Below, one piece after another: positions 1-56,080 of a stretch of DNA of 56,080 nt (positions are counted from its first letter, which is position 1; each line of letters starts with the position of its first letter). The position numbers and the translations under genes were made by a program. The notes under the pieces are model-generated. The model saw nothing but the letters and a program-made list of their open reading frames with translations, was not told where the DNA came from and searched no databases. The stretch comes from Candidatus Sulfotelmatobacter kueseliae (GTDB lineage: Bacteria; Acidobacteriota; Terriglobia; Terriglobales; Acidobacteriaceae). The DNA lies in the NCBI GenBank assembly GCA_900290255.1, contig OMOD01000127.1, positions 1 through 56,080 on the forward strand. The letters run 5' to 3'.

Positions 1-168
1 TCGTTCGTTTGCCGGGCGCGAAAATATGTGGGTAACGCCGCCACCAATGATCGATCCGATGATGCCCAGCACGATCGTCCAGAAGATCGTTATATGCACG
101 TGCATCACCGATTTCGCTATAACCCCCGAGATTAGCCCAATAAGAACATACCAGATTATGTGAAACAT
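1..168 (-). CDS. GlsB/YeaQ/YmgE-family small membrane protein (partial)
   Basis: This frame starts at an ATG at 168 behind a strong ribosome site (GGAGGAAAGA) and runs off the left edge after 56 codons. The translation begins MFHIIWYVLIGLISGVIAKS and continues with a second glycine-rich hydrophobic segment (WTIVLGIIGSIIGGGVTHIF). Two short glycine-rich membrane helices of this kind are typical of the transglycosylase-associated, stress-induced inner-membrane proteins of about 80-90 residues. The biochemical role of that family is not settled. The last third is missing because of the window edge. Confidence 0.75.
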   Translation of the reverse strand, partial: MFHIIWYVLIGLISGVIAKSVMHVHITIFWTIVLGIIGSIIGGGVTHIFSRPANER

Positions 169-290
169 ACTCTTTCCTCCAGCGTTTGCCTTCAAGCGAA
201 CCGATCCTAATCAATTTCCAAACGATCACCATGGCAGGGTAGTTGTTGCCAAGCGATCGCTTGTTCGAGAATCGTTACTCCGTACTCAGA

Positions 291-1175
291 CTACGCAGCT
301 TTACGCCCTCCGGTCGTGTCGGTCTTGCCCGGGTCGGTTTTTGCTTCCTTCGTAAAAGAGAGATTTTGGCCTCTCGTCTGCTCCGCAAGTCTTCGTTTTT
401 TCCACCGGTTGTAAAGAGGGACCGCTGCGCCTATGAGGAGTACCACCACGACAACAGAAACTAACAACCCTGCAGACCGGCTCGTGGACGCCTTTGCAGC
501 AGCTTCGGCAGGTGCAACAGGGGTACTGGCAGTCTCCGAAGATGGGCCGACAGGCGCGGTAGGTACAGCCGCGTCCGCGACAGGTGTGCTGACAGGCTCA
601 GCGGGTGCAGCTGCGGCAGCGGGTGTTGCGGACGACTTCCGAGGTCGTGCTGCCGGCTCCGTTCGGTGAACGGGGGTGGCCGCAGGGGGCGCGCTGGCAG
701 TTACCGCAGGCGTGCTGACAGTCGCGGCAGGTGCGGCGGCAGCCGCAGGAGGCGTGCTGACCGGCGCGCTGACAGCCGCATCGGGTGCATCCGCGGCAGG
801 TGCGGCAGCGGCCGCAGGAGGTGTGCTGATCGTCTCCGGAGTCGTGCTGACAGTCGCAGCAGGTGCAGCCGCGGCCGTCGCGCACTGTTCGGAGATCATA
901 TTGAATTCGGTGACAGCAATGCTGTTCTCAGCAGTACCTGCTTTGTGCCCAATGAAGTTTACGTCCTGGCCCACATACGCCTTGAGATCGGCGCTGCTGG
1001 TGATCTTGAAAATCTTGCCCGTGTTGTCTTCCGCAACAGTGTAGTTGCCGTACGAGCCACCCAGGCAACCTTTAATGTTGATCTGGTCTGTATTGTCGCT
1101 CGCCGTGGGAGTCTGTGCAAACCCCATCGCGACCAGCAGGGCCGGTACTACGATCAGCAGGAATATTTTCTTCAT
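291..1175 (-). CDS. Secreted Ala/Pro/Thr-rich protein with C-terminal membrane anchor
   Basis: A 294-residue protein. The start at 1175 has GGAGGATTCC directly upstream, and the first 20 residues (MKKIFLLIVVPALLVAMGFA) form a signal peptide. Residues about 30-100 form a small domain with the pattern IKGCLGGSYGNYTV..., which resembles the short OB-like domains (DUF5818 type) common in acidobacterial exported proteins; this is from memory of family style. Residues about 100-230 are a low-complexity linker of Ala, Pro, Ser and Thr made of degenerate repeats. It is followed by a transmembrane helix (GLLVSVVVVVLLIGAAVPL) and a basic tail (YNRWKKRR), so the C-terminus probably anchors in the inner membrane with the domain outside. 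No enzymatic motif is visible. It may be a surface or periplasmic tether. Confidence 0.75.
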   Translation of the reverse strand: MKKIFLLIVVPALLVAMGFAQTPTASDNTDQINIKGCLGGSYGNYTVAEDNTGKIFKITSSADLKAYVGQDVNFIGHKAGTAENSIAVTEFNMISEQCATAAAAPAATVSTTPETISTPPAAAAAPAADAPDAAVSAPVSTPPAAAAAPAATVSTPAVTASAPPAATPVHRTEPAARPRKSSATPAAAAAPAEPVSTPVADAAVPTAPVGPSSETASTPVAPAEAAAKASTSRSAGLLVSVVVVVLLIGAAVPLYNRWKKRRLAEQTRGQNLSFTKEAKTDPGKTDTTGGRKAA

Positions 1176-1800
1176 GGAATCCTCCGAGAAGTCTCGCCTT
1201 GCGGCGGTCTGAACTCCGCTTGGGTTTGATTGTGCCTCCGATTTCTCTGTCGAATTCTTGCGCGTTCAGGCCCCGGCTGGAAAACTTGGAGCACCCAAGT
1301 GAAACAACAACACAACCTTACCCGGTAAGAAGTGGGACAGTCTGTGCCAAATCGCTCACATCACCGCTCAGATCTAGAGAAAGGCGAACTAGGTATCGAT
1401 CAGACTCTTCCAGATTGCGCTGCTGTTCGAGTCCGTGCCCATAACAAGCTTGATGGGGGATGGTTGGCGTAACCAGGCGATTGCACTCACGATGCCGGCA
1501 TTCGTCCCGTAATAATGCCGCATAATGCCGCCCGGACTCGTCGGCATATCTCCTTCACTTCGCTTCCGGGAGCAACACCAGTTTGCCACTCAAGCCGCCG
1601 ATGATAGCTCCCACCACAATTGTGGCCACGAGAGTGTAATCGACTTCTATCAGGAGCACATCGTGCGATTTCAGCGGAATCACGTTGACGAGACCTCGCT
1701 TTCTTACTCGGTCTCATGCTGAAGTTACCACGGCGTGTTCGTCCGACGGCAATGGCCGAAACCGCGGCCGCGCGCGCGCGTGCTATAGTGCGTTGACGCT
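1176..1800. other. Intergenic region without a recognised gene
   Basis: About 625 bases with no gene I can support. A minus-strand stretch near 1560-1690 encodes a short hydrophobic peptide (TLVATIVVGAIIGGLSGKLV) that could be a remnant of a small membrane protein, but it lacks a convincing start. A 66-codon open frame on the minus strand (1389-1589) has no recognisable motif. The region probably contains the promoters for the flanking divergent genes. Confidence 0.4.
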
Positions 1801-2541
1801 ATGGGATCGTTTCTCTTCTTCGCCTTTTCATGGTGGGGGATTGTGGTGCGGGTTGTGGCGATTGTCCACTTCATCCGGCGGCGTCCGGATTTCTTCTGGA
1901 TTTGGGTAATCCTGATTCATCCAATCGGGGCGCTGGTCTACATCGCGGTCGAGGTAATCCCGGATGCGGGGCTGCTGCGCGATTCTTTTCAGATGTTCCC
2001 GCGGCGGCGGCGAATCGGCGAACTGGAGCGGATTGTTCTGGACAATCCGGCGGCGGGAAACTACGAAGAACTCGGCCTGCTCTATCTCGACGACGGCAAC
2101 TTCGCCAAGGCCCGCGCCTGCTACGACAAGGCGATTTCCTCGCGCACTGACCACGTAGATCCCTTCTACCGGCGCGGGATCGCCGAAATCGAACTCGGGG
2201 ACTTTGCCGCGGCTATGCCGGATCTGGAACACGTCGTCAGCTCCGACACCGACTATGACTTCTATCGCGCGATGGGACTGCTGGCGTGGGCGTATGCGCA
2301 GACCGGCCAGAACGAGAAGGCGGACGCGCTGTTTCGCGAGGCTACGAGGATTTCGACCATTTCGGAGACGTATTACCACTATGCGCTTTTCCTGCAGTCG
2401 CAGGGGCGCGGGGCCGAGGCGCGCGAGTGGGCGCAAAAGATTCTCGACAAGAAGCCGACCATGCCGGGATATTTGCGACGGCGAGAACGGCCATGGTTCC
2501 GCAAGGCTAGCGGGTTGCTGGGGCGGCTGAAGGCCGGGTGA
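1801..2541 (+). CDS. Membrane-anchored TPR-repeat protein
   Basis: A 246-residue protein starting at ATG 1801. Residues 1-50 hold two hydrophobic segments (FLFFAFSWWGIVVRVVAIVH and FFWIWVILIHPIGALVYIAV), so the N-terminus lies in the inner membrane. From residue about 75 there are tandem tetratricopeptide-type helices (for example NYEELGLLYLDDGNFAKARA, then FYRRGIAEIELGDFAAAMPD), four or five units that would form a protein-binding superhelix. The C-terminus is basic. The HAD phosphatase gene starts about 50 bases downstream, so the two may be co-transcribed. TPR membrane proteins usually act as assembly scaffolds; the partner is unknown here. Confidence 0.75.
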   Translation: MGSFLFFAFSWWGIVVRVVAIVHFIRRRPDFFWIWVILIHPIGALVYIAVEVIPDAGLLRDSFQMFPRRRRIGELERIVLDNPAAGNYEELGLLYLDDGNFAKARACYDKAISSRTDHVDPFYRRGIAEIELGDFAAAMPDLEHVVSSDTDYDFYRAMGLLAWAYAQTGQNEKADALFREATRISTISETYYHYALFLQSQGRGAEAREWAQKILDKKPTMPGYLRRRERPWFRKASGLLGRLKAG

Positions 2542-2593
2542 GATGTCTCAGCACGGGCGACCGTCCCCACATGGCCAGATGCTAAAATTACGG

Positions 2594-3469
2594 ATGGTGA
2601 CGAGTTCCAAGGGTTCTATCCGGCTGCTGGCCACGGATATCGACGGCACGCTGCTCAATCCTCAATTTCAGATTTCCGAAGGCGACCTGGCGGCGCTGCG
2701 GCAGGCGCACGCGGCGGGCATCGAAATCGTGTTGGTGACTGGGCGGCGGCATACGTTTGCCTTGCCCATCGCGAAGCAGTTAGGGTTTGATTTGTGGCTG
2801 ATCAGTTCGAATGGCGCGGTGACGCGGTCGCTGGCGAGCGAGACGTTTCATCGCGACCTGATGCCGGCAGAAACCTGCCGGCAGCTCTGCCGGGCCATGC
2901 AAGAATTCCGCGGCAACACGGTTCTGACTTTTGATAGCGAATCGAAGGGAGCCATCGTACTGGAGCGGCTGGATGAGATCGGGCCGAGCATCCGGCGCTG
3001 GGTGGAGAAGAACATGGAGTTCATCGAGTTCGTGGTGCCGATCGAAAAGGCGGTGGTGCGCGATCCGGTGCAAACCATGTTCTGTGGAACGATGGCGCGG
3101 ATGAATGAGGCGCTGCGGGCGCTCGATGCGGCAGGAATGGATGGCAAGATCACGGTCCTACGGACGGAGTATCCGGCGCGGGATTTGTCCATGGTTGATG
3201 TGCTCAATGCCGGCTGCTCGAAGGGACATGCGCTGGAGCGATGGGCGGCGCACCGCGGCTACCAGCGCGATGAGGTCATGGCCATCGGTGACAATCACAA
3301 TGACGTGGAGATGCTTGAGTTTGCCGGGCACCCGGTTATCATGGGGAATGCCTGCGAGGAGTTGCGCGGGCGCGGCTGGAGGGTGACCCGCGGCAACGAT
3401 GATTGTGGGGTCGCGGCAGCGGTGGAGGAGATCGTCAGTGGCCAGTGGCCAGTGGTCAGTGGTCAGTGA
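2594..3469 (+). CDS. HAD-superfamily Cof-type phosphatase
   Basis: A 291-residue cytosolic phosphatase of the Cof subfamily. Motif I is LLATDIDGTLL (nucleophile Asp15, acid/base Asp17 from the ATG at 2594). A cap domain occupies the middle, and motif III/IV is present near the C-terminus (KGHALERW, then AIGDNHNDVEMLEFAG). I chose ATG 2594 because family members begin a few residues before motif I; an upstream in-frame ATG at 2543 would add 17 atypical residues. Substrates of this family are usually sugar phosphates or flavin-type phosphates and cannot be assigned from sequence. The last eleven codons and the stop lie in a tandem heptamer repeat (3436-3469), so the native C-terminus has been replaced or extended by repeat sequence. 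Confidence 0.88.
   Translation: MVTSSKGSIRLLATDIDGTLLNPQFQISEGDLAALRQAHAAGIEIVLVTGRRHTFALPIAKQLGFDLWLISSNGAVTRSLASETFHRDLMPAETCRQLCRAMQEFRGNTVLTFDSESKGAIVLERLDEIGPSIRRWVEKNMEFIEFVVPIEKAVVRDPVQTMFCGTMARMNEALRALDAAGMDGKITVLRTEYPARDLSMVDVLNAGCSKGHALERWAAHRGYQRDEVMAIGDNHNDVEMLEFAGHPVIMGNACEELRGRGWRVTRGNDDCGVAAAVEEIVSGQWPVVSGQ
3436..3469 (+). repeat. Tandem CAGTGGY heptamers at the end of the HAD gene
   Basis: Four full 7-bp units (CAGTGGC, CAGTGGC, CAGTGGT, CAGTGGT) and a partial fifth unit, CAGTGA. The partial unit contains the TGA stop of the HAD gene, so the array is translated. The same unit family recurs at 14810, 27302, 29441, 29611, 31329 and 31419. Confidence 0.9.
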
Positions 3470-3481
3470 ACGGGCGGGCGA

Positions 3482-4306
3482 ATGCGACGGTTTTGGTCAT
3501 TTCGGCTGAGGGGTGCAGCAATCGCGATCATCGCGGTGGCGGTGCTTCCCTGCTTTGCCGCAGAAGTTGCGGTGCTTAGAAACGGGTTCTCGATCCGCTA
3601 TGAACGGCGGGAAGTGGTAGGCGATGTCACACGGCTCTATGTCAACGCCGACGGATCGAGTTATGTGGACGTGCCCACGGCGGAGATTGAGCACTTCGAA
3701 GCGGCGCCGGAGTTGCCAGCACCTTCTTTCCTGGGAACGGCGAACGATGGGCGATCCGAGAGACCTGGGTTTCCCGGGCGACCGAACACCGACCTGGGTG
3801 AAGTCGTGAACGAGGCCAGCGGGCGCTACCGGCTGGATCCGGACCTGGTGAACAGCGTCATCAAGGCGGAGAGCGGATTCAATGTGCGGGCGGTGTCGCC
3901 GAAGGGCGCGCAGGGATTGATGCAGCTGATGCCGGGAACCGCCTCGCAGCTGGGCGTGCCCAATGTATTCGATCCGCGGGCCAACGTCGAGGGTGGGACG
4001 AAATACCTGCGGGAATTGCTGGAGCGCTACAACTTTGACCTGGTGAAGGCGCTGGCCGCTTACAATGCCGGGCCGCAGCGGGTGGAGCAGTTTGGCGGCG
4101 TGCCTCCGTATTACGAGACGCGGGCGTATGTGGCGCGTGTGGTAAGAGATTTCAATAAAAAGAAAGTGGCGCAGAAGGCCGGGTCGGCGACAGGGCAGAA
4201 AACGGCTCCCGCCAAAGCGACCAGTGCGCAGGGCGCCGCAAGCAAGGGCCACAATTCCGGATCTGTGAATCAGAACAAGGCCAGCGCCGGGCAGGCGAGC
4301 GAGTAG
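3482..4306 (+). CDS. Lytic transglycosylase (SLT domain)
   Basis: A 274-residue exported murein hydrolase. Residues 1-27 are a signal peptide ending in CFAAE. The SLT domain occupies about residues 107-225: catalytic glutamate in VIKAESGFN (Glu130), then GAQGLMQLMPGTA and AYNAGPQRV, all hallmark motifs of the Slt70/MltC-type goose-lysozyme fold. Such enzymes cleave the MurNAc-GlcNAc bond with formation of 1,6-anhydroMurNAc in the periplasm. A short SH3-like segment (AVLRNGFSIRYERREVVGD) precedes it, and the C-terminal 50 residues are a Lys/Ala/Thr/Ser-rich disordered tail. The gene starts 12 bases after the HAD gene and ends before a pair of GC-rich hairpin repeats. Confidence 0.92.
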   Translation: MRRFWSFRLRGAAIAIIAVAVLPCFAAEVAVLRNGFSIRYERREVVGDVTRLYVNADGSSYVDVPTAEIEHFEAAPELPAPSFLGTANDGRSERPGFPGRPNTDLGEVVNEASGRYRLDPDLVNSVIKAESGFNVRAVSPKGAQGLMQLMPGTASQLGVPNVFDPRANVEGGTKYLRELLERYNFDLVKALAAYNAGPQRVEQFGGVPPYYETRAYVARVVRDFNKKKVAQKAGSATGQKTAPAKATSAQGAASKGHNSGSVNQNKASAGQASE

Positions 4307-4320
4307 GGCGAAACCAAAGG

Positions 4321-4398
4321 CCGCGGGCAAGAGTGCCCGCGCCACACAACCGAGAAACAAGGAAAGATCAGAGCGCGGGTGAGCGCGCCCGCGCCACA
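4321..4398. repeat. Two copies of a GC-rich hairpin repeat ending CGCGCCACA
   Basis: Copy 1 (4321-4346) and copy 2 (4373-4398) each have a GCGGG arm, a short loop, a CCCGC arm and then GCCACA. They lie between the lytic transglycosylase and the flippase-like gene and could fold as hairpins in RNA. They resemble dispersed intergenic repeats rather than a terminator, because no U-tract follows. Confidence 0.6.
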
Positions 4399-4489
4399 GG
4401 TTTGACCCGGTGCGCGAGGTCATTTACCTTGGGAACTGCCGTTTCCCACTTCGCGTTGCAAGGGCCGCGGCGCGGAGATACTCTCCCCC

Positions 4490-5569
4490 ATGGATCGAAA
4501 GCGCATTCTGGCCAGCGTGGTGGTGTTCCTCATCCTGGCGGTTCTGGTTTATCTGCAATACCGGCACTGGCGGACGTTTGACTGGCCAACTTTCTGGAGC
4601 CAAACCCACCGTATCAACAAGTTTCGCGTTTTGTACGCAGTCGCTCTGATCTATTTCGCATACGTTCTCCGGGCGGTACGGTGGAAGATTTTCCTGAGGC
4701 CGGTAAAACCGACAGTGAAAGCGGCCGAACTGCTCTCGCCCACGCTGATCGGATTCACCGGGATAGCTTTGCTGGGGCGTGCGGGAGAGTTCATTCGCCC
4801 GTATTTGATCGCGCGCCGGACAGATCTTCCCTTCTCCTCGCAACTGGCAGTTTGGGCGGTGGAGCGAATTTTTGACATCGGCGCCTTCGCTTTTCTCATC
4901 GTGCTGGCAATTTTTCTGCCGAGCGCGCTGCCTTCGATTCCGCACCCGGAATATTACACGCGCTTTCGTGAAGCGGGATTCCTTCTGATTGCGTTGGTGT
5001 TAGCGACCACAGCGGCAGCAGTGGTAATCGGTCGCAAGGGTGAGGCGGCAGCGCGATGGGTAGAGCAACGGTTCGCGCACGTGCCGTCGAAAGTCGGGGC
5101 GAGCTTTGGGCACAAGCTGGGGCAAAAAGTGCGGGAATTCGGCATCGGGCTGAACACGATTCATGGACCATGGTCGCTGCTTTGGCTGACGCTGGTTTCG
5201 GTGGGCATGTGGTACGTGATTGCGCTGGCGTACAAAGCGGTGACGCATTCTTATGGAGCGGATGCTTTAGAGATTCCAGTTTCACAGTTGCTGATTCTGA
5301 TGGGATCGAGCATGGTGGGATCGATGCTGCAGCTCCCGGCCGTGGGCGGCGGATCACAGATGGCGACCATTGCGACGCTGTCGAGCGTGTTTGATGTGCC
5401 CCCGGAGATGGCGGCCAGTTGCGGGATCCTGCTATGGCTGGTAACGTTTGCGGCGGTCGTTCCGGTCGGATTACTGCTGTCGCATCACGAGAGATTATCG
5501 CTAAGGAAGTTGTCGGTGGAGAGCCATCACGCGGAAGAAACGGAGATGGGAAACCCGCCGGCGAGCTGA
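4490..5569 (+). CDS. Flippase-like / lysylphosphatidylglycerol synthase transmembrane-region protein
   Basis: A 359-residue integral membrane protein with about seven or eight hydrophobic segments. It has the family features of the UPF0104/LPG-synthase TM region: RAVRWKIFLRP after the second helix, the FTGIALLGRAGEFIRPYLI segment, and AVERIFDIGAF. A late glycine-rich motif reads LQLPAVGGGSQMA. Proteins of this type move or modify lipid-linked molecules at the inner membrane (MprF flippase half, dolichol-P-mannose-associated proteins). There is no soluble aminoacyl-transferase domain, so it would be a transporter-type member. The ATG at 4490 is the first plausible start. It is monocistronic in appearance. 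Confidence 0.8.
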   Translation: MDRKRILASVVVFLILAVLVYLQYRHWRTFDWPTFWSQTHRINKFRVLYAVALIYFAYVLRAVRWKIFLRPVKPTVKAAELLSPTLIGFTGIALLGRAGEFIRPYLIARRTDLPFSSQLAVWAVERIFDIGAFAFLIVLAIFLPSALPSIPHPEYYTRFREAGFLLIALVLATTAAAVVIGRKGEAAARWVEQRFAHVPSKVGASFGHKLGQKVREFGIGLNTIHGPWSLLWLTLVSVGMWYVIALAYKAVTHSYGADALEIPVSQLLILMGSSMVGSMLQLPAVGGGSQMATIATLSSVFDVPPEMAASCGILLWLVTFAAVVPVGLLLSHHERLSLRKLSVESHHAEETEMGNPPAS

Positions 5570-5687
5570 GGCTCGGCTTTCCCGGACTCATCGTGCCCCG
5601 TGCGGCTTGTCCGGGTTCCCTCGACTTCGCTCGGGACAGGCTCCGACCCGGACCCACACCAGCACCTGCACCCGCACTTCGCCGCCG

Positions 5688-6833
5688 CTACTCCGTGACC
5701 ACCGACTTCACCAGGTTCCGGGGATGGTCTACGTCATATCCCTTCTTTGTGGCAACGTGGTAGGCGAAGAGCTGCAGAGGAATCACTTCCACCACGGGCA
5801 GCAGCAATTCGGGAGCAGCGGGCACGTAGAAAACATGGGCCGCGATGTTGGCGACTTCGGTGTCGCCCTCGGTCGCTACAGCCACCAGTGATCCGCGGCG
5901 GGATTTCACTTCCTTCATAACCTCGAGGGTTCGCCGATAGCGCAAGACGGAATCGGGATCGCTGTGGTCGCAGGTGGCGAGCACGACCACGGGCAAAGTC
6001 TCATCCACCAGGGCATTGGGACCGTGCTTGAGCTCGCCCGCGGGATACCCTTCCGCGTGGGCGTAGGAAATTTCCTTCAACTTGAGCGCGCCCTCGCGGG
6101 CAATGGCGTAGTGCACGCCGCGCCCAAGATAGAGGAACTTTTCCGCCTTGAAGTGGACGGCTCCGAACTCCTCGGCGAGATCGTCCCATGAGCGCAGGTT
6201 CTGCTCGATGGCCTGCGGAAGGCGCTCGAGGCGCTCCAGGTACACGCGGGTGACTTCCGAAGTCATGCGTCCGCGCTTGCGGGCCAGAAACAGTGCCATC
6301 AGATGGAGGATGGTCAGCTGCGCGGTGAAACTCTTGGTGGCGGGAATGGCCAACTCGGGGCCAGCTCCTGAGATCAGGGCAGCGGAAGCCTCGCGCACAA
6401 TCGTGGTCCGATCCACGTTGGAGACGGCGATGGTCTGCACCCCGCGCCGGGAAGCCTCGCGTTGTGCCGCGATCGTGTCCGCAGTTTCTCCCGACTGGGT
6501 AATCACCATCACGATGGGAGCAGTGGCGGCATGAGTCGAGCGATAGCAGTATTCGCTGGCGTATTCGACGTCAACCGGTATACCGGAGAGATCCTCGATC
6601 ATGATTTCGCCGGCGAGGCCTGCGTGACGGCTCGATCCGCTGGCGGCGATGATGAGCTTCCCGAAGGTCAGCAGCGAAGTTTCAATGGCATGTAACTCGC
6701 CGGGAAAAATCATATCGTCTTTGACGTGCTTGGCGACCGTCTTGGCGATGGACGCGGGCTGCTCGTAGATCTCCCGCCGCATGATGTGGGAATGCTGGCT
6801 GGTACCGTTTTTCTTCGGTTTGATCGGAGTCAT
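5688..6833 (-). CDS. GlmS-like isomerase (two SIS domains) without the glutaminase domain
   Basis: A 381-residue protein that matches the C-terminal isomerase half of glucosamine-6-phosphate synthase. It starts just before the conserved HIMRREIYEQP segment. SIS1 holds ASGSSRHAGLAGEIMIED and TQSGETADTIAA (sugar-phosphate binding). SIS2 holds GRGVHYAIAREGALKLKEIS and the EGYPAGELKHGP motif, and the protein ends PRNLVKSVVTE like GlmS. The N-terminal class II amidotransferase domain with its catalytic Cys1 is absent, and no such domain is encoded nearby. It could use free ammonia, act as a hexosamine deaminase/isomerase, or be a regulatory paralogue. It is separated from the downstream MFS gene on the same strand by a heptamer inverted-repeat pair. 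Confidence 0.87.
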   Translation of the reverse strand: MTPIKPKKNGTSQHSHIMRREIYEQPASIAKTVAKHVKDDMIFPGELHAIETSLLTFGKLIIAASGSSRHAGLAGEIMIEDLSGIPVDVEYASEYCYRSTHAATAPIVMVITQSGETADTIAAQREASRRGVQTIAVSNVDRTTIVREASAALISGAGPELAIPATKSFTAQLTILHLMALFLARKRGRMTSEVTRVYLERLERLPQAIEQNLRSWDDLAEEFGAVHFKAEKFLYLGRGVHYAIAREGALKLKEISYAHAEGYPAGELKHGPNALVDETLPVVVLATCDHSDPDSVLRYRRTLEVMKEVKSRRGSLVAVATEGDTEVANIAAHVFYVPAAPELLLPVVEVIPLQLFAYHVATKKGYDVDHPRNLVKSVVTE

Positions 6834-6887
6834 GGGGACAAGGCGAGACTAAATCATTCGCGGGGCGTGGGGCAAACGAGGGCGTGC

Positions 6888-6999
6888 GATTGCAGATTTG
6901 AGATTTTAGATTTCAGAGTCGAAGATCCGACCCTATCAGAGCTGTTCTGTCTTCGTCCTCATCTGCTTTTCAATCTGAAATCTGCAATCTGAAATCGGC
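6888..6999. repeat. Inverted pair of tandem GATTTNA heptamers
   Basis: The left array at 6888-6915 is GATTGCA, GATTTGA, GATTTTA, GATTTCA. The right array at 6972-6999 is AATCTGA, AATCTGC, AATCTGA, AATCGGC, the inverse complement pattern. About 56 bases separate them. The pair fills the gap between the SIS-domain gene and the MFS gene and could form a long imperfect stem. Confidence 0.85.
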
Positions 7000-7005
7000 A
7001 ATGCC

Positions 7006-8820
7006 TCAGTTTGCGCCCTTGCCTTCAAAGTGGGCTTCGATTTCCTCCAGCGTTTTCCCTTTCGTTTCCGGGAGGAACCAGACGGCTGTGATGAAGAAAA
7101 TCACGGTGCAGGCAGCAAAGCCGAAAAACATGGTGGAGTAGCCGTACTTGCCGACCGTGGGAAGAAAAATCGCCGCGATTCCGGTGGAGACTCCCTGGTT
7201 GAGCACCAACGCGATGCTCATTCCATTGGAGCGGATGCGGGTGGGCATCAACTCGGAAAGGGCCAGCCAGACGCACACGCCCGGACCAATGGCAAAAGAT
7301 GCGATGAACAGGAAAAGGGTGAGGGCCACAAGCCAGCCATTGCCGGTGCCCGGAAGGGGCGTGATCAACGCATTTTCGATCCTCAGGGGCGCCTCGCGCG
7401 AGGCATCGAGATCGCCAAACGGATTGGAGAAAAAGGCTACGACCTTGTTTACAGGCACGCAGCCCGCGCGCGTAATTTGGATCGGCTTGGAAGCCGGATC
7501 GTCGGAACGCACGGCCTGGCTCGCCGCCCGGAAATCGCCGTACGAATAGATGACGACCAGCGAGGTTGTCCGACCCGACGCCGCATCGCTGCTGCCGCCG
7601 GTTTCTTTCAGGAGCCTGCCGGCTAATTCGTCGTTGTAGATCAGGGTGAGTTTCTGATCGGCGCCGACCATGCCCTGCACCGCGCCGCGCGTGTCCACGC
7701 GCTGCTTTTCGGTTCGAACAAACAGCAGGCCGGCGCAGATGACGGAAACGATGATGCCGGCAGTCCCGATTCCCAATAGAAACTTTCGGCCCTTGCGGTC
7801 CACCAGCACCACCGCCACAAGCGTCACGAAAAAGTTGACAAAGGTGAACAAGACGTAGCCCACATGGGCAGCCAGGTCGGAAAGCCCGCTCTGCAAAAGA
7901 ATGTTGGTGTTGTAGGCGATGATCGAGTTAATGCCCGTGGCCTGGGTAAAGGCGAGAACGATACAGGCCAGAACGAAGGGGATCACGTATTTGCGGCGCA
8001 GGAGGGACTCTTTGGCGCCACCAGCGGCCGACGTGTTCTTCTTTTCGGAGGCAAGGACTTCCTCCATTTCCCGGATTTCCCGGTTCGCCTGCTCCGCGTC
8101 GCGGGAACGCAGGAGGGCGGCGTAGGCGGCATCTTTCTTCCCCCGGCGCAGCAACCAGCGCGGCGACTCCGCCACCATCAGGCTCCCGATCAGAAACAGA
8201 ATGCCGCCAGGCAGAGCAGCCCAGAAGATCCCGCGCCAAGCTGAGTCTTTGAAGTGGAAGATAGCGGCCGGATCGGCAAGCTGCGCCACATGCTCCAGAC
8301 GGAAACTGAACAGTAGACCGATGAGCGCGGCAACCGCGATTCCGGCCGTCAGCATCCACTGGAACATGCCCGCTCCCTTGCCACGGCCCGAGGCCAGCAG
8401 ACATTCCGCCAGATAAAGCGGGACGGCCACTCCGATCAGCCCCACACTGAGCCCCTGCAACAACTGCCCGAGCACCAGCGGTCCGTAACCGTGGGACAGA
8501 GCAATCATCGGAATGCTGATGACGAACAGGAGGCCGCTGACTGTCATCAGAGACTTGCGGCCCATCCAATCCGCCAACAGGCCGGCGAAAAGAGTCGAGA
8601 GCACGGCTCCCAACATGGGAGCGGCAACGACATAGGACAGCTGGCCGGCATTCAGATCGGAGGTCGCCTGCAAGTAGGGCAGGGCGCCCGCAATGACGCC
8701 GACGACCGCTCCGTAGAGCAGGCCGCCCAGGCCGGCCACCGCCAGCAACAATCGGTTGTAAAAGGATAAGGACTTTTGATTGACCACAGAGTTTGTGTTG
8801 CTTGCGATCTCAGCCGTCAT
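7006..8820 (-). CDS. MFS sugar-porter family transporter with large periplasmic loop
   Basis: A 604-residue, 12-helix major facilitator of the sugar porter family in the inner membrane. Signatures: DWMGRKSLM between helices 2 and 3, AESPRWLLRRG after helix 6, DRKGRKFLLG between helices 8 and 9, and the terminal LPETKGKTLEEIE. About 120 residues (roughly 370-492) form a hydrophilic segment between helices 9 and 10, which faces the periplasm. Ordinary bacterial sugar porters are about 460-490 residues. Loop-9 insertions are known in the HMIT/INT proton-myo-inositol symporters, so an inositol-like or sugar substrate is a reasonable guess. Proton symport is presumed from the family. Confidence 0.9.
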   Translation of the reverse strand: MTAEIASNTNSVVNQKSLSFYNRLLLAVAGLGGLLYGAVVGVIAGALPYLQATSDLNAGQLSYVVAAPMLGAVLSTLFAGLLADWMGRKSLMTVSGLLFVISIPMIALSHGYGPLVLGQLLQGLSVGLIGVAVPLYLAECLLASGRGKGAGMFQWMLTAGIAVAALIGLLFSFRLEHVAQLADPAAIFHFKDSAWRGIFWAALPGGILFLIGSLMVAESPRWLLRRGKKDAAYAALLRSRDAEQANREIREMEEVLASEKKNTSAAGGAKESLLRRKYVIPFVLACIVLAFTQATGINSIIAYNTNILLQSGLSDLAAHVGYVLFTFVNFFVTLVAVVLVDRKGRKFLLGIGTAGIIVSVICAGLLFVRTEKQRVDTRGAVQGMVGADQKLTLIYNDELAGRLLKETGGSSDAASGRTTSLVVIYSYGDFRAASQAVRSDDPASKPIQITRAGCVPVNKVVAFFSNPFGDLDASREAPLRIENALITPLPGTGNGWLVALTLFLFIASFAIGPGVCVWLALSELMPTRIRSNGMSIALVLNQGVSTGIAAIFLPTVGKYGYSTMFFGFAACTVIFFITAVWFLPETKGKTLEEIEAHFEGKGAN

Positions 8821-8975
8821 AATGTGTTTCCACCGTTCGTCGTCACTGGTTGATATGAAGAGCGGGCCAACTGCCTAACAACTCAAACGCATGATTGTAG
8901 CCCAGACGACAGGGCTTTACTGATCGAATCGCATGTGTCGATTGCGTGGCGCAGGGATGCAGAAGTCGGCCTGCC

Positions 8976-10505
8976 TCACGAAGCAGTGGCGACAACCGGT
9001 CCTCGTGGTGCCTGCCCCGCAGCAGGGTTTTTGTCAATCGGCAAGCTGAAGGAGAAAACTGAGCCGCTTCCCAACTGGCTGACCACCCCGATTGTGCCTC
9101 CGTGGGCTTCGACGATGACCTTGGCGATGGCCAGGCCCATGCCCGTCCCCGGCGCGGTGTAACGCTGATTCTGGCCCCGGTAGAACTTCTCAAAGATCAA
9201 CGATTGCTCGAAGGAATCGATGCCCGGCCCACGGTCGGCAACGCTGATCACAACCCGGTCCTCCTTGACCTCGGCGGTAATTTTGATGGGCGATCCCGGA
9301 GGGGAATACTTGCCCGCATTCTCCAGCAAATGCATGAGCACTTCGCGAATGCGCGGGGCGTCCATGCGGAGGTTGGGCAAATCCGCCGCGGCCATGACTT
9401 CGACCGGGTGATTTTCCAGCGGCAGCCTGGCGTCCTCAAGCGCGGGTTGGAGGGCATCCTGGAGGGAGTGGAGCCGCAGATCGAGCTGAAACATACCAGC
9501 ATCGAGCTGGGCCATTTCCGCGGCTTCGCCGACCAGGCGATTCAAACGATCGGTCTCCTCGTCCATGACGGTCAACAGTTCCCTTCTGCCTTGATCGTCG
9601 AGGGTCGCGCTGGACAACAGGGTGGTTACGCTGGCCTTGATGGAAGTGAGTGGGGTGCGGAACTCGTGAGTTACGGAATCCAGCAGGGCAGATCGGAGGC
9701 GCTCATGCTCCTGTTCCGCCCGGTGCTTGCTGAGCGCCTCCAGAGCGCGGGCGCGCTCGATGGCCAGACCTACCAGACTTCCGAGCGCGTCGAGAGTCTC
9801 CCGCGAGAGTTCGTCGCCGGTGACAGCCAAGGCCCCCACCGTGCGCATTCCCAGGCGCAACGGGACGTAAGAGACGCCGGTCTGGGTGATGGGCTCTCCG
9901 CGCAGCAAAGTGGAGCGCAGCACACTCTCTTCAAACACCATATCGAGCGAAGAACGATGGATCGTGGGGCGGTCGGCTGCGACCACGGCAACGCTGCCGA
10001 CCGAGAACGTTTCTTGCACATAGCGCGGCAGGGCGTCCAGCAGTTCGAGGACATTCTCGGAAGTGAGCAGGCGCTGGCTGAGGCCGTAAAGACGCTCCAC
10101 TTCGCGCCGGCGTCCTTTGGCGCGCTCCGCCTCGCGGCGGGCGCGCTCCGCCAGATTGCTAGCTACAAGCGCGGTCACCAGAAAGGCAAACAATGCCACC
10201 CAATTCTGAGGATCGGCGATGGTGAAGGTCTTGATCGGTGGCAAAAAGAAAAAATTGAACGCGGCCGTGGCTCCTAGAGCCAGCACCACCGCGTAGCGCA
10301 ATCCCCAGTAGGCGGAAGCCAGAAGCACGGCCACTAAGAACATCAGGGCAACGGTGGTGGGATTCACGTGCAGGCGGAAGTCCACCGCCGTGATCAAGCC
10401 GATGGCTGCAACCACCGCCACATAGCGAAATGCCTGCTTCGGAGGGCTGGTTTTCACACCCGCATTGTACGATGGACGTGACAATTTCGGCGCTCCGAAA
10501 GACAA
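8976..10505 (-). CDS. kdpD: KdpD C-terminal half: DUF4118-GAF-histidine kinase
   Basis: A 509-residue membrane histidine kinase equal to the C-terminal half of KdpD. Residues about 27-115 hold four short transmembrane helices of the DUF4118 type (for example LRYAVVLALGATAAFNFFFL). These are followed by a coiled stretch (RARREAERAKGRRREVERLY), a GAF-like region (about 150-250), HisKA with His280 in SVTHEFRTPLTS, an N-box (HLLENAGKYSPPG), and G-boxes (VADRGPGID, GTGMGLAIAK). The N-terminal KdpD/USP part is encoded by the neighbouring gene on the opposite strand, whose start is only 8 bases away if this start is right. A GTG at 10457 is a plausible alternative start that leaves room for a divergent promoter. 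It should phosphorylate KdpE in response to low K+ or turgor. Confidence 0.88.
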   Translation of the reverse strand: MSFGAPKLSRPSYNAGVKTSPPKQAFRYVAVVAAIGLITAVDFRLHVNPTTVALMFLVAVLLASAYWGLRYAVVLALGATAAFNFFFLPPIKTFTIADPQNWVALFAFLVTALVASNLAERARREAERAKGRRREVERLYGLSQRLLTSENVLELLDALPRYVQETFSVGSVAVVAADRPTIHRSSLDMVFEESVLRSTLLRGEPITQTGVSYVPLRLGMRTVGALAVTGDELSRETLDALGSLVGLAIERARALEALSKHRAEQEHERLRSALLDSVTHEFRTPLTSIKASVTTLLSSATLDDQGRRELLTVMDEETDRLNRLVGEAAEMAQLDAGMFQLDLRLHSLQDALQPALEDARLPLENHPVEVMAAADLPNLRMDAPRIREVLMHLLENAGKYSPPGSPIKITAEVKEDRVVISVADRGPGIDSFEQSLIFEKFYRGQNQRYTAPGTGMGLAIAKVIVEAHGGTIGVVSQLGSGSVFSFSLPIDKNPAAGQAPRGPVVATAS

Positions 10506-10513
10506 TAGCTGCG

Positions 10514-11635
10514 ATGACTAAAACGCCCGAGGAGTGGCTGAGCGAGATTTCAACCGAGAAGACCCGGGGCATCTTCAAGCTTTTTCTCGGCTATGCCCCT
10601 GGAGTTGGCAAGACCTACAACATGCTGAGCGAGGCGATCCGCCGTGCCAGCCGCGGAGAGGACATCCTGTTGGGCGTGGTCGAGAGCCACGGCCGCAAAG
10701 CCACGGCGGAACTGGCCACCAAGCTGGATCGTGTTCCACCGCGCAAGCTGGAATATAAGGGCACGGTCTTTGAGGAGATGGACGTGGACGCCATCCTGGC
10801 CCGTAAACCGGCGGTCGCGCTGGTTGATGAACTGGCTCACACGAACATCGAAGGCAGCAAGCACCACAAGCGCTACGAAGACGTCATCGAATTGCTGGAG
10901 GCCAAGATTGACGTGCTCTCGACCATGAACGTGCAGCATGTCGAGAGCCTTGGTCCCACCGTGCAGCAGATCACCGGGGTGCAGGTGCGCGAGACGGTTC
11001 CGGACTGGGTGATGCAGCGGGTGGACGAGATTGTGCTCGCCGACTTGACCCCCCAGGCCCTGCAGAATCGCATGCTGCGCGGCGACGTGTATCCCGCGGA
11101 CCGCGCCCAGCGGGCCCTTTCGCACTTCTTCCGGCCGGGCAATCTGATCGCGCTGCGCGAGTTGGCGCTTCGCCAAGTCACGCGCGTGGTCGACCGCAGT
11201 CTCGACGCCTATCTGGAAAAGGATGACGAACAGCAGGCGCACACCGTGCGAGAGCGCATCGGCGTCTGTGTGAGTTCGAATCCGGCGGCGCAGTATCTGA
11301 TCGCTCGAGGCTCACGCATGGCCCAGGCCATGGGCGGCGAGTTTTTCGTCTTCTACATTGATGTTGGCCGGGATACGCGTCCCGAGGACCAGAAGACTCT
11401 GGCGGAAAACATCAGCTTCGCCGAAAATCTGGGCGCGCGCGTGGTTCGCACCGCGGGCCGAAGCATCGCGGATGGGCTCGCGCAACTGGTGCGCGAGCAT
11501 CACATCACGCAGGTGATTTTTGGACGGTCCGCCCGCACCGGCTGGCAGCGATATTTGTACATGTCGGCCATTCAGCGGTTTCTGCGCGACTCGCCTTCGG
11601 TCGATGTGCACATCGTAACCCAGGAGGCGCGTTGA
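10514..11635 (+). CDS. kdpD: KdpD N-terminal half: KdpD sensor domain plus USP domain
   Basis: A 373-residue soluble protein equal to the N-terminal regulatory half of KdpD. Walker A is FLGYAPGVGKTYNML (residues about 24-38), followed by GVVESHGRK, VALVDELAHTN (Walker B-like) and STMNVQHVESL, the standard KdpD-N signatures. A universal-stress-type nucleotide-binding domain follows (about 235-370, with RIGVCVSSNPAAQYLIARGS and VIFGRSARTGWQRYL). No transmembrane or kinase part is present; that is encoded divergently at 8976-10505. ATG 10514 is chosen; an upstream ATG (10430) would overlap the divergent gene. Its stop overlaps the start of kdpE (TGATG), so the two are translationally coupled. 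Confidence 0.88.
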   Translation: MTKTPEEWLSEISTEKTRGIFKLFLGYAPGVGKTYNMLSEAIRRASRGEDILLGVVESHGRKATAELATKLDRVPPRKLEYKGTVFEEMDVDAILARKPAVALVDELAHTNIEGSKHHKRYEDVIELLEAKIDVLSTMNVQHVESLGPTVQQITGVQVRETVPDWVMQRVDEIVLADLTPQALQNRMLRGDVYPADRAQRALSHFFRPGNLIALRELALRQVTRVVDRSLDAYLEKDDEQQAHTVRERIGVCVSSNPAAQYLIARGSRMAQAMGGEFFVFYIDVGRDTRPEDQKTLAENISFAENLGARVVRTAGRSIADGLAQLVREHHITQVIFGRSARTGWQRYLYMSAIQRFLRDSPSVDVHIVTQEAR

Positions 11636-12327
11636 TGGCTGATCCGCCTCACATTCTCGTGGTGGATGACGAACCGCAAATCACCCGCGTGCTGCGCACC
11701 AGTCTCTCGGCCCAAGGCTACGACATCCGGGTCGCCAACAGCGGCGAAATGGCGCTGGAGATCATGAAGGACTGGTCGCCCAATCTGATCATCACCGATC
11801 TTTCCATGCCCTCGATCGACGGGGTGCAGCTTTGCCGCGCCGTACGCGCGGTGTCTCACATTCCCATCCTCGTGCTCTCGGTTCGCGACCAGGAGCGACA
11901 GAAGGTCGAGGCGCTGGACGCGGGGGCTGACGACTACGTCACCAAGCCGTTCGGCATGAGCGAGCTTCTGGCGAGGGTGCGGGCGAATCTTCGCCGCGTC
12001 GCCACCGAAAGCGAGCCGGAGTCGGTGATCGAAATCGGCGATTTCCGCATTGACACGGGGGCGCGCAAAGTTACGGTGCGGCGGCGCGAGGTGCGGCTCA
12101 CTCCCAAGGAGTTTGAACTGCTGGTCTATATGGCGCGCCGGCCGGGCAAGGTCATCAACCACCGCACTTTGCTGGGCGCGATCTGGGGCGGGCAGAGCAC
12201 CGAGCAGGTGGAGTATCTGCGCGTTTTCGTCGGCCAGTTGCGCAAAAAGCTGGAGCCGGATGCGTCGTCGCCGCGCTATATCGTGACCGAGCCGTGGGTG
12301 GGATACCGGTTCGAACCGGGGGAATAA
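11635..12327 (+). CDS. kdpE: KdpE, OmpR-family response regulator
   Basis: A 230-residue response regulator. The receiver domain has the acidic pair in VVDDEP (Asp11, Asp12), phospho-acceptor Asp55 in IITDLSMPSIDG, Thr/Ser in VLSVRD and Lys in DYVTKPFG. The C-terminal winged helix (about 130-230) has LTPKEFELLVYMARRPGKV and VEYLRVFVGQLRKKLE, typical of OmpR/PhoB DNA binding. ATG 11635 overlaps the kdpD stop by one base and has an ideal AGGAGG seven bases upstream. It should activate the kdp promoters by binding direct repeats; two matching 11-bp-phased sites occur at 12376 and 12831. Confidence 0.93.
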   Translation: MADPPHILVVDDEPQITRVLRTSLSAQGYDIRVANSGEMALEIMKDWSPNLIITDLSMPSIDGVQLCRAVRAVSHIPILVLSVRDQERQKVEALDAGADDYVTKPFGMSELLARVRANLRRVATESEPESVIEIGDFRIDTGARKVTVRRREVRLTPKEFELLVYMARRPGKVINHRTLLGAIWGGQSTEQVEYLRVFVGQLRKKLEPDASSPRYIVTEPWVGYRFEPGE

Positions 12328-12375
12328 GCCGCCTATCACGCCCGGGGTGTTCCGGTTACTCTCGACAGTTCCTCT

Positions 12376-12428
12376 TACGAACATTCTACGAACTCTTTAT
12401 TCAATCTTTACGCCCTTCCGTATCAAAT
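12376..12428 (+). promoter_or_regulatory. Predicted KdpE operator/promoter A (four 11-bp-phased repeats)
   Basis: Direct repeats start at 12376 (TACGAACATTC), 12387 (TACGAACTCTT), 12398 (TATTCAATCTT) and 12409 (TACGCCC), exactly 11 bp apart, one helical turn. A TATCAAAT box follows at 12421, 12 bases after the fourth repeat, and no good -35 hexamer is present. The same geometry recurs at 12831. Spacing of this kind is what OmpR-family regulators bind. Assignment to KdpE is inference from position. Confidence 0.65.
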
Positions 12429-12506
12429 CCTCTGAGCGCAAGCAAAACGAGGCTCGTTGCCCTCTGCGCGAATGGGGAAAGAGCAATCCAGAAAGGCGAA
12501 GAGTCT

Positions 12507-12764
12507 ATGTGGTCGATTCAGGATGTTTCGGCGGAAGAGCTGGCGAAGTTATTCCATCACTATCGGGGAGCGCTGGCGCATGACTGCGATGGTCACAACG
12601 GCGAGCAGGAAACGTCTTCCTGGGATCGCACCCCGCCGAGCGAGCGCAAGTTGATGGTCGCCGCAGCCCGTCTGGCGCTGCTCGAACTGGCCGCCACGGC
12701 CGCGCCGGCCGATGCCGGCCGGCCGTATTTTGCCAAGCCCGGCGAAGCCGATTGGGGCTGCTGA
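12507..12764 (+). CDS. Small hypothetical protein in the kdp locus (85 residues)
   Basis: An 85-residue soluble protein starting MWSIQDVSAEELAKLFHHYR at ATG 12507, with a purine-rich AAGGCGAAGAG stretch upstream. It has an amphipathic N-terminal helix, an acidic histidine-rich middle (HDCDGHNGEQ), a second helix (ERKLMVAAARLALLELAATA) and a short tail PYFAKPGEADWGC. I do not recognise a family. It lies between kdpE and the porin gene and is flanked by the two matching operator modules, so it is probably under KdpE control. It could be a modulator of the kinase or transporter; that is a guess from context. Confidence 0.6.
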   Translation: MWSIQDVSAEELAKLFHHYRGALAHDCDGHNGEQETSSWDRTPPSERKLMVAAARLALLELAATAAPADAGRPYFAKPGEADWGC

Positions 12765-12830
12765 AAGGCTTTTTCGACCGCCAGCCTGGTTTCAGGCAGG
12801 GCCAACCAGAGTAATCTGTCAGGCACCCTT

Positions 12831-12883
12831 TACGAATTCTTTATGAATTCCTGATCCCGCTTTTACGCGCGGCAGTATCCAAT
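12831..12883 (+). promoter_or_regulatory. Predicted KdpE operator/promoter B (four 11-bp-phased repeats)
   Basis: Repeats begin at 12831 (TACGAATTCTT), 12842 (TATGAATTCCT), a degenerate one at 12853 (GATCCCGCTTT) and 12864 (TACGCGC), each 11 bp from the next. TATCCAAT begins at 12876, 12 bases after the fourth repeat, exactly as in module A. It sits about 200 bases upstream of the porin and kdpFABC, so it is the likely promoter of the structural operon with a long leader. Confidence 0.65.
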
Positions 12884-13080
12884 CTGGTTGGGAACCCTTT
12901 TCCGCGACAAGTGTTCGAACGATGCTAAGACTGGGAATGGTGGTGCTGTGTGTCGGCACGGTGAGCTTCTTCGTGCGGGTGTTGGTTGCCCTGGTCAAGG
13001 AGAGAATTAGCTCGCCGCCGCACACCCTGCAGGTCTACCTGGCAAAGTTCACCCCCCGCAAACAAGGAGAACTTATTGTG

Positions 13081-14808
13081 ATGAATCCTGAGGCTGTGAA
13101 ACGCAAATGGCCAGCGCACACTGGCGAGCGGGCCGCTCTGGTCGCATTGTTGGCGGCAGGACTCGCGCTTCCTCTGCATGGTCAACAGCCAACCCATAGC
13201 CCTGCGGCCGAAAAAGAAAGCACCAACGGTTCGCAAGTTGGCGGCAGCACTGCGCAGGTGCCCAGAGAGATCCTGGAAGAGCTGGAATCGATGAAGAAGC
13301 GCATCGAGCAACTGGAAGCTCAGCTCAAGCAGCGTTCGAGCGCGGGAGACTCTGGCCCGGCTGCTCCCGCAGCGACGGAGGCGGCGACCGCCGCGGTCTC
13401 GCCCAATGTTCCTGTAGTCTCTTTTGCAGGCACTCCGCCGGCGGTTGCGGCGGTGCAGTCCGAGCCCACACCGGCGGCAAAGCCACCGGCGTCTGAGCCT
13501 TTCGCTTTCGCCGACTGGACGTGGTTGAACGGCAATCCGCGCACCAAGGAAGCGGCATTCGATTCGAAATTCTTCACTCCGGAAATTCGCGCGGACGTTG
13601 ACTATACCTACGACTTCAACCACCCCAGCGACGACTCGATCGGTGGATCGAGCGAGGTCTTCCGCTCCAACGAAGTGAACATCACGCAACTCGGAGTGGG
13701 CGGCGATTTTCACTTCGACCACGTGCGGGCGCGCCTGATGACGCAGTTCGGCATGTATTCGGAAACCACGCCGCGCAACGATGCCAGCTATTCGCGCGGC
13801 CAGTGGAATCTGGCTGACGCGTATCGCTACTTGTCTGAAGCCTACGGCGGGTACCATATCGATGTGCTCCACGGCATCAACGTCGACGCCGGCATCTTCA
13901 TGTCGTACGTCGGGCTGTTCAGCTATTACAACTTCGACAATTGGGCCTACCAGCCTTCGTATGTTTCCTCGAACACGCCGTGGTTTTTCACCGGCATGCG
14001 CATTCAGATTTTTCCAACGGAGAAGTTGAAGATCGAGCCCTGGATCATCAACGGATGGCAGTCTTACGGCCGCTACAACGGCCGGCTCGGCCTGGGCGGG
14101 CAGGTGCTGTATCGTCCGAACGGCTGGGTTTCGATGCTTTCCAACAATTATGGAGTCGGCGCCGACGACCTCGGTATCCCCAATCGCACCCGCATGCACA
14201 CCGACAACAGCCTGGAAGTGAAGTACTACGATCATCCGGAGCGTTTTCTCGACAAGATGGCTTTCACCTTCACTGGCGACGCGGGTTGCGAAACCGGCGC
14301 GGGAGTAAATTGCCTGACCAACCAGAAAAACGCATCGGGCCAGATCGTCTCCTACAAGCAGAGCTTTCTCGGTTACATGATCTATAACCGCTGGTGGTTC
14401 AAAAAGGACCGCTACGGGTTTACGCTGGGCGGCGGAAAGATCAACAATCCGGGCCGCTACCTGGTGCTGCTGCCGCCGATCGACGGCGCAACCGCCACTT
14501 CGGGAACGCCGTACTTCCCGGAGAGTCCCGGCGATCCGTTCAAGGCCTGGGATATATCGGCCACATACGATTACATGCCCAGCCAGTACATTACGTTCCG
14601 CTGGGAGTTCAATCACCGCCATGCCAACGTGCCCTACTGGACCGGCCCGGGTGGGATCACGCCTCCGGGAGGCAACAACGGAAATCCCGGGAGCTACACC
14701 TGTTTGAGCGGCTTTACGACTTGTAACGGTTCAGGGCTGAACACGTGGTACCCGGATTTGCGCCAGACCGAGGATCGCGCCACGATGGCAATCCTGGTGA
14801 AGTTCTAA
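13081..14808 (+). CDS. Outer-membrane beta-barrel porin (BBP2-like)
   Basis: A 575-residue exported protein. The signal peptide follows the ATG at 13081 (ALVALLAAGLALPLHGQQ), and AAGGAGA lies upstream. Then come a coiled-coil trimerisation-like segment (ILEELESMKKRIEQLEAQLK, about residues 66-86), an Ala/Pro linker, and a barrel from about residue 145. The barrel has FADWTWLNGNPRTKEAAFDS, alternating aromatic strands and a C-terminus ending in MAILVKF with the terminal aromatic expected for barrels. It resembles the OmpL-like beta-barrel porin-2 group. Sitting between kdpE and kdpFABC and behind operator B, it probably supplies outer-membrane permeability for K+ under limitation. The reading frame is open upstream to 12922 (53 more codons, hydrophobic), but signal peptide and ribosome site favour 13081. 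Confidence 0.82.
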   Translation: MNPEAVKRKWPAHTGERAALVALLAAGLALPLHGQQPTHSPAAEKESTNGSQVGGSTAQVPREILEELESMKKRIEQLEAQLKQRSSAGDSGPAAPAATEAATAAVSPNVPVVSFAGTPPAVAAVQSEPTPAAKPPASEPFAFADWTWLNGNPRTKEAAFDSKFFTPEIRADVDYTYDFNHPSDDSIGGSSEVFRSNEVNITQLGVGGDFHFDHVRARLMTQFGMYSETTPRNDASYSRGQWNLADAYRYLSEAYGGYHIDVLHGINVDAGIFMSYVGLFSYYNFDNWAYQPSYVSSNTPWFFTGMRIQIFPTEKLKIEPWIINGWQSYGRYNGRLGLGGQVLYRPNGWVSMLSNNYGVGADDLGIPNRTRMHTDNSLEVKYYDHPERFLDKMAFTFTGDAGCETGAGVNCLTNQKNASGQIVSYKQSFLGYMIYNRWWFKKDRYGFTLGGGKINNPGRYLVLLPPIDGATATSGTPYFPESPGDPFKAWDISATYDYMPSQYITFRWEFNHRHANVPYWTGPGGITPPGGNNGNPGSYTCLSGFTTCNGSGLNTWYPDLRQTEDRATMAILVKF

Positions 14809-14809
14809 G

Positions 14810-14831
14810 CAGTGGTTAGTGGTCAGTGGTC
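14810..14831 (+). repeat. Tandem CAGTGGT heptamers after the porin gene
   Basis: Three 7-bp units (CAGTGGT, TAGTGGT, CAGTGGT) begin two bases after the porin stop codon. Same unit family as 3436-3469. Confidence 0.8.
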
Positions 14832-14892
14832 GGAGGGTTGACGATCCAAGCCGCTAACCAGCGGGCCTTGGCCCCTGCCGCAAGGAGAAAAC

Positions 14893-14979
14893 ATGCAAGA
14901 CCTGATTTGGACTGCGGTAACAATTGCGTTTTTTGTGCTGTCGGTCGCTTATGTACATTTCTGCGACCGCGTGAGGTAA
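14893..14979 (+). CDS. 28-residue membrane peptide preceding kdpF
   Basis: A very short gene: ATG at 14893, stop TAA at 14977, with CAAGGAG upstream at good spacing. The product MQDLIWTAVTIAFFVLSVAY continues VHFCDRVR: a single transmembrane helix with a Cys-Asp-Arg cap at the cytosolic end. It lies 9 bases before kdpF, which has its own AGGAGCTT site. Similar one-helix peptides ending in Cys-x-Arg are, as far as I recall, often found before kdpF in other bacteria but are usually left unannotated. It may be an extra small subunit of KdpFABC; that is inference. Confidence 0.7.
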   Translation: MQDLIWTAVTIAFFVLSVAYVHFCDRVR

Positions 14980-14988
14980 GAGGAGCTT

Positions 14989-15078
14989 ATGGACACCCAA
15001 TCTCTCATCATGCTCATCATCAGCGCGCTGACCACGATTTATTTGTTCTACGCGCTATTGCGTCCGGAGAAATTCTGA
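14989..15078 (+). CDS. kdpF: KdpF, small subunit of the potassium-transporting ATPase
   Basis: 29 residues: MDTQSLIMLIISALTTIYLF then YALLRPEKF. A single transmembrane helix with the (L)YALLRPEKF ending that is diagnostic for KdpF, the small subunit that stabilises the KdpABC complex. AGGAG lies upstream. The stop codon is followed after one base by the kdpA start at 15080. Confidence 0.9.
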   Translation: MDTQSLIMLIISALTTIYLFYALLRPEKF

Positions 15079-15079
15079 G

Positions 15080-16888
15080 ATGACGATCAACGGCTGGCTA
15101 CAGATCCTTGTATTTCTGGCACTGATCTTCGCCGTGACCAAGCCCATGGGAATTTTCATGGCGCATGTGTTCGCGCGGGAGCGCACCTTCCTTGATCCGG
15201 TGCTGCGCCCGGTCGAGCGCCTGCTCTATCGCGTCACCGGGGTTGACGAGGAACACGAGATGCCCTGGACTGAATACGCGACGACGATGCTGGTGTTCAG
15301 CGGCGTTTCAATGCTGGTGCTGTATTTGATCCAGAGGATTCAAGGCGCCTCGTGGATGCCGTTCAATCCGCAGCATTTTGCGGGGGTCATGCCCGAACAC
15401 CTGGCGTTCAACACGGCGGCATCATTCACCACCAACACCAACTGGCAGGTCTACTCGGGCGAGACGACCATGAGCTATTTCACGCAAATGGCCGGGCTCG
15501 CCTATCACAACTTCATCTCGGCCGCGACGGGAATTGCCCTGGCGATCGCTTTCATCCGCGGCATCGCGCGGCGCCAGATGAAAACCATCGGCAACTTCTG
15601 GGTCGACATGGTGCGCGCGACTCTCTGGGTGCTGCTGCCCTTCAGCGTGGTTGGCGCACTGCTGCTGGTTTCGCAGGGGGTGGTGCAGAACCTCAAGGCG
15701 TACGACACGGTGAAGCTGGTCGAACCGCAACAGGTCCAGCGCGTGGGTGCGGACGGCAAACCCGTGGTCGATCCGAGCGGCAAGCCGGTGATGGACACAG
15801 TCTCAACCCAGACCATTGCGCAAGGACCCGTGGCTTCGCAGGAGATCATCAAGGAGTGGGGAACGAATGGCGGCGGCTTCTTCAATGCCAATAGCGCGCA
15901 TCCCTTCGAGAATCCGACGCCGCTTTCCAACCTGATTGAGCTGTTTGCCATTTTTGCGGTGTCTGCGGGGCTTACCTACACGCTGGGACGCATGACCAAC
16001 TCTCCCGCGCACGGATGGGCAGTCTGGGCGGCAATGGCGATTCTTTTTCTCTGCGGGGTAACCACCGCCTACTGGGCGGAGTCGCAAGGCAATCCGCTTT
16101 ATCCCTCTACGGTCGCACAGCACGTGACGAATACGCAGCCGGGCGGCAATATGGAAGGCAAGGAGACGAGGTTCGGCATCGCCAACTCGGCACTGTTCGC
16201 GACGGTCACCACCGATGCGAGTTGCGGAGCGATCAACGGCTGGCACGACTCGTTCACCCCGCTGGGCGGCATGGTCCCGCTGGTCAACATCATGCTGAGC
16301 GAGGTGATCTTCGGCGGTGTCGGCGCGGGCCTGTACGGCATGCTGATCTATGTGGTGCTGGCAGTGTTCATTGCCGGCCTCATGGTCGGGCGCACGCCGG
16401 AATACCTGGGCAAGAAAATCGAAGCCTATGACGTGAAGATGGCGATGCTGGTATCGCTGGTCTTTCCGCTCATCATTCTTTCGCTGGCCGGCATTTCCGT
16501 GGCTAAGAACTTCGGGACCGTGGGCATCTTCAATCCCGGCCCGCACGGCTTCAGCGAGATTCTGTACGCGTTCGTTTCGGCAGCGGGCAACAACGGCTCG
16601 GCTTTCGGAGGAATCATCGCCACCAATCTGTGGTATGACACGGCCATTGGGATGACCATGCTGATCGGCCGATTTTTCATGGTCATTCCCATGTTGGCGA
16701 TTGCCGGCAATCTCGCGGAGAAAAAATACGTGCCGCCGTCGGTGGGCACGTTCCCGGTCACGACGCCGCTGTTCACGTTCCTGCTGATCAGCGTCATCCT
16801 CATCCTGGGCGCGCTCACGTTCTTCCCGGCGCTGAGCCTGGGGCCGATTCTTGAACATCTTCTTTTGTATGTAGGAAAGATTTTCTAG
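15080..16888 (+). CDS. kdpA: KdpA, K+-binding channel-like subunit
   Basis: A 602-residue inner-membrane protein with about ten helices. The four pore-loop signatures of KdpA are present: [13 protein letters not shown] (residues about 114-126), [39 protein letters not shown] and [11 protein letters not shown]. They form the selectivity filter that binds K+ from the periplasm. Length is slightly above the usual 560 because of a loop near residues 215-245. It is part of the ATP-driven high-affinity K+ uptake complex KdpFABC, with kdpB 8 bases downstream. Confidence 0.97.
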
Positions 16889-16896
16889 GGAACCTT

Positions 16897-18924
16897 ATGG
16901 CAAGCCATCGCAAATCGGTCTGGGATCTGAATCTGGTTCGCAACGCCGCATGGAGTTCGGTGTTGAAACTGGAGCCGCGCAACATGATGGGGAATCCCGT
17001 CATGTTCGTGGTCGAAATCGGCAGCGTGATCACGACGGTGCTCCTGCTTCTGCATCCGCACCAGGCATTTCGTTTCAACCTGCAGATCACGCTGTGGCTG
17101 TGGTTTACCGTTCTTTTTGCCAACTTCGCCGAAGCCATGGCGGAAGGCCGCGGAAAGGCGCAGGCCGAGACCCTGCGGCGCGCCCGATCCGAGACCATGG
17201 CCAACCGCCTTCTCCCGGACGGCACAATTGAACAGGTCGCGAGCGCGAAGCTGCGGGCCGGCGATCTGGTTTCAGTTTCCGCCGGCGAACTGATTCCCGG
17301 CGACGGCGAGATCATCGAGGGTGTCGCCTCGGTGGACGAATCCGCCATCACCGGCGAGTCCGCCCCGGTGATTCGAGAAGCGGGCGGCGATCGCTCGGCG
17401 GTTACCGGCGGCACGCGCGTTCTGAGCGACCAGATTAAGGTGAAGATCACGTCGAATCCCGGCGAGACGTTTCTCGACCGCATGATCGCGCTGGTGGAAG
17501 GCGCGGCGCGGCAGAAGACGCCCAACGAGATCGCGCTCAACATCCTGCTCGCCGGCCTGACCATTATTTTCCTGCTGGCGGTGGTTACACTGCAGCCCTT
17601 CGCCATCTACTCCGGATCGCCGCAGACGGTTTTCGTGCTGGTCTCGCTGCTGGTATGCCTGATTCCTACCACGATCGGCGGATTGCTTTCGGCCATCGGG
17701 ATCGCGGGTATGGATCGGCTGGTGCAGCACAACGTGCTGGCCATGTCAGGACGCGCGGTGGAAGCGGCCGGAGACGTCAATACTTTGCTGCTCGACAAAA
17801 CGGGCACGATCACCTTCGGCAACCGCCAGGCAACGGAATTTCTGCCCGCTCCGGGCGTAACCGAGGCCGAGATGGCCGACGCGGCACAGCTCTCCTCGCT
17901 GGCTGACGAAACTCCCGAAGGCCGCTCGATCGTGGTCCTGGCCAAAGAAAAATACCGGCTGCGCGGCCGCGACTTCGCCAGCCACGAGGCGCAGTTCATC
18001 CCGTTTACCGCGCAGACTCGCATGTCTGGCGTGAATCTGGATGGCCGCGAGATTCGCAAGGGTGCGACCGAAGCGATTGCCCGCTACCTTGAGCAGAACA
18101 ACGGAACAATGCCCCAGGAAGTTCGCAGCGCCGTGGACCGTATCGCATCCTCCGGCGGCACGCCTCTGGTGGTCGCCGAAAATCGGCGCGCCATGGGAGT
18201 GATTCATCTCAAGGACGTGGTCAAGGGCGGAATCCGCGATCGTTTCGCGCAACTGCGGGCCATGGGCATTCGCACCGTGATGATCACGGGAGACAATCCG
18301 CTCACCGCGGCCGCAATTGCCCGCGAGGCCGGGGTGGACGATTTCCTCGCCCAGGCTACGCCCGAAGACAAACTGAAGCTGATTCGCAGCGAGCAGGCCG
18401 GCGGCAAACTCGTTGCCATGACGGGCGACGGCACCAATGACGCTCCCGCGCTGGCTCAAGCCGACGTCGGCGTGGCCATGAATACCGGCACGCAAGCTGC
18501 CAAAGAAGCCGGGAACATGGTGGACCTGGATTCCAATCCCACCAAGCTCATTGAGGTGGTTGAAATCGGCAAACAGTTGCTGATGACGCGCGGCGCCTTG
18601 ACGACTTTCTCCATCGCCAACGATGTCGCGAAATATTTCGCCATCATCCCCGCCATGTTTGCCGGCACATTCCCGGTGCTGAATGCGCTGAACATCATGC
18701 ACCTTCGAACCCCGCAATCAGCGGTGCTGTCGGCGGTCATCTTCAACGCCCTGATCATCATTGCGCTGATTCCACTGGCGCTGCGCGGCGTAAAGTACCG
18801 CGCCATGAATGCCGAGGCGTTGCTGCGCCGGAATCTGTTCATCTACGGCGTGGGTGGACTGATCGCGCCCTTCGTGGGCATCAAGATCATTGACCTGCTG
18901 ATCAGCGCAGCCCGGTTAGCCTGA
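16897..18924 (+). CDS. kdpB: KdpB, P-type ATPase subunit
   Basis: A 675-residue P-type ATPase, the energising subunit of KdpFABC. The phosphorylated aspartate is Asp300 in [13 protein letters not shown]. The actuator motif is [13 protein letters not shown], the nucleotide-binding lysine region is [12 protein letters not shown], and the hinge is [40 protein letters not shown] segment forms the membrane part that couples to KdpA. The serine in the actuator TGES loop (the site phosphorylated for inhibition in E. coli) is conserved. The gene is 8 bases after kdpA and 8 bases before kdpC. Confidence 0.97.
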
Positions 18925-18932
18925 GGACTCTT

Positions 18933-19505
18933 ATGAAAAAGCATCTGATGACCGCATTCCTGATGACGATCGCAACCACGATTCTGCTGGGACTGATTTA
19001 TCCCCTTGTCATCACCGGCCTGGCGCGCGTCCTCTTCCCCAACAAAGCCAATGGCCAGATCATCTATCGCAACGGCGAAGCCATCGGTTCGCGCATCATC
19101 GCTCAGCCCTTCACGGCGGCGAAGTACTTCCATCCGAGGCCGTCTGCGGCGGGCAACGGATACGATGCCGCCAACTCCGGAGGTACGAATCTCGGGCCTA
19201 CCAACCAGAAACTCATTGACCGCGTTCGCGCCGATGCCGCCACACTGCAGCAGGAAAATCCCAGCCAGCCGGTCCCGGTGGATCTGATCACCACGTCTGC
19301 ATCAGGCCTGGACCCTGAGATTTCTCCCGCGGGTGCGGAGTTTCAGATTCCGCGCGTGGCGCGGGAGCGGGGCTTTCCCGAATCGAAGATCCGAGAGCTG
19401 GTGCAGAAGCACACCCATCCGCGCGATCTTGGCCTGCTCGGCGAGCCTCGGGTCAACGTGCTGGAACTCAATCTGGCTCTGGACGAGCTGGGGCGTAAGA
19501 GATGA
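18933..19505 (+). CDS. kdpC: KdpC, accessory subunit of the potassium-transporting ATPase
   Basis: A 190-residue subunit with one N-terminal transmembrane helix (TAFLMTIATTILLGLIYPLV) and a periplasmic domain. Conserved motifs are IIAQPFTAAKYFHPRPSA, NSGGTNLGPTN and ALDPEISPAGAE-like (GLDPEISPAGAEFQIPRVA). It is needed for assembly and high affinity of the pump. Last gene of the kdp operon, followed 40 bases later by the 3' end of a convergent tRNA gene. Confidence 0.96.
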   Translation: MKKHLMTAFLMTIATTILLGLIYPLVITGLARVLFPNKANGQIIYRNGEAIGSRIIAQPFTAAKYFHPRPSAAGNGYDAANSGGTNLGPTNQKLIDRVRADAATLQQENPSQPVPVDLITTSASGLDPEISPAGAEFQIPRVARERGFPESKIRELVQKHTHPRDLGLLGEPRVNVLELNLALDELGRKR

Positions 19506-19547
19506 GCCGCGTCCGTTAACTAGCGCGTTTGCTTTAAGAGGGAATGG

Positions 19548-19621
19548 GGGCCCCGGGCAGAGTCGAACTGCCGACCAACGGTTTAGGAAACCGCTGCTCT
19601 ATCCATCTGAGCTACGGGGCC
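19548..19621 (-). tRNA. tRNA-Arg (anticodon CCU)
   Basis: On the minus strand the sequence folds as a full cloverleaf. The acceptor arms are GGCCCCG and CGGGGCC, the D-arm is GCTCAGATGGATAGAGC, the anticodon loop is TTCCTAA between GCGGT and ACCGT, and the T-arm is GGCAGTTCGACTCTGCC. The anticodon is CCU, which reads AGG (Arg). CCA is encoded directly after the discriminator base (plus-strand tgg at 19545-19547). It is convergent with kdpC. Confidence 0.95.
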
Positions 19622-19651
19622 TGTTTGGTGCAAATCCATGATTTCACAGTG

Positions 19652-19822
19652 CTATTGCGTTTTCAAATCAGCCGTAACCGCCGAATCTAGAGCACAATGC
19701 TTGCGCCTGTTCTTTCCGGTAAAGTACTTCTTCAGGCTCTTGGGCACTTCGCGGCAGCCGCAGTGCCTTTGATGTTCTCTGTGCCACGCGATTCTCTGAG
19801 CCAGCGTCGCTTTGGCGGGCAT
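19652..19822 (-). CDS. Small conserved-looking protein (56 residues)
   Basis: The ATG at 19822 gives MPAKATLAQRIAWHREHQRH then CGCREVPKSLKKYF and a basic tail. The pattern 'RI(A/E)WH..H...C.CR.(I/V)P..L' is one I recall from small uncharacterised bacterial proteins of 40-60 residues, which is why I call it. The His/Cys cluster could bind a metal. An in-frame upstream start at 19891 would add a hydrophobic segment. No clear ribosome site is visible, and its promoter would share the short gap with the divergent purU. Confidence 0.5.
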   Translation of the reverse strand: MPAKATLAQRIAWHREHQRHCGCREVPKSLKKYFTGKNRRKHCALDSAVTADLKTQ

Positions 19823-19893
19823 TCGGTTATTCTGGTGCCAGATCGTATTCAGCACGACGAACGCTCCACAAAGACACGCTCCACCAAGCACAT

Positions 19894-20760
19894 ATGAAGA
19901 ACACCGTCATTCTCCTCACCAGTTGTCCTGACCGCAAGGGCGAAGTCGCGACCATAGCCGATTTCGTCTACCGGCATGGCGGCAACATCCTGCACGCCGA
20001 CGAGCATGCCGACCAGGAATCCGGCCTGTTCCTGATGCGGGTGGAATTTGATCCCAGGGATTTCGACATTGACCTTTCTCAGAAAGACCTGAACGACTTC
20101 AGCAGGCACTTCGCCCCGGTAGCGGAAACTTTTCACATGACCTGGCGGGTGGCGCAGTCGTCCCGCCGCCCGCGCATGATTATCTTCGTTTCGAAGTACG
20201 GACACTGCCTGGCCGACCTGCTCTTCCGCCGGCAGAGCGGCGAACTGGCTTGCGACATTCCCCTGATCATCTCCAACCATCCCGATAACCAGCCCATTGC
20301 GGCCTTTTACAAGATTCCTTACGCCATGGTTCCGGTCACGAAGGAAAACAAAGGCGAGGCCGAGGCCAGAATCCAGGCCCTGGTCGACGAGCACCGTCCG
20401 GATCTCATCGTGCTGGCGCGCTACATGCAGATTCTTCCGCAGGACTTTGTGCAACGCTATCCCCATCGCATCATCAACATTCACCATTCCTTTCTGCCGG
20501 CGTTTATTGGCGCCCGGCCCTATCACCAGGCCTTTGAGCGCGGAGTAAAGATCATTGGAGCAACCAGCCATTACGTCACCGAAGTGCTCGACGACGGCCC
20601 CATCATCGAGCAGGATGTGGCCCGCATCTCCCACCGCGACGAGGTCGAAGACTTGATCCGCAAAGGCCGCGATCTGGAGAAGGTCGTACTCTCGCGCGCC
20701 GTCGCCTGGCACGTGGAGAACCGCGTTCTGGTCTACGGCAACAAGACCGTGGTTTTCTGA
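19894..20760 (+). CDS. purU: PurU, formyltetrahydrofolate deformylase
   Basis: A 288-residue cytosolic enzyme that hydrolyses 10-formyl-THF to THF and formate, which balances one-carbon pools and supplies formate. An N-terminal ACT domain (residues 1-80, starting VILLTSCPDRKGEVATIADF) is followed by a formyl-transferase fold. Active-site motifs are IINIHHSFLPAFIGARPYHQ and GATSHYVTEVLDDGPIIEQD. Length and motif order match E. coli PurU. The ATG at 19894 follows GCACAT without a strong ribosome site, and no partner genes of one-carbon metabolism are adjacent. Confidence 0.95.
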   Translation: MKNTVILLTSCPDRKGEVATIADFVYRHGGNILHADEHADQESGLFLMRVEFDPRDFDIDLSQKDLNDFSRHFAPVAETFHMTWRVAQSSRRPRMIIFVSKYGHCLADLLFRRQSGELACDIPLIISNHPDNQPIAAFYKIPYAMVPVTKENKGEAEARIQALVDEHRPDLIVLARYMQILPQDFVQRYPHRIINIHHSFLPAFIGARPYHQAFERGVKIIGATSHYVTEVLDDGPIIEQDVARISHRDEVEDLIRKGRDLEKVVLSRAVAWHVENRVLVYGNKTVVF

Positions 20761-20865
20761 GCTTGCGTTTCGGCCGCAATTTTTCACAGAGGCAGGGAGC
20801 CACGGTTACCAAACATCTTGATGAGGTTCTGCTTGTATCTCAGTCTGAAATCTAACGCCTGGGGA

Positions 20866-20977
20866 GTCATCCCGATGTCCCGCGCTTTTACCAGCGGGAC
20901 GAGGGATCTCCCACGCAATAGGTTTGTGCACGGGAGATCCTTCGCTCCGCCTGAAAGACGGCTCCGCTCAGGATGAC
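20866..20977. repeat. Palindromic GTCATCC element in the purU-downstream gap
   Basis: Starts GTCATCCCGA and ends TCAGGATGAC, with inner arms (GCGGGACGAGGGATCTCC against GGAGATCCTTCGCTCC-like) that pair imperfectly. It belongs to the family seen at 27341, 37952, 49132 and 50185. The rest of the 20761-21219 gap holds a CTCTGTGCCTCGGGGTCTCC-type repeat near 21020 and no gene I can support. Confidence 0.65.
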
Positions 20978-21219
20978 GCCCTAGACGGGCACACTCTTTG
21001 ATAGTTCAAACTGATCCCCGTGTTTCTCTGTGCCTCGGGGTCTCCGTGGTGAGAAACCCGCGCCCGGAGCCCCTGCGCGGAAGTTCATGTACTCCGGGAA
21101 GGTGCTCATTCCACGGCAAGAAAGTGCCGCTCCGGTGGTAACTTGCACCGGAAGTAACCTATCGTTTCTACTCATAGGTTAGTAAAGCCTTAGCGTAATT
21201 TTTGCTCTCGGGGGCATTC

Positions 21220-22719
21220 TTGGCCGAAGATCTTCGGTTTGAGCTATCCATTCTTGCGACCGTTCAAGGCTTCTATCAGAAGCTTTTGGGGGACTCGCTG
21301 GGTGGAGAATTACCCGTACCGAGAGACCTTGACGAGGGCGCGCTGCGGCGTTCCGGGCAGGAACTGCCGAATACTCTCACGCGGATGACCCGCTGGCTGC
21401 ATCTTCTGGACATGGCCATCACTCCGGCGATGCTGCGCCAGGCGCTTACTCCCGACACGGATTCGGAAGTGGCCGAGGCTCTGCTGCGCTATTTTGTACG
21501 CCGGCGCGAGCCCAGCGATGTGAACCGCGACAAGACCGATTTGATCGCGACCTTCCTCTACCGCCATCCCCGCGTGCCCGGCCAGTGGGAACAAAGCGGT
21601 TATGGACTGGACGGAGCGCTGCCGCTTTCGCCCTTCGAGATCGCGCTGATTGAAATTCTGGCCGACACCGATGTGCCTTCCCTGCGCGAGGAGCACGTGC
21701 AGTTGCTGCGCCGCTTCGATCCGCTGCGGGAAGAGGTTTCCCGCTTCCGCGACTTTAACGGGCTGATCGATTCCGGCTTGATCGGGCGCGTCCGCGAACT
21801 GAAGCAGTGGCTGGATTCGTCTTTTTATCATCCCGGCGTGCTCGCCACGGTCGCGGCTTACAACGCCTCGTTCGGCAAGAAGTTCGACGAATTGTTCGAG
21901 AACGCACTCGCCGAAATCAAGCAATTCGGACAGGCGCTGGAGGAAATGGGCGGCACGATTCTCAGCACCGTGGATGGAGTGGAAGTCACGGTCGAGCATG
22001 TCGCGGCCATCGAACAGAAGCAGATGCTGCAGGCCGATTACGGCAGCACCCTGGAGAAATTCCGCCGCGTATCGAAATTGAAAAAGGAACTGGACCGGCG
22101 GCCGCCCATCCGCCGCTCGCTCCTGAGCCCAGCCGCGCGCACTTCCCACGCAGCCGGCGGCGCGGCTGCCGCGCCTAGAACTGCCCGGGCCGCCAAGGTG
22201 AAGGCGCCTCCGGCAGCACCCGTGTTCCAGCCCCCGGCCATTACCGCGCACCAGATTGCGACCGAAGAAGGTAAACTGCGCCGGGTCGAAGAATCCATTC
22301 GCGTCTTTGTGCGCGTCGCCGACCCGAAATACCGCCAGGTTGTGCCCATGCGCTTCTTCAACCTCACGCTGACCGTGGCGGAAGCCGACGCCTACAGCGC
22401 CGCGTTCCTCGAAGAGAAGAGTCTGCGTGCCGACGTGGCCCGCACTTTGATTCGGCTGGTCTCGATCTCGGCGCGCATCTGCACTGAACTGGAAGATCTG
22501 AAGCGCAGCCAGAAGATGTCATCCCTGTGGAAACTCCACGCCGACGCGCTGGTCGTCCTGCTCGACATGGCCAGCAGTTCCACCGAAGAAGCCGGCAGCG
22601 TAGCCAAACTCGCCGAACAAGCGGGCGCAGGCCCGGCTGCCAAGTCCATCCACGAGTCCGCTCTGAAACTGCGCGCCCAATCCGATGTCGCGGCGAAAAC
22701 CCTGGCAAATGTGAGCTAG
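21220..22719 (+). CDS. Uncharacterised 500-residue cytosolic protein
   Basis: No ATG fits the N-terminus. A TTG at 21220 with GGGGG five bases upstream gives LAEDLRFELSILATVQGFYQ; a TTG at 21202 is the alternative. The protein is mainly helical. Residues about 1-310 have conserved-looking charged helices (HPRVPGQWEQSGYGLDGALP, DPLREEVSRFRDFNGLIDSG). A low-complexity Ala/Pro/Lys linker (about 310-345) separates a C-terminal helical domain (about 345-500, EGKLRRVEESIRVFVRVADP onwards). No signal peptide, membrane segment or catalytic motif is visible, and I do not recognise the family. The intact long frame with strong codon bias supports a real gene. Confidence 0.75.
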   Translation: MAEDLRFELSILATVQGFYQKLLGDSLGGELPVPRDLDEGALRRSGQELPNTLTRMTRWLHLLDMAITPAMLRQALTPDTDSEVAEALLRYFVRRREPSDVNRDKTDLIATFLYRHPRVPGQWEQSGYGLDGALPLSPFEIALIEILADTDVPSLREEHVQLLRRFDPLREEVSRFRDFNGLIDSGLIGRVRELKQWLDSSFYHPGVLATVAAYNASFGKKFDELFENALAEIKQFGQALEEMGGTILSTVDGVEVTVEHVAAIEQKQMLQADYGSTLEKFRRVSKLKKELDRRPPIRRSLLSPAARTSHAAGGAAAAPRTARAAKVKAPPAAPVFQPPAITAHQIATEEGKLRRVEESIRVFVRVADPKYRQVVPMRFFNLTLTVAEADAYSAAFLEEKSLRADVARTLIRLVSISARICTELEDLKRSQKMSSLWKLHADALVVLLDMASSSTEEAGSVAKLAEQAGAGPAAKSIHESALKLRAQSDVAAKTLANVS

Positions 22720-22867
22720 AAACACCTGGAAGCCGTGCCTTTACGGCGTGCGCACGCGCTTGCTCACATTTGCCCCTAGCCGCTGGAAATCTCGCGTGTT
22801 CCAGGTGTAGAGATTATCCGCCTTCGCTTTGACAGCGCAGGCGGTGCCACTACGGAGATGCCCCAAA

Positions 22868-22898
22868 GAAAACAAAAGACGGGCGATCTCGCCCGTCT
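22868..22898 (-). terminator. Rho-independent terminator of the RNase E/G gene
   Basis: Read on the minus strand: arm AGACGGGCG, loop AGAT, arm CGCCCGTCT, then TTTTGTTTTC. It is a nine-pair GC-rich stem with a U-rich tail, 37 bases after the stop codon at 22935. Confidence 0.85.
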
Positions 22899-22904
22899 CT
22901 CCTT

Positions 22905-22932
22905 GGCTCGCGACTCGCGACTCACGACTCGC
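22905..22932 (+). repeat. Tandem GACTCGC heptamers
   Basis: Four 7-bp units (GGCTCGC, GACTCGC, GACTCAC, GACTCGC) lie between the terminator and the RNase E/G stop codon and end two bases from it. The same unit type occurs near 52094-52365. Confidence 0.85.
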
Positions 22933-22934
22933 AG

Positions 22935-25742
22935 CTAGTTGATGTCGAACTGCTCCTGATGCACGGCCGGATCGCTCTTTACGATGATGGTGCGCTTGGT
23001 CAGTTCTTCCATCTCGTTCAGCAACCGTGCGTTGTTCCCTTTCAACTCCTTGGCCACGTCGGGATGCACCCGCAGCATCACGTCTTCATGTTCCAGATGC
23101 TTCGCGATCTTGCGCATCTCCACGTAAATCTCGTTGCAGATCGTGGTCACCGATTTCACGTAGCCGGTCGCCTGGCAATACGGGCAGGGCGACCCGATAG
23201 TGCGTTCGAGCGATTGCTTGACCCGCTTACGCGTGATCGCAACCAGCCCGAAATCGTTGAACTGCAGCGTCTTCGACGGGGCACGGTCGCGGCGCAGTTC
23301 TTCTTCGAGCGCCTGCATCACGCGCTGGCGGTTGCGCCGCTCATCCATGTCAATGAAGTCAATGATGATGATCCCGCCCAGATCCCTGAGCCGAATCTGC
23401 CGGACAATTTCCTTAATAGCATCTACGTTGGTTTTGACGATCGTGTCTTCCAGGCGTTGCGTCTTGCCCACATACTTGCCGGTGTTAATGTCGATGGCCA
23501 CCAGCGCTTCGGTCTGGTTGATCACGATGTAGCCGCCGCTCTTCAGCCACACTTTTGACTTGAGCGCCTTGTTCATTTCTTCAGCCAGGCCGAATTGCTC
23601 GAACAGCGGCGTTTCTTTGGTATAGAGTTTCACGCGCTTGACCAGAGCCGGCTGGAAGCGGTTGAAGAAGCGCAGGATGCGCTCATACTCCGGCTCTGAA
23701 TCCACCCAGATCACGCTGAAGTCGCTGCTGACCTGGTCGCGCAGTACGCGTTCGACCACGTTGAGATCGTGGTAAATCAGTGCCGGCGGCTTGGAACCCT
23801 CGGCCCGCGTCCGGATATCGTTCCACAATCCCTTCAGGAATCGGATGTCGGCGCGCAGCTCTTCTTCGCCGGCGTTCTGCGCGGCCGTGCGCACGATGAA
23901 TCCGCCGTGGCCGTTGTCGCGCTCGCTCTGGATGATCCGCTTCAGGCGTTGCCGTTCTTCCTCCGACGAGATTTTGCGCGAAACCCCGGTGTGGTTGACC
24001 GTGGGCATATAAACCAGAAAGCGTCCCGGCAGCGCGATGTGGCTGGTGATGCGCGCGCCTTTCTTGCCGATCGGCTCTTTGGCGATCTGGACCAGAATCT
24101 CCTGGCCTTCCTTGAGCAGGTCGCTGATCAGCGGCACCGGCGCCGACTCGCGCCGGCGAAAACGCCCTCCTCCGCCGCCGCTGCCGCCGCGGCGTCCGCG
24201 CTGGCCGCGGCGCTCCCATGCCGGACGGGGCGCGCGTTGCGTCAATCCGGCTGTGCTCAACGGCGCCCGCACTTCCACCCGCGCATCCACCGTGCCGTTG
24301 GCGCGGGCCTCGGCTTCCAGCATGGCTTCCGCCTCGGCCTGAGCTTCCTCGAGTTCCAGTTCTTCACTGTCTTCTTCGCTCCCGGCCGGAGCCGCTTCCG
24401 CGGCATGCGTTTCGCCCGATTCCGCCAGCGACGACAGGTGAATCTCCGTAACCGCCTCCCGGGCATCGCCGTTCAGATGTGCGGGGCCGGCCGCCTGCGT
24501 CTCCTCTTCAAATTCGTCGTAATCCTCTTCGGAAGACGACTCGTAGCGGATCGCGTCCGCTTCCTCGTCTTCGATGGTTTCTTCCTCCATCGTGCCCGGA
24601 GCCGCAAATACCGGTTTCTCTTCCTCGCGTGGCGAAGGGACAGGCTGATCCGCGCGCTCAGGGGCAGCGACCGCCTGCTGGCTCACTTCCTCTTCTTCGT
24701 CTTCCTCTTTGGGGATTTCTTCCCTGACTTCCTCCTGCTCAACTCTGACGCTGGCTTCGCCCGGCCACCCGAGCGCCGGCAGACTCTCCGGTTCCGGACG
24801 CCGAAATTCCGCATGGCGAAATTCCTGGTTCCACTCCGCGGTCGTCGCCACCGACTCGGCGGGTTCTTCCGCGATGGCGCGAATTTCTTCGTGCTCTTCG
24901 TGCAGGGGTTCTGCCACCGATTCCGTTTCTGCAAAGATGGGTTCATCCTCGGGGAACGCTGCGGCCACAGGCTCGGCAGCTTCGCCCGGCGACGTCACTT
25001 CGCCTTGGCTTGCCGGTTCGGTGGCTGGCGGCGCCGCTGCAGGAGCCTGCTGCTGCGCCCAGCGCTGATACTTGGAAATGGACTCTCCCGGCAACAGGAT
25101 CGGCTCATATCCCGCGGGAGGTCCCGCGGGCTGGGTTCGCCCATCCTCTGGACCACGATGTGTCTCCGGCGGCCGCGCCGGTCGCGCGTCTGCCCCGCGC
25201 TCCGGTCCACGATCAAATCGATCCCGGCCATCCCGGCGTCCGCCGCGGCGGCGACGCCGGCCGCGCCAGCCTCCGCGGTCACGGTTCTGAAAATCGCCCC
25301 CGTTGGCCGGCTCCTGCGATACCGAAGGTTGTGTCTCCCTCGCCGCTTTCTCGGCAAATCCTGCGCTCGATTCCGGCTCCCCACCAGCCTCGGCTACGGT
25401 TTCGGTCTCGGACGCCTCCGCCGTAACATTCTCCTGTTGCGCCGACTGCGGCCGCAAATCCTGCACATCGCGGCCGGCCGGCACGGCTTCGGTCAGATCC
25501 TCGTCCTGATCCTCCAGGTCCATGAAATCGGAAACATACAGGAAGGCGTCACGCTCCAGGCCGATATCCACGAATGCCGACTGCATGCCGGGCAGCACCC
25601 GCGTGACTTTGCCTTTGTAGATGGACCCGGCCAGCGTGTACTCGTTCTCGCGCTCCAGATAGACTTCTGCAAGTAGATCGTCTTCCAGCAATCCCACCTT
25701 GGTTTCGTGAGGCGTGGACGAGACAAATAACTCTTTGTTCAT
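22935..25742 (-). CDS. rng: RNase E/G-family endoribonuclease with a giant S1-domain insertion
   Basis: A 935-residue ribonuclease. The start at 25742 (MNKELFVSSTPHETKVGLLE) has GGAG six bases upstream; a further-upstream ATG at 25793 is less likely. The S1 domain begins normally (YKGKVTRVLPGMQSAFVDIG), breaks off near residue 75, and resumes near residue 537 (PLISDLLKEGQEILVQIAKE). The 460 residues between are Glu/Pro/Ala-rich with an RG-rich patch (GGWRGRRRRRGGRRDGRDR) and look disordered. The catalytic core is intact: metal-binding Asp in LVAIDINTGKYVG (about 751) and GGIIIIDFIDM (about 795), and a zinc-link pair in CPYCQATG (about 853/856). It lacks the long C-terminal scaffold of E. coli RNase E. 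Expected roles are mRNA decay and rRNA/tRNA maturation. Confidence 0.93.
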   Translation of the reverse strand: MNKELFVSSTPHETKVGLLEDDLLAEVYLERENEYTLAGSIYKGKVTRVLPGMQSAFVDIGLERDAFLYVSDFMDLEDQDEDLTEAVPAGRDVQDLRPQSAQQENVTAEASETETVAEAGGEPESSAGFAEKAARETQPSVSQEPANGGDFQNRDRGGWRGRRRRRGGRRDGRDRFDRGPERGADARPARPPETHRGPEDGRTQPAGPPAGYEPILLPGESISKYQRWAQQQAPAAAPPATEPASQGEVTSPGEAAEPVAAAFPEDEPIFAETESVAEPLHEEHEEIRAIAEEPAESVATTAEWNQEFRHAEFRRPEPESLPALGWPGEASVRVEQEEVREEIPKEEDEEEEVSQQAVAAPERADQPVPSPREEEKPVFAAPGTMEEETIEDEEADAIRYESSSEEDYDEFEEETQAAGPAHLNGDAREAVTEIHLSSLAESGETHAAEAAPAGSEEDSEELELEEAQAEAEAMLEAEARANGTVDARVEVRAPLSTAGLTQRAPRPAWERRGQRGRRGGSGGGGGRFRRRESAPVPLISDLLKEGQEILVQIAKEPIGKKGARITSHIALPGRFLVYMPTVNHTGVSRKISSEEERQRLKRIIQSERDNGHGGFIVRTAAQNAGEEELRADIRFLKGLWNDIRTRAEGSKPPALIYHDLNVVERVLRDQVSSDFSVIWVDSEPEYERILRFFNRFQPALVKRVKLYTKETPLFEQFGLAEEMNKALKSKVWLKSGGYIVINQTEALVAIDINTGKYVGKTQRLEDTIVKTNVDAIKEIVRQIRLRDLGGIIIIDFIDMDERRNRQRVMQALEEELRRDRAPSKTLQFNDFGLVAITRKRVKQSLERTIGSPCPYCQATGYVKSVTTICNEIYVEMRKIAKHLEHEDVMLRVHPDVAKELKGNNARLLNEMEELTKRTIIVKSDPAVHQEQFDIN

Positions 25743-26192
25743 CGCATACTCCGGTCCCTGCCCCGGCGATTCCAGAAGCCGGGCGGGGTTCAACGGCGCG
25801 GAGTCAGAGAAGTTGCGGGAGGATTGATTGCGGCGATATTACCCTGGATAGGGGACCAACTCGGCCACACGGCCGTTCCCCTGGACGGGTTCGTTGCACA
25901 AGCTTGGGAATCTTCTGCACTTATCGCTTTAACTTCCGCCGGGTTTGTGACCGCACTCTCAGACCTTTCTGGTCGGGGGGCCGTTCCCTGCCCGGCTGCT
26001 CAAGAAGCTTCAATCCTGCCCGGCCTTCCACTGTCCTTTTACAGTGCAAACCGGCCGGTGAAATGCCCTCTTCACGCGAGGGCGATCGATATGTTTTTGT
26101 GGCTGCGCCTCCCGATTTGGCGGAACGACGCGCAGCTTGCTACCTACCCTGCCTTCCCCTTTTGTCCACCCTCGTCAGAGCCAGCTCACCGG
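25743..26192 (-). promoter_or_regulatory. Long structured leader upstream of the RNase E/G gene
   Basis: 450 bases with no gene. Read on the minus strand it can form several hairpins: GCCCTC/GAGGGC (26065-26083), CACTGT/ACAGTG (26029-26046), GACC/GGTC (25962-25974), and AGGGGA/TCCCCT enclosing GGCC/GGCC (25850-25882). In E. coli a roughly 360-base structured rne leader mediates autoregulation; a similar role is possible here but unproven. It does not match RNase P, tmRNA, SRP or 6S RNA signatures that I know. Confidence 0.4.
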
Positions 26193-27290
26193 CTAGTTTA
26201 CGAAGCGACGCATACGTACGTTCATAACCATCCCCAGCGCCAGAAACATGAACAATACGGAAGACCCACCATAACTCATCAGCGGCAGGGGTATTCCAGT
26301 GACCGGCATAAAGCCGACCACCATGCCGACGTTGACCAGGATATGGAAGCTAAGCACAGCCACCACACCCATCACCAGGAACGTGCCAGCGCGGTCGGGC
26401 GCTGTTTGCGCGTTCTGCGTCAAACGCATCAGCACAATGAAGTATAACAGCAGAACCCCGAGAGCGCCTACGAATCCATGTTCCTCGGCGAACGCCGCGA
26501 AAATGAAGTCGGTATGGGAAACCGGCAGGAAAGCACCGTGTGTTTGCGAGCCTTTCCCGCCCCAAAGCCCTCCCGAACCTACCGCAATCATGGATTGCTC
26601 AACTTGGTACCCCGAGCCCTGCGGATCCGCCTCGGGATTGAGAAAACTAGTCAGACGCTGCCGCTGGTACGACTTCAACACGTGCACCCGCGGGACCAAA
26701 AAGACGGCTCCAATCCCTACCGCAGCCAGCAAAGCCACCGCCAGACCCTGCTTCCACTGCAAGCCACCCAGAAACACCCCCATCACGGCAATGGGGACAT
26801 AAGTCAGCGCCGTGCCCAGATCGGGCTGAGCCAGCACCAGCAGCATGGGTACGCCGACCATGGCTCCCGCCTTCATGAAATCTGACCAGGAGAGATCGCG
26901 ATGGCGCAGTTCCGCAAAATACTTGGCGACGGCCAGAATCAGGATCAGCTTGACCCATTCCGACGGCTGGAAGTGATTGCCGCCGGGCATTCTGATCCAA
27001 CGCTTCGCCCCCAGCGCCTTGGTGCCGAACACCAGCACGGCCATCAGCGAAGCCACCGCGGCAATGTAGAACCAGTGGATCTTGTCGAGCAGCGCCTGGT
27101 AGTTGATCAGGCTGACCAGGAACATCAGTCCCACCCCCGCCAGCACCCAATAGATCTGGCGCATCTGGGCTCCGGCGAACTTGGTGTGCATGGTGGCGCT
27201 GTGGATCTCCATGATCCCCAGGCCGCAGATCGCCAGCACGAAGCCCAGCAGCACCCAGTCAAAATCGTGAAATGAAACGTAGCGGGACAT
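26193..27290 (-). CDS. rodA: RodA, SEDS-family peptidoglycan glycosyltransferase
   Basis: A 365-residue inner-membrane protein with about ten helices, homologous to RodA/FtsW. Recognisable motifs: FLVSLINYQALLDKIHWFY, GGNHFQPSEWVKLILILAVA (conserved PSE region), LLVLAQPDLGTALTYVPIAV (PDLGTA motif with the functional Asp), and near the C-terminus NVGMVVGFMPVTGIPLPLMS. It polymerises lipid II glycan strands with the transpeptidase PBP2 of the elongasome. It is the last gene of the mreBCD-mrdA-rodA cluster, 137 bases after mrdA. Confidence 0.93.
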   Translation of the reverse strand: MSRYVSFHDFDWVLLGFVLAICGLGIMEIHSATMHTKFAGAQMRQIYWVLAGVGLMFLVSLINYQALLDKIHWFYIAAVASLMAVLVFGTKALGAKRWIRMPGGNHFQPSEWVKLILILAVAKYFAELRHRDLSWSDFMKAGAMVGVPMLLVLAQPDLGTALTYVPIAVMGVFLGGLQWKQGLAVALLAAVGIGAVFLVPRVHVLKSYQRQRLTSFLNPEADPQGSGYQVEQSMIAVGSGGLWGGKGSQTHGAFLPVSHTDFIFAAFAEEHGFVGALGVLLLYFIVLMRLTQNAQTAPDRAGTFLVMGVVAVLSFHILVNVGMVVGFMPVTGIPLPLMSYGGSSVLFMFLALGMVMNVRMRRFVN

Positions 27291-27301
27291 GGATTAGTTG
27301 T

Positions 27302-27328
27302 CAGTTGCCAGTTGCCAGTTGCCAGTTA
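27302..27328 (+). repeat. Tandem CAGTTGC heptamers between mrdA and rodA
   Basis: Three CAGTTGC units plus CAGTTA, starting 12 bases upstream of the rodA start codon. Same family as 29441 and 31329. Confidence 0.85.
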
Positions 27329-27340
27329 ACCCTTCATGTT

Positions 27341-27419
27341 GTCATTCCGAGCGGAGCGAGGAACCTGCTGTTTGCCGGAGCAGGCAGAAAATCAGATTCC
27401 TCGCTTCGCTCGGAATGAC
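27341..27419. repeat. Palindromic GTCATTCC element between mrdA and rodA
   Basis: 79 bases that begin GTCATTCCGAGCGGAGCGAG and end CTCGCTTCGCTCGGAATGAC, so the two 20-base ends are near-perfect inverse complements. A smaller inner stem (CCTGCT against AGCAGG) is present. It would fold into one long hairpin in the mRNA. A close relative is at 37952-38041. Confidence 0.9.
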
Positions 27420-27427
27420 AGCGTCAC

Positions 27428-29440
27428 TTACTGAGCAGGCATCCCCGGCGCGGCGGTCGCCAGCGGCAGATGCCTCTTCGCCAGGTCGACGGCGAATCGC
27501 CCGCCGTGCAGCGCATCTTTTCCTCCATCGGAATCCGGGTCCGTCCACAGCGCGCCGACGTCCACTTTTCCGCCGTTCTTGGGCTGCTCCACCATCTTCT
27601 GCGGCGAGCGCCGCTGCTTCTCGACATACGCCTTGATCACCTGCGCCGCCACGCGCGCGGCCAGCGGCCCTTCCTCGCCGCTCTCCCACAGCACGGTCAC
27701 CACGATCTCCGGATTGCGCCGCGGGCTGATGCCCACAAACCAGGCATTGTTCTTGAAGCGCGCCTTCCCGTTCAGCAGTTTGGCCTTGGCTCCCGCACTG
27801 ATCGTCTGTGCCGTCCCCGTCTTCCCCGCGAAATCGATGCCCTCCAGGTGCGCCTGCGAAGCGGTCCCGTTCCATTTTCTGCCGGTCGAGTCCACGACCA
27901 GCGGCGAAGTCACGTCGGCCATCGCATCGGTGATGATCTGCCAATTCTTGGGGTCAATCGGAACCTGCACCTTATCCGGCACGCTGGACGCCGGAATCAC
28001 GTTGGGCGGCAACTCACTGGGAAACGCCACATGCGGCTTGACCAGCATGCCGTCGCTGGCAATTCCGCCAATGGCGCGCGCCAACTGCATCGGCGTCACC
28101 GCGACCGCGCCCTGCCCGATGCCCACCGAAATCGTTTCGCCCGCAAACCATTTCTGCTTGAAATTGTGGATCTTCCATTCCTCCGACGGCATCACCCCGC
28201 TCACTTCCTGTGGCAGATCAATTCCCGTTTTCTGTCCCAATCCGAGCATGGTCGCGTATTTCGCAATGCGCTCAATGCCCAGTTTTTCCGCCAGGGTGTA
28301 GAAGAAGACATCGCAGGACTGATAGATCCCCTTGGTGATGTCCACGATGCCGTGCACGATGTGTTTCTCTTTGCTCCAGCATTCGAAGTAGCGCCCGTAG
28401 AACTCCGCGCCTCCGGCGCAGTTCACGTGCATGTCCTGCGCGATGCCTTCCTGCAGGCCGGCCGTCGCCATGATGATTTTGAACGTCGAGCCCGGCGCCA
28501 GTTGCGCTTGAATCGCTTTATTCAGCAGCGGCTTGTCGCGATCGTTGACCAGCTTGCTCCACTCGTCCCGCGAAATGCGCACCGAGAAATCGTTCGGATT
28601 AAATGATGGCCGGCTCACCATGGCGAGGATCTCGCCCGTGCGCGGATCCATGGCCACGATCGCTCCGTTCTTCCCTTCCAGCGCCTCTTCGGCGGCAATC
28701 TGCAGATCAATGTCAATGGTCAGCTTCAGCGGCTTGCCCGGCACGGCTTCGGTTTCGCCCAAACGTCCCACTTCCCGCCCGTGGCTGTCGACCACCGCTT
28801 GCCGCGATCCGTTCGTGCCCATCAGCACCCCGTTGTACTGCCGCTCCACCCCCGAAATGCCGACCACGTCGCCGGGGTTGTAAAGTTCGAATCCCGGCTG
28901 GTTCAACATGTCTTCGCTGACCTCGCCCACGTAGCCGATCAGGTGCGCCATGAACCCGTTGCGCGGATACAGCCGCCGGTGCGCCATGATCGTATCCAGC
29001 TCCGGCAGTTCGTTGCGGTGCGCATCGATGAACTGCAATTCGTCCGGGGTGATGTCTTCCTTCAGAAAAATCGGCTGGTATTGCGGCATCGAAGCAAAGC
29101 GCCGGATGCGGGCCCGCACTTCATTGGGATCAAGGTGCAGCCCCTGCGCGATCAGGTCCGCATCGGCGTTCAGGTCGCGCGAGGAATCGCGCAGCAGCAG
29201 CGCGGAAAACGATGGATAATTATCGACGATTACGCGCCCTTCGCGGTCCAGAATCCGGCCCCTTGGAGCCAGCACGGGCACGTTGCGAATGCGGTTTCTC
29301 TCCGCCGCCAGCGAGTAGTAATCGCTCTGCATCACCTGCAGATGCCACAACCCGTACGCCAGCACCAGGAAAATCGCCAGGATGATGTACTGCGCCGCCG
29401 TGAGGCGGATTCCCGATACTTTGTCGTCGCGGCCGAACAT
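27428..29440 (-). CDS. mrdA: PBP2, elongation-specific peptidoglycan transpeptidase
   Basis: A 670-residue class B penicillin-binding protein. One N-terminal transmembrane helix (AAQYIILAIFLVLAYGLWHL), then the pedestal domain (RGRILDREGRVIVDNYPSFS) and transpeptidase domain. The active-site motifs are Ser318-x-x-Lys321 in APGSTFKI, SCD (Ser375) and Lys540-Thr-Gly in FAGKTGTAQ. It cross-links peptidoglycan in the lateral wall together with RodA, directed by MreBCD. The C-terminus carries a 60-residue tail beyond the usual end (SPQKMVEQPKNGGKVDVGAL...). Its start lies next to a CAGTTAT heptamer array that begins one base upstream. Confidence 0.95.
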   Translation of the reverse strand: MFGRDDKVSGIRLTAAQYIILAIFLVLAYGLWHLQVMQSDYYSLAAERNRIRNVPVLAPRGRILDREGRVIVDNYPSFSALLLRDSSRDLNADADLIAQGLHLDPNEVRARIRRFASMPQYQPIFLKEDITPDELQFIDAHRNELPELDTIMAHRRLYPRNGFMAHLIGYVGEVSEDMLNQPGFELYNPGDVVGISGVERQYNGVLMGTNGSRQAVVDSHGREVGRLGETEAVPGKPLKLTIDIDLQIAAEEALEGKNGAIVAMDPRTGEILAMVSRPSFNPNDFSVRISRDEWSKLVNDRDKPLLNKAIQAQLAPGSTFKIIMATAGLQEGIAQDMHVNCAGGAEFYGRYFECWSKEKHIVHGIVDITKGIYQSCDVFFYTLAEKLGIERIAKYATMLGLGQKTGIDLPQEVSGVMPSEEWKIHNFKQKWFAGETISVGIGQGAVAVTPMQLARAIGGIASDGMLVKPHVAFPSELPPNVIPASSVPDKVQVPIDPKNWQIITDAMADVTSPLVVDSTGRKWNGTASQAHLEGIDFAGKTGTAQTISAGAKAKLLNGKARFKNNAWFVGISPRRNPEIVVTVLWESGEEGPLAARVAAQVIKAYVEKQRRSPQKMVEQPKNGGKVDVGALWTDPDSDGGKDALHGGRFAVDLAKRHLPLATAAPGMPAQ

Positions 29441-29642
29441 CAGTTATCAGTGGCCAGTTGCCAGTTGCCAGTTAAGAGCTGGTGAGAGCACTTCCGGTCC
29501 GCAACGTGTCACTATCCTCGCTAGGTGACGTGAAGTAGGCGTTAAGAATATTGTAATGCTTGCTGGGATTGCGGCATTGCCAAAGAAGGTAACGGAAGTC
29601 ACGGCTCTTGACTGGCAACTGACCACTGGCAACTGGCAACTG
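29441..29642. repeat. Inverted pair of CAGTTGC heptamer arrays between mreD and mrdA
   Basis: Left array at 29441-29475: CAGTTAT, CAGTGGC, CAGTTGC, CAGTTGC, CAGTTAA. Right array at 29611-29642: ACTGGCA, ACTGACC, ACTGGCA, ACTGGCA, ACTG. They are inverse complements and are separated by about 135 bases, occupying the whole mreD-mrdA gap. One array abuts the mrdA start and the other the mreD stop. Confidence 0.9.
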
Positions 29643-29645
29643 CTT

Positions 29646-30164
29646 TCAGGTTCTCTGTTTAAACTTATCCAGCAGGAAGAACAGCACGACGCCGAACACG
29701 GCGTTGGCCAGTCCAGCCACGATACCGTGGCTCCAGCTCCAGTTCAGGTTGAGGCTCACCAGGCCGCGCGCCACCGTGAAATAGACGGCGGCATGCACCA
29801 GATAAAAACCCAGAGTGACCAGAAACCGCGCTCCCGCGTTCTCCACGTCGAGTTTCACTCCCAGCGATGAAGCGCCATAGCCTACAACCGTCTTGGCGAT
29901 TCCGTACAGGCCCAGCTGAAGCCCGCCGAGGGAATCCTGCAACAGGCCGATGACCGCCCCGGTGAGCAGGCCGGAAATCGGGTTGCGCCGCGAGATGCCG
30001 AAGAAGATCGTCACCAGCAGCGGCAGATCGAGGTAGGAAAGGAACGGAAACCGCCGCGGCAGGAAAGCCTGCAGAAACAGGGCCAGCAGCGGAATGCCGA
30101 CGGTTGCCGGCAAACTGAACCGGTAAACCTCAACCTGCTCTCCCGATGTGTAGGTGATGGGCAC
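29646..30164 (-). CDS. mreD: MreD, rod-shape-determining membrane protein
   Basis: A 172-residue inner-membrane protein starting at a GTG (30164), one base after the mreC stop; the frame is open further upstream but that part is antisense-like arginine-rich sequence inside mreC. Five hydrophobic segments (PATVGIPLLALFLQAFLPRR, DLPLLVTIFFGI, GLLTGAVIGLLQDSLGGLQL, ARFLVTLGFYLVHAAVYFTV, GIVAGLANAVFGVVLFFLLD) and the central LLQDSL/GLYGIAKTVVGY region match MreD. It works with MreC and MreB in positioning wall synthesis. No ribosome site is visible, so translation is probably coupled to mreC. Confidence 0.85.
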   Translation of the reverse strand: MPITYTSGEQVEVYRFSLPATVGIPLLALFLQAFLPRRFPFLSYLDLPLLVTIFFGISRRNPISGLLTGAVIGLLQDSLGGLQLGLYGIAKTVVGYGASSLGVKLDVENAGARFLVTLGFYLVHAAVYFTVARGLVSLNLNWSWSHGIVAGLANAVFGVVLFFLLDKFKQRT

Positions 30165-30165
30165 G

Positions 30166-31323
30166 CTAGTTTGGATTGTCCTGATCGGTTGGCGGCTGGG
30201 TGTTGGCAGGCGTCGCAGGCGGCCGCGCAGAGGGATTCGCGGTCTGAGGTTGCGCGCCCGAGGGCTTGGGTGATACCGGCGGTTTCGGGCCCGCTGACGC
30301 CTGGGCTGCCCCACCCATCGCGTGGTTCGATGGGTGGGATATCTTGCTTCCCGCAGTTGGAGTCGAGGAAGGCTTGGTTTCGCCCGAGCCCGCATTCGCA
30401 TCCGGCGGTTTCTCCGGCACCGATGGCAAGCGCTGCGCCAGAATATCGGCCGCGCGGGTGTGTCCGGTTTCTTCCGCCACCGCTTCCTGCTGCTGTTTCT
30501 CCACCAGGACCAGCACTTCTTCCAGCTTGCTCAGGTTGGCAGCCGGCCTGACTTTGACATTCAGAAACAGATCTTTCCCGGCACCTACCTTGGTCACCGT
30601 ACCGACCGGCAAGCCTTTGGGAAAAATCTGGTCGCCGCCGCTGGTCAGCACGGTTTCACCCGGGGCCACTTGCTCGTCGCTCATCACCCGCTCCAGCGTG
30701 ACCTCGCCATTGACCGTTCCCCGCAGCACACCCTGCAGCCGCGATTTTTCCAGGATCACTCCCACTCCGCTCGACTGATCGTTGATCAAGAGCACCTGCG
30801 AGACGGACGGGTTCTTGTAGACCAGCAGCACCTTGCCCACAATTCCATCCGCCGTAATCACCGGCATGTCGCGCTTCAGACCCTCGTCCTGACCCTTGTC
30901 AATCCAGATGATGCGGGACTGGTCGCTGCCGCTCCAACCGATCACCTGCGCCGCCTCGGTTTTCGCGACGAACTGCTCCTTGAACGCCAGCAGCGCCTGC
31001 AGGCGGTGCGCCTGGGCGGCATCTTCGGTCAGCCGCACCTGCTCCAGCCGCATCTGCTCGATCTGCTGCTTGAGTTCGCGGTTCTCGGTGCGCACGCCGC
31101 GCAGATAAAAATAGTTGTGCCAGAGATTGCCGGTGCTGTTCTCGACCCAGACCAGGCCGCGCTCGAAAGGGGTAATCGCGCCAACCGCCCAGATGCGGAT
31201 CAGGCGGGTGTTTTCCGTGTCGTTGCCGCCGCGCTTGACCTGCACCGCCAGCCCCAGCACCTGCAGAAACAGCACGCCCACCAGAATGATCAGGTTGCGG
31301 TAGCGGGCCAGCACGGATTCCAT
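30166..31323 (-). CDS. mreC: MreC, rod-shape-determining periplasmic scaffold
   Basis: A 385-residue protein with a short cytosolic start, one transmembrane helix (NLIILVGVLFLQVLGLAVQV), a coiled coil (about residues 75-120: ENRELKQQIEQMRLEQVRLT) and the two-barrel MreC core (about 120-275: AQVIGWSGSDQSRIIWIDKG, ADGIVGKVLLVYKNPSVSQV, GDQIFPKGLPVGTV). The last 100 residues are a Pro/Ser/Thr/Ala-rich tail not found in E. coli MreC and probably disordered in the periplasm. It links MreB filaments to PBP2 and RodA. The gene is 132 bases downstream of mreB. Confidence 0.92.
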   Translation of the reverse strand: MESVLARYRNLIILVGVLFLQVLGLAVQVKRGGNDTENTRLIRIWAVGAITPFERGLVWVENSTGNLWHNYFYLRGVRTENRELKQQIEQMRLEQVRLTEDAAQAHRLQALLAFKEQFVAKTEAAQVIGWSGSDQSRIIWIDKGQDEGLKRDMPVITADGIVGKVLLVYKNPSVSQVLLINDQSSGVGVILEKSRLQGVLRGTVNGEVTLERVMSDEQVAPGETVLTSGGDQIFPKGLPVGTVTKVGAGKDLFLNVKVRPAANLSKLEEVLVLVEKQQQEAVAEETGHTRAADILAQRLPSVPEKPPDANAGSGETKPSSTPTAGSKISHPSNHAMGGAAQASAGPKPPVSPKPSGAQPQTANPSARPPATPANTQPPTDQDNPN

Positions 31324-31328
31324 AAAAC

Positions 31329-31450
31329 CAGTTGCCAGTTGTCAGCGGTCAGTTGCCAGTTTGTCGTGGCCAGGGTTCGGTAGCGAGTAGTGATGCGCCA
31401 CTGGTCAGATGGATTTTGACTGGCAACCGGCAACTGGCTACTGGCAACTG
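31329..31450. repeat. Inverted pair of CAGTTGC heptamer arrays between mreB and mreC
   Basis: Left array at 31329-31362 (CAGTTGC, CAGTTGT, CAGCGGT, CAGTTGC, CAGTTT) and right array at 31419-31450 (ACTGGCA, ACCGGCA, ACTGGCT, ACTGGCA, ACTG) are inverse complements 56 bases apart. They fill the mreB-mreC gap to within about six bases of both genes. Confidence 0.9.
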
Positions 31451-31455
31451 TCTCC

Positions 31456-32520
31456 CTATTCGATCGATATTTTCCGTAGCAGCTTGAAGTCGGAGAGCAT
31501 CTTGCCCGTGCCCAGCACCACGCTGCACAGCGGATCGTCAGCGATCGAGACGGGCAGCCCGGTTTCCTCGCGGATGCGCTTGTCAAGATTTTTCAAGAGC
31601 GCCCCGCCGCCGGTCAGCACGATGCCGCGGTCGCTGATGTCGGCGGAAAGCTCGGGCGGTGTCCGCTCCAGCGCCACGCGAATCGCATTCATGATGGTCG
31701 AAACGCACTCGCTGAGCGCCTCGCGGATTTCTCCGTCGTCGACTGTGATGGTTTTGGGCACGCCCTCAATCAGGTTGCGGCCCTTGATCTCCATCGTCAT
31801 CGGCTTGTCGAGCTGGTGCGCGGAGCCGATTTCCATCTTGATCTGTTCGGCCGTGCGCTCGCCGATCAGCAGGTTATATTTCCGCTTCAGGTAATTCATG
31901 ATGGCTTCGTCCATCTGATTGCCGGCCATGCGCACCGACCGCGAATAGACGATGCCGCTCAGCGAAATCACCGCGATATCGGTCGTGCCGCCGCCAATAT
32001 CGACCACCATGTTGCCGCTGGGTTCGGTGATGGGCAGTCCTGCGCCGATCGCCGCCACCATGGCCTGCTCCACCAGGTGCACTTCGCTGGCCTTGGCGCG
32101 ATAGGCCGAGTCCATGACCGCGCGCTTTTCCACCTGCGTGATCTCGGAAGGCACGCCGATCACGATGCGCGGATGCACCAGCATCTTGCGGTTGTGCGCC
32201 TTCTGGATGAAATAGTTCAGCATCTTTTCGGTGACTTTGAAGTCGGCGATCACGCCATCCTTCATGGGCTTGATGGCGACAATGTTGCCGGGCGTGCGGC
32301 CCAGCATCTCTTTCGCCTCTTTGCCCACCGCCTCCACTTCGCCTGTGTTTTTGTTGATGGCGACGATGGAGGGCTCGTTCACCACAATGCCCTTGCCGCG
32401 GGCATAGACCAGCGTATTGGCGGTGCCGAGGTCAATGGCCAGATCGCTGGAAAAAATGCTGAACAGCGACCGAAGGTTGTGGGCCCGCGTTGAGCCCGAA
32501 TGAAATCCGTTGTTTGACAT
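31456..32520 (-). CDS. mreB: MreB, actin-like cell-shape protein
   Basis: A 354-residue bacterial actin. Nucleotide-binding motifs: [20 protein letters not shown] (phosphate 1), [20 protein letters not shown] (phosphate 2) and [17 protein letters not shown] (adenosine). It forms membrane-associated filaments that orient the elongasome, and it is first in the mreBCD-mrdA-rodA cluster. The N-terminus ([20 protein letters not shown]) is slightly longer than in E. coli. Upstream lies a perfect 16-base palindrome at 32555-32570. Confidence 0.97.
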
Positions 32521-32554
32521 GACGAATGTTCCGTCTTTCTACTTTCCTGCTCTG

Positions 32555-32570
32555 CCGGGAATATTCCCGG
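32555..32570. promoter_or_regulatory. Perfect 16-bp palindrome upstream of mreB
   Basis: CCGGGAATATTCCCGG, centred about 42 bases before the mreB start codon. A palindrome of this length in a leader could be a dimeric repressor operator or an RNA hairpin. No regulator is identified. Confidence 0.45.
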
Positions 32571-32634
32571 AATTCTTTGTCAGGGTATTGGCTGCCCTTA
32601 TTCTAAGGGATTGCCGTCAACCCTGCTCGAATTC

Positions 32635-32741
32635 AAAGTTTCAAGGTTTCAGAGTTTCAAGGTTTCAAGCGTAAACCAAGAACCACAGCACATGCCGGGC
32701 TGAGACTTTGAAACATTGAAACCTTGACACTTTGAAACCTT
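32635..32741. repeat. Inverted pair of tandem AAGGTTTC octamers
   Basis: Left array at 32635-32666: AAAGTTTC, AAGGTTTC, AGAGTTTC, AAGGTTTC. Right array at 32702-32741: GAGACTTT, GAAACATT, GAAACCTT, GACACTTT, GAAACCTT. They are inverse complements with 8-bp periodicity, about 35 bases apart, between mreB and the FecR-domain gene and ending four bases from the latter's stop. Confidence 0.9.
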
Positions 32742-32745
32742 GCTC

Positions 32746-34035
32746 TTACTGAATAATGATCTTCTGCTGCTGCGTATTCACTCCGCCCTGCGCCGTCTGC
32801 GCCGTCACCGTGATCACCGCTTCCCCGGTCGGCAGCGGCGGCGTGAAATAATGAAAACTGCCATCCGCGGCCACCATCGGCACTTCGCTGCCGTTCACCA
32901 TCACCCGCGCCCCATTCTGTGTCTTGCCTGTCACCTCGATCACGTGCCCGTGCTGAATAAACGGGTCCAGTTCCAGCTCGATCGCTTCCGTCTGTTTGCC
33001 TTTGACCACGATGTTGAAGCGATTCTTCTCGCTTTCCACCGATTCGTTTCCCGCCGCATCGTACGACTGTACCATCCAGTAATACGCGCCTTCGCCCAAA
33101 CCGCTTACCGTAACCGCAGCGGTATTAACCCGCTTGTCAACCAGTGTAGAGGAAAAATATGGGTTGCGCGAGATGCGCAAACGGTAACCAGTCGCGTTCG
33201 CCATCGGCGTCCAGGAAAACGCCACGTCTTTCGTCGCTTCGCCCGAAGAAAACAGCGGCGCCATGTTGGCCGGGGCAATGGGCGTGGGCGGCCCGGTTTC
33301 TTTCGCCTTCTCCAGGTGCGTGTCCGCCCCCCCGTGGAAGGACACTTTCTCCCAGTTGGCCAGTTGCACGGTTTCGCCGTTGCGCGTGACCTCGCCCGCA
33401 CCTTTCTTCATCAGGATTTCGTGCTGGTCGGCCTGAGGATCGTTGTGCACCTGCGCCGCTGACTCCGGAGCCAGTGAGGCGGTTGCTCCCGCCACGATCA
33501 CCTGCGATTTCGAACCCTGGCTGTAGGTCGCGGTCGAAAGATCCACGGTTCCTGTGCTCACCGCAACTGCGACATTGGTCTGCTGCTGATCATTGGCCGA
33601 GTTCTCCTCGATCACGATCAGCGAATCCTGTTTCACCGTGTAACTGGTGCCGTCGTTGAAAACGACCTTGGCCATGCCTTCCGAGCCGGTCTGGACGATG
33701 TCGCCCTTGTCGAGCGGCACGTTGTAGTCGGCCGTCACCCAGCTATTGCCGTTGGCTTTCTTCACCCGCACCGTGCCGTCGAGCGCCGTGAAGTGCGCCT
33801 GCTGCGCCGTTACCATGCCAGTGCCCGTTGCCGGAGCCATGTTCGCCACTCGCTCCAGCAACTTGCCGACGAGATCGTCGGTCTTCTTGACGCTGCTCTC
33901 GGTGAATTGCGGAAACGCCACCCGCATGGCGATGAAAAGGATCGCGGCGGCGGCCAGGATCAGCAGCGCCACGCTGCGGTACGTGATCGTCGTCCAGGCA
34001 ATGTGGATTCCCGGTTTGCGGTTAACGGAAGACAC
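32746..34035 (-). CDS. FecR-domain membrane protein with fibronectin/Ig-like C-terminus
   Basis: A 429-residue protein with a short cytosolic part and one transmembrane helix (SVALLILAAAAILFIAMRVA), so most of it is periplasmic. Residues about 80-200 form a FecR-type domain (ALDGTVRVKKANGNSWVTAD, LDKGDIVQTGSEGMAKVVFN, GTSYTVKQDSLIVIEE). Residues about 260-345 resemble a fibronectin type III module (VAFSWTPMANATGYRLRISR, GAYYWMVQSYDAAGNES), and the last 80 resemble a bacterial Ig/glucodextranase-like fold. There is no sigma factor or TonB receptor next to it, so it is unlikely to be a classical iron-signalling FecR. It precedes mreB on the same strand and may be a wall-associated structural protein. 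Confidence 0.8.
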   Translation of the reverse strand: MSSVNRKPGIHIAWTTITYRSVALLILAAAAILFIAMRVAFPQFTESSVKKTDDLVGKLLERVANMAPATGTGMVTAQQAHFTALDGTVRVKKANGNSWVTADYNVPLDKGDIVQTGSEGMAKVVFNDGTSYTVKQDSLIVIEENSANDQQQTNVAVAVSTGTVDLSTATYSQGSKSQVIVAGATASLAPESAAQVHNDPQADQHEILMKKGAGEVTRNGETVQLANWEKVSFHGGADTHLEKAKETGPPTPIAPANMAPLFSSGEATKDVAFSWTPMANATGYRLRISRNPYFSSTLVDKRVNTAAVTVSGLGEGAYYWMVQSYDAAGNESVESEKNRFNIVVKGKQTEAIELELDPFIQHGHVIEVTGKTQNGARVMVNGSEVPMVAADGSFHYFTPPLPTGEAVITVTAQTAQGGVNTQQQKIIIQ

Positions 34036-34291
34036 TTTGGGCGAAGAACCTCGAAACTCCGTAAATACGCGGTAAAAGAAAACGGTAGCACAAGCAAAAC
34101 AGGGGACAGAACAGGTAATGAGTTTGGGACATTACCTTGGTGCAGACTCGTCACCACCCCGGACCCGAACGGCCCTGCGAGGCCAATAACCCTTCGAAAC
34201 TCTCCTCATGGCTGCCGGCCAACCGGCAGAAGCAGCTCTGCCCCGCCCATGGCGCACTCCCGCCGGGTCGGCTATGCTTTAGGGCTGCCTT

Positions 34292-35875
34292 ATGGACAGG
34301 AGTCCTGCCCTCTCTGCTCCGGATCGCGACCGGCAATGGCTCGCCAACGGCATGGCCATCGTCTGGGCCATTGCCCTGGCTGACCTGGTTTTCCATATCT
34401 ACTTCAATAATCGCTACGGCTATTTCCGCGACGAGTTCGATTACATGTCGTGCGGCGAGCATCTGCAGTGGGGATACGTGGACCAGCCGCCGCTCATCCC
34501 GTTCCTGATTCACGTCTGCCGCGCCGTGCTGGGAGACTCCCTCCGCGCCATTCGTTTCGTCCCCGCCGTGGCCTCTTCTCTATTGCTCGTCCAAACCGCA
34601 GCCATCGCGCGTGAACTGGGCGGACGCCGCTATGCCCTGGTGCTCAGCGCCATCTGCGCCCTGGTCTCGCCGCAGTATCTGTCCAACGGCAGCCTGCTCG
34701 GAACGAACTGCCTCGAACCCAATCTCTGGATGGGCTGCGCTTACTTTGTCATCCTCGCCATCAAGCGCTCCGATCCCCGGTATTGGCTCTGGTTCGGCGT
34801 CACAGCCGGCCTCGGCATGGAGAACAAATATTCCATCGCCGTCTTTGGCCTGGGCATTGTCGTCGGCCCGCTGCTGACCGCGCAGCGCCGCGTGTTTCTC
34901 AACCCCTGGATCTGGCTGGGCGGAGTCGTCGCTTTTCTCGTCTTTCTGCCCAACTTGTTGTGGAATATCCACTACGACTGGCCATTCTTGCAGTTGATGC
35001 ACAACATCCGCGCCGAAGGGCGCGACCTGGTGCTGGGACCATTTCAATTTTTCTTTCAGCAAGTGCTGGTTTCCAATCCTTTGAACGCTCCCCTCTGGCT
35101 GGCGGGACTATTCGCTTTGCTTTTCTCGGCCCGCCTTCGGCCCTACTGCGCGCTGGGCTGGGCCTATCTCGTTTCCTATGCAGCCTTTTTCGTTCTGCAC
35201 GGAAAGAACTATTACCTGGCGCCCATTTATCCCATGCTCTTTGCCGCAGGCGCCGTGGTTCTTGAGTCCGGGCTCGATCGCCGCGACGCCGGCCAGCCCC
35301 GCCTGCAATGGCTGAAGCCAGTCATCGCAGTGGTTCTGTTGGCTAACGGAGCGTATCTGGCTCCAATCGTTATTCCCATTCTTTCCCCCGAGCACTTCCT
35401 CGCCTATGCGAAAACCCTGCCTTTCAAGCTTCCGGTGAACGAGTACTCTCACGCCCGCGCTGCGCTGCCGCAGTGGTATTCCGACCAGTTCGGGTACAAG
35501 GAGATCGCCGACGAGGCGCTCGTGGCCTGGGACCGCATTCCCGCGGCCGAACGATCTGACTGCGGCATCTTCGGACAGGATTACGGTCAGGCCGGCGCCA
35601 TTGATTTCTTCGACCGCAAGCTGGGCCTGCCTCCGGCTTTCAGCGGCGACCGCACCTATTGGATATGGGGACCGCGCGGCTATTCCGGCAATTGCCTGAT
35701 CGTGGCCGGCGACAGGAGAGAACGTCTGGAACAACTCTTTGGAGAAGTCGACTACGTAGGCACGTCCGCGGACAACCCTTGGGCGTTGGAGTCGAATATC
35801 GGCTTCTACATCTGCCGCAAACCGAAGTTCGGCAAGCTCGCTGAGTTGTGGCCGCAAATCAAGCGCTGGCGCTGA
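34292..35875 (+). CDS. GT39-type (PMT/ArnT-like) membrane glycosyltransferase
   Basis: A 527-residue membrane glycosyltransferase of the dolichyl/undecaprenyl-phosphate-sugar dependent type. The catalytic acidic motif in the first periplasmic loop is YGYFRDEFDYMSCGEHLQWG. It is followed by VDQPPLIPFLI and about ten helices with an ELGGRRYAL loop. The C-terminal 170 residues form a periplasmic domain (AYAKTLPFKLPVNEYSHARA onwards). Members move a sugar from a lipid carrier to lipid A, a protein or a glycan; the acceptor is unknown here. Flanked by intergenic gaps on both sides, so it is probably monocistronic. Confidence 0.87.
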   Translation: MDRSPALSAPDRDRQWLANGMAIVWAIALADLVFHIYFNNRYGYFRDEFDYMSCGEHLQWGYVDQPPLIPFLIHVCRAVLGDSLRAIRFVPAVASSLLLVQTAAIARELGGRRYALVLSAICALVSPQYLSNGSLLGTNCLEPNLWMGCAYFVILAIKRSDPRYWLWFGVTAGLGMENKYSIAVFGLGIVVGPLLTAQRRVFLNPWIWLGGVVAFLVFLPNLLWNIHYDWPFLQLMHNIRAEGRDLVLGPFQFFFQQVLVSNPLNAPLWLAGLFALLFSARLRPYCALGWAYLVSYAAFFVLHGKNYYLAPIYPMLFAAGAVVLESGLDRRDAGQPRLQWLKPVIAVVLLANGAYLAPIVIPILSPEHFLAYAKTLPFKLPVNEYSHARAALPQWYSDQFGYKEIADEALVAWDRIPAAERSDCGIFGQDYGQAGAIDFFDRKLGLPPAFSGDRTYWIWGPRGYSGNCLIVAGDRRERLEQLFGEVDYVGTSADNPWALESNIGFYICRKPKFGKLAELWPQIKRWR

Positions 35876-35901
35876 GGCGAATTCCTGTGGGGAAGGCCGC
35901 C

Positions 35902-35922
35902 CCTTCGGCCGGCTGCCGAAGG
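35902..35922 (+). terminator. GC-rich hairpin after the glycosyltransferase gene
   Basis: CCTTCGGC, a five-base loop, then GCCGAAGG, 27 bases after the stop codon at 35875. A strong stem, but only a weak A-rich stretch follows (GCAAAATAA), so it could be a transcript-stabilising hairpin rather than an intrinsic terminator. The rest of the gap to 36183 contains a CTCTATGTCCTCGGTGG-type repeat and no gene. Confidence 0.45.
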
Positions 35923-36183
35923 CGCAAAATAACCGCGACGACTGAACGTCTTCCTCCATGGTTAACTCTTGTGTTCTCTATGTCCTCGGTGGTCCCCGGC
36001 GGTTAGGCTTTGATCTCGCTCTCCTGTCCCACAACCTCAAAGTCACAATCTCAGCCTGGATCGGCTGGAGGATTAAAGTTTTCTAATGAACAAGATGCAA
36101 GCGTGCTCCTTACGTTGGTAATCTTGCGCGCCTACTCTCCATCTCCTACTGTGGTCGGAAGCTGGGGGGTGGTGTCCGAATTT

Positions 36184-36576
36184 ATGCTTACGGGATTGGG
36201 GAGAAATCGGGTTTGCCAGGTCGTGCGTGGTCTCAGCGGAGGATTGGTGTGTCTGGCACTGGCGCTGTTCGTCGTCGCCACCGCTGCGTGGGCCCCGAGT
36301 CTGCTGGCCCAGACGACAACGCAGGAAGAGTCGGGCCGCAAGCTCATCGCCACCGTAAAGCCGGAATATCCCGCCGCCCTGCAGCACGCTCAAATCGGCG
36401 GATTGGTCCGGCTGAGCGCGACCGTGCTTCCTAACGGCACAGTTTCCAAGGTCCAGATTCGCGGCGGCAATCCCGTTCTGGCCGAATCCGCGGTGACTGC
36501 CGTTATGAAGTGGCGATACGCCCCGGGTCCGGCAGTAACCAACGAAGAAGTCACCGTCAAGTTCACCCCGCGCTGA
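36184..36576 (+). CDS. Short exported TonB C-terminal-domain protein
   Basis: The ATG at 36184 gives a 130-residue protein with an N-terminal hydrophobic signal/anchor (GGLVCLALALFVVATAAWAP) and one TonB C-terminal domain (about residues 50-130: KLIATVKPEYPAALQHAQIG, GLVRLSATVLPNGTVSKVQI, AVMKWRYAP). The proline-rich spacer that lets TonB span the periplasm is missing. It may be a TonB-like energy transducer fragment or a periplasmic adaptor. The frame is open upstream to 36010, but that part lacks features of a protein start. No ExbB/ExbD genes lie nearby. Confidence 0.75.
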   Translation: MLTGLGRNRVCQVVRGLSGGLVCLALALFVVATAAWAPSLLAQTTTQEESGRKLIATVKPEYPAALQHAQIGGLVRLSATVLPNGTVSKVQIRGGNPVLAESAVTAVMKWRYAPGPAVTNEEVTVKFTPR

Positions 36577-36661
36577 TCCCGCACAACGCAGGCCAACCTC
36601 GGCTGCGCGCAGCTCCAGATTTCTCTGCTGCTTCCGCGTCCTCCGCGGTTAGAATTTCCTG

Positions 36662-37891
36662 ATGGCGCTCACTCAATCCCGCGAAATCACTGCTGCCTCC
36701 CGTCTTGATAATGTCCGCTATGCCATCCGCGACCTGGCCTCGGTCGCCGACGAGGTCATCGCCCAGGGCCACAAGGTTCTTCCCCTGAACGTCGGCGACC
36801 CGCTCAACTTCGATTTCCAGACGCCGCCGCACATCATCGAAGCCGTCTACAAGGCGATGCGCGACGGCAGGAATGGATACGCGCCTTCTCCCGGTGTTCC
36901 GGAGGCGCTCGAAGCCATTCGCGGTGAAGCTGCGCGCAAGGGCATCCGCACGGTACGCGACGTTTTCGTCACGTCAGGGGCCAGCGAAGCGGTGGATGTC
37001 TGCCTGGCCGCCCTGGTCAACCCGGGCGAAGACCTCCTCACACCCAGCCCCGATTACCCGCTCTACTCGGCGGTGCTCTGCAAATTAGGCATCCGGCTGA
37101 ACACTTACGATTTGAACGAAGACGACCAATGGCAGCCGGAACTGGCCGACATCACGCGCAAGCTCACCCCCCGCACCCGCGGCATCGTGCTGATTAATCC
37201 CAACAATCCCACCGGATCGCTGTGCACGCGGCAGATGCTCGAGCAGATCGCCGAACTGGCGCGCCGCCACAACCTGATCGTGTTTTCGGATGAAATTTAC
37301 GACAAGCTGATTCTCGATTTCGATTCTCAGAAAAACGAGACGCCGCACCTGGCCTTCGCCGCGGTCGCGCCCGACGTACCCTGCGTGACCTTCGGCGGCA
37401 TGTCGAAGAACTATCTCGTGCCGGGATGGCGCATCGGCTGGGGCATCGTGTCGGGTGACGCCGCCGCGGTTAAGGCTTACAGCGAAGGCGTGCACCGCCT
37501 GCTGCGCGCCCGCTTGTGCGCCAACCATCCCGAGCAGTACGGGATCAAGCCCGCGCTCGAAGGCCCGCAGGATCATCTCCTCGAAGTGCGGCGCAAACTG
37601 CGCTCCCGCCGCGATCTCACCCAGAAGTGGTGCGAGTCGACGGCGCGCGTGAGTTGCGTCGCGCCGCGCGGCGCTTTTTACGCTTACCCTAAAATCGACA
37701 TTCCGGAGAGCGATGAAATCTTCGTGAAGGAATTAATCCGCCAGAAGCACGTCATGGTGGTGCACGGCTCCGGCTTCGGCCAGAAGCCGGGCACGCAGCA
37801 CTTCCGCATCGTGTTTTTGCCGGATGAGGCGACGCTGGCGAAGGCGTATGCAGCGATCGCGGAATTCCTTCGCGAGCGGTACGGGAACTGA
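36662..37891 (+). CDS. PLP-dependent aminotransferase (class I/II, AlaA-like)
   Basis: A 409-residue cytosolic fold-type I aminotransferase. Features: ALPSPGVPEAL-like substrate loop (NGYAPSPGVPEALEAIRGEA), TSGASEAVDVCLAALVNPGE, INPNNPTGSLC (Asn that contacts PLP), FSDEIYDKLI (Asp-Tyr pair) and GGMSKNYLVPGWRIGW with the Schiff-base Lys and phosphate-binding Arg. The pattern is closest to the alanine/valine transaminases of the AlaA group. The exact substrate cannot be read from sequence. It has no metabolic partners next to it. The ATG at 36662 follows AGAATTTCCTG with weak ribosome-site character. Confidence 0.9.
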   Translation: MALTQSREITAASRLDNVRYAIRDLASVADEVIAQGHKVLPLNVGDPLNFDFQTPPHIIEAVYKAMRDGRNGYAPSPGVPEALEAIRGEAARKGIRTVRDVFVTSGASEAVDVCLAALVNPGEDLLTPSPDYPLYSAVLCKLGIRLNTYDLNEDDQWQPELADITRKLTPRTRGIVLINPNNPTGSLCTRQMLEQIAELARRHNLIVFSDEIYDKLILDFDSQKNETPHLAFAAVAPDVPCVTFGGMSKNYLVPGWRIGWGIVSGDAAAVKAYSEGVHRLLRARLCANHPEQYGIKPALEGPQDHLLEVRRKLRSRRDLTQKWCESTARVSCVAPRGAFYAYPKIDIPESDEIFVKELIRQKHVMVVHGSGFGQKPGTQHFRIVFLPDEATLAKAYAAIAEFLRERYGN

Positions 37892-37951
37892 TTCAGCGCA
37901 GACGGAAAGAGAATCTCGCCGCAGACACCGCGGGGTAGGCAGAGAAAGTGG

Positions 37952-38041
37952 CTTGTCATTCCGAGCGAAGCGAGGAACCTGCTTTTCGATGGCGTTGGCG
38001 AGAAGCAGGTTCCTCGTCGCTTCGCTCCTCGGAATGACAAG
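37952..38041. repeat. Palindromic CTTGTCATTCC element after the aminotransferase
   Basis: 90 bases that begin CTTGTCATTCCGAGCGAAGC and end GCTCCTCGGAATGACAAG, with an inner stem AACCTGCTTTTC against GAGAAGCAGGTT. It folds as one long hairpin. Closest relative: 27341-27419. Confidence 0.9.
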
Positions 38042-38127
38042 CGTTTAGAAGGAACATTTTCTCTGCGTCCTTTGCGCCCTCTGCGGTGGAAGATTTTGAT
38101 CTCCGTTCCCGCCCCGCCAGTGGGAGA

Positions 38128-38751
38128 ATGGCTCAGCGCCACAGCACCACGCCAATGTCAGATTGGATTAACCTCTTCGGGCCTGTCGTCATCATCCTGA
38201 TCCTTGTCCTTCTGGGTTTCTGGGCGCAATCACGCCAGAAGCGGAATGAAGTGCTCGAGCAGTGGATCGCGCTGGGCAAGTGCGGCCCTGCCGAGTCGTT
38301 CCTCGGAACTCTCGATATCGCTGAACACCGGCCTGGACTTATCCGGCTGGCAAAAAGCTCTCAGAAAACCAAATGGCTGCAATTTCAGTATCGCTGGCTG
38401 ACCGGACTGAGCGAGCAAGCGACATGGGACGAGGTCCTTTTCGATGGCTCGCGCGGCGCGATCGAACTGAAACGAAAAGAAAAGGTCACCAGCTTTCCGT
38501 TTTCGAAGTTCTCGGCGATTCGCATGCGCGAGATTTCCCAGGGCGAAGCTGGCTCGCTGTGGCACATGGAGTTCCTCGCCGTGGAAGGCAAGAATGTCCT
38601 GTTCGCAACTTCCGCCCGCGGCAACCGGCGAGTTGGATTCGAGAATTCCGCTGGCCTCGCCCTTGCGATCTCTGCCATCACTTCCCTTCCGGTTCACGTC
38701 GTGATGGCGGGCAATGTGTGGACGCCGGGCTGGCCGCCGAAAACTTTGTAA
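38128..38751 (+). CDS. Uncharacterised membrane-anchored protein
   Basis: About 207 residues from ATG 38128 (an ATG at 38155, MSDWINLFGPVVIILILVLL, is an alternative). One N-terminal transmembrane helix with a cytosolic soluble domain of alternating strands (AESFLGTLDIAEHRPGLIRL, KVTSFPFSKFSAIRMREISQ, SLWHMEFLAVEGKNVLFATS). I do not recognise the family; the fold reads like a small beta-rich PH- or DUF-type domain. The neighbouring phosphatase gene starts about 170 bases downstream on the same strand. Confidence 0.65.
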   Translation: MAQRHSTTPMSDWINLFGPVVIILILVLLGFWAQSRQKRNEVLEQWIALGKCGPAESFLGTLDIAEHRPGLIRLAKSSQKTKWLQFQYRWLTGLSEQATWDEVLFDGSRGAIELKRKEKVTSFPFSKFSAIRMREISQGEAGSLWHMEFLAVEGKNVLFATSARGNRRVGFENSAGLALAISAITSLPVHVVMAGNVWTPGWPPKTL

Positions 38752-38917
38752 CGCCGCCTCGTTCCCCTTTGCGTCCTCCGCATCGTCTCTCCTTTGCGGT
38801 AAGGCTCTTGATCTTCCTCTTTCCCCTCGAATCTGCTTAAATCAAGACAGGCGCAACTGCGGCGCGCGCCCGGTGTTTCCAGAAATCGCCGTTCCAGAAA
38901 ACGGTGCTCCTGTAACC

Positions 38918-39698
38918 GTGGTTGACATTCATTCCCACATTCTCCCCGCAGTAGACGATGGTCCCAAGACCTGGGACGAGTGCGTGGCCATGTGCCGCGC
39001 CGCGGCCGCCGGTGGCCATGTGCCGCGCCGCGGCCGCCGATGGCATCACCCACATGGTGGCCACGCCGCACGCCAACGACCGCTACGCCTATGACCGCGA
39101 ATACTCCGAGGGCCTGGTCAGGCACCTGCAACAGCTTGTAGGCGATGCGCTGAAGATCGGCCTGGGCTGTGATTTCCATCTTTCCTACGACAACCTGCAG
39201 GACGCGTTCGCCCATCCGGCGCGTTACACGATCGAAGGCACGCGCTACCTGCTGGTGGAGTTCTCGAACTACGGCATCCCGCAGCAGATCTCGGATTCGC
39301 TGCTCCGGCTGGGCGATTGCGGCGTTACCGCGATCGTCACCCACCCCGAGCGCAACCCGATTCTGCGCGAGAATCTACCGCGCGTGGCCGAGTGGGCGGA
39401 ACAGGGCTGCGTGATTCAGATGACCGGCTCGGCGCTCACCGGCGCGTGGGGCGAACGCACGCGCCGCGCGGCCGAGTGGCTGCTCGAACATCAAGCCGTG
39501 CACGTGCTCGCTACCGACGCTCACGACCTGGAAAAGCGCCCGCCCGTGCTCTCGACCGCGCGCGATGCCGCCGCTGCCATTTGCGGCGAAGATGTCGCCG
39601 AGGCCCTCACCGCAACTAATCCTCGCGCCATCGTCACCAACCAGCCTTTGCCCTACTTCCCCGAGCCGCTGAGGACGAGCTACCGGACCGGGAAGTAG
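38918..39698 (+). pseudogene. PHP-domain tyrosine phosphatase (CpsB/YwqE-like), frameshifted by a 28-bp duplication
   Basis: The N-terminal part reads VVDIHSHILPAVDDGPKTWD then ECVAMCRAAAA in one frame. The rest (DGITHMVATPHANDRYAYDR onward) reads in the next frame. The junction is a perfect 28-bp tandem duplication (38984-39011 and 39012-39039); removing one copy restores a continuous protein of about 250 residues ending at 39698. Motifs of the CpsB/CapC/YwqE family are present (DIHSHILP, ATPHANDRY, THPERNP, ATDAHDLEKR). These manganese-dependent phosphatases dephosphorylate the tyrosine kinases that control capsule/exopolysaccharide export. The start is uncertain (GTG 38918 or GTG 38873). 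It may be a true pseudogene, a phase-variable gene or a sequencing artefact. Confidence 0.85.
38984..39039. repeat. Perfect tandem duplication of 28 bp
   Basis: Two identical 28-base copies that begin GTGGCCATGTGCCGC and end GGCCGCCG, with no mismatch. 28 is not a multiple of three, so the duplication shifts the reading frame of the phosphatase gene. Confidence 0.97.
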
Positions 39699-40082
39699 GA
39701 ATCAGGGGCCAGGGGCTAGTGGTCAGTGCTCCCGCTGGGGCATTTTCTCGGCGAACTTCGGGGCATTTCTCTGCGGACTCTGCGTTCTAAAGCTTTCAGA
39801 TCACAGGCACCCATTGGGGATGTCCGATTGGAGCGCGCGGTCCTCAGATCCCTTCGCGACCTTCGCGGCGTTTCTTTACGATCTTCGCGGTCCAGAGCTT
39901 TTGTGAGCTGATGGCTCCGTGAAATGCCCCGCGCGGCGATTCCTGAACCAACTGCTGGGCGCGGGCGGAACAGGCCGAGGGCTCTCGGGATGGGTCGCGT
40001 TCCGCGGCCCTGCATCGGGGAGTTCAATCGATTTAACTGCCGGATTTAAGTGGCTTGTTATCATTGTGTTACAAGGAATATT
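39699..40082. other. Gap between the phosphatase pseudogene and the transposon
   Basis: No gene is supported. It contains a degenerate GGCCAGGGGCTAGTGG / TCAGTGCTCC stretch near 39706-39730 and several CTTCGCGGC-type repeat pieces at 39771-39895 (for example CCTTCGCGACCTTCGCGGCG). The transposon is inserted at its right end. Confidence 0.6.
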
Positions 40083-40149
40083 TCCCACAGGGGTAATTAT
40101 CCCTTGACAGTAGGTACGGATTTTGCTACCGTCAGGGTAGGTAAGTCAG

Positions 40150-40434
40150 ATGCCAGAAGATAAATCAAACTGTCCAGTACCTTCTGGGAAACCGGACTTG
40201 CAGACTTCTCTGGCGGAGGCATGGGAACAAATCCACGTTCTATTAGAGAAAGTAGACGAGCTTGATCTGCAACAGACAGCGACCCTAATTGCTCTCGCAA
40301 AGACTGCTCCCAGTTTTGCGCTTGAGTACGAGCGCGCCTACAAAGCCATTGCAGGGCACGAAAAAAACAGTGAAAACGAATTACCTCCCAACGTTCGGGA
40401 GCTATTTCACCGGCTACGTAATCGTCTGACATAG
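40150..40434 (+). CDS. Passenger gene 1: small helical protein of unknown function
   Basis: A 94-residue soluble protein (MPEDKSNCPVPSGKPDLQTS, then AEAWEQIHVLLEKVDELDLQ). It is mostly helical with many charges, has no catalytic motif and is not recognised. It starts 34 bases inside the left inverted repeat. A TTGACA in that repeat (40104-40109), 17 bases before TACCGT, could be its promoter. The stop is 9 bases before the transposase start, so the two genes are probably co-transcribed. It might be a regulator of transposition or part of a passenger module. Confidence 0.6.
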   Translation: MPEDKSNCPVPSGKPDLQTSLAEAWEQIHVLLEKVDELDLQQTATLIALAKTAPSFALEYERAYKAIAGHEKNSENELPPNVRELFHRLRNRLT

Positions 40435-40443
40435 GTGACCTCC

Positions 40444-41406
40444 ATGGCTCACAACAACCGCAAGCCGAACATGCTGCCGTACACATTGAAAGACTTCCAG
40501 CGACAGTTCCCGGATGATGCAACCTGCCTTGAATGGCTTCGCAACTATCTGTACCCGACAGAAGGAATCTACTGCGAGACCTGCGAAGCGACGACCAAGC
40601 ATCACCGCATCAAGAGCCGTCCGTCCTACTCTTGCGATCATTGCGGCCATCACGTTCACCCGACCGCTGGCACGATCTTCCATAAGTCGCCCACTCCGCT
40701 CACGACTTGGTTCTATGCGATCTACCTGATGGCGCAGACGAGGTGCGGTATCAGCGCGAAGCAGATTCAGCGGGAAACGGGAGTGACGTACAAAACTGCG
40801 TGGAGAATGTTCAGGCAGATTCGCTCGATGCTTGACGACGAGAAAATGCCTCCGCTCGGCGGCGGACGCAAGCGGCCCGTCGAAATGGATGAGATGTACT
40901 ACGGCGGAGTCCGCAAAGGCCAGGGCGGGCGACCGATGGCCGGCGACATGGGAAAGAAAGTCACCGTCATCGGCATGGTTAAGCGCAAAGGAAGTGTCCG
41001 CGCAGTCGTCGCGCAGGACGTTCAAGGTTCCACAATGCTCGGCTTGGTCAAAGAACATGTCCTGCCCAAGAGCACCGTGTTTACCGACGAGTTCAAGGGT
41101 TACAACTCTCTGGATCGGCACCTGAACCAATATGATCATCGCCGCATCAATCACAGCGAGAAGGTGTACGTCGTGGGCGATGTGCATACGAACACCATTG
41201 ACGGATTCTGGGCGTTGGTCAAAACCGGCATTCGCGGCGTCTACCATCAGGTTGGCCGTCACTATCTGCAAACCTACCTGAACGAGTACAGCTTCCGCTA
41301 TAATCGCCGCTTCGACAGGGCGCCTATGTTCCACAGTTTCCTGCATCAGATCGAGAAGCGGGATGCGGTTGTGCGGCAAATCCCGGTTGAGGTTGAACCG
41401 TTCTGA
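40444..41406 (+). CDS. IS1595-family transposase (ISXO2-like)
   Basis: A 320-residue DDE-type transposase from ATG 40444 (AGGTGA six bases upstream). The N-terminal zinc ribbon has paired cysteines (YCETCEATTKHH, then YSCDHCGHHVHPTAG). A helix-turn-helix region follows (CGISAKQIQRETGVTYKTAW), then the catalytic core: VEMDEMYYGG (first Asp), TVFTDEFKGYNSL (second Asp) and the TNTIDGFWALVKTGIRGVYH region, which holds the N/E position of this family, and a C-terminal YLNEYSFRYNRR motif. All match the ISXO2-like DDE family of IS1595. No frameshift is visible, so it is likely active. Confidence 0.95.
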   Translation: MAHNNRKPNMLPYTLKDFQRQFPDDATCLEWLRNYLYPTEGIYCETCEATTKHHRIKSRPSYSCDHCGHHVHPTAGTIFHKSPTPLTTWFYAIYLMAQTRCGISAKQIQRETGVTYKTAWRMFRQIRSMLDDEKMPPLGGGRKRPVEMDEMYYGGVRKGQGGRPMAGDMGKKVTVIGMVKRKGSVRAVVAQDVQGSTMLGLVKEHVLPKSTVFTDEFKGYNSLDRHLNQYDHRRINHSEKVYVVGDVHTNTIDGFWALVKTGIRGVYHQVGRHYLQTYLNEYSFRYNRRFDRAPMFHSFLHQIEKRDAVVRQIPVEVEPF

Positions 41407-41437
41407 CTCAGCGTCGGGAAACGAACGCGAACGCGCT

Positions 41438-41887
41438 ATGCACGCAATACATCAGCAGTTCTTTCTGAAATGCGAGTGCGGTCATGCCATTCCTCTGCCT
41501 CATCCCACCCTCGAAGAAATGCCTGGAGATGAGACGCAGCGAGATAGGGCCGCTCGGACAGCAGTGTTTGCATGTACCGACTGCGGGCTTGTGTCCGCTT
41601 ACACCTCACTAAATGTCCACGAGACGTTTCTTCCCACACCGGACCCACATCTGGCAGGGAGGCTGACTCTTGGCTACATAGAGCCCGAGTGTGAAGGAAA
41701 GCACTGCGAAGCTCCCAGACGGATATATATGCTCGGGAGCGGGCCGGAAACAATCGGAGTGCTGCCGATGCGAAAAACGCTGAGAGGCTGGCGAGTTTCG
41801 CCGTCAGCGAAGTGCGAGGCGGGACACACGCTCGCGCTTCGCAGCGCGATGTATCGCTGGTTCGAGTCGGACGATTTTCCATTGTGA
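41438..41887 (+). CDS. Passenger gene 2: cysteine-rich protein of unknown function
   Basis: A 149-residue soluble protein starting MHAIHQQFFLKCECGHAIPL. It has CxC (Cys12/14) and CxxC (Cys46/49, FACTDCGLVS) pairs that form a probable zinc ribbon, then ECEGKHCEAPRRIY and a CEAGHTLAL motif near the C-terminus. No family is recognised. It lies 31 bases after the transposase on the same strand and converges on the protease gene with 6 bases between stops. It probably moves with the element as cargo. Confidence 0.65.
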   Translation: MHAIHQQFFLKCECGHAIPLPHPTLEEMPGDETQRDRAARTAVFACTDCGLVSAYTSLNVHETFLPTPDPHLAGRLTLGYIEPECEGKHCEAPRRIYMLGSGPETIGVLPMRKTLRGWRVSPSAKCEAGHTLALRSAMYRWFESDDFPL

Positions 41888-41893
41888 TGAGGT

Positions 41894-42913
41894 TTATTTT
41901 GGTTGGATTTTGCGACTGACCTTCTTTAGCGTAGTCTCGAAGTCAACTTTTGTGAAAGGCTTTTTCGGCGAAGCCGCATCTGCCGCGGGAAGGTTGGAAT
42001 CTCGGGTCTTTTCGTCCATCTCTTTACGCATCTGAACTAACTCCGGATGATGCAACGTTTCGAGAATCTTTTTTGCTGGAATGACAATTGCCACTCCCAT
42101 GTTAACAGCTTCCTCTTGCTCTGCCTTCTTGAACTTCATCGGCAAATCCCAATGGCCGTGCATTAATCCAAGAAGTTGAATGCGAGAGCCTGTTCCTGCG
42201 AGTTGTACCTCCTCGCCCTCTGCGGTTCTTCCCGGCATGTAGACGGTGTTGCGGACGAACACTGGAGAGCCACTTAGACCACCGATGGACCTACCTTCAA
42301 CTAAATATCCTTCAGCTTCGCCGAATCCTTTCAAGGGAATCCGCTGATGTGGCATCATCGCAAGATTACCGATTCTTACGATGGGCTCAAATCGTGAAGT
42401 TCCAAAAAACCGCGTGAATAATCCAACTGTGAAAATCTCGTCGCCTAGACCGACACCATATTGCATGAGGCTACTATCACTCGCAAATATCGTAGATGGG
42501 ATGCTCTCAACGTCATACTCATCGGCCATTCCAGGAGCAAAATAAGTGACTGCCACGTCAACGGAATCGCTCTCGGTCGGGTGATACCACCATCGCGCAT
42601 CACCGCTCTTAAGCATCAGCTTTGTCCCGTCTTTGGCGTTCATCCCTATGACGAATGGACCGGGATCAATAAGCTCAGCCACATGCTTAGCGGTGACTAG
42701 GTGAGCATAGCCGCCGCTCGGATCGGCTTCGGATTGGAGCGATACCACGAAAACAGTTCCAAGGTAATCCGACTTCGGCTGATCATGCGAGATAAAGCCG
42801 ACGCATTTTAAGACCTGATGCGGAATTCGCATGTTGATGTCTTTCGGCGGGCAGAGGTAGCGCGTATCCAGCCCAAATAAGCGGCGATCTACACATCCCG
42901 CCTTGAACGACAC
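41894..42913 (-). CDS. Passenger gene 3: trypsin-like serine protease, no signal peptide
   Basis: A 339-residue protein with a chymotrypsin/trypsin-fold catalytic triad: His77 in HLVTAKHVAELI, Asp119 in ESDSVDVAVTYF, Ser214 in GGLSGSPVFVR. There is no signal peptide, membrane helix or PDZ domain, so it acts in the cytosol. The C-terminal 60 residues are charged and Lys-rich (KKPFTKVDFETTLKKVSRKI). A GTG start at 42913 lies right beside the right inverted repeat; ATG 42832 (MRIPHQVLKCVGFISHDQPK) is an alternative. It is convergent with passenger gene 2. Cytosolic trypsin-like proteases occur in bacterial defence and stress modules; no such role is shown here. Confidence 0.8.
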   Translation of the reverse strand: MSFKAGCVDRRLFGLDTRYLCPPKDINMRIPHQVLKCVGFISHDQPKSDYLGTVFVVSLQSEADPSGGYAHLVTAKHVAELIDPGPFVIGMNAKDGTKLMLKSGDARWWYHPTESDSVDVAVTYFAPGMADEYDVESIPSTIFASDSSLMQYGVGLGDEIFTVGLFTRFFGTSRFEPIVRIGNLAMMPHQRIPLKGFGEAEGYLVEGRSIGGLSGSPVFVRNTVYMPGRTAEGEEVQLAGTGSRIQLLGLMHGHWDLPMKFKKAEQEEAVNMGVAIVIPAKKILETLHHPELVQMRKEMDEKTRDSNLPAADAASPKKPFTKVDFETTLKKVSRKIQPK

Positions 42914-43036
42914 CTTATTCTATACCTACTGTCAAGGGATAATTACCTCCCACAGGGGATGAAGCCTGTAAGGGCGTTGAGAATCAGCGCGTTGCGAGGA
43001 ACTTCACCATTTCTGGTTCAGCTAGAACCGGTCCGA

Positions 43037-43687
43037 TTACTGCGGGCTGGAAGGATCCCCTTGGCCGGAACTTGTCGTTGGTGCTGTCGCGGGAGGAGGC
43101 GGGTTGGGCGACGCTGGAGCAGGAGAAGGCGCGGGAGTAGCGGTGTGAGGAGCCGCGGGCGACGCTGCCGGCGACGTCTTCTGCGGGCCGGTGGTCATGG
43201 CGCTCTCGGGATTGAGCAGGTGATCCTTGCTCGGCCCCAGGCCCAGACTGATCAGCGCGCGCGAGTCGGGAACTTCCTTGGTCTGCCAGCCGTGGTCGCC
43301 CTGATAACGGCGCATGGCGTCTTCGCTGGCCTGGTTCCAGGTGCCGGTCGGTTCTCCCGTGAGGTAATGCTCGCGGATCAACGCTTCCTGAATGGTGCGG
43401 GCTCGATCCGCGTCAATTTTCTTCTGACCTCGCACCCGGGATGATTTCTTTTTGCGCGAGGAATGATGCGCGGAAGACGCGGTATGGGTTGCAGTCGCGG
43501 ATTTCGTCGCGCTGGCCGGAGAACTTGACTTCGTGGTGGAATGTTGCTGGGTCGCAGGCTTCTTCGCCGCCGTGTCGGCGCTGGCGTCTTGCCGGGCGCT
43601 GGCCACCGGAACGAAGACACAGCTGGCCAGCAGCGCGCTCAGCGCACTGAATCGTGCTCTGCGGATTCTCCTCAAGTCGCTGATCAT
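43037..43687 (-). CDS. Exported protein with a peptidoglycan-binding-like domain
   Basis: A 216-residue protein with a signal peptide (RFSALSALLASCVFVPVASA). A Ser/Thr/Lys-rich linker (about 35-90) is followed by a peptidoglycan-binding-like three-helix domain (about 88-155: DADRARTIQEALIREHYLTG, TGTWNQASEDAMRRYQGDHG, DSRALISLGLGPSK). A Pro/Ala/Ser/Thr-rich tail completes it. The TGxW..A...A..RYQ pattern is that of PG_binding_1 repeats. No catalytic domain is attached, so it probably anchors to the wall. It was next to the phosphatase gene before the transposon inserted between them. Confidence 0.75.
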   Translation of the reverse strand: MISDLRRIRRARFSALSALLASCVFVPVASARQDASADTAAKKPATQQHSTTKSSSPASATKSATATHTASSAHHSSRKKKSSRVRGQKKIDADRARTIQEALIREHYLTGEPTGTWNQASEDAMRRYQGDHGWQTKEVPDSRALISLGLGPSKDHLLNPESAMTTGPQKTSPAASPAAPHTATPAPSPAPASPNPPPPATAPTTSSGQGDPSSPQ

Positions 43688-43852
43688 TAGGCGAAGATCG
43701 TCAGCCAGCTAACTTCCGCCAGCGAAAGCGTCAATCTTCGAAGGGCCGGAGGACTGAGCAGTCCGCAGCCAACAAAACGCCCAACGGACGCTGGCATTGT
43801 AATCATCCCCGATGAGGGGGTACAGTGCCAATTCCCGTTGGGCTGACTTCGG

Positions 43853-45445
43853 TTACGGAAGTGTACCGGCGTCGAAGATCATTCCGTCTGCCCGCGTCGA
43901 ACCACGCGGGCGAACCAGGAATACCACATCCTGGCCGCTCTTCATGCCGGCCTCGATTCTGGCGAAATCTTCTTCGCTGTTCACCGGCTGCTTGTTGATT
44001 TCCAGCACGATGTCGCCTCGTATCAGATTGACGTCTTCGGCAAAAGAGCCCGGCTTCACATCCTGCACGATCACGCCTTTGCCGACCGGCAGGTCGAGTC
44101 GCTCCGCCATTTCCGGAGTCACCTTGCGCACGGTTACGCCGAACTTGCTCGGTTTGGGAGCGCTCTCGCCGTTCTCCTGATCCTCTCCCAGCTCGGAAGC
44201 AAACAGCTTGGCGCGATCCGCAATGGTCACGGTTGCATCCTGCTGTTTGCCGTTGCGAATGAACGTCAGCTTCACCTTGGATCCAGGTTTGCGAGAGGCA
44301 ATGTCTGACACCAACTCGTCTCCCTTGGCGACTTTCTCGCCATCCACCGCGATGATCGTGTCGCCAACTTTCAGGCCGGCCTCGTCGGCGGGACTGCCCG
44401 CGACTACCGTAGACACCGTGATCCCGGAACCGGCGCCGTAGACCCGGGCGATAGCCGGGTTCTCGAGCTGGCCAAACCTGATGCCGATCGAGCCGCGCGC
44501 TACGCGATGTTCGGGCTGGATAAGTTGGTTGTAAACCTCAACCACGGTCTTCGAGGGCAGGGCAAAACCGACACCCGCGTAGGCATCCGTCTGGCTGAGA
44601 ATGGCGGTGTTGATGCCGATCACTTCCCCGCTCATGTTGACCAGCGGCCCGCCGGAATTGCCGGGATTGATGGCGGCGTCGGTCTGAATAAAGTTCTGGA
44701 ACTGACGGCCTTGTACGATTTCGCGGCCCTTGGCCGAAACGATGCCGGCGGTCACGGTCTCCGACAAGCCAAACGGACTGCCGACGGCCAGGACCCAATC
44801 GCCCACCTGCATGGCGTCAGAGTCGCCCATCTTGGCGGCTGGCAGAGCATGGTCCACATCCACCTTGATCACCGCCAGATCAGTCTCCTGATCCGTGCCG
44901 ATGACTTTGGCGTCGTGCTGCACGCCGGGCGGATCATCCTTGAAGCGTACCCGGATGCGGTCGGCCCTCTCGACCACATGCCGGTTGGTGACGATGTATC
45001 CCTTGGCATCGACAATTACGCCGGAACCGAGCGAGTGCTCGCGCATGGGGCTTTCGCCCTGGCCCAGCGGATTCTGGCCGCCGGGACCACCGAAGAAATG
45101 ATTGAAGAAATCGTCCATGCCGCCTTCGTCGTCATCATCCTGGTTGCCGCGGCGCCGGTGCACCTGCTTGATGGTCGATTCGGTGTTGATGTTGACCACG
45201 CTCGGCTCGAGCTGTTTGGCGACCTGGGCAAAAGCGTTCGAAAGCTGCTGCGAGAAACCGCTCGCGGGCTGCGACGCGGTGATGGCCAGCGGGGATGCGT
45301 CGCCTGATTTCTGCCCCTCCTTGCCCTTCACCCCGTACGAGATAACCGTGCCGATCAGAATGCCGACCGCGAGAGTTGCCAGAATGCTCAACGAGTAGGC
45401 CCAGCGATGGGCCCTCATGCGCATCCACATTGCGCGCGAATCCAT
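43853..45445 (-). CDS. htrA: HtrA/Do-family periplasmic serine protease
   Basis: A 530-residue membrane-anchored DegP/DegQ-type protease. One N-terminal transmembrane anchor (YSLSILATLAVGILIGTVIS) is followed by an acidic LA-loop (RRRGNQDDDDEGGMDDFFNH) and the trypsin domain: His in YIVTNRHVVERAD, Asp in TDQETDLAVIKV, Ser in AAINPGNSGGPLVN. Two PDZ domains follow (about 310-400 and 430-520: AGSPADEAGLKVGDTIIAVD, VQDVKPGSFAEDVNLIRGDI). It degrades or refolds misfolded envelope proteins. The intergenic region upstream holds two long direct repeats. Confidence 0.95.
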   Translation of the reverse strand: MDSRAMWMRMRAHRWAYSLSILATLAVGILIGTVISYGVKGKEGQKSGDASPLAITASQPASGFSQQLSNAFAQVAKQLEPSVVNINTESTIKQVHRRRGNQDDDDEGGMDDFFNHFFGGPGGQNPLGQGESPMREHSLGSGVIVDAKGYIVTNRHVVERADRIRVRFKDDPPGVQHDAKVIGTDQETDLAVIKVDVDHALPAAKMGDSDAMQVGDWVLAVGSPFGLSETVTAGIVSAKGREIVQGRQFQNFIQTDAAINPGNSGGPLVNMSGEVIGINTAILSQTDAYAGVGFALPSKTVVEVYNQLIQPEHRVARGSIGIRFGQLENPAIARVYGAGSGITVSTVVAGSPADEAGLKVGDTIIAVDGEKVAKGDELVSDIASRKPGSKVKLTFIRNGKQQDATVTIADRAKLFASELGEDQENGESAPKPSKFGVTVRKVTPEMAERLDLPVGKGVIVQDVKPGSFAEDVNLIRGDIVLEINKQPVNSEEDFARIEAGMKSGQDVVFLVRPRGSTRADGMIFDAGTLP

Positions 45446-45620
45446 AGTCTTACTTCCCTCCGAGAATCAGAAACCCCTTCCATTATACCCATTTACACGA
45501 CCCCGTCGGGACCGCGCCCGGGGGCGGCGTTGGTAGCGATTCGCCGCTATGGTGGGGCTACAGCCTATTAGACGCAGAAAAAGGCAAAATCGTTTGATGG
45601 ACTACCGAGATCGCCGGCGT

Positions 45621-45869
45621 CCTTGCCTCCCACCCTTTCGCAAAGAACGCGAAAGGATGGGGCACCCGCGCCACGGCGTAGTTGAAAAGAACTAGAACGG
45701 CGGCCGCGCGGGGGGTGCCCCACGCTTGAGTTCTGTGCAAGGGGTGGGAACCTCGGACCTACGACTTAGCCGTTGAGGCCCTTGCCTCCCGCCCTTCGCA
45801 AAGGACGCGAAGGACGGGGCACCCACTGTGGTGGCGTAGCCAAAAAGAACTAGAACCGCGACCGCACGG
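45621..45869. repeat. Two 91-bp imperfect direct repeats
   Basis: Copies at 45621-45711 and 45779-45869 share CCTTGCCTCCC, the hairpin CCTTTCGCAAAG...CGCGAAAGG, GGGGCACCC, GGCGTAG and AAAAGAACTAGAAC in the same order. Each contains a palindromic core around CTTTGCG/CGAAAGG. They fill the gap between htrA and the amidohydrolase gene; no gene is visible there. Confidence 0.85.
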
Positions 45870-45871
45870 AT

Positions 45872-47602
45872 TCACTTCGCCTCGTAAATCGTCTTGCCAC
45901 CCACGACGGTGCGCAGGACTTTGGTGCCCAGCAACTTCTCGGCCGCGGACGCGGTCACGTCGCGGTCGAGGACGACGAAATCGGCCAGCATGCCGGGCAC
46001 GATCTTGCCTTTTTCTTTCTCCTCGAATTCGGCGAAGGCCGAGCCGGTGGTGTAGGCGGCGATGGCCTGATCCATGGTGATGCGCTGCGCCGGGAAGAAC
46101 TCCTGCTTGCCGTCCACACTCTTGCGGGTGACGGCGGCATAGAGTCCGCGGTAGGGCGAGACCGGTTCCACGTTGTAGTCGGTGCCGAAGGCCAGGGTCA
46201 CGCCCTTATTCAAGAATGCTGCCCATCCGTAGGAAAGCGACGCCCGCGCCGGGCCCAGCCGCGCCTCGGCCCAGCGCATATCGGTCAGCACGTGGCTGGG
46301 CTGCATGGAGGCGATCACTTTCAGCTGCTTGAATTGTGCGATTTGGGCAACGGTGGGGCACTGCGCATGTTCGATGCGCAGACGGTAATCGTCTCCGCCG
46401 TTGGCCGCCTTCACTTTCGCTTCTTTAGCGGCCTTCTCAGCCGCGGCGAAGGCGTCGAGCGCCATCTGGATGCCTTTGTCGCCGATGGCATGAAATCCGA
46501 TCTGAAAGCCGGCGAGCACGCGCTCCGTGGTCATCGCATTCAATTTCTCGGGATCGTAGCGAGCCAATCCGTAGTTTTTCGGATCGTCGGCGTAAGGTTC
46601 GGAAAGCGCAGCCGTGTGCCCGCCGAGAGAGCCGTCCATGAAGCCCTTCAGCATTCCGGTGTGCAGCATCAGGTCCGACTGTGGATGCGACGTGCGTTTC
46701 TTATCGAGTTGCTCGACCGTTTCGTCGAAGGGCAGCCATTCTGAGATGCGCGCGGTCAGCTTGCCTTCCTTTTCGAGTTCTTCGTAGATCTGAAAATCTT
46801 CCCAGGCGGAGTTGTCCTGGGCCGAAGTCACGCCATTTTCCGCCAGTTCTGCCAGTGCGACTTCGATCGCATGCCGCCTCTGGTCGTGGGTGAGTTTCGG
46901 AATGGCCAACTGCACTGCGTCCTGAGCGGTATCGCGCAGGATGCCGGTGGGTTCGCCGGCGTCGTTGCGGTCAATGTGCCCGCCCTGAGGATCGCGGCTG
47001 GCCAAGGTAATGCCGGCAAGCTGCAGAGCACGCGTGTTGGCCACCGCGAGATGCCCATCCACGCGATCGAGAAATACCGGATGGCCGCCGGAAACCTCAT
47101 CCAGGTCCCAGCGGCTGGGCAACGCTTTCACCAGCCAGGCGGTTTCATCCCAACCGCCGCCCAGAATCCAGTCGCCGGGCTTGGCCGTCTGCACCTTGGC
47201 CGCCAGGCGCTCGCGCATTTCGTCGAGCGACTTCACGCCATCGAGATCCACGCCGAGTTTCTGCTGCCCGGCATCGGCGAGGTGGAGATGCGCGTCGTTG
47301 AATCCGGGCATGACGAAGTGCCCGCCCAGGTCGATCACCTGCGTATCGGGCCCTTTCAGCTTCATCAGGTCGAAGGTCTTGCCCACGGCCTGAATGCGGT
47401 CGCCGCGCACGGCAATGGCCTCTTCGCGCAGGATGGAACTGAACGGAGTATTGGCGGGCACGCCGGTGTAGATGTTGGCGTGCATGAAGATGATGTCGGC
47501 CTTTGGCTTGGCTTCCTCGGGCTTGGGCGCGGAGGTCTGAGCGCGGCTGGGGAGTGAGGCCAACAGACAAGCAGAAAGAACCCCACACGCCATGGCTTTC
47601 AT
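45872..47602 (-). CDS. Exported amidohydrolase (YtcJ-like)
   Basis: A 576-residue metal-dependent hydrolase from ATG 47602. The signal peptide is ACGVLSACLLASLPSRAQTS. The amidohydrolase core starts ADIIFMHANIYTGV, and HFVMPGFNDAHLHLADAG carries the HxH metal pair. FHAIGDKGIQMALDAFAAAE, RIEHAQCPTVAQI and LAFGTDYNVEPVSPYRGLYA follow, all typical of the YtcJ/NfdA-type amidohydrolase_3 family. Substrates of this group are varied N-acyl or amide compounds and cannot be assigned. The open frame continues upstream to 48079, but that part overlaps the M20 peptidase gene and contains repeat sequence. Probably periplasmic. Confidence 0.87.
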   Translation of the reverse strand: MKAMACGVLSACLLASLPSRAQTSAPKPEEAKPKADIIFMHANIYTGVPANTPFSSILREEAIAVRGDRIQAVGKTFDLMKLKGPDTQVIDLGGHFVMPGFNDAHLHLADAGQQKLGVDLDGVKSLDEMRERLAAKVQTAKPGDWILGGGWDETAWLVKALPSRWDLDEVSGGHPVFLDRVDGHLAVANTRALQLAGITLASRDPQGGHIDRNDAGEPTGILRDTAQDAVQLAIPKLTHDQRRHAIEVALAELAENGVTSAQDNSAWEDFQIYEELEKEGKLTARISEWLPFDETVEQLDKKRTSHPQSDLMLHTGMLKGFMDGSLGGHTAALSEPYADDPKNYGLARYDPEKLNAMTTERVLAGFQIGFHAIGDKGIQMALDAFAAAEKAAKEAKVKAANGGDDYRLRIEHAQCPTVAQIAQFKQLKVIASMQPSHVLTDMRWAEARLGPARASLSYGWAAFLNKGVTLAFGTDYNVEPVSPYRGLYAAVTRKSVDGKQEFFPAQRITMDQAIAAYTTGSAFAEFEEKEKGKIVPGMLADFVVLDRDVTASAAEKLLGTKVLRTVVGGKTIYEAK

Positions 47603-47784
47603 GCTGAGACAACGGCTCAGCCTCACGTGTGCGGCTCTGCTTTGCGTCCTTGGCGCACTCTTTGCGTCCTTCGCGGTTGATCTTTTCCTCACCGCTAAGT
47701 TCACGAAGAACAGCCGCGAAGACCGCAAAGAAAACGTCGTCTCGGAACTCGCCAGTGAGCCGCCGTTCATATGGTTGTTCAGAT

Positions 47785-49050
47785 TCATTCTCCCACCCCC
47801 GCCAGCGCGAGCATGGTCAGCAGAATGCGTTTCAAGGCCAGCTCGCGCCCGTTGGAATCGAACCACTCCTGCAAAGTGTGCGCCCCACCGCCCGATCCGC
47901 CGCCGCCGATGGCCACGGCTTCCAGGCCGAGCGACAAGGGGATATTGGCGTCGGTGGAGGCGCGCTGGACGTGGGCAGCGTTGCCCAGTTGCACGTCCAC
48001 GGCGCGCACCACCTGTAAAATCCGCGCCCCCGCCGTCAACTCGCCCGCAGGACGGCTGCCGATCACCACCACTTCGCAACTGACGCCGGCGGGACGTTTC
48101 TGCGCCGTGGAGCGCATCTCGGCCGCCAGTGTTTCTTCTTCCACGGCGCGATTCAGCGCCTGGCGCATCGATTGTTCCAGCCGCTCCATTTCGGCCATGG
48201 AAGTCGAGCGGATATCCACTTTCATGCTGGCCGACTCGGGAATCGAATTCACCGAGGTGCCGCCGCGAATGACGCCGATATTGAACGTGGTTTTGGGCGA
48301 GGCTGGAACCGGCGTCGCGATGAAAGTCTCGATAGCTTTGGCCAGAATCACGATAGGGTTGGGCGCGCCAAAATCGCTCCAGGAATGTCCGCCCGGCCCG
48401 CGCACGATCACTTCAAAGCGGCGGCTGCCGAGGGCTTCGGCGACGATGGTATCGGCACCCGCGCCATCGAGCACAACGGTGTAGGCAATCGAATCTTTCC
48501 AGCGCGGGGTGGAAAAAATGTGGCGCATGCCGCGCAGGTCGCCTTCGCCCTCCTCGCCCACGTTGCCGATGAACACGAAGGGCAGGGCGTGGCGGATGCG
48601 CACCGAGCGCAGCAGCGCGGCGATCCCCAGCATGGCGGCCACACCGGCGCCGTTATCGGAAACGCCCGGGCCGTACATGCGGCTTCCCTGCTGGCGGATA
48701 TTCAGCGGCGTGTTGGCGGGAAAAACCGTGTCAATGTGGGCGCTGAGCGCGACGTAGCGGCGGCCGAAGCCAGGATGCGTGCCGAAAACGTTGCCCACGT
48801 CGTCAATGCGGACGTCGTCGAGGCCGACTTCGCGAAAGCGCTCGGCCAGCCAGGCGGCGCGCGCCGCCTCGCCAAAGGGAGGAGCCGGAATGCGCGCCAT
48901 CTCCATCTGCCACTGCGCCATTTGCGGCTCTTGCGTGCGAAACCAGTTGAACGCCGAGCGCACTTCCGGAGCCGCGGCCAGGCGCGAGACTTCGTGCTGC
49001 AGCGCCGAGGCAAGATCGGGCATGTCCGCACGTGGGGGAGTGGGGCTCAT
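47785..49050 (-). CDS. M20-family metallopeptidase
   Basis: A 421-residue cytosolic di-zinc peptidase. Zinc ligands and catalytic residues are in ALSAHIDTVFP (His, catalytic Asp), GPGVSDNGAGVAAM (bridging Asp), GNVGEEGEGDLRG (catalytic Glu and ligand) and AIGGGGSGGGAHTLQEW near the C-terminus (last His). The dimerisation lid carries VRGPGGHSWSDFGAPNP. The pattern is that of PepT-like/M20 acylaminoacid or tripeptide peptidases. The start is taken at ATG 49050 (MSPTPPRADMPDLAS); the frame is open upstream but runs into a GTCATCC repeat. It lies upstream of the amidohydrolase on the same strand, so joint degradation of amide compounds is possible. Confidence 0.88.
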   Translation of the reverse strand: MSPTPPRADMPDLASALQHEVSRLAAAPEVRSAFNWFRTQEPQMAQWQMEMARIPAPPFGEAARAAWLAERFREVGLDDVRIDDVGNVFGTHPGFGRRYVALSAHIDTVFPANTPLNIRQQGSRMYGPGVSDNGAGVAAMLGIAALLRSVRIRHALPFVFIGNVGEEGEGDLRGMRHIFSTPRWKDSIAYTVVLDGAGADTIVAEALGSRRFEVIVRGPGGHSWSDFGAPNPIVILAKAIETFIATPVPASPKTTFNIGVIRGGTSVNSIPESASMKVDIRSTSMAEMERLEQSMRQALNRAVEEETLAAEMRSTAQKRPAGVSCEVVVIGSRPAGELTAGARILQVVRAVDVQLGNAAHVQRASTDANIPLSLGLEAVAIGGGGSGGGAHTLQEWFDSNGRELALKRILLTMLALAGVGE

Positions 49051-49131
49051 GAGAGTTATAGAGGTCAGTTTACAACGCGTGGGAAGGAATGGGGATTGGC
49101 GAGAGGGAGACGGCGGGGACCTGGATGGGTT

Positions 49132-49276
49132 GTCATCCTGAGCGGAGCCATTGCTTCTCCTTTGGCGAAGCAAATGGCGGAGTCGAGGGATCCCTAACAG
49201 CGCCCGAGTGGAGATAGGGATGCTTCGACTGCGCGGCGTCCCCGCCCTGCGGAGACGCTGCTCCGCTCAGCATGAC
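49132..49276. repeat. Palindromic GTCATCCTGAGCGGAG element
   Basis: 145 bases, starting GTCATCCTGAGCGGAG and ending CTCCGCTCAGCATGAC, near-perfect inverse complements with a long degenerate interior. Its right arm overlaps the last codons and the TGA stop (49267-49269) of the ketopantoate-reductase gene. Confidence 0.85.
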
Positions 49277-50175
49277 AGAGACGCCGAGATACCAGACTTC
49301 TGCTCTACCGCGGCAACCAGGCTCCTCGTAACCGGCACGTCAATCCCATGCCGATGAGCGCCGCGCAGGATCGGTCCCGCGATGGCATCGAGTTCCGGCG
49401 GCTTGCCCTGAGCTACATCTTTCTGCATGGAACTGCGCATGTTGCCGGGCATCTTCATCATGAGGGCGAGCACCGCGTCCACATCAACGCTCGCTCCCTC
49501 GGCCTTGGCGACGGCGCCGGTTTCTCGCACGCACGCCTCCAGTTGGCGTCTCCATGCGGGATCTGACGTGATTTGCCCGGTGGTGAGGTCTCCCGCGGTC
49601 GAGGTGAGGGCCAGCGGGGCGAGGAACACGAGCTTGCTCCACATCAGCGTGGGCTCGTCGTCGACGAAGCGGCAGTCGAAGCCCATTTGCTGTAGCTGTG
49701 CGACCGTGGGGCCGAGCAAGGCTTGTCCTCTGGAGGAAACGCTGAGCCGGGCGAACGGCGACCGGTAGATGATGTGTCCGGGAGCGACGCGTTCGGATTC
49801 CACACCGATCGTCGCGGCGATGAGTTTGTCGGCACCGTACCGGGAACGAAGCAGAGGGATATGGTCGATGCCATTGAGCAGGGGAACGATCGCACCGACC
49901 GACTCGGGCCTGGTCAGCGCGTGCAGGGCTGGCTCCAGTTGGGTGGCCTTCACCGTGAGCCAAAGCACGTCGGCGGGTGGGACTTCCGCAGCGCGCGAAA
50001 CCGGCACGCTGAAGTTTCCGAACGCGCTTTCGAGTTGCAGTTGTTCGGGATATTGGGCGAGCGAGTCGCGTCTTACCACCAGCGTGACCGAAGCGCCGGA
50101 TCGCGCCAGGCAGGCGCCCATCAGGCCGCCAACACCGCCTACGCCGAGAATCGCATGATGCAGTGATTGCGACAT
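49267..50175 (-). CDS. Ketopantoate reductase (ApbA/PanE) family protein
   Basis: A 302-residue NADPH-dependent oxidoreductase. The Rossmann motif AILGVGGVGGLMGACLARSG is at the N-terminus, and the conserved catalytic Lys is in EPTLMWSKLVFLAPLA. The C-terminal helical domain has KMPGNMRSSMQKDVAQGKPP and ELDAIAGPILRGAHRHGIDV. The family reduces 2-dehydropantoate to pantoate for CoA synthesis, but many paralogues act on other 2-keto acids, so I leave out a gene symbol. The last codons and the stop are formed by a dispersed palindromic repeat. Confidence 0.88.
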   Translation of the reverse strand: MSQSLHHAILGVGGVGGLMGACLARSGASVTLVVRRDSLAQYPEQLQLESAFGNFSVPVSRAAEVPPADVLWLTVKATQLEPALHALTRPESVGAIVPLLNGIDHIPLLRSRYGADKLIAATIGVESERVAPGHIIYRSPFARLSVSSRGQALLGPTVAQLQQMGFDCRFVDDEPTLMWSKLVFLAPLALTSTAGDLTTGQITSDPAWRRQLEACVRETGAVAKAEGASVDVDAVLALMMKMPGNMRSSMQKDVAQGKPPELDAIAGPILRGAHRHGIDVPVTRSLVAAVEQKSGISASLSC

Positions 50176-50184
50176 TTTGTTAGT

Positions 50185-50305
50185 GCGTCATCCTGAGCGA
50201 AGCCGCTTTTCAGGCGGAGCGAAGGATCGCGCGCGAAGCTTTCTCGCAGCTGCCCGCGAGATCCCTCGCCCCGCTGGTGAAAGACGCGGGGCTTCGGGAT
50301 GACGC
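50185..50305. repeat. Palindromic GCGTCATCCTGAG element
   Basis: 121 bases beginning GCGTCATCCTGAGCGAAGCC and ending GGCTTCGGGATGACGC, inverse complements with mismatches. It sits between the ketopantoate-reductase-like gene and the DRE-TIM lyase gene. Confidence 0.8.
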
Positions 50306-50330
50306 AGCCCAAATCTGCATACCGCAGTGA

Positions 50331-51578
50331 TCACCTCGGCTTAACGCCGGCATCCACACCCTCCATTATCTCCGCATCCGTAAGCGTGTGGTCGCTCTGC
50401 TTGGCGCGCTGATAAATTCGATCGACAATGTCGTCGGTAGCTCGAATGTCATGGCGCTCCAGCCAGAACAGAATATTCGATTTGCCGCTCATGGGGCCGA
50501 CGTCAATGATCTGGTCCAGGCCGAACACGTGCGAGGGCACGCCGGAATAGACGGTGTTGGCCAGCACGACGTCATTTTTGTGATAGGCCTTGATGATGGC
50601 GGCGGCGTGCACGCCGGTCGCGGTGCGGAAAGCATCGTCGCCAACCACGGGATAATTCTTCGGAATGGGCACACCGGTGGCGCGCGAGACCGCCTGGCAA
50701 TATGCCTTCAGCCTGGTCAGGTCCTGCTGGTCCCAGGGCGGAATGCCCATCAGCTTGAGATTCACTAGCATCTGATCAATCTGGGTGTTGCCGACGCGCT
50801 CGCCCAGGCCGATGGCGCATCCGTGGACGCAATTAGCGCCGGCGATGATCGCCGCGATGGAGTTGGCGATGGAAAGGCCGCGATCGCTGTGGCCGTGCCA
50901 ATCCACGCGAATCTTTTCGCCCGAGGGCTTGACCACTTCTTCGATCACGAACCGCACCAGCGCCAGCGCGCCCATGGGCGTGGCATGACCCGCGGTGTCG
51001 CAAATGCAGATGGCGCGCGCGCCGCAGTTGATGGCGGTGGAATAGAGGCGCTTCACCGTTTCGGGATCGCAGCGGCTGGTGTCTTCGGTGACGTACATGA
51101 CGTCGAGCCCGAGCGAGACCGCGTACTTGATCGCTTTTTCGGTGGTGTGCAGGAGAAAGTCGTCGGTCCATCCCTCGGTGAAGCGGCGGATCGGACTCGA
51201 ACCGATGAAGGTTGCCGCCTCGATGCGCAGGCCCGTTTTCTGGACGATCTCGGCGATGGGGCGAATGTCGTTTTCGTGGGTGCGGGCGGCGCAGTTAGCG
51301 CGAATCTTCATCTTGTGCGCCACGATTTCGCGCGCCAGCGCAGTCACGGCTTCGACCGCGCGGGGCCCGGCGCCGGGCAGGCCGAGATCGAGGAAATCGA
51401 TCCCGAGCGCTTCCATCAGATGAAGAATTTCGATCTTTTCTGGAACCGAAGGATCGCGCACAGAGGGCGATTGCAAGCCATCGCGCAGACTCTCGTCGTT
51501 CAACAACACTGGCCCTGGATGCTTCATTCCCGGCGGGAGGATATTGTTCCAGTCGTAGATGAGGTCGGAGGTGTTCAT
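50331..51578 (-). CDS. HMG-CoA lyase / isopropylmalate synthase-like DRE-TIM enzyme
   Basis: A 415-residue TIM-barrel enzyme. The active-site start is LLNDESLRDGLQSPSV, the DRE-type motif that binds the substrate carboxylate. VDWHGHSDRGLSIANSIAAI carries the HxH metal ligands, and AIGLGERVGNTQIDQMLVNL and GVHAAAIIKAYHKND follow as in LeuA/homocitrate-type synthases. The LeuA regulatory domain is absent. It should be an acetyl-CoA-dependent aldol condensation enzyme (2-isopropylmalate, citramalate or homocitrate type) or an HMG-CoA lyase-like enzyme; the substrate cannot be fixed by sequence alone. It lies upstream of the reductase gene on the same strand but is separated by a palindromic repeat. 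Confidence 0.85.
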   Translation of the reverse strand: MNTSDLIYDWNNILPPGMKHPGPVLLNDESLRDGLQSPSVRDPSVPEKIEILHLMEALGIDFLDLGLPGAGPRAVEAVTALAREIVAHKMKIRANCAARTHENDIRPIAEIVQKTGLRIEAATFIGSSPIRRFTEGWTDDFLLHTTEKAIKYAVSLGLDVMYVTEDTSRCDPETVKRLYSTAINCGARAICICDTAGHATPMGALALVRFVIEEVVKPSGEKIRVDWHGHSDRGLSIANSIAAIIAGANCVHGCAIGLGERVGNTQIDQMLVNLKLMGIPPWDQQDLTRLKAYCQAVSRATGVPIPKNYPVVGDDAFRTATGVHAAAIIKAYHKNDVVLANTVYSGVPSHVFGLDQIIDVGPMSGKSNILFWLERHDIRATDDIVDRIYQRAKQSDHTLTDAEIMEGVDAGVKPR

Positions 51579-51583
51579 GGGAA

Positions 51584-51732
51584 AGCTGCTAGCTCCTAGC
51601 TTCTAGCGAAGCCCTATGTACGAGCGTCCATACCGACCCTCGACGCGGCGCACAAAGACTCGCATTTTGTTGGTCCCCAACGGCCCCACAATCTTTGATG
51701 GTTAGCAGCTAGAAGCTAGGAGCTCGAAGCTA
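51584..51732. repeat. Inverted pair of tandem AGCTNCT heptamers
   Basis: Left array at 51584-51607: AGCTGCT, AGCTCCT, AGCTTCT, AGC. Right array at 51707-51732: AGCTAGA, AGCTAGG, AGCTCGA, AGCTA, the inverse complement pattern. About 100 bases separate them. The last AGCTA contains the stop codon (TAG on the minus strand) of the zinc-ribbon gene. Confidence 0.88.
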
Positions 51733-52068
51733 TTTTTCCTTCGGCGGCAGCGTCAATCCGAACACCGAGATCTGCCCCTGCCCAGCTACATTCACCTTGG
51801 TCTCGCCGGGAGTGGGCAGGTAGAGCGTCTTGCAATTCTCGCAGCGATACACTTCGGCATTCGGTCCCCAGGCCTTCTCAATGTCGCCGCACTCGCGCTC
51901 GACCACGTCTTTCATGTAAAACCAGCGCTTCAGGTGCCCGCCGCAGAACTTGCCCTTGTCGTTTTTTTCATTGCAGGCGCGCTGGCCGGATTTCTTGACC
52001 TTGACCTTGTGATGAGGAAGTTGCTGGAGGTTGGTAGAAGCGGAAGTGGTGACTGCGCTGGTCGACAA
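51730..52068 (-). CDS. Small zinc-ribbon protein of unknown function
   Basis: A 112-residue soluble protein starting at a TTG (52068) with GAGGG eight bases upstream. A basic N-terminus (HHKVKVKKSGQRACNEKNDK) is followed by scattered cysteines (ACNEKNDKGKFCGGHLK) and a CxxC knuckle (VYRCENCKTLYLP), which suggests one zinc site. No family is recognised. The stop codon lies within a heptamer repeat array. It is upstream of the DRE-TIM gene on the same strand but separated by about 150 bases of repeat sequence. Confidence 0.65.
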   Translation of the reverse strand: MSTSAVTTSASTNLQQLPHHKVKVKKSGQRACNEKNDKGKFCGGHLKRWFYMKDVVERECGDIEKAWGPNAEVYRCENCKTLYLPTPGETKVNVAGQGQISVFGLTLPPKEK

Positions 52069-52093
52069 AGGATATACCCTCGTTCGTAGTTGC

Positions 52094-52365
52094 GAGTCCT
52101 GACTCGTGAGTCCCGAGAATGCACGGCCCTCGTTGGCGACTCAGCACTCAAGCCAACATTGTATCTCAGGTGCGAGCCGCGCCACCCGAGTCCGAGGTTG
52201 CGAGTCGCGAGAACAAATCTGTTCTCGCTCGCGGCTTTGCGGCTCGAAAGTCGGGACTAGGGCAGTGGCTGAATTTTGGATGTGGTTTGGGTTTTAGTGC
52301 TGTGGAAAACTTCTAGAGTTCAAATTCAGCCACTACCGGGACTAGGGACTCGCGACTCCGGACTG
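52094..52365. repeat. GAGTCNN heptamers in inverted orientation
   Basis: Left array at 52094-52118: GAGTCCT, GACTCGT, GAGTCCC, then GAGAA. Right array at 52338-52365: GGGACTA, GGGACTC, GCGACTC, CGGACTG. Additional GAGTCGCGAG pieces lie near 52200 and GGCTCGAAAGTCGGGAC near 52242. They occupy the 314-base gap between the zinc-ribbon and sulfotransferase-like genes, which contains no gene. Confidence 0.8.
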
Positions 52366-52382
52366 TCGTATGCTGAAGAATC

Positions 52383-52946
52383 ATGATCACGATCGTTTCG
52401 GAACTTCCCCGCTCGGGCACTTCATTGATGATGCAGATGCTGGTGGCGGGCGGAATGACGCCTCTTTCCGATGGCGAACGCCGGGCTGACGAGGACAATC
52501 CGCGGGGTTACCTGGAGTGGGAGCGGATCAAGCAACTGCCGAAAGATCCCGCCTGCATTGCCGGGGCCGAAGGGAAAGTGGTGAAGGTAATCTCACAGCT
52601 TCTGCTGGCGCTGCCGGCCGGGCATGAGTACCGGGTGATTTTCATGCAGCGTCCGATGGCGGAAGTGCTGGCCTCGCAGGATCAGATGCTGCGGCGAAGA
52701 GGCACGTACAAGGAGGGCGCTGACCAGGCTGCCGTTTCCGCGGCGTTTGAGAAGCATCTGCGCGAGGTGTACGCGTGGATGGAGGGCAAGCCGTATGTGA
52801 AGAGTCTGCGTGTTCCTTATCACGATACATTGCATCAGCCGGAGGAAGTGGCGCAGCAACTGGAGCAGTTTCTCGGGATCAGATTGAACATCGAAGCGAT
52901 GGTTCAGCAGGTAGATGGGTCGCTGTACCGGAATCGGGGGAAGTAA
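52383..52946 (+). CDS. Sulfotransferase-like P-loop protein
   Basis: A 187-residue protein with the sulfotransferase PAPS-binding loop at the very start: IVSELPRSGTSLMMQMLVAG. A strand-helix pattern follows, with YRVIFMQRPMAEVLASQDQM resembling the 3'-phosphate-binding region (usually 'R(D/N)P...'). It is shorter than classical cytosolic sulfotransferases (about 280), which puts it with the small bacterial sulfotransferase-like group. Substrate unknown. The start is fixed at ATG 52383 because the P-loop begins within ten residues. Confidence 0.78.
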   Translation: MITIVSELPRSGTSLMMQMLVAGGMTPLSDGERRADEDNPRGYLEWERIKQLPKDPACIAGAEGKVVKVISQLLLALPAGHEYRVIFMQRPMAEVLASQDQMLRRRGTYKEGADQAAVSAAFEKHLREVYAWMEGKPYVKSLRVPYHDTLHQPEEVAQQLEQFLGIRLNIEAMVQQVDGSLYRNRGK

Positions 52947-52973
52947 CCATCCTGCACTATTCATGAAGCTGCC

Positions 52974-53158
52974 TTGAAAGGGCGCGGCTTCCAGCCGCGC
53001 CGCCATGGCACCCTGGAAAACTGGGGCTTCAGCCCCCCGGGACAAGCGTGGGCATCTTTGTTTCCGACACCCAGGATGCTTCGAAACGCTCACCTCAGCG
53101 GCTAAAGCCGGAGCTGTTCTTGCCCGTGTCGGCGCGGCTGGAAGCCGCGCCCTTTCAA
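52974..53158. mobile_element. MITE-like element with perfect 29-bp inverted ends
   Basis: Left end 52974-53002 begins TTGAAAGGGCGCGGC; right end 53130-53158 is its exact inverse complement. The whole is 185 bp. Each end is itself a palindrome (GCGCGGCTTCCAGCCGCGC), so it can form two hairpins or one long stem. There is no coding sequence. Perfect ends suggest a recently moved or gene-converted non-autonomous element; no target duplication is obvious. Confidence 0.8.
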
Positions 53159-53240
53159 AACCCCAGCAACGTCCGGGCCAAGAGCTTGCACCGCACGCTC
53201 CGCCAGGAAAAGCCGCAGCGGTCGCAAAGGAAATCAGCTC

Positions 53241-53741
53241 TTAGAATTCGCGCTTGGGCGGGGTTTGATCGGCGCCCACGCGGCCGATTTGGATTTCCGC
53301 CTTGTGGTAGTTCTCGCCCTTGATGGGCGCGCCCGCCATGCGCCGCAGGATGGCGATCTGGCCGACGTGCGTGAGTGCGTCGGCGACCGGACCCTGAAAC
53401 AATTTTTCGAACGGCGCCTGAACCGCCTCCGGGGAAGCCAGAAAGTCGTCGAATTTTCTCAGCGCGGCGAAAAATCGCTCGACCTCTTGATCCCAAGGCA
53501 TGGGCTGCGAGTCCTGCCACTTCTGCTGGCCGGCGGCAATGGACAGCGCCCAATCGAACAGGTCGCCCATGTGGGCCAGAATCTGTCCCGGGGTGCGCAG
53601 GCCCTCACCACCACGAAAGTCGGCGAATCCGGCGGGCGCGTGGCGCAGGGTCTTGCCGCCGCGATAAGCCAGCGTAGCCAGGGTGTGGCGAAACAATTCG
53701 CGTTTAGGATCGGACGGGTGGGTTGGGGCAGGCGGAGTCAT
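53241..53741 (-). CDS. DinB-family four-helix protein
   Basis: A 166-residue protein with the DinB/YfiT four-helix bundle pattern: TPGQILAHMGDLFDWALSIA in the second helix (metal His) and DALTHVGQIAILRRMAGAPI in the last helix (the HxxQ/HxxH pair). Family members are metal-binding thiol-dependent enzymes or damage-induced proteins; the role here is unknown. It ends just downstream of the MITE-like element on the opposite strand. Confidence 0.85.
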   Translation of the reverse strand: MTPPAPTHPSDPKRELFRHTLATLAYRGGKTLRHAPAGFADFRGGEGLRTPGQILAHMGDLFDWALSIAAGQQKWQDSQPMPWDQEVERFFAALRKFDDFLASPEAVQAPFEKLFQGPVADALTHVGQIAILRRMAGAPIKGENYHKAEIQIGRVGADQTPPKREF

Positions 53742-53840
53742 GGCGACAAGATTACAACACTTAAGTCCGACTGCGCATGATCGCCCGCAGTCGAAAGCAA
53801 GGCTTCCGACAACTGGTTATATTGAGTTGTGGAGATTGTG

Positions 53841-54785
53841 ATGAAGCCTTTGATCTTTGCTTTCTCTGTTGTGTTTGCGTGCGGCGGTCTGAGCGCGCAG
53901 ACGCCCACCTGGCAGCCGTCTCCGGGACATACGCAAGTGGCGATATGGCCGGGTGTGGTGCCTGATGCGGTGCCTGTCGCGGGGCCGGAGGTTTTCGCTG
54001 ACGGGACGGATAGGGACTTTCTGGTTGCCGGCAGGCCGGTGGCTGGGGTGGGCAAAGTCTCCCGGCCTACGATGACGGTTTATTCGCCAGAGGGAAAGAA
54101 CACGGGTGTTGCGGTCGTCGTTTTTCCTGGCGGGGGCTATTGGGCTCTGGCCATCGATCTTGAGGGCACAGAGGTCTGCGACTGGCTGACGTCGAAGGGG
54201 ATCACGTGTGTGCTGTTGAAGTATCGCGTTCCGGGTGAGGGACTATTTCCGAAATCGGGGCCGTATCCGAAATCACCGATGGCGCTGGAGGATGCGCAGA
54301 GGACCCTGGGGCTGGTGCGATTTCACGCGGCGGAGTGGAAGATCGATCCGCACAAGATTGGCGTGCTCGGGTTTTCGGCAGGCGGGCATCTGGTGGCAGC
54401 GATGAGCACGCATTTTAAGAAGCGCTTGTATCCGGCTGTCGATGCCGCCGACAACGAAAGCTGCCGCCCGGACTTTGCGGTGGCTATTTACCCGGGACAT
54501 ATGCTGGAGAATACTTCGCAAGAGTTTGAGTTGAATCCGTATGTTCCAGTCATCCGCGAGACGCCGCCTACATTTATTCTGCAGGCGGAAGATGACCCGG
54601 TGGACCCGGTACAGAACTCGCTGGTTTACTACGCTGCGCTGAAGAAGGCCGGGGCACCCGTGGAGATGCATTTGTATGCGCACGGCGGGCATGCGTTCGG
54701 GCTGCGGCGCACGAAGCTTCCGGTGACGGCATGGCCTCAGTTGGTGGAGACTTGGCTGGGAACAATCGGAATAATTCCGGAGTGA
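53841..54785 (+). CDS. Exported alpha/beta hydrolase (esterase/lipase)
   Basis: A 314-residue protein from ATG 53841 (GGAG six bases upstream). The signal peptide is KPLIFAFSVVFACGGLSAQT. The alpha/beta-hydrolase fold has the oxyanion motif VVFPGGGYWAL, nucleophile elbow VLGFSAGGHLV (Ser), acid Asp in LQAEDDPVDPVQNS and catalytic His in YAHGGHAFGL. The pattern is that of the BD-FAE/acetyl-esterase group, which removes acetyl or short acyl groups from plant polysaccharides or similar. Periplasmic. Divergent from the DinB gene. Confidence 0.88.
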   Translation: MKPLIFAFSVVFACGGLSAQTPTWQPSPGHTQVAIWPGVVPDAVPVAGPEVFADGTDRDFLVAGRPVAGVGKVSRPTMTVYSPEGKNTGVAVVVFPGGGYWALAIDLEGTEVCDWLTSKGITCVLLKYRVPGEGLFPKSGPYPKSPMALEDAQRTLGLVRFHAAEWKIDPHKIGVLGFSAGGHLVAAMSTHFKKRLYPAVDAADNESCRPDFAVAIYPGHMLENTSQEFELNPYVPVIRETPPTFILQAEDDPVDPVQNSLVYYAALKKAGAPVEMHLYAHGGHAFGLRRTKLPVTAWPQLVETWLGTIGIIPE

Positions 54786-54874
54786 TTCGTATTCCATTGA
54801 TCGCCGGGAGGGGAAAAAAGTGCAGCGCAGGCCACGCAGAACGCGACTCATCTCAAACTGTTAGAATCTCCCGC

Positions 54875-55606
54875 ATGTCGACGACGTTCGTCCTCGTACA
54901 CGGCGCGTGGCAATCGACCGGCACGTGGGACCGGCTGGTCCCGTTGCTGGAAAAGCAGGGCCATCGGGTGATAACACCGGTCCTCAGCGGGCTTGGCACA
55001 GACCAACGCCGTCTGTCTCCCGGCATTACGCTGCAGCAACATGTGACGGACGTTTCGCGCGAGCTTTCAAAGTCCCCGGAGCAAGTGACCCTTGTAGGCC
55101 ACAGTTACGCCGGCATGATCATCAGCGGCGTGGTCGAGACGAACCCAACTCAAGTCGAGCGATTGGTTTTCCTGGATGCCTTCATTCCAGAAGATGGGCA
55201 AAGCGCACTCGACTTGCTTCCGCCTGAGATTGGCGCCCATTTTCGCGGCGTCGCACGAGAAAAGGGAGATGGCTGGCGGTTACCGGGCGGGGAAAACCAA
55301 CTTGATCTCTGGGGACTGAAGCCGGGCGAAGCGCGCGATTTCGTGCGTGCCCGGCTGTGCGATTTCAGTCTGCGTTGCTTTGAGGAGCGGCTGCGTCTTC
55401 CGGCCAACCGGAAGGCCGGCACTCCAGCCACCTTCGTCAGCTGCGTCGCGGAAGGATATCCGGCGAGGCCGTTCTTCGAGCCGTTTGCCAGAAAGGCTCG
55501 TGCCTCCGGCTGGGAGGTGGCTGAAGTGAAGACTGGCCACGACTGCCACGTCGAGCGGCCGGACGAAGTCGCGAACATTCTGCTGTCGGCCGCGCCGTCT
55601 CATTGA
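54875..55606 (+). CDS. Alpha/beta hydrolase (salicylate-esterase-like)
   Basis: A 243-residue cytosolic hydrolase starting MSTTFVLVHGAWQSTGTWDR at ATG 54875; the longer open frame upstream overlaps the previous gene. The nucleophile elbow is VTLVGHSYAGMIISG (Ser), the acid is in the region LVFLDAFIPEDGQSALDLLP, and the catalytic His is in KTGHDCHVERPDEVANILLS. The HGAW...W..(L/V)...L...GH pattern places it with the esterase/hydroxynitrile-lyase-like group. Substrate unknown. Repeat sequence and no gene follow up to 55766. Confidence 0.87.
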   Translation: MSTTFVLVHGAWQSTGTWDRLVPLLEKQGHRVITPVLSGLGTDQRRLSPGITLQQHVTDVSRELSKSPEQVTLVGHSYAGMIISGVVETNPTQVERLVFLDAFIPEDGQSALDLLPPEIGAHFRGVAREKGDGWRLPGGENQLDLWGLKPGEARDFVRARLCDFSLRCFEERLRLPANRKAGTPATFVSCVAEGYPARPFFEPFARKARASGWEVAEVKTGHDCHVERPDEVANILLSAAPSH

Positions 55607-55766
55607 AAAACCGGGCTGGAGCCAGGGAGATCAGGCCAATGAACAAGCTATGCTTCCTGCTACAGGGAAAAAGCAGGTTCCTCGACTTCGTGGCGTCGCC
55701 CGCTAACGGGCAACTCCACTCCGCTCGGAATGCAAGCTTTGAAGTTTGGCCGAGATTTCCGAGTAG

Positions 55767-56080
55767 TCACAACTGCTTGCGCCGGACCACTGCCGCCGCG
55801 CGCAGCGCGCCGCGGACGCGCTGTCCTAATCCCCGGGCAAACTGAAAATCGAGAAAGCCTTCCATCTGCTGCGCGAAGCGTTCGCCATAACTGTACCACC
55901 AGACCTTTTTCATTCCCGGCATAAGGTCTACGTCCAGATATTTCAGCCGCACCATCTCTTCCAGACCGAAACGCCCGTGAGTGCGGCCAAGGCCGCTCGA
56001 TTTGAAGCCGCCATGCGGAGCTTCGCTGATGCCGAAGCAGGAAATCACATCGTTGACCATGACGGTGCCGGCTTGAATCT
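55767..56080 (-). CDS. Aldehyde dehydrogenase, C-terminal part (partial)
   Basis: The frame enters from the right edge (IQAGTVMVNDVISCFGISEA), continues PHGGFKSSGLGRTHGRFGLE and ends at 55767 after about 104 visible residues. The PHGGFKxSGxGRxxGxxGLE motif is the conserved C-terminal signature of NAD(P)-dependent aldehyde dehydrogenases (oligomerisation strand and substrate tunnel). The catalytic Cys and Glu lie outside the window. The tail after the motif (YLDVDLMPGMKKVWWYSYGE) is longer than in classic ALDHs. Gene continues past the right edge. Confidence 0.9.
   Translation of the reverse strand, partial: IQAGTVMVNDVISCFGISEAPHGGFKSSGLGRTHGRFGLEEMVRLKYLDVDLMPGMKKVWWYSYGERFAQQMEGFLDFQFARGLGQRVRGALRAAAVVRRKQL

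What the first reader, a model, noticed from the sequence alone, without database searches (positions are those of the whole stretch)
40092..42947. Recent IS1595-like transposon carrying three passenger genes
25-bp perfect inverted ends, a 9-bp target duplication, an intact ISXO2-type transposase and lower GC than the surroundings. It carries a small helical protein, a cysteine-rich protein and a serine protease. All internal genes are intact, so the element is likely active, and cargo of this composition is not one I recognise.
Basis: partly seen in the sequence, partly recalled or inferred. Interest (0 to 1): 0.7.

Follow-up and report, generated by a model that had tools for sequence, protein, structure and literature searches.

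The report
Transposon with swappable, tail-tagged protease cargo
A small bacterial jumping gene carries a protease gene that seems to be exchanged between relatives of this transposon, while a short end-tag on the protease stays much the same and also turns up on unrelated cargo proteins of sister elements.

Summary
In detail: window 40092-42947 is a complete IS1595-family transposon with perfect 25-bp ends, a 9-bp target duplication and an open transposase frame. The site lacks it in 10 of 11 same-genus loci examined.

The cargo is not a random trio. Among 42 paired-end relatives, 17 carry a homologue of the protease: all 16 rows of the window's transposase clade and one outlier. The 94-aa and Cys-rich genes recur together in one other element. 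Clade transposases average 69% identity and proteases 36%, with uncorrelated distances (Mantel r 0.07), so the protease appears to be exchanged.

New: all 16 clade proteases end in a conserved tail (FTKxDFExALKKASRK), found on 0 of 24 solitary homologues. A similar motif ends a P63C protein and a DNA methylase, or stands as a small ORF facing the transposase: 39 of 42 elements, four by eye. Nine of 28 other IS1595 loci have a different-looking small ORF at the same place.

The protease resembles phage-defence candidate PDC-S45. Functions of protease and tail are inferred. New variant of a known kind (tIS1595).

The parts
40083..40091 (.). left copy of 9-bp target duplication TCCCACAGG
40092..40116 (+). 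left inverted repeat, 25 bp, perfect
40104..40109 (+). TTGACA inside the inverted repeat, -35-like element facing the transposase gene
   Evidence: at least 5 of 6 bases TTGACA on the transposase side in 40 of 40 elements (partly built into the search patterns), 24 of 40 on the cargo side; a -10-like hexamer at 16-18 bp in 26 of 40 (shuffled mean 6.9) and 12 of 40 (shuffled mean 4.8); in the window only 3 of 6 bases on either side
40132..40143 (+). internal direct copy of the inner repeat motif (TCAGGGTAGGTA against TGACAGTAGGTA, 3 mismatches)
   Evidence: with up to 3 mismatches on the transposase side in 15 of 17 protease elements, on the cargo side in 0 of 17; 0.63 expected by shuffling
40150..40434 (+). 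94-aa protein, probably helical (by eye); homologue in one other element
40444..41406 (+). IS1595/ISXO2-type transposase with zinc ribbon and DDE domain
41438..41887 (+). Cys-rich (zinc-ribbon-like) protein, about 149 aa (frame open from 41363)
41894..42913 (-). chymotrypsin/HtrA-fold serine protease, PDC-S45-like, no strongly hydrophobic N-terminus
42272..42274 (-). Ser214 codon of the presumed triad (His77 at 42683-42685, Asp119 at 42557-42559)
41909..41956 (-). conserved C-terminal tail FTKVDFETTLKKVSRK (residues 320-335)
42923..42947 (-). right inverted repeat, 25 bp, perfect
42948..42956 (.). right copy of target duplication TCCCACAGG

Best explanation
This is an IS1595-family transposon of the 'insertion sequence with passenger genes' (tIS) type. 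Shown: its ends, transposase and target duplication; an insertion missing from close relatives; a serine-protease gene in every sampled member of its transposase clade; protease versions unlinked to the transposase lineage; and a conserved C-terminal tail on the protease that resembles the end of other cargo proteins, or a small separate ORF opposite the transposase 3' end, in sister elements. Inferred: the transposase is transcribed from a promoter whose -35 box lies in the inverted repeat; the cargo is exchanged by recombination between elements; the protease works in the cytoplasm as a host-benefit, perhaps anti-phage, effector; the tail descends from a small protein of IS1595 elements that meets a shared partner, most likely the transposase, and became fused to the cargo in this clade.
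For: Anatomy. PHP-gene/PG-gene/HtrA order without a transposase in 10 of 11 same-genus loci. 16 of 16 rows of the clade carry the protease; 2 label changes against 12.4 in shuffles. Mantel r 0.074, 3132 of 9999 permutations as high; nearest transposase and nearest protease differ in 16 of 16 rows. PDC-S45 is the best PADLOC hit in 13 of 13 element-borne proteases scanned, of 17. Tail more alike than body in 119 of 120 protease pairs; on 5 of 5 complete element-borne proteases against 0 of 24 solitary. Two regexes hit 24 and 19 of 2250 stop-ended segments inside 42 elements (5 of the 24 look like chance) against 5 and 0 of 5559 outside. Same-side test with a wider regex and long reach: 36 of 41 elements against 2 of 28 other IS1595 loci.
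Against: No experiment. PDC-S45 is only a candidate family, and the ordinary HtrA next to the element hits another defence-labelled protease model at 58.3 bits (PDC-S45 19.4), so PADLOC hits of proteases are weak evidence for defence. No nuclease was recognised in the element. The tail motif is short, was found after the fact and partly by eye; a profile of protease tails did not recover the stand-alone tails beyond L054 at E 0.26, so kinship of fused and separate tails is unproven. L067 has transposase and cargo but no tail. Small ORFs in the same place at other IS1595 transposases show that a small protein there is not a mark of these ends alone. The fall in DNA identity at the transposase stop is sharp in three of six chosen pairs, weak or absent in the rest.
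Confidence: 0.5

Rival explanations
1. The protease and its tail serve transposition itself: the tail binds the transposase and the protease processes or removes the transposase or a host factor to control jumping.
For: Constant pairing of protease and transposase clade; tail on element-borne but not on solitary proteases; stand-alone tail ORFs face the transposase, the core abutting its stop codon in 6 of 11 inspected.
Against: Protease versions are unlinked to transposase versions, unlike an adapted enzyme-substrate pair; sister elements have methylases, DUF3800, P63C or NYN proteins instead.
Confidence: 0.2
2. The cargo is ordinary hitch-hiking without common function, and the tail is a fossil left because cargo genes captured the stop codon of a small ancestral ORF.
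For: Cargo is diverse; in L153 the protease and a tail-like frame are separate (by eye), as expected before a fusion.
Against: In the clade the tail is kept at about 64% identity against 37% for the body, after a linker of 26%, also where other genes separate it from the transposase, as in the window.
Confidence: 0.2
3. The tail motif is a by-product of conserved DNA at the transposase 3' end read on the other strand.
For: In 11 of 11 stand-alone cases inspected the ORF overlaps the transposase 3' end, by 41 nt in 4, and in 5 of 11 the core itself lies inside or over it.
Against: In the window and several relatives the tail lies hundreds of bases from the transposase, and L057 has it about 1 kb away. 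The frame has pN/pS 0.34-0.68 in 8 pairs, lowest or tied among the three forward frames; but the pairs are 29 codons, six of them come from four elements with the core inside the transposase, and there a reverse frame is as low or lower in some.
Confidence: 0.07

Closest known systems
IS1595 family insertion sequences and the tIS type with passenger genes (MTnSag1/tISSag10, tISCpe8)
   Same: DDE_Tnp_IS1595 transposase, 25-bp inverted repeats, 8-bp duplications, passenger genes (passages of PMC5704250, and PMC8101967)
   Different: Protease instead of the lincomycin resistance named for tISCpe8 in a reference title; the protease is shared by a whole transposase clade and exchanged; a conserved cargo tail. 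ISfinder and Siguier et al. 2009 were not available, so the subgroup is not assigned and passengers of this kind may be listed there.
PADLOC candidate PDC-S45
   Same: Sequence match (window E 5.2e-15, L030 1.2e-19), trypsin-like protease
   Different: A candidate only. The one paper found that names it reports it in a Sinorhizobium prophage (PMC12429752, two passages seen); the passages do not mention a transposon.
Nuclease-protease pairs of Hachiman, AVAST and Lamassu (PMC12799240; abstract, opening and passages seen)
   Same: Trypsin-like protease in immunity gene sets; weak LmuA matches for several cargo proteases
   Different: No nuclease recognised and no fusion to a defence enzyme in this element; protease and partner gene trees are similar there, protease and transposase distances are unlinked here.

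Membership tests
IS1595 family | DDE_Tnp_IS1595 catalytic domain | tested here: met
   PF12762 E 8.6e-35, 120.4 bits (cut-off 27); NF033547 195.7 bits (cut-off 75)
IS1595 family | N-terminal zinc-finger domain | tested here: met
   PF12760 E 1.9e-5, 25.0 bits, just under the curated cut-off of 25.4
IS1595 family | terminal inverted repeats (GG start is stated in the passages for Merlin, its eukaryotic kin) | tested here: met
   GGTAATTATCCC..., 25/25; passage
IS1595 family | 8-bp target duplication as a rule | tested here: met
   28 of 37 paired elements have 8 bp, the window and 2 others 9, 6 none found; Merlin has 8 or 9
IS1595 family | intact catalytic residues | tested here: inconclusive
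   Asp149 in 37 of 37 and Asp215 in 36 of 36 aligned letters; position 253 is Asp in the window and one other row, Glu in 34 of 36; that this is the third catalytic residue is my reading
PDC-S45 (PADLOC candidate defence protein) | significant profile match over most of the model | tested here: met
   window residues 28-254 match model 11-237 of 293, E 5.2e-15; HtrA control 19.4 bits for this model but 58.3 bits for RT-Protease_XI
PDC-S45 (PADLOC candidate defence protein) | protects against phage | not testable with these tools
   needs plaque assays
Chymotrypsin-fold (S1) serine protease | fold and His-Asp-Ser triad | tested here: met
   Foldseek 5hma (MamO protease domain) E 4.8e-8, then Deg8, V8, Deg5, DegP; triad residues invariant in 16 of 16 and 20 of 20
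Lamassu/AVAST/Hachiman nuclease-protease module | nuclease gene next to a protease fused to a defence enzyme | tested here: not met
   the protease is free-standing and no nuclease family matched the element's proteins

The most novel reading that the evidence does not exclude
IS1595 transposons have an overlooked second core part: a small basic protein encoded opposite the transposase 3' end. In the group with GGTAATTATCCC ends, seen in records named for several bacterial phyla and in phage contigs, it has become a portable tail, separate or grafted onto exchangeable cargo (protease, DNA methylase, P63C protein), which couples changeable defence-type cargo to the transposon machinery and makes these elements plug-in carriers of immune effectors.
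Probability: 0.3. Interest if true: 0.8.

Novelty: new variant of a known kind. Interest (0 to 1): 0.6.

Why it matters
Small transposons are usually seen as a transposase plus chance passengers. Here one clade keeps a cargo slot: the protease there is unlinked to the transposase lineage while a short tail stays fixed and recurs, as a motif, on unrelated cargo. If the tail docks cargo to the transposase or a shared host partner, it gives a simple handle on how minimal transposons keep, express and trade useful genes, possibly phage-defence genes, and an anchor motif for finding more such cargo.

Tried and rejected
Rejected: that the three genes travel as a fixed set. One other element (L073+L024, G010) has all three, plus one gene more; class and relatives searches gave G010 and otherwise weak matches for the Cys-rich protein only (G048 E 6.7e-9; four more at E 4e-5 to 5.5e-4).

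Rejected: that the protease goes with one end type only. L153, with TCACGTA-type ends, carries a distant one.

A wider regex hit 2 of 28, a relaxed one 4 of 28 near the transposase stop (26 and 29 of 41 elements; with a longer reach 36 and 38 of 41 against 2 and 6 of 28). Looking at the 28 showed small basic ORFs facing the transposase; a pattern set on them is in 9 of 39 near segments and 13 of 1145 others, 9 of 28 loci. Pfam has no match for eight such proteins. Whether they are kin of the tail is open. I lowered the best explanation from 0.55 to 0.5 for this and for the HtrA control.

Regexes were set after looking at the elements. By-eye reading was done on elements and two unpaired loci, not blind. 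One search repeated the test on six further fetches (6 of 6), of which L207, L208 and L209 were new; L206 is the L028 contig and L210, L211 repeat L170, L184.

Led nowhere: protease in phage records (no match) and plasmid records (2 weak matches); Pfam, NCBIfam and PHROGs for stand-alone tails. Paper searches on IS1595 cargo and small proteins listed nothing that I recognised as describing such a tail.
Full report
What is there. Window 40092-42947 (2856 bp) is bounded by perfect 25-bp inverted repeats and by the direct repeat TCCCACAGG at 40083-40091 and 42948-42956. Between them lie a 94-aa ORF (+), an IS1595/ISXO2-type transposase (+; PF12762 E 8.6e-35, NCBIfam IS1595 E 8.6e-58), a Cys-rich ORF (+) and a 339-aa ORF (-) facing the transposase. 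GC is 0.530 against 0.605 for the rest of the window; no outside window of equal size is below 0.578 (n = 239). With up to 3 mismatches the own assembly holds this pair of ends and one lone end on contig C63.

Recent insertion. The genes left and right (a PHP-type gene, a peptidoglycan-type gene and HtrA; names are mine from the frames) are neighbours without a transposase in 10 of 11 same-genus loci examined; in the eleventh (L133) the left gene was not found. One search matched 41 of 45 genomes, the own one included; only these 11 were read. The sites are too diverged for a base-exact empty site.

Relatives. One scan of genome contigs gave 71 stretches. After joining blocks, 37 paired elements were kept, the window included (rule: repeat of 8 or more, or ends alike at 20 or more of 25). 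Record titles name Acidobacteriota, Chloroflexi, Omnitrophota, Planctomycetes, Gammaproteobacteria, Saccharibacteria and Spirochaetia, among others; they are metagenome bins, so labels may err.

Cargo. A homologue of the protease is in 17 of the 42: 14 of the first 37 plus L149, L156 and L153. The tree holds 37 transposases (left out of the 42: L048, L071, L074, L152, L157); 16 protease rows make one whole set (support 84/84, not high) and L153 sits elsewhere. Five unpaired loci also have the protease (L022, L031, L042, L085, L091). The 94-aa and Cys-rich genes recur in L073+L024 (G010). Other cargo includes N6-methylases (L074, L055), P63C (L048), DUF3800 (L059, L152), Clp-protease-like (L025, L156), proteasome-like (L057), NYN (L054) and DUF5343/PDC-M34A (L067); several others scanned had no Pfam match. 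Cargo frames were chosen by length and some may be wrong.

The protease. The model (pLDDT 82.8) matches chymotrypsin/HtrA folds (best MamO protease domain, E 4.8e-8). The triad residues are invariant in 20 of 20, and the N-terminus is not strongly hydrophobic. PDC-S45 is the best PADLOC hit in 13 of 13 element-borne proteases scanned (of 17; 26.8-68.3 bits) and in 2 of 2 solitary ones; several hit LmuA weakly. As control, the HtrA beside the element hits PDC-S45 at 19.4 bits but another defence-labelled model, RT-Protease_XI, at 58.3 bits: a PADLOC match of a protease says little about defence by itself.

Exchange. Over 16 elements the transposases average 69% identity and the proteases 36%. 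Distances are not correlated (Mantel r 0.074; 3132 of 9999 permutations as high), and nearest transposase and nearest protease differ in 16 of 16 rows: L043/L052 have 91% and 41%, L021/L040 84% and 27%, L073/L149 66% and 56%. Of six chosen pairs, DNA identity drops sharply at the transposase stop in L043/L052 (68-88% to 25-44%), L021/L040 and L021/L029; in window/L050, L073/L030 and L040/L030 the change is smaller, gradual or blurred by extra genes. Among the 20 aligned, the window protease is closest (57%) to a solitary gene (L134); unpaired-element proteases reach 50% (L022, L091). Faster divergence alone does not explain closer proteases with more distant transposases; recombination does (inference).

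The tail. All 16 clade proteases end in [FLP]T..[DEQ]F...L...[ST]. It is more alike than the body in 119 of 120 pairs (64% against 37%), after a linker of 26%, and ranks 11 of 323 windows, the top ones at the serine. It is on 5 of 5 complete element-borne proteases of the class survey (33 of 399 genomes) and on 0 of 24 others, some of them fragments such as L110; one element-borne case (L115) is cut by a contig end; 4 of 34 matches gave no locus. 'Solitary' means no pair of ends and no transposase within about 1.5 kb; of 15 read more widely, one (L136) has a distant IS1595 transposase about 2 kb off. A like motif ends the P63C protein of L048, beyond residue 300 where its PHROG match stops, and the methylase of L074. 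In other elements it is a small ORF facing the transposase. Regex counts: 24 and 19 of 2250 segments inside, 5 and 0 of 5559 outside; 5 of the 24 look like chance, one of the five outside is a real-looking copy beside L079. Adding the window and L040 (missed by the regexes, seen) and four read by eye (L056, L075, L087, L153), 39 of 42 have it; L067, L071 (no transposase) and L076 (short, no cargo) do not. Of 19 unpaired loci with some transposase frame, 7 have it by regex (L003, L022, L031, L042, L051, L088, L091) and 2 by eye (L061, L064); in the other ten the transposase frame is cut or broken in eight, but L150 and L154 have a long transposase frame and no hit. Three new fetches (L207-L209) have it, 3 of 3.

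Control loci. Of 30 PF12762 loci, 2 have these ends and both have the tail; 28 have other ends (L191 has one stray near-match) and 0 had the first motif. With wider regexes 2 to 6 of 28 hit, against 26 to 38 of 41 elements, by setting. Nine of the 28 have a small basic ORF at the same place with another motif (F..[LMVI]..[LIVM][FLMA].[VIA][PSA]; 9 of 39 near segments, 13 of 1145 others; pattern set after looking). So a small protein facing the transposase may be wider in IS1595, the tail being one form. This is a lead, not shown.

Promoter-like parts. TTGACA (5 of 6 or better) is on the transposase side in 40 of 40 elements and on the cargo side in 24; it is partly built into the search. A -10-like hexamer follows in 26 of 40 (shuffled mean 6.9) and 12 of 40 (4.8); the window has only 3 of 6 bases. 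A copy of TGACAGTAGGTA (up to 3 mismatches) follows in 15 of 17 protease elements on the transposase side, 0 of 17 on the other, perhaps an operator or a second transposase site (inference).

How it most likely works. Shown: a cargo-bearing IS1595 element whose protease is unlinked to its transposase and tail-tagged. Inferred: cytoplasmic protease as host-benefit, perhaps anti-phage, effector (about 0.4, lowered for the HtrA control), and a tail that meets a partner common to these elements, the transposase being the first guess (about 0.3). Known kin: tIS elements such as MTnSag1 and tISCpe8 (passages of PMC5704250). The kind is known; for the protease clade, its exchange and the cargo tail I saw no account in the listings of the searches named.

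Noticed in passing
L079 element 3377-5743 and L083 element 1106-2945: Both elements sit at the same locus in a Bryobacteraceae and a Bryobacterales genome (flanks alike on both sides) but have different cargo and different 9-bp duplications, and L079 has an extra tail-ORF copy just outside its left end. Same-site replacement is unexplained.
   Followed up: partly
L189, L192, L173, L191, L185, L183, L182, L195, L198: Other IS1595 transposases of the class have small basic ORFs of about 45-65 aa facing their 3' end, with a recurrent F...L..LF.VP/VSHEE motif and no Pfam match for those scanned.
   Followed up: partly
L025 left flank and L053 left flank: Two related elements with different cargo are inserted at the same short sequence (TGGTATTCTGAACTTA) in otherwise unlike flanks: possible target preference.
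   Followed up: no
L149 372-2557; L152 2199-4104; L153 5761-7693: Complete elements lie in IMG/VR viral contigs, so phages may carry them.
   Followed up: partly
L071 4888-5883: A 996-bp element with ends and an 8-bp duplication but no transposase, only a 285-aa ORF: a non-autonomous cargo carrier.
   Followed up: no
L074 405-5233: The transposase is interrupted by a 372-aa ORF that looks like an IS110-type transposase (label recalled); methylase cargo ends with the tail motif.
   Followed up: no
window 40444-41406: The window transposase has Asp253 and Ala257 where 34 of 36 and 35 of 36 aligned rows have Glu and Ser; this may weaken the copy.
   Followed up: partly
L134 5992-6873: A solitary protease without tail, 57% identical to the window protease, no transposase within about 6 kb and no ends within about 1.5 kb: possible source or leftover of cargo.
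   Followed up: partly
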